Shown piece after piece: positions 1 through 34,160 of a stretch of 34,160 nucleotides of DNA. The position numbers and the translations under genes were made by a program. The notes beneath the pieces were generated by a model that was not told the origin of the DNA, did not search any database, and saw only the letters and a list, made by a program, of their open reading frames with translations. Origin of the DNA: Sterolibacterium sp. (GTDB lineage: Bacteria > Pseudomonadota > Gammaproteobacteria > Burkholderiales > Rhodocyclaceae); the NCBI GenBank assembly GCA_023258955.1, contig JAHFRE010000021.1, forward strand, positions 1 to 34,160, given 5' to 3'. The first letter of the stretch is position 1, and each line of letters begins with the position of its first letter.

Positions 1-2760
1 ATCGATCTTCAACTGATCGAGGGGCAGGCGTTTGAGGTAGGACAGCGATGAGTAGCCGGTGCCGAAGTCGTCCAGGGAGAAACCGACCCCCTGGGCTTTC
101 AGCGTGGTCATCTTGTCGATGATATCCTCGATGTCGTCGAGCAGCAGGCTCTCGGTGAGTTCCAGCTTCAACCGCTGCGGATCGGCGCCGCTGCTGTCGA
201 GAATCGCCAGCACCTGATCGACGAAATCGGGGTGGCGGAACTGGCGGGCGCTGACATTCACCGCCAACTTGAGGCGCGCCGTCTCGGGCTGGTCAGCCCA
301 AGCCACCAACTGGGCGCAAGCCGTCTCCAGCACCCAGTGCCCGAGGGGCAGAATCAGTCCCGACTCCTCGGCCAGGGGAATGAACTCGGCCGGGGACACC
401 AGACCGCGGCTCGGGTGCTGCCAGCGCAGCAGGGCTTCGGCGCCCGTCAAGCGGCCTTCGCCGACCACCTGCGCCTGGTAGTAGAGCAGAAATTGTCCCT
501 TCGCCATCCCCTGGCGCAGATCGGCCTCCAAGCTAGCGCGGGCGCTGACCACGGCTTGCATTTCCGGGTCGAAGAAACGCAGGGCGTTGCGTCCTGCTGC
601 CTTGGCCTGGTACATGGCCAGGTCGGCCCGCTTCAGCAACTCCTCGACCGAGCTCTGGTGGGCGCTGAACAGCGTCACGCCGATGCTCGGCGTGCTGTGG
701 TGTTCGTGGCCGGCCAGGCGGTAGGTCTGGTTGAGGGTGGCGAGTATCTTTTCGCCGACGGTCTCGGTCTGGGTCGCCGCTTCGAGCGGGTTGTCGCTCA
801 GGTCTTCGAGCATCACCACGAACTCGTCGCCGCCGAGGCGGGCGACCGTGTCGCCTTCGCGCACGCAGGTGGCCAGGCGCTGCGCCACCTGCTGCAACAG
901 TATGTCGCCCTTGTCATGGCCGAGCGTGTCGTTCAAGGTCTTGAAGTTGTCCAAGTCGATGAACAGCAAAGCGCCGCCATGGGTGCTGCGGGCGCTGGTC
1001 GCCAGCGCCTGATGCAGACGGTCGAGCAGCAGCCGGCGGTTGGGCAGACGGGTCAATGGATCGTAGAAGGCGAGATGTTTGATCTCGTCTTCGGCGGCTT
1101 TGCGCAGGGTGATGTCGGCAAAGGTACCGACGTAATGGGTGGTCGTACCGTCGTCGGCCTTGACGGCAGTGATTGTCAGCCATTCGGGATAGACGTCGCC
1201 GCTCTTGCGCCGGTTCCAGATCTCGCCCTGCCACGAACCGCTTCGCCCGATGGCCGCCCACATCGCCGCGTAGAAGGCCTTGTCGTGCCGACCCGAGGCG
1301 AGCAGACGCGGTGACTTGCCCACGACTTCCTCGGCGCGGTACCCGGTGATGTCGGTGAAGGCGCGGTTGACCTTGAGAATCACGCCGCTGGCGTTGGTGA
1401 TGGTCATCCCCTCCTGCGCCTCGAAGGTGGTGGCGGCGATGCGCAGCTCGGCTTCGGTCTGCTTGCGCTCGTTGATGTCGGCGATCACGTTGATCAGGCC
1501 CAACTCCTCACCGCGAGCGTCGTGGAAGCGCTTGCCGGTCAGGTGGCCCCAAAACTCGCTCTGGTCGGCTCGCTGAAAGAGGCGATCGATATCGGTCGCC
1601 GCAACCGCACCGCTGAGCATGGCCTGCAACCGTTGCTGCGACTTCTCGCGCTGCGCCGGGGGGACCAGACTGAGGTAGTCCATGCCGGTCAGCTGCTCGG
1701 GCGAATAACCGAACATCTCGGCCATGCGCCGGTTGGCCTGGGTGATGCGACCGTGCAGGTCGACCAGAAAGATCGCCACGCTGGACGTATCGAGGATTTG
1801 CATCAGCAGCGTTTGCCTTTCGGCCAGTTCGGCGTTCAGTCGCGCCAGGTCCTGGGTGCGATCGGTCACCCGCTGTTCGAGCTCCCGTTCATGAAGACGC
1901 AAGCGCACCACCAGCATCGCGGCGTGCCCGAGCAGCAGGCTGAAGACCAGGGCGAAGGCGGCGCCCAGCCACAGTCCGAGCCAATCGCCCCAGCCCTTGC
2001 TGGGCGCCACCGCCATGGTCCAGTTGCCATAGGCGATCTCCAGCGTGTGTTCTACCGGCGCGAGCAGCGGCTTGGTCGAAGACGCGGCGATGATCTGCTT
2101 CTTGCCTGTCTCCGGGTGAATGCGGTAGAGCTCGTAGTCGAGGCCCTGTTCGACCAGTTGCGGCAGTCGAGCGCCGACGAGCGTTTCCGGAAAACGCATG
2201 ATGACGTTGGTGAAGCCCCAGAAATATGACTTGCCGTCGGCGTCGTCGAGGAACACCGGCAGGCGCCCGACCGCACCGAAGCCGCCCTGGACCAGATTCA
2301 TCGGCCCCGCCAGCGTCAGCGTACCCGTGGCCAGGGTCACCACGGCCTCCCGACCCTGCACCGCGTCGGTCAACTGGTCGAAACCGATCGCGCTCTCGTT
2401 GCCCGCCAGCGGCACAATCTTGCGGACGACGCCCCCGGGCGACAGTTCTAGCGCCGAGACGCCGGGGTAGAAGCGCAGCATCTGACCCGCCACCGCATCG
2501 AAGTTGGCGATGTCGCCGTTGCCTTGGCGAACCAGAGCGGCCAAGGCGTAGGCCGCCGACAGGGATCGCTCGAGGTTGTTCTCGAGGGCGTGGGCGCTGT
2601 CCTTGGCCCAGGCCGCGACGCGCGCTCGATGCTCGGCGCGGTCGCGCTGCTCTATCGCCCAGATCACACCGGCCGATACCGCTAGGGCGAGCAGAAAGAC
2701 GCACCACGCTGCAGCGAGGGGCTGCCTGGCGGCCGAACGGAGCGTCGAGAAGAGTTTCAT
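1..2760 (-). CDS. CHASE-PAS-PAS-GGDEF-EAL membrane c-di-GMP cyclase/phosphodiesterase (3' end cut by window)
   Basis: Reads from an ATG at 2760 to the window edge, 920 codons without a stop; the C-terminus lies outside. A first membrane helix (about residues 17-33) and a second (about 260-283) enclose a periplasmic region that looks like a CHASE sensor domain. Two PAS domains follow (about 310-420 and 440-550). The GGDEF domain (from about 560) has an intact RLGGDEF active site near residue 641, and an RxxD inhibitory I-site (REGD) lies exactly five residues before it. The EAL domain shows EALLRW (about 774), NVSARQF, ELTES and DDFGTGYSS, all catalytic-type motifs, and the window stops at the KID motif. 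It should therefore both make and degrade c-di-GMP in response to an unknown periplasmic ligand. It stands alone, divergent from the miaB operon. Confidence 0.93.
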   Translation of the reverse strand, partial: MKLFSTLRSAARQPLAAAWCVFLLALAVSAGVIWAIEQRDRAEHRARVAAWAKDSAHALENNLERSLSAAYALAALVRQGNGDIANFDAVAGQMLRFYPGVSALELSPGGVVRKIVPLAGNESAIGFDQLTDAVQGREAVVTLATGTLTLAGPMNLVQGGFGAVGRLPVFLDDADGKSYFWGFTNVIMRFPETLVGARLPQLVEQGLDYELYRIHPETGKKQIIAASSTKPLLAPVEHTLEIAYGNWTMAVAPSKGWGDWLGLWLGAAFALVFSLLLGHAAMLVVRLRLHERELEQRVTDRTQDLARLNAELAERQTLLMQILDTSSVAIFLVDLHGRITQANRRMAEMFGYSPEQLTGMDYLSLVPPAQREKSQQRLQAMLSGAVAATDIDRLFQRADQSEFWGHLTGKRFHDARGEELGLINVIADINERKQTEAELRIAATTFEAQEGMTITNASGVILKVNRAFTDITGYRAEEVVGKSPRLLASGRHDKAFYAAMWAAIGRSGSWQGEIWNRRKSGDVYPEWLTITAVKADDGTTTHYVGTFADITLRKAAEDEIKHLAFYDPLTRLPNRRLLLDRLHQALATSARSTHGGALLFIDLDNFKTLNDTLGHDKGDILLQQVAQRLATCVREGDTVARLGGDEFVVMLEDLSDNPLEAATQTETVGEKILATLNQTYRLAGHEHHSTPSIGVTLFSAHQSSVEELLKRADLAMYQAKAAGRNALRFFDPEMQAVVSARASLEADLRQGMAKGQFLLYYQAQVVGEGRLTGAEALLRWQHPSRGLVSPAEFIPLAEESGLILPLGHWVLETACAQLVAWADQPETARLKLAVNVSARQFRHPDFVDQVLAILDSSGADPQRLKLELTESLLLDDIEDIIDKMTTLKAQGVGFSLDDFGTGYSSLSYLKRLPLDQLKID

Positions 2761-2899
2761 GTTCTTGGATGGGCTGCAGCGGTACCCAGAGCGGGCGCCC
2801 AAGTATCCCCGAGCGCCCTAGCCCAGTCAAATACCGCTGCTCCACCCGGGCTACTGCGCCTTGGGCGCTCGCCGCAGCTGGGGGCGAGTCGGGTGCCGT

Positions 2900-2908
2900 T
2901 GCTATAAT
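2900..2908 (+). promoter_or_regulatory. Extended -10 promoter (TGCTATAAT) ahead of the miaB operon
   Basis: A perfect TATAAT at 2903-2908 is preceded by TG with one spacer base, the extended -10 form. No good -35 hexamer is visible at 16-18 bp, which extended -10 promoters tolerate. Transcription would start about six or seven bases downstream, at or next to the ATG at 2915, so the first ORF could be read from a leaderless mRNA. Predicted from sequence only. Confidence 0.6.
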
Positions 2909-2914
2909 GGCCCC

Positions 2915-3067
2915 ATGCGCCTCTTGCTGCTGCTGTCCTTCGGCGTCACCGCCAACGCCGCGGAACCACCGGCCGAATCCCTGCCGCCGAGCGCCGGGCT
3001 GGCCCGCGGCGTAGCCAAAGAGACGCCCCGGATGCCGGTCCGCAACCAGGCCGCGCAGCGTCGATGA
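2915..3067 (+). CDS. Small hypothetical secreted or leader peptide, coupled to miaB
   Basis: A 50-residue ORF starts at the ATG six bases after a consensus -10. Its N-terminus ([18 protein letters not shown]) looks like a short signal peptide with an Ala-x-Ala cleavage site around residues 14-16. The rest is Pro/Ala/Arg-rich with no recognised domain. Its TGA overlaps the miaB ATG as ATGA, and miaB has no visible Shine-Dalgarno sequence of its own, so translation of miaB may depend on this ORF. It could be a genuine small periplasmic protein, a translational-coupling leader, or chance. The promoter position and the stop-start overlap favour it being translated. No family is recognised. Confidence 0.45.
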
Positions 3068-4398
3068 AGAAGGCTTACATCCGCAGCTTCGGCTGCCAGA
3101 TGAACGAGTACGACGCCGACAAGATGAGCGACGTGCTGGCGCTGGCCTATGGCACCGAACGCACCAACTCGCTCGAAGACGCCGACATCATCCTCTTCAA
3201 CACCTGTTCGGTGCGGGAGAACGCCCAGGAAAAGGTCTTCCACCATCTGGGCCGCCTGCGGCCGCTGAAGGCGGCCAAGCCGGAGCTGCTGATCGGCGTC
3301 GGCGGTTGCGTTGCCAGCCAGGAAGGCGCCGAAATCGTCAGGCGGGTGCCCCACGTCGATTTCGTCTTCGGACCGCAGACCCTGCATCGCCTGCCGCAGC
3401 TGATCGCGGCGCGACGCGCCAGCGGCCGCGCCCAGGTCGATATCTCATTTCCGGCGATCGAAAAGTTCGACCACCTGCCGCAGGCGCGGCGGCAGGGACC
3501 GACGGCGTTTGTCTCGATCATGGAAGGCTGCTCCAAGTTCTGCAGCTTCTGCATCGTTCCCTACACCCGCGGCGAGGAAGTCTCGCGTCCCCTGCCAGAC
3601 GTGCTGGCCGAGGTGGCCGGCCTGGCGATGCAGGGCGTTCGCGAAATCACCCTGCTCGGCCAGAACGTCAATGCCTATCGTGGGCGGGTCGGCGACGATT
3701 CCGCCGATCTCGCCTTCCTGATCGAGACCATCGCCGAGATGCCCGGTGTGGAGCGCATCCGCTTTACGACCTCGCATCCGCGGGAAATGAGCGCGCGCCT
3801 GGTCGAGGTCTATGGGCGGGTACCCAAGCTCGTCTCGCATCTTCATCTGCCGGTGCAGTCGGGCGCCGACCGTGTGCTGGCGGCGATGAAGCGCGGTTAC
3901 ACGGCGCTCGAGTACAAGAGCATCATCCGCAAATTGCGCGCGGTCCGCCCCGGGATGAGCTTTTCCAGCGACTTCATCGTCGGCTTTCCCGGAGAGACGG
4001 ACGCCGATTTTCAGGCGACGCTGCGCCTGGTCGAAGAGGTGGGCTTCGGCGACTCTTACAGCTTCATCTACAGTCCCCGTCCCGGCACGCCGGCGGCGGA
4101 GCTTGGCGACGACACCCCGGCAGAGGTGAAAGAACAGCGGCTGGCGCAGCTGCAGCGGCGGATCGATCTCCAGGGCGCGGACGAGCGCAGGCGCATGCTG
4201 GGGCGCGTCGAACGGGTGCTGGTCGAGGGCCACGCCGCCAAGGACCCAGCCGAATTGGCGGGCCGCACCGACAACAACGTCGTGGTCAATTTTCCCGGCG
4301 CTGCGGCGCTGATCGGCCGCCTGGTCGAACTGCGCATCACCCAAGCCATGACCCACAGCCTGCGCGGCGAGTTGCTCGCGGAGACCGCGGCCGCGTGA
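3064..4398 (+). CDS. miaB: tRNA-2-methylthio-N6-dimethylallyladenosine synthase MiaB
   Basis: 444 residues, the normal length for MiaB. It is a radical-SAM methylthiotransferase that adds the 2-methylthio group to i6A37 of tRNAs reading UNN codons. The N-terminal UPF0004 domain has its three cluster cysteines, in [10 protein letters not shown] (C11), FNTCSVREN and GGCVASQ. The radical-SAM signature CxxxCxxC appears as CSKFCSFC near residue 157. A TRAM RNA-binding domain closes the protein. The ATG overlaps the stop of the upstream small ORF, and the 3' end overlaps the PhoH-family gene by four bases (GTGA). This is the classic first gene of the miaB-ybeZ-ybeY-ybeX-lnt operon. Confidence 0.97.
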
Positions 4399-5333
4399 AG
4401 CAGCGTCCGACAGAACTGTCGCTGGAACCGGTGGACAACGCGCGGCTGGCCAATCTCTGCGGCGCCCTCGACGAGAACCTGCGCCAGATCGAAGCCGCCT
4501 ACGATGTGGTGATCGCCCGCCGTGGCGAACGCTTCCGCGTCAGCGGTGCCGCCGCCAGCCGCGCTTGCGCCGCGCTCTCCCACTTCTACGCCCTGGCCGC
4601 AGAGGATCTCTCGGTCGATGCCATCCAGCTCGGCCTGGTCGAACTCGCCAGCCGCATGACCCAGACGGCGCCGGGCCTGCTCACCCGCAAGCCGGACCTG
4701 CACGGGCGCACGCCGCGCCAGGTGCAGTACCTGCAGCAGATACAGGAGCACGACATCAGCTTCGGCATCGGTCCCGCCGGAACCGGCAAGACCTATCTGG
4801 CGGTGGCCAGCGCGGTCGACGCCTTCGAGCGCGACATGGTCAGCCGCATCGTTCTCACCCGCCCGGCGGTGGAGGCGGGCGAGCGCCTGGGCTTCCTCCC
4901 CGGCGATCTGGCGCAGAAGGTCGATCCCTACCTGCGTCCGCTCTTCGATGCGCTCTATGATCTGATGGGCTTCGACAAGGTGGCGAAGATGTTCGAGCGC
5001 CAGGCGATCGAGGTCGCGCCCCTGGCCTACATGCGCGGGCGCACGCTCAACCACGCCTTCATCATTCTCGACGAGGCGCAGAACACGACGCCGGAGCAGA
5101 TGAAGATGTTCCTGACGCGCATCGGCATCGGCGCCAAGGCGGTGGTCACCGGCGACATCACCCAGATCGACCTCGGCCGTGGCCAGAAGAGCGGCTTGAT
5201 TGAGGCGCAAGAAATCCTGCGTGAAGTGCGCGGCATCGCCTTCACCGATTTCCTCGCCGCCGACGTGGTGCGCCATCCGCTGGTCGCGCGCATCGTTGCC
5301 GCCTACGAGCAGCATGAACAAACGCGAAAGTAG
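4395..5333 (+). CDS. ybeZ: PhoH-family ATPase (YbeZ/PhoL)
   Basis: 312 residues from a GTG start that overlaps the miaB stop. A short N-terminal region with a KH-like feel precedes the P-loop domain. Walker A is GPAGTGKT at residues 126-133 and Walker B is ILDEAQN at 224-230, both intact. The family is an RNA-associated ATPase that works with the YbeY endonuclease encoded directly downstream and is linked to ribosome and RNA quality control; that role is inferred from family and position. The reading frame runs far upstream of the GTG, but that part overlaps miaB in another frame. The only credible start is the GTG, where the family-like sequence begins. Confidence 0.94.
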
Positions 5334-5765
5334 GGCCCTGTCGCTGACGGTGCAGTACGCCTCTGCCGCCGCCGAGTTACCGTCGCGGCCGCGCTTGCGG
5401 CGCTGGGTCGCGGCGGCGCTCGACGGCGGCACCGCGAGCGCCGCGCTCACCCTGCGCTTCACCGACGCGGAGGAGAGCCGGACGCACAACCACCGCTTTC
5501 GCGGCAAGGACCGCGCCACCAATGTGCTGTCCTTTCCCTACGCGCCACCACCGGCGCTGGCCGGCGATCTGCTGCTGTGCGTGCCGGTGGTGCTGGCGGA
5601 GGCGCGGGCCCAGGGCAAGACCGCCGTCGCCCATTTCGCGCACCTCGTCGTGCATGGTATGCTGCATCTGCAGGCCTACGACCACGACAACGACGCTGAC
5701 GCCCAGCGCATGGAGACAAGAGAGCGGGAGATTTTGGCCCGCCTCGGCTATCCCGATCCCTATTG

Positions 5766-5766
<1 letters not shown>
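5314..5766 (+). CDS. ybeY: Endoribonuclease YbeY, rRNA maturation factor
   Basis: 150 residues, typical length. YbeY is a zinc-dependent single-strand endoribonuclease involved in 16S rRNA 3'-end maturation and late 70S quality control. The metal triad H114, H118 and H124 is seen in HGMLHLQAYDH; the usual glycine before YDH is alanine here, a mild change outside the ligands. The RGKDRATNVLSFPY core motif is also present. The ATG lies 20 bases inside the end of the PhoH gene, so the two are translationally coupled. The TGA shares its last A with the ATG of corC. Confidence 0.94.
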
Positions 5767-6594
<828 letters not shown>

Positions 6595-6602
<8 letters not shown>

Positions 6603-8052
6603 TGTCGCTGCGAGGCTGCTGGCGATGCTCGCCGGCGGTTTGGCGGTCGCCGGCTTCGCACCGCTGGCCTGGCTGCCGGCCGCACCGCTGTCCCTGCTGC
6701 TGTTGCTGGCCCTCTGCCAGCGCTCGGCGAGCCCCGGCGCTGCGGCCTGGCTAGGCTGGTGCTGGGGGCTGGGCTGTTTTCTCGGTGGGGTCTCCTGGGT
6801 CTACGTCAGCATGCACGACATCGGCGGCATGCCGGCGCTGCTCGCGGCGACGGCGACCCTGCTCTTTTGCGCCTACCTCGCGCTCTATCCCGCCCTCGCC
6901 GTCTGGTTGGCGCGACGCCTGGCCAGCGGCCACGCCGGGGCCGACGCGCTCGCCTGCGCCGGCGCCTGGACGCTCGGCGAGTGGCTGCGCGGCACGCTGC
7001 TGACGGGCTTTCCCTGGCTCGCGCTGGGCTATTCGCAGGCACCGCCGAGCCCGCTGGCGGGCTTCGCGCCGCTGCTCGGCGTCTATGGCCTGAGCTTTCT
7101 GGTGGCGCTCGCCGCCGCCTCGCTGCTGCGCTTGAAGACGCGCGGTGCGCTGGCGGTGGCGGTGCTGTTGGCAGCGGGCTCGGCGTTGACGCGCGTGGCG
7201 TGGACCGATGCCGTTGGGGCGCCGCTCGATGTCAGCCTGCTGCAGGGGAACATCGAGCAGAGTCTGAAGTGGGAGCCGCAGCGTCAGGCCGCCTCGCTCG
7301 CCACCTACGCGCGGCTGGCGCGCGCCCACCCGGCGCAATTGACGGTATTGCCGGAGACGGCGCTGCCGCTGTTCCTCGACCAGGCGCCGCCCGCCTACCT
7401 CGCCGAACTGACGACCCACGGCGAGGTGTTGACCGGAGTGGTGCAACGGGATTCGGACGGCCGCTATTTCAACGCCGGCGTGCTGCTGCACGCGGGGACC
7501 GCCGGGGCGAGCTACAGCAAGTCCCACCTGGTGCCCTTCGGCGAGTTCGTGCCGCCGGGCTTTTCCTGGTTCCTCGGCCTGATGCGTATCCCGATGTCGG
7601 ATTTTTCCGCCGGGCCGGCGCGGCAGGCGCCGTTGGCCGTGGCGGGGCAATCGATCGCGCCCAACATTTGCTACGAGGACCTGTTCGGTGAAGAAATCAT
7701 CCACGCCCTGCCGCAGGCGACGCTGCTGGTAAACCTCTCCAACACCGCCTGGTTCGGCGCCTCCCTGGCCCAGGCGCAGCACCTGCAGATCGCCCAGTTG
7801 CGGGCGCTCGAGGCCGGCCGCACCATGCTGCGCGCCACCAATACCGGCATGACCGCGGTGGTCGGGCCCGACGGCGTGGTGCGGGTGGCGCTGCCGGCCT
7901 TCGTAGCCGACGCCCTGTCCGCCCGGGTCCAGGGCTACGCCGGCGCCACACCCTACGTCCGCCTGGGCAATTCCCCGATCCTGCTGCTGGCACTTGCCGC
8001 GCTGCTGCCAGCGGCGTGGCGGCGTCGCCGCGGGCGGGTGGAATCCCGGTAA
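6595..8052 (+). CDS. lnt: Apolipoprotein N-acyltransferase
   Basis: 485 residues. Lnt is an inner-membrane enzyme that transfers a third acyl chain to the N-terminal cysteine of lipoproteins. The N-terminal half has about six hydrophobic helices (residues 5-195), and the periplasmic carbon-nitrogen hydrolase domain follows (about 212-460). The catalytic triad is visible: E254 in LPETALP, K309 in [12 protein letters not shown] and C359 in [11 protein letters not shown] last helix near the C-terminus ([10 protein letters not shown]) completes the fold. The ATG lies inside the last codons of corC (eight-base overlap), so it is the last gene of the miaB-lnt cluster. Confidence 0.96.
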
Positions 8053-8055
8053 AAT
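8050..8055 (+). promoter_or_regulatory. Possible -10 element (TAAAAT) upstream of glyQ
   Basis: TAAAAT begins in the last codons of lnt, and the glyQ ATG is at 8081, giving a leader of about 19 bases. No convincing -35 box lies 16-18 bp upstream. glyQ is functionally unrelated to lnt, so a separate promoter here is reasonable but unproven. Confidence 0.35.
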
Positions 8056-8080
8056 CGCCGCTTTTCGGCCAAAGAATTCC

Positions 8081-8968
8081 ATGAGCGCATCGCCGACCTT
8101 TCAACAGGTCATCCTCCGCCTGCAGAATTTCTGGGATGAGCGCGGCTGCGTGCTGCTGCAACCCTACGACATCGAGGTCGGCGCCGGCACCTTCCACACC
8201 GCCACCTTTCTCCGCGCCATCGGCCCCGAGCCCTGGCGCGCGGCCTACGTGCAGCCCTCGCGGCGGCCCAAGGACGGTCGCTACGGCGACAATCCCAACC
8301 GCCTGCAGCACTACTACCAATACCAGGTGGTGTTGAAGCCCTCTCCCGACAACATCCAGGAGCTCTACCTCGACAGCCTGCGCGCGCTGGGCATAGACAC
8401 CACCCAGCACGACATCCGTTTCGTCGAGGACGACTGGGAGTCGCCGACCCTGGGCGCCTGGGGCCTGGGCTGGGAGGTCTGGTTGAACGGCATGGAGGTC
8501 ACCCAATTCACCTATTTCCAGGAGGTCGGTTCCCTGGTCTGTCGGCCGGTACTGGGCGAGATCACCTACGGTCTGGAGCGGCTGGCCATGTACCTGCAGG
8601 GCGTCGAGAACGTCTACGACCTGGTCTGGTCTCCCGGCGTCAGCTATGGTGATGTCTACCACCAGAACGAGGTCGAGCAGTCGAAGTACAACTTCGAACA
8701 CTCGGACGTGGACTGGCTGTTCGCGCAGTTCTCCAAGTTCGAATCGGAAGCCAAGCGCCTGATGGCGCTCGGCCTGCCGCTGCCCGGCTACGAGATGGTG
8801 ATGAAGTGTTCGCACAGCTTCAACCTGCTCGACGCGCGCGGCGCCATCTCGGTGACCGAGCGCGCCGCCTACATCGGCCGCGTGCGAGCCCTGGCGCGCG
8901 AAGTGGCCCAGGCCTACTTCGCCTCGCGTGAAGCGCTCGGCTTTCCGATGTTGAAGGGGGCGGCATGA
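8081..8968 (+). CDS. glyQ: Glycyl-tRNA synthetase alpha subunit
   Basis: 295 residues, full length for the bacterial-type alpha subunit (class II, alpha2-beta2). It activates glycine and carries the catalytic core. The conserved start is [20 protein letters not shown], with motifs [19 protein letters not shown] and [20 protein letters not shown] also present. The ATG at 8081 was chosen because the family homology starts there; upstream in-frame sequence is lnt in another frame. It overlaps glyS by four bases (ATGA), which couples synthesis of the two subunits. Confidence 0.97.
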
Positions 8969-11043
8969 GAGACACGCTGCTGGTGGAGCTCCTGACCGAG
9001 GAGCTGCCGCCCAAATCCCTGGCGCGACTGGGCGAGGTCTTCAAGGATGAAGTCGTGAACGGCCTGGTTCGCCACCAACTGACGCTGCCGGCACCGGAGC
9101 ACGTCGCCGGGTTCGCGACGCCGCGCCGGCTCGCCGTGCTGGTGCGCGAGGTCGAGGCCGAGGCTCCCGACCGTCGCGTCGAAGAAAAGCTGATGCCGGT
9201 CGCCGTGGCCCTCGACGCCGCCGGGAATCCGAGCACCGCCCTGCTGAAGAAGCTGGAGGCGAAGGGCATTTCCGTTGCCGAGCTGCCGCGCTTCAGCAAG
9301 CGCATGGACGGCAAGTCGGAGACCTTCTATTGCACCGCCGAGCTCAAAGGGGCGAAGCTGGCCGAGGTCCTCGCCGGCATCGTCAGCGACGCGTTGAAGA
9401 AGCTGCCGGTCGCCAAGACCATGCGCTGGGGCGCCGGCGAAGCGCAGTTCGTGCGCCCGGTGCACGGCCTGGTGCTGTTGCACGGCAGCCGCATCGTCCC
9501 CGGTAGCGTGCTCGGGCTGGTGAGCGGCAGGGCCAGCCGCGGCCATCGCTTCATGAGCGGCGGCGATATCGACATCGCCGACGCCGCGAGCTATGAGCAG
9601 ACTCTGGAACACCACGGCAGCGTCATCCCGGACTTCACCGCGCGTCGCGAAATGATTCGCGGGCAACTCGACGCGGCGGCGGGTGGCCGGCAATGGCTGG
9701 AGGACGCTGCGCTGCTCGACGAGGTCACGGCGCTGGTGGAGCATCCGACGGTCTACGAGGCGGGCTTCGACGAAGCCTTCCTGCAGGTGCCGCAGGAATG
9801 CCTGATCCTGACCATGAAGGCGAACCAGAAGTACTTTCCCCTGTTCGTGCAGGGCAAGCTGACCAACCGCTTCCTCCTCGTCTCCAACATGCGCGTCACC
9901 GACCCGACGAATATCATCAGCGGCAACGCCCGGGTGGTTCGGCCGCGGCTGGCCGACGCCAAATTCTTCTACGACCAGGATCGCAAGAAATCGCTGGCCG
10001 ACCGAGTTCCCGGACTGGCGAAGGTCGTCTACCACAACAAGCTGGGTTCGCAAGGCGAGCGCTCACAGCGCGTCGCGGCCATCGCCAGCGCCATCGGCGC
10101 GCGCCTCGGCGGCGAGGAATTGGCGCGTCAGGCCGACCAGGCGGCGCTGCTGTCGAAGGCCGATCTGATCAGCGACATGGTCGGCGAATTCCCCGAACTG
10201 CAGGGCGTCATGGGCCGCTACTACGCGCTGCACGATGGGCTGCCGACGGAGATCGCCAACGCCATCGAGGACCATTACAAGCCGCGCTTCGCCGGCGACA
10301 GCTTGCCCCGCAGCCGCGTCGGCGTGGCGGTCGCACTGGCCGACAAGCTGGAGACCCTGGTCGGCCTGTTCGGCATCGGCCAGGTACCCACCGGCGACAA
10401 GGACCCCTTCGCGCTGCGCCGGCACGCCCTCGGCGTGATCCGCATGTTGGTCGAGCAGAAGCTCGATCTGCCGCTCGCTGAGCTGATCGCCGAGGCCGAA
10501 GGCGCTTTCGCCGGCCTGCTCACCGATAAGGTCTCACTGGCGCAATTGCCGCGATTCGTGATGGATCGTCTCAACGGCTACCTGCGCGGCGAGCTGGGCT
10601 ATTCGGCGCAGGAGGTCGAGGCCACCCTGGGCGTCGATGTGCGGCTGTTGAGCGACGTCGTGCAGCGGCTGGAAGCCGTGCGCGCCTTCGCCAAGCTGCC
10701 CGAGGCGGAGGCACTCGCCGCGGCCAACAAGCGCATAGTGAACATCCTGAAGAAGACGGCGGCGGTGTCCGAGCAAGTCGACCTGGAACTGCTGCGGGAG
10801 CCCGCGGAACAGGCGTTGCACGCGCAGCTCACGGCGATCGCGCCGCAGCTGCGACGGCAATTCGCCAACGCCGACTACGAGGCCGCGCTCCTCGGACTGG
10901 CCGGTTTGCGCGGCGCGGTCGATGCCTTCTTCGACGCTGTCATGGTGATGGTCGAAGAGCCCGCAATCAGGCAAAATCGCCTGGCGCTGCTCGGACAATT
11001 GGCAGCGCTGATGAACATGGTGGCCGACATCTCCAAACTATGA
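8965..11043 (+). CDS. glyS: Glycyl-tRNA synthetase beta subunit
   Basis: 692 residues, the usual length. The beta subunit binds tRNA-Gly and completes the heterotetramer with GlyQ. The start [17 protein letters not shown] is characteristic. Other family motifs are [29 protein letters not shown] and an HD-type segment around [19 protein letters not shown]. The C-terminal DALR-like anticodon-binding helices include [14 protein letters not shown]. The ATG overlaps the glyQ stop. gmhB follows after a 22-base gap. Confidence 0.97.
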
Positions 11044-11065
11044 ACACTTTCCCGCCGTCCTGCCG

Positions 11066-11599
11066 ATGAAGCTGATCATCCTCGACCGCGACGGCGTGAT
11101 CAACCACGATTCCGACAAGTACATCAAGTCGCCGGATGAATGGAAGCCGATCAAGGGCAGCCTCGAGGCGATCGCCCGGCTGTGCCAGTGGGGTTACCGC
11201 GTCGTCGTCGCCACCAACCAATCGGGCGTCGGCCGCGGCTTCTTCGACATGGACACCTTGAACGCCATCCACGAGAAGATGACGCGGGCGGTGAGCCAGG
11301 TGGGCGGGCGCATCGACGCCGTCTTCTATTGCACCCACACCGATGCCGACCAGTGCCAATGCCGCAAGCCCAAAGCCGGCATGCTGGAAGAGATCGCGAC
11401 CCGCTACGGTGTTCCCCTCGTTGGTGTGCCGGTGGTCGGCGACAGCCTGCGCGACTTGCAGGCGGCGCAGGTGACGGGGGCGCAGCCGATGCTGGTGCTC
11501 ACCGGCAAGGGCACCAAGACCGCCGCCGACCCGCAACTGCCCCCCGGGACACCGCTGTTCGCCGATTTGGCTGCCCTCGTGGCACACCTGACCAGCTGA
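11066..11599 (+). CDS. gmhB: D-glycero-beta-D-manno-heptose-1,7-bisphosphate 7-phosphatase
   Basis: 177 residues. GmhB is a HAD-superfamily phosphatase in ADP-heptose synthesis for the LPS inner core. HAD motif I is LDRDG with D7 and D9 as nucleophile and acid-base residues, motif II is ATNQSG, and motif IV is VVGDSLRDL. The GmhB zinc site is intact: C89 and H91 in YCTH, then C97 and C99 in CQCRKPKAGM. The zinc site separates GmhB from histidinol-phosphatase relatives that lack it. It is followed after one base by the acyltransferase gene. Confidence 0.95.
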   Translation: MKLIILDRDGVINHDSDKYIKSPDEWKPIKGSLEAIARLCQWGYRVVVATNQSGVGRGFFDMDTLNAIHEKMTRAVSQVGGRIDAVFYCTHTDADQCQCRKPKAGMLEEIATRYGVPLVGVPVVGDSLRDLQAAQVTGAQPMLVLTGKGTKTAADPQLPPGTPLFADLAALVAHLTS

Positions 11600-11600
11600 C

Positions 11601-12359
11601 ATGTCCTACCTGCGCTCCATCCTCTATTTCCTGATCCTGCTGCTGGTGACGCCACCCTACGCCCTGCTGATGATCTTCTGCTTTCCGCTGCCGCATCGGA
11701 TGCGGCGCTACACCGCCGTGCCCTGGGTGTTCCTGGTCATCTGGCTGATCAAGCATCTGCTCGGCATCGACTACCGTCTGCTGGGCAGGGAGAACATTCC
11801 GAACCGCCCCGCGGTGATCCTGTCCAAGCACCAGTCTGCCTGGGAGACCGTGGTGTTGCAAGAGATCTTTCCCCTTGCCCTGTTCGTCTGGAAGCGCGAA
11901 CTGAAGTGGCAGTTGCCGTTCTTCGGCTGGGCCCTGGCAGTGATACCGATGATCTCGATCGACCGCGGTGCCGGCAAGAACGCCCTGCGGCAACTGGTCG
12001 AGCAGGGGCGGCTGCGGCTGTCCCAGGGTTATCCGGTGATCATCTTTCCCGAGGGGACCCGCGTGCGCTTGGGGACCCGTCGCCGCTACAAGATCGGCGG
12101 CGCACAGCTGGCGGTCGCAAGCGGTGCGCCGGCTGTGCCCTTGGTGCACAACGCCGGCGAATTCTGGGGACGCAACGCCTTCTTCAAGAGCCCCGGCACC
12201 ATCACCGTCAGCATCGGCCCGGCGATCGATCCGCAAGGCAAGAGCGCCGACGAGGTCAACTCCCTGGCCGAGCGCTGGATGGAAGCGGAAACGGCGCGCA
12301 TCAGCCCGCGCTACTATGCCGATGAAAGTACGCAGCCCTCAACTCAGCCTGCGGCTTGA
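11601..12359 (+). CDS. plsC: 1-acyl-sn-glycerol-3-phosphate acyltransferase (PlsC/NlaA-like)
   Basis: 252 residues. It should acylate lysophosphatidic acid at the inner membrane. An N-terminal hydrophobic segment (about residues 7-28) and a second (about 41-55) precede the acyltransferase domain. Motif I is KHQSAWE, with H77 and E82, that is HxxxxE instead of the common HxxxxD. I recall the same substitution in Neisseria NlaA-type enzymes, so it is probably functional. Motif III is FPEGTR at 149-154. The gene begins one base after the gmhB stop, and its 3' end overlaps the next ORF by about 38 bases in another frame. Confidence 0.92.
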   Translation: MSYLRSILYFLILLLVTPPYALLMIFCFPLPHRMRRYTAVPWVFLVIWLIKHLLGIDYRLLGRENIPNRPAVILSKHQSAWETVVLQEIFPLALFVWKRELKWQLPFFGWALAVIPMISIDRGAGKNALRQLVEQGRLRLSQGYPVIIFPEGTRVRLGTRRRYKIGGAQLAVASGAPAVPLVHNAGEFWGRNAFFKSPGTITVSIGPAIDPQGKSADEVNSLAERWMEAETARISPRYYADESTQPSTQPAA

Positions 12360-12789
12360 GGCCGAGCAGCCCTTGGCGACGCGCTGGCACGACGGCGCCG
12401 AACTTCCCTTCCTCGGCGGCGTGATGTCGCTCAGACTGGCCACCCAAGAACAGTCGGCAGCGAGCCACGGCTCGGTGTTGCACCTGCCCCTGCCGCCCGG
12501 GGCAACACCGCGCCAAATCCAGGACGCCGCCGAAGCCTGGCTGCGGCGCGAGGCGACGCGGTTCATCGATCGCGCCCTGGGTCGCCTCTGCGCGGGCAAG
12601 GTGCCGCGCTGGCGCTTCTCCTTCGCCGCGCGCGGCGCCTGGACCCAAGCCCAGGCCGACGGCACGTTGCGCGTGAACTGGCGCTTGATCGAGCAGTCGC
12701 CGGCGCTGATCGAGCAATGCCTGACGCATCTGCTGGCGACCTCTGCGCCGCAGCAGGCGCTGCCCCTTGGCGATCTGCTCGCGGCATGA
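12322..12789 (+). CDS. Degenerate DUF45/YgjP-type paralogue lacking the HExxH zinc motif
   Basis: 155 residues from the ATG at 12322; an ATG at 12316 is also possible, and neither has a clear ribosome binding site. It aligns by eye with the C-terminal two thirds of the next gene. DGAELPFLGG (residues 24-33) matches [10 protein letters not shown] (98-107) there, and NWRLI (119-123) matches NWRLI (192-196). The spacing from NWRLI to the first histidine is the same in both. Where the neighbour has HELAH, this protein has HLLAT, so the catalytic glutamate and the second histidine are lost. It ends 15 residues later, without the third-ligand region. It cannot be an active zinc protease of this type. 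It overlaps the active gene by four bases (ATGA), suggesting a regulatory or structural partner, or a decaying duplicate. Confidence 0.8.
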   Translation: MKVRSPQLSLRLEAEQPLATRWHDGAELPFLGGVMSLRLATQEQSAASHGSVLHLPLPPGATPRQIQDAAEAWLRREATRFIDRALGRLCAGKVPRWRFSFAARGAWTQAQADGTLRVNWRLIEQSPALIEQCLTHLLATSAPQQALPLGDLLAA

Positions 12790-13541
12790 ACCTCTTTGAA
12801 CAACTGCCGCTGTTCCGCAGCGCACCGCCGGACGGGGCGAGCGGCGACAGGCAGCGCTACCTGCAGCTGGGCGCGCGCGTCGTCGCCTACAGTCTGCGCC
12901 AGGGCAAGCGCCGCCGGCTGTCGATGACCATCGACGAGCGCGGCCTCTGCGTCGGCGCACCGCCGCGCATGGCTTTGAAGGATATCGAAGCCTTCATCCT
13001 CAGCCACAGCGCCTGGGTGGGGAAGAAGCTCGACGAGCACGTCGCCAACCACGCCCGGCGCCACCTGCGGGTGCGCGACGGGGCGCGCCTGCCCCTGCTC
13101 GGCGGCGAGAGCGAAGTGCGCGTCGTCGCCGGCGCCAACCGCGTCGCTTGGGACAACGGTACCCTGGTGATCAAGGCGCGCGCCGACGCCGATTGCGAGG
13201 CGCTGGCGCGGCGGGCGCTGCAGCGGCACGCCAGCGCTGTCTTCGCCGAGCGCATCGCCCACTACGCGCCCCTCGTCGGTCATCCGCCGCCTGCCCTGCG
13301 CCTGTCGTCGGCGCGCACGCGATGGGGTAGCTGCAGCGAGAAGACAGGCATCAGCCTCAACTGGCGGCTGATCCACCTGCCCCTGGCGCTGATCGATTAC
13401 GTGGTGGCGCACGAGCTGGCGCATCTGGTCGAGATGAACCACAGTCCGCGCTTTTGGGCCGTGGTCGCGCGCCTGTGCCCAGACTGGCGTGAACTGCGCC
13501 GTCGCCTGAAGGACAGCGCGGCGCAACTGCCCATACTCTGA
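12786..13541 (+). CDS. YgjP-type (M48-like, DUF45) metallopeptidase
   Basis: 251 residues. The YgjP/DUF45 family has a SprT-like zincin fold. The zinc motif HELAH is at 209-213, and the likely third ligand H219 is in EMNHSPRFW. The RWGSCS (179-184) and LNWRLI signatures of the family are present. The N-terminal part includes [17 protein letters not shown], also typical. There is no signal peptide, so it should be cytoplasmic. The substrate is not known from sequence. It overlaps the upstream degenerate paralogue by four bases, so the pair is translated together. The reading frame runs upstream, but only the ATG at 12786 makes sense. Confidence 0.92.
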
Positions 13542-13552
13542 GAGGACTGGCC

Positions 13553-13942
13553 ATGAGAATCCTGCACACCATGCTGCGCGTCGGCGACCTCGAGCGATCG
13601 CTGGCCTTTTACACCGGCGTGCTGGGGATGAAGCTGCTGCGTCGCAATGACTTTCCCGCCGGCAAGTTCACCCTGGCGTTTGTCGGCTACGGCGAGGAGG
13701 CCGATGGCGCGGTGCTCGAACTCACCCACAACTGGGGCGTCGAAAAGTACGAGCTCGGCACGGGCTATGGCCACATCGCCATCGCCGTCGATGACGCCTA
13801 CGCCACCTGCGCCGAGATCAAGCGCCGCGGCGGCACGGTGACGCGCGAGGCGGGACCGATGCAGCACGGCACGACCGTGATCGCCTTCGTCGCCGATCCC
13901 GACGGCTACAAGATCGAACTGATCGAGAAACGCACGAACTGA
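13553..13942 (+). CDS. gloA: Lactoylglutathione lyase (glyoxalase I)
   Basis: 129 residues. GloA converts the methylglyoxal-glutathione hemithioacetal to S-lactoylglutathione. The metal ligands fall at H5, E56, H74 and E122, identical in number to the nickel-type enzyme of E. coli. The sequence [21 protein letters not shown] is a typical glyoxalase start. A GAGAGGA-type ribosome binding site lies just before the ATG. It is the last gene of the plus-strand run and is followed directly by a strong hairpin. It has no obvious functional link to the protease pair upstream. Confidence 0.97.
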
Positions 13943-13968
13943 GCGCCACCGCCCGCCAGCGGTGGCGC
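13943..13968. terminator. Hairpin between convergent gloA and the HEFLH gene
   Basis: Perfect 10-bp inverted repeat GCGCCACCGC / GCGGTGGCGC with a six-base loop, beginning one base after the gloA stop codon and ending three bases before the stop of the convergent gene. There is no T-tract on either side, so it could act as a weak bidirectional terminator or a barrier against 3' exonucleases. Confidence 0.6.
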
Positions 13969-13971
13969 AGA

Positions 13972-14949
13972 TCAACGCGTCCGCCGCTGCGGCAGCAACT
14001 CGGGATTGAACACCCCGCTGAACAGGGCGATGACCTCGGGGGACAGTTCCGCCATGGCCATTTCCTTGTCCTTCCAGTCGGCGACGCTCCAGCGACCGGT
14101 CTCGACATAGTTCGCCGAAGCACTGCCGCTGGCTAGTATCTCTTCGCCAATGTAGGCGAACTCCTCAACCCCTTGTGTGGCGTATCGGTATCGTTCCCAA
14201 TAGCGCATGTCCTGCCAGCGCTCATCCTGCGGCAGATCGAGCAGCCTGCGCTGGTTGTACAAGTTGTGCCAGAGAATATATTTGATCCTGTTCGTCGCGC
14301 GTCCATGGCTAACGCTGTTCTTCAATTTGTCGCCGTCGCCAAGCCGATTCGGCGATGGGGCGCCGTAATGGGGATCTAGATACCAGCGCGACACCGCGGC
14401 AAAGCATGACCCGCTGTCGATGCCTTGGCGGACTTGCAGCAGGTGCAGGAATTCGTGGATCAACAGACTCGTCTTGAACGGATTGGCGAACACCGCGTTC
14501 GCCAGCGTCATCCCCCGCTGTTCATAGATCGCCCGGTAGCGAGAATTGAGCACCGTGCTGTCCCAGTCCGGACTGACGCCAATGTAGCCTCGTGCAGCGT
14601 ACGCCTTCGCCGTATCGGCTGTGGCGTCGAATACTATCGGTACCGATGCCAGATATGGCCGCAGCGAGGGATCGAAAACTTCGAACACGCTGTTCAAGAC
14701 ATTGGCGTTGTGTTCGCGCGAGATCGGCGTCGCCCCGCTTGGTGGCGACCTGGCACCGAGAAGCTGGCGTATCGGTGTTCGCGCCAGCGGCAGCAGCGCC
14801 CGGCAGACGTCTCGTGCGACGATGACCCGATGTCGTTCGCAGTCTGACTCGCTGTGAAGCCAGTACATGCAGACCAATGTCGCGCAGGTACACAACACCA
14901 GCACAACCGCGACGCCCGCCCTGGTTCCGTAAGAACTAGGGCGCCCCAT
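13972..14949 (-). CDS. Unrecognised membrane-anchored HEFLH zinc-protease-like protein
   Basis: 325 residues from the ATG at 14949; a TTG at 14958 would add three. One hydrophobic helix (about residues 12-30) follows a short basic N-terminus, so the rest is probably periplasmic or a lipid-free anchored domain. The zinc motif HEFLH sits at 165-169 in LLIHEFLHLLQVRQG, similar in style to HExxHxxQ zincins such as the DUF4157 group. A glutamate cluster about 95 residues on (GVEEFAYIGEE) could supply a third ligand, as in gluzincins. I do not recognise the family. By eye its base composition is less GC-rich than its neighbours, and it is a lone gene between gloA and zwf, which hints at acquisition. 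Substrate unknown. Confidence 0.75.
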   Translation of the reverse strand: MGRPSSYGTRAGVAVVLVLCTCATLVCMYWLHSESDCERHRVIVARDVCRALLPLARTPIRQLLGARSPPSGATPISREHNANVLNSVFEVFDPSLRPYLASVPIVFDATADTAKAYAARGYIGVSPDWDSTVLNSRYRAIYEQRGMTLANAVFANPFKTSLLIHEFLHLLQVRQGIDSGSCFAAVSRWYLDPHYGAPSPNRLGDGDKLKNSVSHGRATNRIKYILWHNLYNQRRLLDLPQDERWQDMRYWERYRYATQGVEEFAYIGEEILASGSASANYVETGRWSVADWKDKEMAMAELSPEVIALFSGVFNPELLPQRRTR

Positions 14950-15106
14950 GTCCAGCAACTTGCCCGCAGCGATGCCGAGGTATCAGCGAATTCGTTGGGC
15001 GAGCTGTGACCCTCTCGCGCTGGGGCGGCCCAGAGATTCTGCGCGGCGTGATAGCCGACGGCGACCACGCCGCCATCCCTCCGCCCGGGGGACGGGATCG
15101 TCTCAT

Positions 15107-16612
15107 CTAATACGCGAGCAGGTCGGCGCCGTCGAGGTTGAGCGAGTAGCGCCAGAACTGGTCGTCGCTGTCGAACAGGCGGTAGGTTCCGCGCGGACCG
15201 CGGCTGCCGGCCTGATAGGTATTGATGAAGTCGCGCTCCATGGCCCAAACCTTCAATATCGGATCGACCACCCGCCAGGCCCATTCGACCTCGTCGATGC
15301 GCAGGAACAGCGAGTGATCGCCCTGCATCACGTCGAGCAGCAGGCCCTCGTAGGCATCGTAGCTGTCGTCGCCGTCGCGATGATAGGAGGCGTCGAGGCT
15401 GATGGTGCGCGTCGCCAGGTCGAGACCCGGCACCTTGACCTGGATCTCCATCTTCAGGCAGTCGTTGGGTTGGATGCCGAGCATGATCCAGTTGGGCCGC
15501 GACGGTGTGTTGCGGGTGCCGCGCAGCAGATCCTGGGGCGGATTCTTGAAGCGGATGCAGATGGCGGAGGCGCCTTCCGTGAGGCGTTTGCCGGTGGACA
15601 GGTAGAAGGGCACACCGGCCCAGCGCCAATTGTCGATGAACAGCTTCAGCGCGGCGTAGGTCTCGGTGGTGCTGTCGGCGGCGATGCCCGGTTCCTCCAG
15701 GTAGCCGGGCACCGACTGGCCAGCCACGGTGCCGCTGGTGTATTGGCCGCGGAAGGCGTGGGCGTGCACCGCGTTTTGCGGAATCGGGCGAATCGCCTTC
15801 AGCACCTTGACCTTCTCGTCGCGCAGATGCTCGGCGTTGAGCGACACCGGTGCCTCCATCGCCACCAGCGCCAGGAGCTGCAGCAGGTGGCTCTGGATCA
15901 TGTCGCGCAGCGCCCCCGAGCCCTCGTAGTATCCGGCGCGACCTTCGATGCCCAGAGTTTCGGAGTGGGTGATTTGCACGTGGTCGATGTGATGGCGGTT
16001 CCACAGCGGCTCCAGCAGCAGGTTGGCGAAGCGGAACACCATGACGTTTTGCACCGTACCCTTGCCCAGGTAGTGGTCGATGCGGAATATCTGCGGCTCG
16101 TTCAGGTGGCGATAGAGGGCTCTTTGCAGCGTCTGTGCGCTCAACAGGTCGTAGCCGAAGGGCTTCTCGATCACCACCCGGCGCCAGCCACGCGCCTCCT
16201 TGAGCAGTCCCAGGTTGCCCAGCTTGTCGATGATGGCGGTGAACTCTCCCGGCCGCACCGACATGTAGAAGACGATGTTGCGTGGCAAGGCCGGATCGTT
16301 CTCGAGTCGATCGCCCAGGGTCTGGTAGGCGTTGCCTTCGTCGCGAGGAATGCAGTGGTAGTGCAGGCGCGCGCTGAAGCGCTCGAAGCCCTTGGCCAGC
16401 ATCTCGGGCGGGTACTTCGCGGCGAGCAGCGGCCGCACCTCTTCGACCCAGGTCTGGCGATCCCAATCCTTGCGGCCGCAGGAGAGTATCACCATCCCCT
16501 CGGGCAGGCGCCCGGCGAGATCCAGATGAAACAGTCCGGGGATCAGCTTGCGTTGGGCGAGGTCACCACCGGCGCCGAATATGACCAGAGTGCAAAGATC
16601 GAGTGTCTTCAT
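15107..16612 (-). CDS. zwf: Glucose-6-phosphate 1-dehydrogenase
   Basis: 501 residues. Zwf oxidises glucose-6-phosphate to 6-phosphogluconolactone, the entry to the Entner-Doudoroff and oxidative pentose-phosphate routes. The nucleotide-binding loop is FGAGGDLAQRKLIP (12-25), where most enzymes have GASGDLAKRKL. The active-site signature is RIDHYLGKG at 177-185; the usual last residue is glutamate. IEKPFG (148-153) is also intact. The start at 16612 was chosen because homology begins there and an AAGAG ribosome binding site precedes it; the open frame runs 58 codons further but overlaps pgl. It is divergent from pgl. Confidence 0.96.
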   Translation of the reverse strand: MKTLDLCTLVIFGAGGDLAQRKLIPGLFHLDLAGRLPEGMVILSCGRKDWDRQTWVEEVRPLLAAKYPPEMLAKGFERFSARLHYHCIPRDEGNAYQTLGDRLENDPALPRNIVFYMSVRPGEFTAIIDKLGNLGLLKEARGWRRVVIEKPFGYDLLSAQTLQRALYRHLNEPQIFRIDHYLGKGTVQNVMVFRFANLLLEPLWNRHHIDHVQITHSETLGIEGRAGYYEGSGALRDMIQSHLLQLLALVAMEAPVSLNAEHLRDEKVKVLKAIRPIPQNAVHAHAFRGQYTSGTVAGQSVPGYLEEPGIAADSTTETYAALKLFIDNWRWAGVPFYLSTGKRLTEGASAICIRFKNPPQDLLRGTRNTPSRPNWIMLGIQPNDCLKMEIQVKVPGLDLATRTISLDASYHRDGDDSYDAYEGLLLDVMQGDHSLFLRIDEVEWAWRVVDPILKVWAMERDFINTYQAGSRGPRGTYRLFDSDDQFWRYSLNLDGADLLAY

Positions 16613-16691
16613 ATTCTCTTGCTTTAGCCCTATATCCCCATATGGTCCTGTACTATAAACCGGTTTCCAGACCCAAGCGAGATCTCGCCCC
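16613..16691. promoter_or_regulatory. Divergent zwf/pgl control region
   Basis: A 79-base spacer, clearly richer in A and T than the flanking genes. On the plus strand TATAAA (16654-16659) is a plausible -10 for pgl. A perfect 10-bp palindrome AAACCGGTTT lies at 16657-16666, overlapping it, and might be an operator. I do not see the HexR-type consensus palindrome known from gamma-proteobacteria. Promoter positions for zwf are ambiguous. Confidence 0.45.
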
Positions 16692-17378
16692 ATGCCCCAG
16701 CAGCGTCGCTGGCACGACTTCGATTCGGCCGCCAGCCTGGCCTCAGCCGCTGCGGCAGCGATACTCGACGCGGCGAGCGAGGCCATCGCGACACGCCGAG
16801 CTTTTCATTTGGTCCTGGCTGGCGGTACGACGCCAAAGCGCATCTACGAGATGCTCGCCGCCGCGTCCGCCCAGTGGCGCTACTGGCACATCTACTTCGG
16901 CGACGAACGCTGTCTGCCGGCAGACCACGAACAGCGCAACAGCCGCATGGCGAACGACGCCTGGCTCTCCCGCGTGGCGATTCCGCCGGCGCAGATCTAT
17001 CCGATCGCCGCCGAACGCGGTGCCGCGGTCGCCGCGAGAGAATACGCGCGCACCCTCGCCGGCATCGAATTGTTCGACCTGGTGCTGCTGGGTCTGGGAG
17101 AAGACGGACACACGGCGAGCCTGTTCCCGGGACAGGTCAAGCCGCGCGCGCGTAGCGCCGTGGTACCGGTGTTCGACGCCCCCAAGCCGCCGGCGGAGAG
17201 GGTCTCGCTCAGCGTCAGGCGTCTGTCCGCGACGCGCCAGTTGATCTTTCTCGTCACGGGCAGTGCCAAGCTCGCGGCCGTCGGCGCCTGGCGATCGGGT
17301 CAGGCCATTCCGGCGGCGCTGATCGCTCCGGCCGCCGGCGTGGTCATCTACGTGGAAGTTTCGCTGACCGCGGTCTAG
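16692..17378 (+). CDS. pgl: 6-phosphogluconolactonase
   Basis: 228 residues, the DevB-type enzyme that hydrolyses the product of Zwf to 6-phosphogluconate. Family motifs are LAGGTTPKRIYEML (about 43-56), FGDERCLPADHEQRNSRM (about 73-90) and LLGLGEDGHTASLFPG (about 134-149). It is transcribed away from zwf and converges on eda. The tetranucleotide CTAG at 17375-17378 holds both stop codons, so pgl and eda overlap tail to tail by four bases. Confidence 0.95.
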   Translation: MPQQRRWHDFDSAASLASAAAAAILDAASEAIATRRAFHLVLAGGTTPKRIYEMLAAASAQWRYWHIYFGDERCLPADHEQRNSRMANDAWLSRVAIPPAQIYPIAAERGAAVAAREYARTLAGIELFDLVLLGLGEDGHTASLFPGQVKPRARSAVVPVFDAPKPPAERVSLSVRRLSATRQLIFLVTGSAKLAAVGAWRSGQAIPAALIAPAAGVVIYVEVSLTAV

Positions 17379-18004
17379 CTAAACGACGCCGCGATCGTGG
17401 TCGCCTGCCTGGCCAAGGCGGCGACACTCGTCCAGTCGCGCGCCGCGACGACTTTCGTCGGCGTCAGCCAGGAACCGCCGACCATGGCGACGTTGGGCAG
17501 CGCCAGGAACTCGGCCAGGGTCTCGGCCGAGACGCCGCCGGTGGGGCAAAAGCGCAGGTCGGCGAAGGGCGAGGCCAGGGCTTTGAGCATGCCCAGACCA
17601 CCGGCCTGGGCCGCCGGAAACAGCTTGAGCAGCGAGTAGCCGAGCTCGCGCGCGAACATCGCTTCCGAGGGCGTCATGACGCCGGGGATGAAGGGCATCT
17701 CGACGGCGCGCGCCGCGGCGTCGAGGCCGGGGGTGAGCCCGGGTGACACCGCGAAGCGGCCGCCAGCGCTTGCCACGCGACCGAAGTCGGCGGGGCGGGT
17801 CAGGGTGCCGGCGCCGACCACCATCGCTGGAACGGACTTGGCGACGCGTTCGATGGCATCGAGGGCGCAGGCGTGGCGCAGGGTGATCTCCATCGCGTCG
17901 ATGCCGCCCTCGAGCAGGGCCTCGGCCATGGGCACCGCCAGCTCGGCGTCGTCGATGACGATCACCGGCAGGATACGGGTCTTGAAGCCTAGGGCTATGG
18001 ACAT
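17375..18004 (-). CDS. eda: 2-keto-3-deoxy-6-phosphogluconate (KDPG) aldolase
   Basis: 209 residues, normal length. Eda cleaves KDPG to pyruvate and glyceraldehyde-3-phosphate, the last step of the Entner-Doudoroff pathway. The Schiff-base lysine is K127 in LLKLFPA, and the catalytic glutamate is E39 in MEITLR. The phosphate-binding CPTGGVS motif is present. It starts four bases after the edd stop, so edd-eda are one operon. Its stop codon is shared in a CTAG with the convergent pgl. Confidence 0.97.
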   Translation of the reverse strand: MSIALGFKTRILPVIVIDDAELAVPMAEALLEGGIDAMEITLRHACALDAIERVAKSVPAMVVGAGTLTRPADFGRVASAGGRFAVSPGLTPGLDAAARAVEMPFIPGVMTPSEAMFARELGYSLLKLFPAAQAGGLGMLKALASPFADLRFCPTGGVSAETLAEFLALPNVAMVGGSWLTPTKVVAARDWTSVAALARQATTIAASFS

Positions 18005-18008
18005 GGTT

Positions 18009-19829
18009 CTACTGCTCCTGGGTCGACAGTGCGGGCGAGGCGCCTTCTTCGGCGCTGCCGGCGGTTTGGCGGAAAATGCCGAACAGTTCGCGACCGCAAC
18101 CGGCGGCGTTCGCCGACAGATCCACTCGCGGCGCGGGACGCGCGTCGAGCTCTGCGCTGGACACGCCGATCGCCAGCGTGCCGGCTTCGCAGTCGAGGGT
18201 CAGCGCATCGCCATCGCGGATCTTGCCGATGCGTCCGCCGGCCAGCGCCTCTGGCGTCAGGTGGATGGCCGAGGGCACTTTGCCCGAGGCGCCGGACATG
18301 CGGCCGTCGGTGACCAGCGCCACGTGGCGTCCCTCCTCCTGGAGGATGGTCAGGATCGGCGTCAGCTTGTGCAGCTCGGGCATGCCGTTGGCGCGCGGTC
18401 CCTGGTGGCGCAGCACGGCGATGAAATCGCGGTGCAACTCGCCGCGCTTGTAGGCCTCGTTCATCTGTTGCTGGCTGTCAAACACCAACGCCGGCGCACT
18501 CACGCGTCGATGCTCGGGCTTCACCGCGGAGATCTTCACCACGGCGCGACCGAGTTCGCCGCGGATCAGCTTCAAGCCGCCGTCGGCGCTGAACGGACGC
18601 GACAGCGGGCGCAGCACGCTCTCGTCGCCGCTCTGCGCCGGCGCCGGGCGCCAGTCGAGGCTGCCCTCGTTGAGCCACGGCTCCTGGGCGTAGCGCGACA
18701 GGCCGGGGCCAGCGGCGGTCTCGACCTCTTCGTGCAGCAGCCCGCCGGCGAGCAGTTCGCGCAGCAGAAAGCCCATGCCGCCGGCGGCGTGGAAGTGATT
18801 GACGTCGGCGCTGCCGTTGGGATAGATGCGCGCCAGGAGCGGCACCGCCGTCGACAGTTCGTCGAAGTCGTCCCAGTTGATCAGGATGCCGGCGGCGCGG
18901 GCCATCGCCACCAGATGGATGGTGTGGTTGGTCGAGCCGCCGGTGGCGAGCAGGCCGACGATGCCGTTGACGACGCTCTTTTCGTCGACGACCCGTGCGA
19001 GCGGCGTGTAGTAGCGATCCCGGGTGATCTCGGCAACGCGCCGGGCGGCCGCTGCGGTGAGCGCGTCGCGCAGAGGCGTGTCCGGATGGACGAAGGCGGC
19101 GCCGGGCAGGTGCAGCCCCATCACTTCCATCAGCATCTGGTTGGAGTTGGCCGTGCCGTAGAAGGTGCAGGTGCCGGGGCCGTGGTAGGCCTTGGATTCG
19201 GCCTCGAGCAGGGCGTCGCGCCCCACCTTGCCCTGGGTGAACAGCTGGCGCACCCGCGACTTCTCGTCGTTTCCCAGGCCCGAACTCATCGGTCCGGCCG
19301 GGACGAAGATCACCGGCAGGTGGCCGAAGGTGAGCGTGCCCATCAACAGGCCCGGCACGATCTTGTCGCATACGCCCAGACACAGCGCCGCGTCGAACAC
19401 CTTGTGCGACAGGGCGACGGCGGTGGCCATCGCGATCACGTCGCGCGAGAACAGCGATAGCTCCATGCCCGCCTCGCCTTGCGTGACGCCGTCGCACATG
19501 GCGGGCACGCCGCCGGCGAATTGCGCCACGGCACCGTGGGCGCGCGCCGCCTGCTTGATGATGGCGGGGAAGCGCGCGAGCGGCTGGTGCGCCGAGAGCA
19601 TGTCGTTGTAGGCCGAGACGATGGCGATGTTGGGGCTGCGCGCGGCGAACAGCAGCTTCTTGTCGGCGGCCGGCTGGGCGGCGTAGGCGTGGGCCAGGTT
19701 GGCGCAGGGCAGGCCGGCGCGCAGAGGACCCTGCGCGCCGTCTGTGTCGACCCGCTGCAGGTAGGCAGCGCGGCTCGCGCGGCTGCGCGCGCGGATGCGC
19801 TCGGTGACTGTTGCCAGCGTCTTGTTCAT
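18009..19829 (-). CDS. edd: 6-phosphogluconate dehydratase
   Basis: 606 residues, close to the usual 603 or so. Edd dehydrates 6-phosphogluconate to KDPG and needs a 4Fe-4S cluster. The IlvD/Edd signatures are present: [18 protein letters not shown] and [33 protein letters not shown] contains another cluster-region cysteine. The ATG at 19829 gives the standard N-terminus. The frame is open for 442 codons upstream, but that stretch lies antisense to dctP and dctQ and is a shadow. A sigma-70-like promoter lies just upstream, divergent from dctP. Confidence 0.97.
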
Positions 19830-19861
19830 ATTCGCTTTGACAGAAGGGGGAAGATTGCGCG

Positions 19862-19890
19862 AGCATAGACAATATCTCCTGCAACCGCAA
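19862..19890 (-). promoter_or_regulatory. Candidate sigma-70 promoter for edd-eda
   Basis: Read on the minus strand, TTGCGG (19890-19885) and TATGCT (19867-19862) are separated by 17 bp. The start site would fall about 25 bases before the edd ATG. It lies in the 99-base edd/dctP spacer, so a regulator bound here could control both directions. Both hexamers are imperfect. Confidence 0.45.
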
Positions 19891-19928
19891 AGTTTGCCCG
19901 ACGCAGCGCTCAACCGAAGGAGGTCGCC

Positions 19929-20945
19929 ATGCTCACCCGTCGTCGCTTGCTGCAAGGTTCGCTCGCTGCGCTGCCCCTGCTCTTGATCGGTCGCAGCGGC
20001 GGCGCGGCCGAACCGCTGAAGATTTCCCACCAATTTCCCGGCGGCAGCATCGACGCCGGCGACTTTCGCGATCGACTCTGCCGCAAGTTCGCGCTCGAGG
20101 TGGACAAGCGCAGCAAGGGCGCGCTGACGTTTCAAATTTATCCCAACTCCTCGCTGATGAAGACCAACGCCCAGTTCTCCGCCCTGCGTCGCGGTGCGCT
20201 GGACCTGAGTCTCTACCCGATCCCCTACGCCGGCGGCGAGGTGCCCGAGTTGAACATCGGCCTGATGCCGGGCCTGGTCACCTCCTACGAGCAGGCCGCG
20301 ACCTGGAAGAACGCCGAGGTCGGCCGCGCCATGAGCGAGCTCCTGCTGGAGAAGGGCGTGGTCATCGTCAGCTGGATTTGGCAGGCCGGCGGTGTCGCCA
20401 GCCGCGCCGCGCCGCTCATCGCACCCGAGGACGCCAAGGGCATGAAGGTGCGCGGCGGCAGCAAGGAGATGGACATGATGCTGAAGGCCGCCGGTGCCGC
20501 GGTGCTGTCCCTGCCGTCGAACGAGCTCTACGCGGCGATGCAGACCGGCGCCGCCGACGCCGGCATGACTTCGTCGACCAGCCTCATCTCCTTCCGCCTC
20601 GAGGAGGTCTCCAAGCATCTGACCACGGGCCGCGGCCGCGCCTACTGGTTCATGCTCGAGCCGCTGCTGATGGCCCGGAGCGTGTTCGACAAGCTGCCGC
20701 GCGAGCAGCAGCAACTGATCATGCAGGTGGGCGCCGAGATGGAAAAGTTCGGCACCGAACAGGCCAAGGCCGACGACAAGCTGGTGGCCGACATCTACAC
20801 CAAGGCCGGCGCCAAGGTCTACGACCTCGACGACGCGACGATCAAGAAATGGCAGAGGCTGGGACGCGACACGGCGTGGAAGGACTACGCGGCGAAATCG
20901 CCCGGCTGCGCCCGCATGCTGCAGTTGGCGGAAAAAACCTTCTAG
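19929..20945 (+). CDS. dctP: TRAP transporter substrate-binding protein (DctP family)
   Basis: 338 residues. This is the periplasmic receptor of a tripartite ATP-independent transporter, which takes up acidic solutes with the sodium or proton gradient. The N-terminus [19 protein letters not shown] is a twin-arginine-like signal with cleavage near residues 25-30. The family's conserved arginine region is seen as [14 protein letters not shown]. An AAGGAGG ribosome binding site precedes the ATG. It heads dctP-dctQ-dctM and is divergent from edd, so a sugar acid substrate is an attractive guess, but the sequence does not show it. Confidence 0.92.
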
Positions 20946-20983
20946 ATGACGCCCCCCTTCCGGCCCCCGGCCGACGGCTGGGG

Positions 20984-21008
20984 GTGACGGCGGTTCGGCC
21001 GCCGTCAC
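20984..21008 (+). promoter_or_regulatory. Intergenic mRNA hairpin between dctP and dctQ
   Basis: Perfect 10-bp inverted repeat GTGACGGCGG / CCGCCGTCAC with a five-base loop in the 76-base gap. There is no T-tract after it and dctQ starts 14 bases on. It is more likely to stabilise the dctP message or dampen read-through than to terminate fully, which would fit the excess of binding protein that TRAP systems need. Confidence 0.55.
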
Positions 21009-21021
21009 GGTTCGCCTGCAA

Positions 21022-21558
21022 ATGAGTTTCGACCCACGCCCGGCGCTCAGCGCGACGCCGGCGCTGGCCGCCTGCGATCGCGCCCTGACACTGATCAACC
21101 GCGCGGTGATGTTGCCCTGCATGCTGGCGCTGATCGGCGCCGCCGGCATCCTCACCTACAGCGTCGCGGCGCGCTACTTCTTCAAGATTCCCACGGACTG
21201 GCAGGACGAGGCGGCGGTGTTCCTGCTGGTCGGTGCCACCTTCGTCTCCGGCGCCTGGGTGCAGGCGCAGCGTGGCCACATCGGCATCGAGGCTCTGGCC
21301 GGCCTGTTGCCCGACGCGGTCAATCGTTGGCGATTGATGCTGGTCGATCTGGGATCGAGCGTCTTCTGCCTGTTCTTCGCCTGGAAGTCCTGGACCCTGC
21401 TCGCCGAGGCCTGGCGCGAGGGCCAGACCACGACCAGCAGCTGGGGGCCACCGCTGTGGCTGCCCTACGGGCTGATGACCATCGGCATGTGCCTGGTGGG
21501 GCTGCAACTGCTGTTGCATCTGGCGGCGCGACTGACGACGCTCTCTCGGCCGCGATGA
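21022..21558 (+). CDS. dctQ: TRAP transporter small membrane subunit (DctQ family)
   Basis: 178 residues with about four membrane helices, near residues 30-52, 65-82, 105-125 and 145-168. The motif [29 protein letters not shown] is the hallmark region of DctQ proteins, placing a WxDE-type motif at the end of the first loop. It forms the membrane complex with DctM. No clear Shine-Dalgarno sequence is seen before the ATG. The stop overlaps the dctM start by four bases (ATGA). Confidence 0.92.
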
Positions 21559-22907
21559 GCGAGCTCGGCATCGGCCTGCTCTACGGCGTCGTGACCCTGC
21601 TGGTGATGTTCTCCGGCATGCCGATCGCTTTCTCTCTGGGTGGCGTGGCGCTGGCCTTCATGGCGGTGCTGATGCCCGCCTCCAGTCTCGACACGGTGAC
21701 CCAGAACGTCTATGAGGAGATGGCCAGCATCACCCTGCTGTCGATTCCGCTGTTCATTTTGAAGGGCGCGGCGATCGGCAAGTCGCCGGCCGGTCGCGAT
21801 CTCTACCTGGCCCTGCACGCCTGGATGCACCGCATCCCCGGCGGCCTGGGCATCGCCAACGTATTCGCCTGCGGACTGTTCGCGGCGATGGCCGGGTCGA
21901 GCCCAGCGACCTGCTCGGCCATCGGCAGCGCCGGCATCCCCGAAATGCGTTCGCGCGGCTACTCGGGGGGCTTTGCCGCCGGCATCATCGCCGCCGGTGG
22001 CACCCTGGGCATCCTGCTGCCGCCGTCGATCACCATGATCCTCTACGCCGTAGCCGCCGAGCAGTCGCTGGGCCGTCTGTTCCTCGCCGGCGTCGGACCG
22101 GGCCTGCTGCTGGTGGCCCTGTTCTCCTTCTACGCCAGCTGGCGCTACCGTCGCGAGTACCGCGCGGCGCTAGCGAACCACGCCGCCGGCGGCATCAAGT
22201 CGGCCTACCTCGACCAGCGCGTCTACAGCCTGCGCGAAAAGCTGGAGATGCTGCCGCGAGTGCTGCCCTTCATCGTCCTCCTGATCGGCGTCATGGTGGC
22301 GCTCTACGGCGGTTACGCCACTCCCTCGGAGACGGCCGGCCTCGGCGCCCTGCTGGCGCTCACCCTGATCGCCGTGGTCTACGGCATCTGGCGGCCGGCG
22401 CAGCTCGCGCCCATTCTCGGCTCGACGCTGCGCGAGTCGACCATGCTGATGTTCATCGTCGGCATGTCCCTGCTCTACTCCTACGTGATGAGCTATCTGC
22501 ACATCTCGCAGAGCGCCGCCGAGTGGATCCTCACCCTGGGACTGTCGCGCTGGGCGCTGCTCGCCGTGATTCTGTTGATGGTGGTGGTGCTGGGCTTCTT
22601 CCTGCCGCCGGTGTCGATCATCCTGATGACCGCGCCGGTGATCCTGCCGCCGCTCAAGGTCGCCGGCTTCGACCTGATCTGGTTCGGCGTGGTAATGACC
22701 ATCGTCATGGAGATGGGCCTGATCCACCCGCCGGTCGGGCTCAACATCTTCGTCATCAAGAACATCGTTCCCGACGTGCCGCTCAAGGAGGTCCTGTGGG
22801 GCGTGCTGCCCTTCGTCGGACTGATGCTCGCCGCGATCATCCTCTGCTGCTTTGTGCCGCAGATCGCCACCGCCTTTCCCGACGCGGTGATGGGGGTGGC
22901 GAAGTAG
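21555..22907 (+). CDS. dctM: TRAP transporter large permease subunit (DctM family)
   Basis: 450 residues, about 11-12 membrane helices. It is the ion-coupled permease of the TRAP system. Family motifs include MPIAFSLGGVALAF, IPLFILKGAAIG, FAAMAGSSPATCSAIGSAGIPEM and GGTLGILLPPSITMILYAV. The C-terminal helix pair has a GLIHPPVGLNIFVIKNI motif. The ATG at 21555 is preferred; upstream in-frame codons belong to dctQ in another frame. A convergent small gene ends 12 bases after the stop, leaving no room for a separate terminator. Confidence 0.95.
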   Translation: MSELGIGLLYGVVTLLVMFSGMPIAFSLGGVALAFMAVLMPASSLDTVTQNVYEEMASITLLSIPLFILKGAAIGKSPAGRDLYLALHAWMHRIPGGLGIANVFACGLFAAMAGSSPATCSAIGSAGIPEMRSRGYSGGFAAGIIAAGGTLGILLPPSITMILYAVAAEQSLGRLFLAGVGPGLLLVALFSFYASWRYRREYRAALANHAAGGIKSAYLDQRVYSLREKLEMLPRVLPFIVLLIGVMVALYGGYATPSETAGLGALLALTLIAVVYGIWRPAQLAPILGSTLRESTMLMFIVGMSLLYSYVMSYLHISQSAAEWILTLGLSRWALLAVILLMVVVLGFFLPPVSIILMTAPVILPPLKVAGFDLIWFGVVMTIVMEMGLIHPPVGLNIFVIKNIVPDVPLKEVLWGVLPFVGLMLAAIILCCFVPQIATAFPDAVMGVAK

Positions 22908-22919
22908 TCTCGCTGGCGC

Positions 22920-23144
22920 TTACAGAGAGGCTGTCGCCGCTGCGCTGACCGTTGGTTGCCGCTCCGCCACCCGGGTGTCCTGGCCCGCCGGGCGAGCCGC
23001 CAGCTGCTCGCTCGCCTCGGTGCCTGTCTGGGCGTAGTGCTCAGCCAAGAGCAGCGTGCCACCGATGCAGAACAGGCTTGCCACGACCGCCGCAAAACCC
23101 GCGATACGCCTCGTCTGCTTGTTCGTCGTCGTCACTGGGTACAT
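22920..23144 (-). CDS. Small single-pass membrane protein, hypothetical
   Basis: 74 residues. A short basic N-terminus (NKQTRRIAG) is followed by one hydrophobic helix (about residues 14-34) and a polar, Ala/Thr/Gln-rich tail. This looks like an N-in anchor with a short periplasmic tail. An AGGAG ribosome binding site sits seven bases before the ATG, which supports translation. No family is recognised and neighbours give no clue. It ends 12 bases from dctM, convergent. Confidence 0.65.
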   Translation of the reverse strand: MYPVTTTNKQTRRIAGFAAVVASLFCIGGTLLLAEHYAQTGTEASEQLAARPAGQDTRVAERQPTVSAAATASL

Positions 23145-23341
23145 TGCAATCTCCTGTAGAGCAGCGCCCGCGCGCCTTGAATGTCACTCTAGAGGAAGGA
23201 TTCAGCGTTTTCGACGGGGATGCGACGGGCTGCCGCAAAAGCGGCGTGAAGCGCCAAACCGCGCGACGGCCGCTAGCGCGGAAAGCGGCGCCGCGGCGGG
23301 CCGGGTCGGCGCTGCCGCGGCAAGCCCGCCTTATTCGCCTG
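23145..23341. other. 197-base spacer between two small minus-strand genes
   Basis: No ORF with coding support is seen. The stretch is very GC-rich near 23270-23330 and contains several short inverted repeats. One is GGCGGGC (23295-23301) with GCCCGCC (23324-23330), enclosing GCCGCGGC. They might end transcription of the winged-helix gene, but no T-tract follows on that strand. The promoter of the small membrane gene probably lies here; I cannot fix its position. Confidence 0.4.
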
Positions 23342-23593
23342 CTACTTCTTGGCGCCGGGCTTGCGGCCCGGGGCCGTCGGCGGAATGTATCCGGCGACGC
23401 GGCAGAGCATGCCTTCGACCGGTTTGCCGTCGTTGAACCGGGTCACGCTGCAGCGCGAAATTTCGCCCCGGGCCGACAGATCCGACAGCGAATTGCGCAC
23501 CTTGGGCAGGGGAATACCGGTCGCCTCCGCAATCTCCGAGTCGAGTCGCTGGCCGTGTGTTTTCAAGTACTGGAGGATTGGGGTGGCGTGCAT
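23342..23593 (-). CDS. Small winged-helix DNA-binding protein, hypothetical
   Basis: 83 residues. Residues 1-60 have the pattern of a winged helix-turn-helix: an initial helix (ILQYLKTHG), then LDSEIAEATGIPLPKVRNSLSDLSARGEI as helix-turn-recognition helix, then a short wing (SRCSVTRFNDGK). The tail PGRKPGAKK is basic and resembles an AT-hook-like minor-groove binder. It could be a small regulator or a nucleoid-associated protein. A GAGG-type ribosome binding site precedes the ATG. It lies 28 bases beyond the tRNA on the same strand, and TACAAT (23617-23612) in the gap is a possible -10. Target genes unknown. Confidence 0.75.
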   Translation of the reverse strand: MHATPILQYLKTHGQRLDSEIAEATGIPLPKVRNSLSDLSARGEISRCSVTRFNDGKPVEGMLCRVAGYIPPTAPGRKPGAKK

Positions 23594-23621
23594 CTCGACT
23601 ACCTCATCAAAATTGTAATGC

Positions 23622-23698
23622 TGGTGGGCCTGCTCGGACTCGAACCGAGGACCAAAGGATTATGAGTCCTCTGCTCTAACCAACTGAGCTACAGGCCC
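23622..23698 (-). tRNA. tRNA with CAU anticodon, probably tRNA-Ile2 (lysidine type)
   Basis: 77 bases including an encoded CCA (23624-23622). The acceptor stem is GGGCCTG with CAGGCCC, seven perfect pairs. The D-arm GTAGCTCAGTTGGTTAGAGC, the anticodon loop CTCATAA and the T-loop GTTCGAGTC are all standard. The anticodon is CAU, so methionine or the isoleucine-AUA tRNA are the options. Pairs C4-G69 and C5-G68, known TilS recognition elements, are present as in E. coli tRNA-Ile2 and unlike elongator tRNA-Met. I therefore favour Ile2, with C34 modified to lysidine. It begins six bases after the rpoD stop and is probably cut from the rpoD transcript. Confidence 0.9.
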
Positions 23699-23704
23699 GA
23701 AACC

Positions 23705-25816
<2,112 letters not shown>

Positions 25817-25920
25817 GTTTTACCTCATTGTCGGGTGGCTTACCTGCCCGCGGCGCTGCCTGTGGCAACCTGGCCGCCCTGTTTTCGCTACCCGATGGAT
25901 GAATTTGGGGAAAACCATAC

Positions 25921-25926
25921 ATTATA
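25921..25926 (-). promoter_or_regulatory. Consensus -10 (TATAAT) between dnaG and rpoD
   Basis: A perfect TATAAT on the minus strand, seven bases beyond the dnaG stop and about 104 bases before the rpoD ATG. No -35 hexamer is obvious 17 bp upstream, inside the dnaG 3' end. An internal rpoD promoter in this operon is known in E. coli, so a separate rpoD promoter here is expected. The rest of the 117-base gap shows no further gene. Confidence 0.5.
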
Positions 25927-25933
25927 CACGCGC

Positions 25934-27688
25934 TCAGGGCTCCCGCCGCGGGCTGGCGCCGCTCTTCTGCGCCAGCAGGGCTTTCAAACTCTCCCGCTCC
26001 TCGGCGCTCAGCGCTTGTCGCTTGCCCTTCTCGTTCAAGGCCTGGATGGCAAGGCTCAAGCCGGAGCGGCGCAGGCTCTCCAGGGCATCGCTGAATTCCT
26101 CTTCCAGTACCGCCTCGTCGACCTCCTCGGCCGCGAGCGCTTCGGCAAACCGGGCCAGGGTGGCCTCGTGCTCGCTGTTGCGGAAGTGCTCCAGCAGGGG
26201 GCCGACGCCGCCGCTGCCCAACGCGCCGTGATCGACCGCGTCGGCGATGGCGCGCAAGGCGGCGCCCTCGTGACTGTCGCCGACCAGCAGTTCGACCGGG
26301 ATGCGCGCCGCCCGTTCTGGCCGGCGCAGCACGTTTTCCAACAGGCGGTTTTCGACGCTGCGCGCCCGGGGTCTCGCCCGCGGCCGCGGCGGCGGCGCGC
26401 GTCCGGGCGAGGCAGGTTTCAGGCCGCATTGGGCTTCGACCTCGGCCTGGCTCAAGCCGCTGGCTGTGGCGATCTGCTTGACCAGCTGCAGGCGCAGCAG
26501 CGGCGCCGCCAGGCGGGTCAGATGCGGCTTCGCCTCATGCACCAGGCGCGAGCGGCCTTCGCCGCTCGTCAAATCGACCTGGGAGCAAAGCTCGCGCAGC
26601 AGAAATTCGGTCAGGGTGGTCGGCTGCGCCGCGAGCTGTTGGAAAGCCTCGGCGCCCTGGCTGCGCACAAAGCTGTCCGGGTCGTGCTCCGGCGGCAGGA
26701 ACACGAAGCCGACGCTCTTGCCGTCGCTGAGCGGCTCCAGGCTGGCTTCAAGGGCCCGCCAGGCGGCTTTGCGTCCGGCGCTGTCGCCGTCGAAGCAGAA
26801 GACCACCTTCTCCGCCAGGCGCAACAGCTTGTGCAGGTGGTTGCCGGTGGTCGCCGTACCAAGGGTGGCGACGGCGTTGGCGATGCCGTGTTGGGCCAGG
26901 GCGACGACATCCATATAGCCCTCGACCACGATGACGCAGTCCCCCCCACGAATCGCCTGGCGCGCCTGGGGCAGGCCGTAGAGTTCGCGTCCCTTCTCGA
27001 ACAGCGGCGTCTCCGGCGAGTTCAAGTATTTCGGTTCGCCCTGGTCGATGACGCGACCGCCGAAGCCGATGACGTTGCCGCGCTGATCGAGGATGGGGAA
27101 GACGATGCGGTCGCGAAAGCGGTCGTAGCGCCGCCCCTGCTCGTTGTCGATGACCAGGCCGCACTCGGCGAGCTCGCGCGCCTGGTAGTCTGGAAATATC
27201 TGCTGCAGATTCTGCCAGCCGTCGGGGGCGTAGCCCAGGCCAAAGCGCGCTGCGACTTCACCGGAAAGGCCGCGGCGCTTCAGGTAGTCGACGGCGCGCG
27301 GGCTGGCCTTCAGCTGATCGCGGTAGTACCTGCTGGCGCGCGCCATGAATTCGCTGAGCGGGGCCTTCTTGGCCGCGTCCTGACGCCGCGCTTCGATCTG
27401 GCGCGGTACCGGCAGGCCGACGCTCAAGGCCAGTTCCTCCACCGCTTCGACGAAGCCGGTGCCGGAATACTGCATCAGGAAGCCGATGGCGCTGCCGCTG
27501 ACGCCGCAACCGAAGCAATGGTAGAACTGCTTGGCCGGGCTGACGCTGAAAGACGGCGTCTTCTCCGAATGGAAGGGGCAGCAGGCGGTGAAGTTGGCGC
27601 CGGTCTTCTTCAGCGGGACGTAGCGTTCGATCACATCGACGATGTCGATGCGACCGAGAAGTTCCTGGATAAAGGAATCCGGTATCAC
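25934..27688 (-). CDS. dnaG: DNA primase DnaG
   Basis: 584 residues. DnaG makes RNA primers at the replication fork. The N-terminal zinc-binding domain has C37, H40, C58 and C61 (in CPFHSEKTPSF and YHCFGCG). The TOPRIM catalytic region holds VVEGYMDVVAL and FCFDGDSAGRKAAW with its acidic residues. The C-terminal helicase-binding domain is preceded by a Pro/Arg-rich linker (PPPRPRARPRARS). The start is GTG, overlapping the yqeY stop by four bases (GTGA), so translation of the two is coupled. Confidence 0.97.
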   Translation of the reverse strand: MIPDSFIQELLGRIDIVDVIERYVPLKKTGANFTACCPFHSEKTPSFSVSPAKQFYHCFGCGVSGSAIGFLMQYSGTGFVEAVEELALSVGLPVPRQIEARRQDAAKKAPLSEFMARASRYYRDQLKASPRAVDYLKRRGLSGEVAARFGLGYAPDGWQNLQQIFPDYQARELAECGLVIDNEQGRRYDRFRDRIVFPILDQRGNVIGFGGRVIDQGEPKYLNSPETPLFEKGRELYGLPQARQAIRGGDCVIVVEGYMDVVALAQHGIANAVATLGTATTGNHLHKLLRLAEKVVFCFDGDSAGRKAAWRALEASLEPLSDGKSVGFVFLPPEHDPDSFVRSQGAEAFQQLAAQPTTLTEFLLRELCSQVDLTSGEGRSRLVHEAKPHLTRLAAPLLRLQLVKQIATASGLSQAEVEAQCGLKPASPGRAPPPRPRARPRARSVENRLLENVLRRPERAARIPVELLVGDSHEGAALRAIADAVDHGALGSGGVGPLLEHFRNSEHEATLARFAEALAAEEVDEAVLEEEFSDALESLRRSGLSLAIQALNEKGKRQALSAEERESLKALLAQKSGASPRREP

Positions 27689-28131
27689 CCCGCCAGTTTA
27701 GCCTTGATCAGCGCCGAAACCTGGGCCATGTCGGCGCGGCCGGCCAGCTTGGGCTTGGCCAGGGCCATCACCTTGCCCATCTCCTGGATGCCGCGGGCGC
27801 CGCTCTCGGCGACGGCCTGGTCGACGATCGCTTGCACCGCGTCGGCGCTCAGCGCTTGCGGCATATAGGCAGTGAGCACGGTCATCTCGAAGCTCTCGAT
27901 GTCGACCAGATCTTGGCGGCCGGCTGTCTGGAACTGGGCGATGGAATCGCGACGCTGCTTGAGCATCTTCTCGATCACCTGGACGATCGCGACGTCGTCG
28001 AGCTGGATGCGTTCATCGACCTCTTTTTGTTTGATCGCCGCCAGCAGCAGGCGGATCGCCCCCAGGCGCGCCGTATCGCGGGCGCGTATGGCGTTCTTCA
28101 TGTCATCGGTGATGCGCTCTTTCAGGGTCAT
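27685..28131 (-). CDS. yqeY: GatB/YqeY-domain protein
   Basis: 148 residues, standard length for the stand-alone YqeY family. The fold is related to the tail domain of the GatB amidotransferase subunit, which suggests tRNA binding, but no firm function is known. The start MTLKERITDDMKNAIRARD and the segment ARGIQEMGKVMALAKPKLAGRADM are typical. It sits between rpsU and dnaG, its common place in beta-proteobacteria, and overlaps dnaG by four bases. A hairpin 38 bases upstream may set how much rpsU transcript reaches it. Confidence 0.93.
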   Translation of the reverse strand: MTLKERITDDMKNAIRARDTARLGAIRLLLAAIKQKEVDERIQLDDVAIVQVIEKMLKQRRDSIAQFQTAGRQDLVDIESFEMTVLTAYMPQALSADAVQAIVDQAVAESGARGIQEMGKVMALAKPKLAGRADMAQVSALIKAKLAG

Positions 28132-28168
28132 GGCGTGGTCTCGCGCTTCTCTCGCATTTGCAAAGCAA

Positions 28169-28198
28169 GAAGCCCCGGATCGGTCAATCCGAGGCTTC
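28169..28198 (-). terminator. Attenuator-like hairpin between rpsU and yqeY
   Basis: Read on the minus strand, a 12-bp stem (one T-G wobble) pairs GAAGCCTCGGAT with ATCCGGGGCTTC around a six-base loop. It is followed by TTGCTTT, a weak T-run. In E. coli a terminator between rpsU and dnaG lowers primase relative to S21; this hairpin is in the matching place. Confidence 0.65.
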
Positions 28199-28239
28199 GC
28201 AGGCCATAGTGCATCGCGCCGCGTTGGCGGCGCTTGCCA

Positions 28240-28452
28240 TCAATACATCTTGGGCGGCAGCTGCTGGCTGTGGATCCGCTTGTGGTGCCTCTTGACGGCT
28301 GCAGCCAGCTTGCGCTTGCGTTCGGAGGTGGGCTTTTCGTAGAACTCGCGCGCGCGCAGTTCGGTGAGGATGCCCGTCTTTTCGATGGCGCGCTTGAAGC
28401 GGCGTATCGCGACTTCGAAAGGCTCGTTTTCCTTGAGGCGAATTCCCGGCAT
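28240..28452 (-). CDS. rpsU: 30S ribosomal protein S21
   Basis: 70 residues. The sequence [19 protein letters not shown], the central [18 protein letters not shown] and the basic tail [10 protein letters not shown] identify S21, which helps mRNA binding at the 30S platform. An AGGAAG ribosome binding site precedes the ATG. The frame is open upstream, but the S21 N-terminus fixes the start at 28452. It is the first gene of the macromolecular-synthesis operon, with a good sigma-70 promoter 65 bases upstream. Confidence 0.97.
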
Positions 28453-28516
28453 GCTGGACTTCCTGAGCTGAGTTGCCCTGATCGGCTGATCGGACGGGTT
28501 GGACGGAAAGCCGGGC

Positions 28517-28545
28517 ATTCTACCCAGATTGGAGGCAATTTCCAA
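28517..28545 (-). promoter_or_regulatory. Sigma-70 promoter of the rpsU operon
   Basis: On the minus strand TTGGAA (28545-28540) and TAGAAT (28522-28517) are separated by exactly 17 bp. The start site would fall near 28510, leaving a leader of about 57 bases before rpsU. This is the best-formed sigma-70 promoter I see in the window. Confidence 0.7.
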
Positions 28546-28566
28546 GAGATTATTTGGGCGCGCCGC

Positions 28567-28572
28567 TAGAAT
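28567..28572 (+). promoter_or_regulatory. Candidate -10 (TAGAAT) of tsaD
   Basis: TAGAAT ends six bases before the tsaD ATG, so the transcript would begin at or next to the start codon, a leaderless arrangement. No ribosome binding site is visible before the ATG, which agrees. The -35 is poor. The same -10 to ATG spacing occurs at 2903-2915. Confidence 0.45.
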
Positions 28573-28578
28573 GCGGCG

Positions 28579-29589
28579 ATGCGCGTCCTCGGCATCGAAT
28601 CCTCCTGCGACGAAACCGGGGTCGCCATCTACGACAGCGAGCGCGGCCTGCTCGCCGATGCCTTGCATTCCCAGGTGGATCTGCACGCGGCCTACGGCGG
28701 CGTCGTACCCGAACTCGCGTCGCGCGATCACATCCGCCGCCTCGTCCCCCTGCTGCGCAGCGTGCTTGCCCAGGCCGGTTGCGGCATGGACTCGCTCGAC
28801 GCCTGCGCCTACACCGCCGGTCCGGGTCTCGCCGGCGCGCTGCTGGTGGGCGCCAGCTTCGCCTGCGGGCTCGCTCTGGCGCGGGCCATACCGGCGCTGC
28901 CGGTGCACCATCTGGAAGGCCATCTGCTCTCGCCGCTGCTCTCCGCCCAACCGCCGGCCTTTCCTTTTGTCGCCCTGCTGGTCTCGGGCGGGCACACCCA
29001 GTTGATGCGGGTCGAGGCGGTCGGGCGCTACGAGCTGCTGGGCGAGTCGCTGGACGACGCCGCGGGCGAGGCTTTCGACAAGACCGCCAAACTCCTCGAA
29101 CTGGGTTACCCCGGCGGTCCGGCCCTGGCGACCCTGGCGCGGGCGGGGCGGCCGGGCCGCTTCAAATTGCCGCGGCCGATGATCAATAGCCGCGATCTCG
29201 ACTTCAGCTTCTCCGGGCTGAAGACGGCGGTGCTGACCGCGGTGCGCGCCCGCAGCCTGACCGAGGAAGACAAACAGGATCTCGCCTACGAGTTCCAGGA
29301 GGCGGCGACCGAGGTCTTGGCCACCAAGGCCCTCGCCGCACTGGCGGCGACCGGTCTGGAGCGTCTGGTCGTCGCCGGTGGGGTCGGCGCCAACCAGAGG
29401 CTGCGCCAGCGCCTGGATGCCGATGCCGCGCGAGCGGGGGTGCGGGTGTTCTATCCGGAACTCAGACTGTGCACCGACAACGGCGCCATGATCGCCTTCT
29501 GTGGCGCCCAGCGGCTGCTTGCCGGCGCCAGCGCGGACCCGCGCTTCGCCTTCGCCGTGCGCCCGCGCTGGCCGCTGGCCGAGGCCTGA
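28579..29589 (+). CDS. tsaD: tRNA N6-adenosine threonylcarbamoyltransferase TsaD
   Basis: 336 residues. TsaD, with TsaB and TsaE, transfers the threonylcarbamoyl group to A37 of ANN-reading tRNAs. The start [17 protein letters not shown] and the metal motif HHLEGH (H111 and H115) are diagnostic, as are LVSGGHTQL and the ASKH-fold motif [10 protein letters not shown]. It is divergent from rpsU. Its TGA stop abuts the stop of convergent plsY, and together they form TGATCA. Confidence 0.97.
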
Positions 29590-30186
29590 TCAGCCGCGAC
29601 CGATCTTGCCTTCGGTTCCGGCCAACAGCTTGCGGATGTTCGGCTCGTGGCGCCAGACCAGGATGGCGCAAAGCGTGTTGATGCAGGCGGCGATGCGCGG
29701 CTCGGCGAGCCAAGGCCAGGCGGCGATCGCCACCGCCAAGGCGGCGACGAGCGCGGCCAGCGAGGAGTAGCGGGTCAGCGCCGCGGTCAGCAGCCAGCAG
29801 GCGGCGGCGCCCAGCGCCAGCGGCGGCGACAGCCCGAGCAGGACGCCCAAGGCGGTCGCCACACCCTTGCCGCCCTTGAAGTTGAGAAAGAGCGGAAAGA
29901 CGTGGCCGACGAAGGCGGCGAGCCCAGCCAGAGCCGCCGCCGCCGGGTCGGCGCTGAAGGACAGGGCCAGCCATACCGCCAGCCAGCCCTTGGCGGCGTC
30001 GCCCGCCAGGGTCAGCGCCGCAGCGATCTTGTTGCCGCTGCGCAGCACGTTGGTGGCGCCGGGATTGCCGGAGCCGTAGCTGCGCGGATCGGCCAGCCCG
30101 AAAGCGCGCGAGACGATGACGGCGAAGGGTAGCGAGCCGAGCAGATAGCCGGCGAGGCAGAGCGAGGATAAGTAGGGCAGGCTCAT
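29590..30186 (-). CDS. plsY: Acyl-phosphate:glycerol-3-phosphate acyltransferase PlsY
   Basis: 198 residues, about five membrane helices. PlsY makes lysophosphatidic acid from acyl-phosphate, the step before the PlsC-type enzyme encoded at 11601-12359. The three conserved loops are seen: GSLPFAVIVSRAFG with SYGSGNPGATNVLR, then GHVFPLFLNFKGGKGVATALG, then WRHEPNIRKLLAGTE at the end. The gene lies between tsaD (convergent) and folB (divergent), a common arrangement in proteobacteria. Confidence 0.95.
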   Translation of the reverse strand: MSLPYLSSLCLAGYLLGSLPFAVIVSRAFGLADPRSYGSGNPGATNVLRSGNKIAAALTLAGDAAKGWLAVWLALSFSADPAAAALAGLAAFVGHVFPLFLNFKGGKGVATALGVLLGLSPPLALGAAACWLLTAALTRYSSLAALVAALAVAIAAWPWLAEPRIAACINTLCAILVWRHEPNIRKLLAGTEGKIGRG

Positions 30187-30260
30187 GGCGGACCCGAGGT
30201 TCGCGGTACTAGAATGCGCAGCATTGTAGCGTCGCTGCTAAGGGTAAACCCGGGAGGCCC

Positions 30261-30608
30261 ATGGACTTCATCTTCATCGACGACATGCGGGTCGAGGCGC
30301 ACGTCGGCATCTTCCCGCGCGAGCAGGCGGCAGCGCAGACCCTGGAGATCAGCCTGACCTTCGGCGTTCCCGACGCCGCCGCGAGGAACGACGATATCGC
30401 CGACACCATACGCTACGATACCGTGATCGAGCGCATCCGCGCCGAACTGGCGGCACGTCGCTTCAACCTGCTGGAGACCCTCGGCGAATTCGTCATCGGC
30501 CTGATGCTCGAAGAATTCGGTGCCCCCTGGGTCAAGATCTCCATCGCCAAGCTGGGCATCATGAAGGGCGTGCGCCGCGTCGGCGTCCAGATCGAGCGCA
30601 GCAGGTAA
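30261..30608 (+). CDS. folB: Dihydroneopterin aldolase
   Basis: 115 residues. FolB cleaves dihydroneopterin to 6-hydroxymethyl-dihydropterin in folate synthesis. The start MDFIFIDDMRVEAHVGIFPREQ contains the catalytic-region residues, DTIRYDTVIERI and LLETLGEFV follow, and the lysine-bearing motif KLGIMKGVRRVGVQIER closes the protein. A GGGAGG ribosome binding site precedes the ATG. TAGAAT at 30210-30215 is a possible -10, within the short divergent spacer shared with plsY. Confidence 0.95.
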   Translation: MDFIFIDDMRVEAHVGIFPREQAAAQTLEISLTFGVPDAAARNDDIADTIRYDTVIERIRAELAARRFNLLETLGEFVIGLMLEEFGAPWVKISIAKLGIMKGVRRVGVQIERSR

Positions 30609-30635
30609 GCAAGACAACATTCCTCTTGCGCTTCC

Positions 30636-30660
30636 AATATGGAAAGTAGATTTCCATATT
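30636..30660. promoter_or_regulatory. Palindromic operator candidate upstream of the hydrogenase operon
   Basis: Perfect 10-bp inverted repeat AATATGGAAA / TTTCCATATT with a five-base spacer, in an unusually A/T-rich part of the folB-hybO gap. It lies about 72 bases upstream of the -24/-12 element, a normal distance for the binding site of a sigma-54 activator. It could instead be a weak folB terminator, but the stem is A/T-rich and no T-run follows. Confidence 0.5.
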
Positions 30661-30730
30661 TTCCTTAAAGCATAAAACAATTCTCCGTCCATTCGCCTGT
30701 TTGCTTGGACAATTCCCCTATTGCCATCAT

Positions 30731-30746
30731 GGGCACGGAACTTGAT
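30731..30746 (+). promoter_or_regulatory. Candidate sigma-54 (-24/-12) promoter of the hyb operon
   Basis: The sequence GGGCACG-N4-TTGAT matches the TGGCACG-N4-TTGCW consensus in all key places except the -12 GC, which is GA. The GG and the -12 position have the correct 10-base spacing. It lies 70 bases upstream of the hybO ATG. Hydrogenase operons of beta-proteobacteria such as Cupriavidus are sigma-54 dependent with NtrC-type activators, so the context supports it. Confidence 0.5.
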
Positions 30747-30815
30747 ACCGCTCACTCTTCAGTTGGCTGACGGCGCGTCTGCCTCGCGCCATGGTGGATC
30801 CACCGGGAGAGGGCG

Positions 30816-31961
30816 ATGAACGAGACACTGTTCGATCTGCAGCGGGACCAGGACGAATTTGCCGAGCTTGCCAGGCGGCTGCAGATTTCAAGACGGGAAT
30901 TCCTGCAATTCTGCACCGCCGTGACGGCGACCCTGGGTCTGCCGGCCAGCGCCGAGGCGGCCGTGGCCAAGGCGGTCGAAAAGGCCAAGCGGCCCTCGGT
31001 GATCTGGCTGCACTTCCAGGAGTGCACGGGTTGCACCGAATCCCTGCTGCGCGCCGAGCACCCGACCCTGGAGAAGCTGATCCTCGACGTCATCTCCCTC
31101 GACTACCACGAGACCTTGATGGCGGCGGCGGGCCACCAGGCAGAAGCGGCGCGGAAGGCGGCGATGAAGGCCAACAAGGGCAAGTACGTGCTGGTGGTCG
31201 AAGGCGCCATCCCGCTCAAGGACAACGGCATCTACTGCAAGATCGGCGGCCAGAAGGCCATCGACATGGTCAAGGAATGCGCGGCCGACGCCGCGGCGGT
31301 CATCGCCATCGGTTCCTGCGCTTCCTGGGGCGGCATGCCCTCGACCGATCCGAATCCGACCGGTGCGGCGAGCGCGGCCGAGGCGCTGGGCAAACCGGTG
31401 GTGACCATCCCCGGCTGTCCGCCCAATCCCTACAACTTCCTCGCTGCCGTGGTGCACTTCCTGACCTTCGGCAAGCTGCCGGCGGTCGACCAACTGGGCC
31501 GACCGAAGTTCGCCTATTCCCGCCTGGTGCACGAGAACTGCGAGCGGCGCGCGCACTTCGACGCGGGCCGCTTCGCCATGGAATTCGGCGATCCCGGCCA
31601 TCGCCAGGGTTACTGCCTGTACAAGCTGGGCTGCAAGGGACCCGAGACCTACGCCAACTGCCCGACCATCCTCTTCGGCGACGCCGGTCCCGGCACCTGG
31701 CCGGTGGGCTGCGGCCATCCCTGCATCGGTTGCACCGAGAAGGGCGTGGGCTTTGCCAAGCCCATCCACCAGCTCGCGGTCCTGAAGAACGTCGTGCCGC
31801 CCCTGAGCTACCCGCGCGTGGTCGAGGAGCAGGGCGGCACCAGCTTCGCCGCCGCCGCCGCCCTGGCCGCGATCGCCGGTGCAGCAGCGGGCGGCGCGGC
31901 GATGCTGGCGAGGAACCTGGGCCGATCGGCCGAAGAGAAACCCGCAGAAAAGTCGGAGTGA
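30816..31961 (+). CDS. hybO: NiFe hydrogenase small subunit (HybO-like, periplasmic)
   Basis: 381 residues. It carries three iron-sulfur clusters that move electrons from the NiFe site in the large subunit. A twin-arginine signal SRREFL (25-30) directs the folded dimer to the periplasm. Proximal cluster: C70 and C73 in ECTGCTE, C168 and C201. Distal: H239, C242, C267 and C273. Medial: C282, C303 and C306. The extra cysteines of oxygen-tolerant enzymes (ECTCC and GCV forms) are absent. C299 beside the medial cluster is unusual. A short hydrophobic helix near the C-terminus (about 345-370) may anchor it. A GGGAGAGGG ribosome binding site precedes the ATG. Confidence 0.95.
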   Translation: MNETLFDLQRDQDEFAELARRLQISRREFLQFCTAVTATLGLPASAEAAVAKAVEKAKRPSVIWLHFQECTGCTESLLRAEHPTLEKLILDVISLDYHETLMAAAGHQAEAARKAAMKANKGKYVLVVEGAIPLKDNGIYCKIGGQKAIDMVKECAADAAAVIAIGSCASWGGMPSTDPNPTGAASAAEALGKPVVTIPGCPPNPYNFLAAVVHFLTFGKLPAVDQLGRPKFAYSRLVHENCERRAHFDAGRFAMEFGDPGHRQGYCLYKLGCKGPETYANCPTILFGDAGPGTWPVGCGHPCIGCTEKGVGFAKPIHQLAVLKNVVPPLSYPRVVEEQGGTSFAAAAALAAIAGAAAGGAAMLARNLGRSAEEKPAEKSE

Positions 31962-31966
31962 CGATC

Positions 31967-32935
31967 ATGGATCGGCGCAACTTCTTCAAGAGCTCGCTCG
32001 CCGCTGGCGCTGCGCTGAGCACAGGCAGAGCGCGGGCGCGCGAGACGCGCAGCATCCTGCCCGAGGCGCTGGGCCTGCTCTACGACTCGACCCTGTGCAT
32101 CGGCTGCAAGGCCTGCGTTGCCGCCTGCAAGCGCGAGAACGACATGCCTCCGGAGTTCCTCCCCCGCACCGAGCAGCCCTACTGGGACCAGCCGCTCGAC
32201 ATCTCGGGCAAGACCCTGACCGTGATCAAGGTCTACCGTCACGGCACGATGGACAAAAAGGACCAGGAGGAAAACGGCTACGCCTTCATCAAGAAATCCT
32301 GCATGCACTGCGTCGATCCCTCCTGCGTCTCCGCCTGCCCGGTGTCGGCGATGCAGAAGGATCCGGTCAACGGCGTCGTCAGCTACGACAAGGACGCCTG
32401 CATCGGCTGCCGCTACTGCGTCGCCGCCTGCCCCTTCGGCGTGCCGCGCTTCACCTACGACCAGACCTTCCCGCAGATCAACAAGTGCCAACTGTGCAAG
32501 CACCGCTGGAAGGACGGCGGCTACTCGGCCTGCGCCGAGGTCTGCCCGACCGGCGCCACGCTCTACGGCAAGGTCACCGAGCTCAAGGCCGAAGCGACGC
32601 GTCGCCGCGCCTTGAAGCCCGGTGCTGCGACGACCTATCCGCGCGGCAAACTCGGTGGCCCCGACCAGAGCTATCCCGGGGTGGCGGCCAAATACGTCGA
32701 TCGCCTCTACGGCGAGACGGAGTTCGGCGGCACGCAGATGGTCTTTCTCGCCGGCGTGCCTTTCGAGAAGCTGGGCTACCCGAACCTGCCGCCGCGCTCC
32801 GACGCTGCGACCTCGGAGACCATGCAGAACACGCTCTACGGCGGCCTGGTGATGCCCATCGTCTTCCTCGGTGCCCTCACCTACATCGCCAAGCGCAACG
32901 TCAAGGACGACGAGCAGGGAGGTCATCATGGCTGA
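31967..32935 (+). CDS. hybA: Hydrogenase 4Fe-4S electron-transfer subunit HybA
   Basis: 322 residues. A twin-arginine signal (DRRNFFK, residues 2-8) is followed by four cysteine groups for four 4Fe-4S clusters: CIGCKACVAAC, CMHCVDPSCVSAC, CIGCRYCVAAC and CQLCKHRW...CAEVC. A C-terminal membrane helix (LVMPIVFLGALTYIA) anchors it. It should pass electrons from HybO to HybB and the quinone pool. It starts five bases after the hybO stop and overlaps hybB by eight bases. The fused upstream reading frame is hybO in another frame. Confidence 0.95.
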   Translation: MDRRNFFKSSLAAGAALSTGRARARETRSILPEALGLLYDSTLCIGCKACVAACKRENDMPPEFLPRTEQPYWDQPLDISGKTLTVIKVYRHGTMDKKDQEENGYAFIKKSCMHCVDPSCVSACPVSAMQKDPVNGVVSYDKDACIGCRYCVAACPFGVPRFTYDQTFPQINKCQLCKHRWKDGGYSACAEVCPTGATLYGKVTELKAEATRRRALKPGAATTYPRGKLGGPDQSYPGVAAKYVDRLYGETEFGGTQMVFLAGVPFEKLGYPNLPPRSDAATSETMQNTLYGGLVMPIVFLGALTYIAKRNVKDDEQGGHHG

Positions 32936-34076
32936 ACACGCGCCCGCCCCATTGGGCGGGAAATTGTTGACGCCGGTGACCGCTGTGCTCGGCGCCCTGT
33001 CGCTGGCCGCGGCCGCGGTCATCGTCGTGCGCTTCATCTACGGCCTGGGCGCCGTCACCAACTTGAGCGACGGCTTTCCCTGGGGCATCTGGATCGCCTA
33101 CGACGTGGTGGTCGGCTCGGCCCTGGCCTGCGGCGGCTACACCATGGCGATCCTCGTCTACATCTTCAACCGGGGCGAGTACCACCCATTGGTGCGGCCG
33201 GCCCTGCTCGCGTCGCTGTTCGGCTACACCCTGGCGGGTGTCTCGGTGATCTTCGACCTCGGCCGCTACTGGAACGTCTGGCACATGTTCTGGCCCGGCT
33301 ACTCCCAGGTGCATTCGGTGATGTTCGAAGTGGCGCTGTGCATCTCGCTCTACATCCTGGTGATGTGGATGGAGTTCTCGCCGACCTTCCTCGACCAACT
33401 GGGTTTCTCCGGCCTGAAGAAGAAGATATCCAAGCTGATGTTCCTCTTCGTCGCCCTGGGCGTGCTGCTGCCCTCGATGCACCAGGCCTCGCTGGGCGGC
33501 CTGCTGGTGATCTTTGGGGCGCAGATCCATCCGCTCTGGCAGGCGGGCATGTTGATCCCGCTGGAATTCCTGATGACGGCGGTGCTGCTGGGCTTCGCCG
33601 TGGTGATCTTCGAGGCGACCCTGGTCGCCGTCGGCTTCAACCGCGCGATGGAGACGGCGCTCTTAGCGAAGATGGCGGGCTTCATGCACGGCCTCTTGAT
33701 CGCCTACCTGGTGGTGCGCTTCGGCGATCTGATCCTGCGCGGCGCAATCGTCAGCGCCTTCAAGCCGAGCCTCGAGGCATTCTGGTTCTGGATCGAGAGC
33801 ATTTGCTTCCTGGTGCCGGTGTGGACCCTGTCTTCGCCTGCGCGGCGCAACAACGCCGGCACGCTGTTCGCCGCCGCGCTGCTGCTGCTGCTGGGTGGCT
33901 TCCTGCTGCGCATCAACGCCTTCCTGGTCGGCTACGAGACCGGTGAGGGTTGGAGTTATTTCCCGGCGTTTCCCGAGTTGATCGTCACCATCGGCGTCAT
34001 CGCCTTCGAAATTCTGGCCTACATCGTCTTCGTAAAAACACTGCCCGTGCTGCCCGCGCAGTCGGCGACACACTGA
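32928..34076 (+). CDS. hybB: Hydrogenase membrane quinone-linked subunit HybB (NrfD-like)
   Basis: 382 residues with about ten hydrophobic helices and no heme-ligand pattern, as in the NrfD/PsrC-like HybB family. It connects the periplasmic hydrogenase to the quinone pool. Motifs include GFPWGIWIAYDVVVGSALACGGYTMAILVYI near the first helices and LPSMHQASLGGLLVIFG in the middle. The ATG overlaps the end of hybA, with a GGGAGG ribosome binding site inside hybA. The large subunit follows after a 15-base gap. Confidence 0.94.
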   Translation: MAEHAPAPLGGKLLTPVTAVLGALSLAAAAVIVVRFIYGLGAVTNLSDGFPWGIWIAYDVVVGSALACGGYTMAILVYIFNRGEYHPLVRPALLASLFGYTLAGVSVIFDLGRYWNVWHMFWPGYSQVHSVMFEVALCISLYILVMWMEFSPTFLDQLGFSGLKKKISKLMFLFVALGVLLPSMHQASLGGLLVIFGAQIHPLWQAGMLIPLEFLMTAVLLGFAVVIFEATLVAVGFNRAMETALLAKMAGFMHGLLIAYLVVRFGDLILRGAIVSAFKPSLEAFWFWIESICFLVPVWTLSSPARRNNAGTLFAAALLLLLGGFLLRINAFLVGYETGEGWSYFPAFPELIVTIGVIAFEILAYIVFVKTLPVLPAQSATH

Positions 34077-34091
34077 GAAGAGGAGCGCAAG

Positions 34092-34160
34092 ATGGGAACA
34101 CGCATCACGGTAGATCCGGTCACCCGCATCGAGGGCCATCTGCGCATCGACTGCGAGGTC
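34092..34160 (+). CDS. hybC: NiFe hydrogenase large subunit HybC (N-terminus only)
   Basis: The window ends after 23 codons. They read MGTRITVDPVTRIEGHLRID and on, the invariant RIEGHLRI start of NiFe large subunits. An AGAGGAG ribosome binding site precedes the ATG. The nickel-binding CxxC pairs are outside the window. The order small subunit, HybA, HybB, large subunit matches the E. coli hyb operon. Confidence 0.9.
   Translation, partial: MGTRITVDPVTRIEGHLRIDCEV

Follow-up and report, generated by a model that had tools for sequence, protein, structure and literature searches.

A conserved non-catalytic YgjP paralogue encoded beside an active-type YgjP, with predicted clamp-binding motifs at both N-termini

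The minigluzincin proteases include Wss1, Spartan and GCNA (PMC4559962; PMC5098910). SPRTN also carries a PIP box that binds PCNA, which a review calls dispensable for its recruitment to the fork (PMC7782752). In bacteria, QL[S/D]LF is the consensus motif for binding the sliding clamp and QLSLPL is a tight binder (PMC12309361; also PMC4549789); the motif has a revised form of six residues, and one clamp can hold two partners simultaneously (PMC13254535). In the parts of the literature available to us, ygjP is listed as a UTP pyrophosphatase (PMC12783615), given as a putative metal-dependent hydrolase (PMC8003623) and used only as a test transcript (PMC9437053), and proteins named YgjP are stated not to transport preQ1 (PMC11130926). 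A literature search that was short on subscription papers and preprints returned, in the portions of the sources available, no clamp-tethered bacterial protease and no account of clamp binding by YgjP, of a dead paralogue of it or of a bacterial DPC protease.

The window analysed here is a whole stretch of 34,160 nt on contig JAHFRE010000021.1 (assembly GCA_023258955.1) of Sterolibacterium sp., which GTDB places in the Burkholderiales, Rhodocyclaceae. Its gene order runs from a HAD-family phosphatase (with Pfam HAD matches; presumably gmhB) through plsC, a 155-residue ORF and ygjP to a glyoxalase-family gene:

11,601 to 12,359, forward strand: plsC-type acyltransferase, upstream neighbour (PF01553, E 1.3e-19)
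12,322 to 12,789, forward strand: protease-dead DUF45 paralogue, 155 aa, ATG start (PF01863, E 1.2e-8)
12,786 to 12,789, forward strand: ATGA start/stop overlap of four bases between the dead paralogue and ygjP
12,786 to 13,541, forward strand: active-type YgjP, 251 aa, its C-terminal half predicted to be minigluzincin-like (PF01863, E 3.9e-57)
13,553 to 13,942, forward strand: glyoxalase-family protein (gloA-like), the gene after ygjP (PF00903, E 2.9e-28)

The 3' end of plsC shares 38 nt with the ORF of the dead paralogue, and a glyoxalase gene adjoins ygjP in 51 of the 73 related loci with enough sequence. The initial annotation took the four-base overlap to imply co-translation. The overlap is present here but is not conserved, since ATGA-type junctions occur in 15 of 78 named loci by start codons that we assigned ourselves; adjacency of the genes, rather than this overlap, is what the relatives in those 78 loci keep.

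The 155-residue ORF is a DUF45 paralogue, as the initial annotation had proposed. Its match to PF01863 spans profile positions 46-172 of 207 and reaches 35.6 bits, where the curated cut-off is 26; the downstream YgjP matches along the full profile at 194 bits. BLASTP aligns the two proteins over 121 columns at 30% identity (E 2e-7), a profile-profile comparison of the dead family with the YgjP family gives a probability of 98.7 and E 4e-16, and PF01863 is found at E ≤ 0.01 for 71 of the 75 aligned relatives of the dead copy. The landmarks behind the proposal are in place as well: DGAxLPxLGG and NWRLI occur in both proteins, and the distance from the N of NWRLI to the first histidine is 17 residues in each. 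NCBIfam gave zero matches for the dead protein and a single weak match below cut-off for YgjP. A role in anti-phage defence was rejected, as PADLOC matched neither protein at E ≤ 0.1.

Three features locate the shared core and the catalytic residues:

12,385 to 12,744, forward strand: folded DUF45-like core of the dead paralogue, residues 22-141 (AlphaFold2 model; hhalign alignment to YgjP residues 96-226)
13,323 to 13,334, forward strand: WGSC of YgjP, residues 180-183, present in 73/73 YgjPs and 0/75 dead copies
13,410 to 13,424, forward strand: zinc site HELAH of YgjP, residues 209-213, with H209, E210 and H213 invariant in 73 rows

The core of the dead protein is truncated at both ends, aligning only from YgjP residue 96 and stopping after the helix that bears HExxH in YgjP. 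HExxH is found in all 73 aligned YgjPs, and H219 (13,440-13,442), also invariant in these rows, is probably the third zinc ligand, judging from the alignment. The motif is absent from all 80 named matched frames and from all 30 frames of the family search, both taken with no filtering; these unfiltered frames were recounted because an earlier selection had used the absence of HExxH as a criterion. The suggestion that HELAH had become HLLAT was thus right about the loss of the zinc site, but HLLAT itself is peculiar to this genome: the first-histidine column of the 75 aligned dead copies holds R in 51 and H in 3, which rules out the histidine of HLLAT as a relic of HELAH.

The AlphaFold2 model of YgjP (pLDDT 87.6, pTM 0.66) has a catalytic half that superposes on abylysin 4jiu at Z 11.5 and rmsd 1.8 over 96 aligned positions (Foldseek E 2.3e-4). 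Four selecase entries reach Z 9.7-10.7, jannalysin 10.0 and selecase 4qhh 5.9; six minigluzincin entries superpose at Z 9.7-11.5 with rmsd 1.8-2.2, and the YgjP profile finds proabylysin 4jiu in the PDB at E 6e-6. The predicted structure of YgjP therefore has the minigluzincin fold of abylysin and selecase. Superpositions on Wss1 5xbn (Z 7.1; Foldseek E 0.012) and SPRTN 6mdw (Z 7.0) lie near that on the unrelated zincin BepA (6.5), and YgjP falls below the Pfam cut-offs for WLM (17.7 bits against 26) and SprT-like (15.7 against 25.6). The dead protein (mean pLDDT 86.9, pTM 0.75) superposes on selecase 4qhh at Z 8.2 and rmsd 2.2 over 64 aligned positions, on HtpX at 7.4, on abylysin at 7.2 and on SPRTN at 5.7; Foldseek gave it no match reaching E 0.001, the best being jannalysin at 0.045, and a search of the PDB with its profile found nothing relevant.

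A group of environmental bacteria keeps this conserved non-catalytic sister beside the zinc protease YgjP. PF01863 is present in 99 of 101 genomes of the host family and the 155-residue query finds a match in 75, many of these being ordinary YgjPs; sorting the frames by score and HExxH leaves a dead copy in 32. An active YgjP adjoins the dead copy in 31 of those 32 genomes. Of the 32 loci, 29 include plsC and the remaining three are at contig ends. The exception (genome G084, locus L227) is a MAG, 79% complete, in which the dead gene is followed by a livM-like transporter gene, and from this incomplete MAG the family search gave only the dead gene, without a YgjP. A scan of 84,980 species genomes yielded 86 relatives, and the analysis used the best 80. 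Most of these loci are from Rhodocyclales, Rhodocyclaceae, Sterolibacterium, Sulfuritalea, Sulfurisoma and Rugosibacter; the remainder are mainly Betaproteobacteria or Proteobacteria without a finer name, with singletons titled Gammaproteobacteria, Burkholderiaceae, Zoogloeaceae and Propionivibrio. A YgjP frame stands next to the dead copy in 78 of the 80, the exceptions being L164, whose sequence ends too soon, and L227, which has no such frame. Counts for the 80 loci and the 101 genomes are not additive because many genomes are common to both sets. In the wider order the dead-family profile matched at E ≤ 1e-15 in 56 of 150 genomes, two of them in the host family; the 20 proteins fetched from the 54 matches outside the family were all active full-length YgjPs, with no dead form among them.

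Conservation within the dead protein lies mainly in one block, and a shorter motif marks its C-terminus:

12,478 to 12,555, forward strand: strongest conservation in the dead paralogue, block LHLPLPP.A.PRQIQD.AEAWLR.EA at residues 53-78, with ten invariant residues in 75 rows
12,772 to 12,780, forward strand: D-L-L of the dead paralogue, residues 151-153, at the position of a C-terminal DLF/DLW motif (75 dead rows)

Invariant in the 75 aligned dead copies are Q7, W22, L53, L57, P58, P59, R64, Q65, D68, E71, W73, A78, F101 and R117. These positions cluster in block 53-78 and not at the old zinc site, which makes the block a candidate new binding surface. The tail motif is DLF in 62 of the 75 rows and DLW in 6. 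This alignment omits six of the 80 loci: L202 (start mis-assigned), L221 (contig end) and L178, L180, L220 and L228 (long or unclear starts). The YgjP alignment omits eight, namely L164 and L227 (no frame), L154 and L208 (cut), and L180, L190, L216 and L220 (start unclear).

A clamp-binding-type motif at both N-termini, absent from the initial annotation, is the most informative feature of the pair:

12,340 to 12,357, forward strand: QLSLRL of the dead paralogue, residues 7-12, clamp-binding-type, in a low-confidence and probably disordered tail
12,801 to 12,815, forward strand: QLPLF of YgjP, residues 6-10, clamp-binding-type, in a low-confidence and probably disordered tail

YgjP begins ...EQLxLF, with QxxLF in 73 of 73 aligned proteins (1.3% in shuffled YgjP tails) and Q6, L9 and F10 invariant; six of the YgjPs omitted from the alignment (L154, L208, L180, L190, L216 and L220) bear the motif too. 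The dead protein begins ...PQLxLRLD, an Hda-like QLxLxL in which Q7 is kept in 75/75 copies, L10 in 72/75 and L12 in 71/75. The loose pattern QxxLx[LIVFM] is found in 71 of the 75 dead copies, against 5.9% of shuffled tails, and the stricter revised consensus in 70/73 YgjPs (shuffled 4.3%) and 65/75 dead copies (shuffled 2.6%). A regular expression matched 74 of the 80 dead copies, missing L165, L171 and L191, which carry F for the second L, L197, which is degenerate, and L202 and L221; the motif was counted in open frames, and start codons were partly picked with it in view. In the models, residues 1-20 have block means of pLDDT 57 and 58 in the dead protein and values under 50 in YgjP, so that each motif sits in a segment predicted to be accessible. 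The motif begins after the plsC stop in 37 loci, and the idea that the overlap with plsC forces it was therefore rejected. As a positive control, Hda of the host family shows an N-terminal Q..L.[LIV] in 25 of 28 loci when read by eye, the other three being without the right frame and two of 30 loci (L147, L148) omitted; a strict regular expression, a pattern judged too strict, finds 9/28.

Among active DUF45 proteins of the host family the motif is present in 31/31 partners of dead copies, 6/6 type-A singles, 10/31 plsC-linked type-B singles, 1/20 singles without plsC in the locus and 0/22 other DUF45s, against a background of 0.1-3.5% in shuffled sequences and 0-3.2% in other windows of the same proteins. 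G061, labelled dead by regular expression, carries HECAH and is missing from these counts, and the split YgjP frame of G043 is counted under other DUF45. The 31/31 amounts to one or two events, since the dead-copy partners form nearly one clade. In other families of the host order 7 of 20 YgjPs carry a motif (QLSLF, QFLLPF twice, QLSLL, QLELLF, QLDLF and QLALDF), some perhaps before the true start; beyond the order 2 of 58 DUF45s do, a clear QLSLF in L257 and another that may be chance. The motif is thus rare outside the order and missing in 21 of 31 plsC-linked type-B singles, and clamp docking would therefore be a trait of this lineage and not the ancestral role of YgjP.

The explanation that we favour, with moderate confidence, is that YgjP is a clamp-recruited minigluzincin and the dead protein its clamp-binding pseudoprotease partner, the two probably clearing proteins stuck on DNA. 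The YgjP of this lineage would be a soluble minigluzincin-type zinc protease brought to the sliding clamp DnaN by its N-terminal QLxLF. The upstream protein would be a pseudoprotease derived from an ancient second YgjP, one that would have lost the zinc site, the N-terminal subdomain and the part after the HExxH helix while keeping its own clamp-type tail, QLxLxL, and gaining the conserved block LPLPP...RQIQD.AEAW. Since a single clamp accommodates two partners, both proteins could share a ring, on which the pseudoprotease would most likely position, license or restrain the active protease. By analogy with SPRTN and Wss1, their task would probably be to cleave proteins stuck on DNA, either at the fork or behind it. 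The conservation of the motifs strongly suggests that both tails bind the clamp, a short motif being only a prediction of such binding. Partnership of the dead protein with YgjP is fairly argued by their adjacency and by a modest tree-distance link, and an action of YgjP on DNA-bound proteins is suggested by the eukaryotic analogy. A more specific version, a two-subunit clamp-tethered protease in which YgjP and its sister occupy the two pockets of a single DnaN ring and clear replication blocks as a convergent counterpart of SPRTN with a regulatory subunit, is put forward tentatively.

Several observations count against parts of this explanation. The neighbours (HAD phosphatase, plsC and glyoxalase) are not DNA-repair genes, which weighs against the clamp and DNA reading. 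The closeness of the Wss1 and SPRTN scores of YgjP to that of BepA counts in the same direction, as do the lack of a Foldseek match at E 0.001 for the dead protein and its higher Z for HtpX than for SPRTN. The dead gene without an adjoining YgjP in G084/L227 weighs against partnership, as does a mirror-tree comparison in which YgjP tracks plsC more closely (0.59) than the dead copy; once plsC is accounted for, dead copy and YgjP are modestly linked (partial r 0.44 against 0.23), and the test is weak and is not taken as proof.

The initial annotation had offered a heterodimer, an inhibitor or a substrate adaptor as possible roles of a conserved dead paralogue. The dead protein might indeed act chiefly as an inhibitor or zymogen-like cap, forming a heterodimer in which the DLF tail or the core blocks the YgjP active site, with the clamp motifs in a secondary role. 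Among solved structures, zymogens and selecase come closest in fold (abylysin, jannalysin and selecase), and oligomerisation of selecase blocks its active site, such oligomers and pro-segments being inhibitory. The DLF/DLW tail, kept in 68 of 75 rows within the low-confidence end of the model, would suit such a role, and so would the adjacency of the dead gene and YgjP in 78/80 loci. This reading gives no account of a clamp-type motif as conserved as the core of the dead protein, and we regard it as unlikely.

A second alternative keeps the clamp and drops the partnership: the dead protein would be a clamp competitor or independent clamp binder that puts its core to another use, such as binding DNA or protein, and does not touch YgjP directly. 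Its own clamp-type motif, the clustering of the invariant residues in block 53-78 at a distance from the former active site, and the one genome with a dead gene and no adjacent YgjP are consistent with this. The adjacency of YgjP in 31/32 genomes and 78/80 loci, together with a motif-bearing YgjP in all 31 family loci, argues the other way, and we consider such independence improbable.

Similarly small is the probability we give to the reverse case, in which QLxLF and QLxLxL are not clamp motifs and are conserved ends that serve another partner or fold back on their own core. The clamp reading draws on resemblance of sequence alone, and most DUF45s examined outside the plsC-linked set are without the motif. 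Against this, the two published forms, pentapeptide and hexapeptide, occur in the two paralogues, with invariance or near-invariance at exactly the positions named in the clamp literature; Hda of the host family shows the same form, and the tails have low pLDDT.

The favoured explanation of a retained pseudoprotease accords with how the dead gene evolves. Across 45 close pairs its dN/dS is 0.14-0.48, compared with 0.03-0.21 for YgjP and 0.06-0.18 for plsC (Nei-Gojobori, own script; 45 listed of 232 pairs, which are not independent), and it exceeds that of YgjP in 42 of the 45. The gene is under purifying selection, yet less constrained than its YgjP and plsC neighbours. The initial annotation had staked its case on a DUF45 match, on the ORF being present and in frame in relatives and on conservation of the pair with dN/dS below 1; the profile match exists, the strong matches of the family search have no internal stop in the dead gene, and YgjP adjoins it in 31 of 32 genomes. 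Neither of the refuting outcomes named in that annotation was thus observed.

The origin of the gene differs from the simple duplicate that had been offered as one possibility. In a tree of 103 rows (sampled by us, with bootstrap not settled and a midpoint root), 22 dead copies form one group (100/100) apart from their YgjP partners, and the dead forms of G004, G010, G028 and G073 join it at 100/99; three of these four are 235-238 aa long and retain the N-terminal subdomain. Six active plsC-linked YgjPs of the host family join the dead clade next (99/90), and constraining the dead copies to join their partners costs 42 log units (AU p 0.021). The dead copies thus fall with active YgjPs that are linked to plsC in other genomes of the family, and they represent an old paralogue whose lineage, in some other members, provides the active YgjP linked to plsC; the deep placement is less than certain because of long dead-copy branches and the midpoint root. 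The dead lineage seems to have lost catalysis first and the N-terminal subdomain later. A decaying duplicate on its way out, for which the higher dN/dS in 42/45 pairs, the shorter protein and its lack of detection in most of the 101 family genomes might speak, is already contradicted by dN/dS of 0.14-0.48 in all 45 listed pairs, invariant residues over 75 copies, strong matches free of internal stops, an old separate clade and the AU test, and is barely credible.

The invariant QxxLF tail offers the orphan YgjP family a concrete candidate partner, and the same kind of tag on the pseudoprotease makes the dead paralogue a testable regulator. If the predicted binding is true, replication-coupled proteolysis would have a bacterial version on a minigluzincin-like fold, and the pair may correspond in bacteria to the eukaryotic proteases that free DNA from protein blocks.

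The pair can be set beside several known systems. The archaeal chains of abylysin, jannalysin and selecase have about 104-112 residues and their match to YgjP begins only near residue 145-152, YgjP adding about 150 residues before it together with a clamp-type tail. With the PF01863 YgjP-like family the dead paralogue has in common the profile match and the NWRLI and DGAxLPxLGG landmarks; it is without HExxH, WGSC and the N-terminal subdomain, has only a short tail past the HExxH helix and, unlike that family, has an extra clamp-type tail and a DLF end. SPRTN and Wss1 have a minigluzincin domain, to which SPRTN adds a clamp-docking PIP box where YgjP has QLxLF, although SPRTN docks on a different clamp, PCNA. 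Unlike them, YgjP has no SprT or WLM profile match over cut-off, and a DNA-dependent activity would be assigned to it only by analogy; a pseudoprotease partner such as the one beside YgjP is not mentioned for SPRTN or Wss1 in the portions of the sources used here. Finally, the N-terminal QLxLxL hexapeptide of the dead paralogue is also that of Hda in the same host family, whereas the protein behind the motif differs from Hda and from other bacterial clamp binders.

Three related loci (L031, L032 and L038, from genomes G073, G004 and G028, respectively) encode dead paralogues of 235-238 residues that retain the N-terminal subdomain and carry tails reading QLDLPL or QLELPL. These long proteins represent an intermediate stage linking active YgjP to the short dead form, from which that subdomain is missing. 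The opposite end of the dead paralogue has a recurrent tail of its own, located from the C-termini of an alignment of 75 dead copies from named related loci:

Window 12772-12780: C-terminal tail motif of the dead paralogue

The tail contains DLF in 62 of the 75 copies and DLW in another 6. This tripeptide resembles the final three letters of a sliding-clamp (DnaN) binding motif, with the Q absent.

The surroundings of the pair involve two further features:

Window 13553-13942: glyoxalase-family gene, 3' of ygjP
L227 592-1596: dead gene and livM-like transporter gene

The order ygjP then glyoxalase-family gene is found in 51/73 related loci. Because methylglyoxal is able to crosslink protein to DNA, this linkage may be meaningful, or it may merely be inherited synteny. 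On the L227 contig, from a metagenome-assembled genome, a transporter gene resembling livM directly follows the dead gene in place of ygjP.

Outside the family, the N-terminal tail of the L257 YgjP, from another family of the same class, clearly reads QLSLF; this motif may be an independent gain. A further locus is that of E. coli K-12:

L278 10961-11464: E. coli K-12 ygjP

Its C-terminal end reads ...WLTQLSLGQNKI, in which a QLSLG stretch resembles a clamp motif minus its final F, at the opposite end of the protein.
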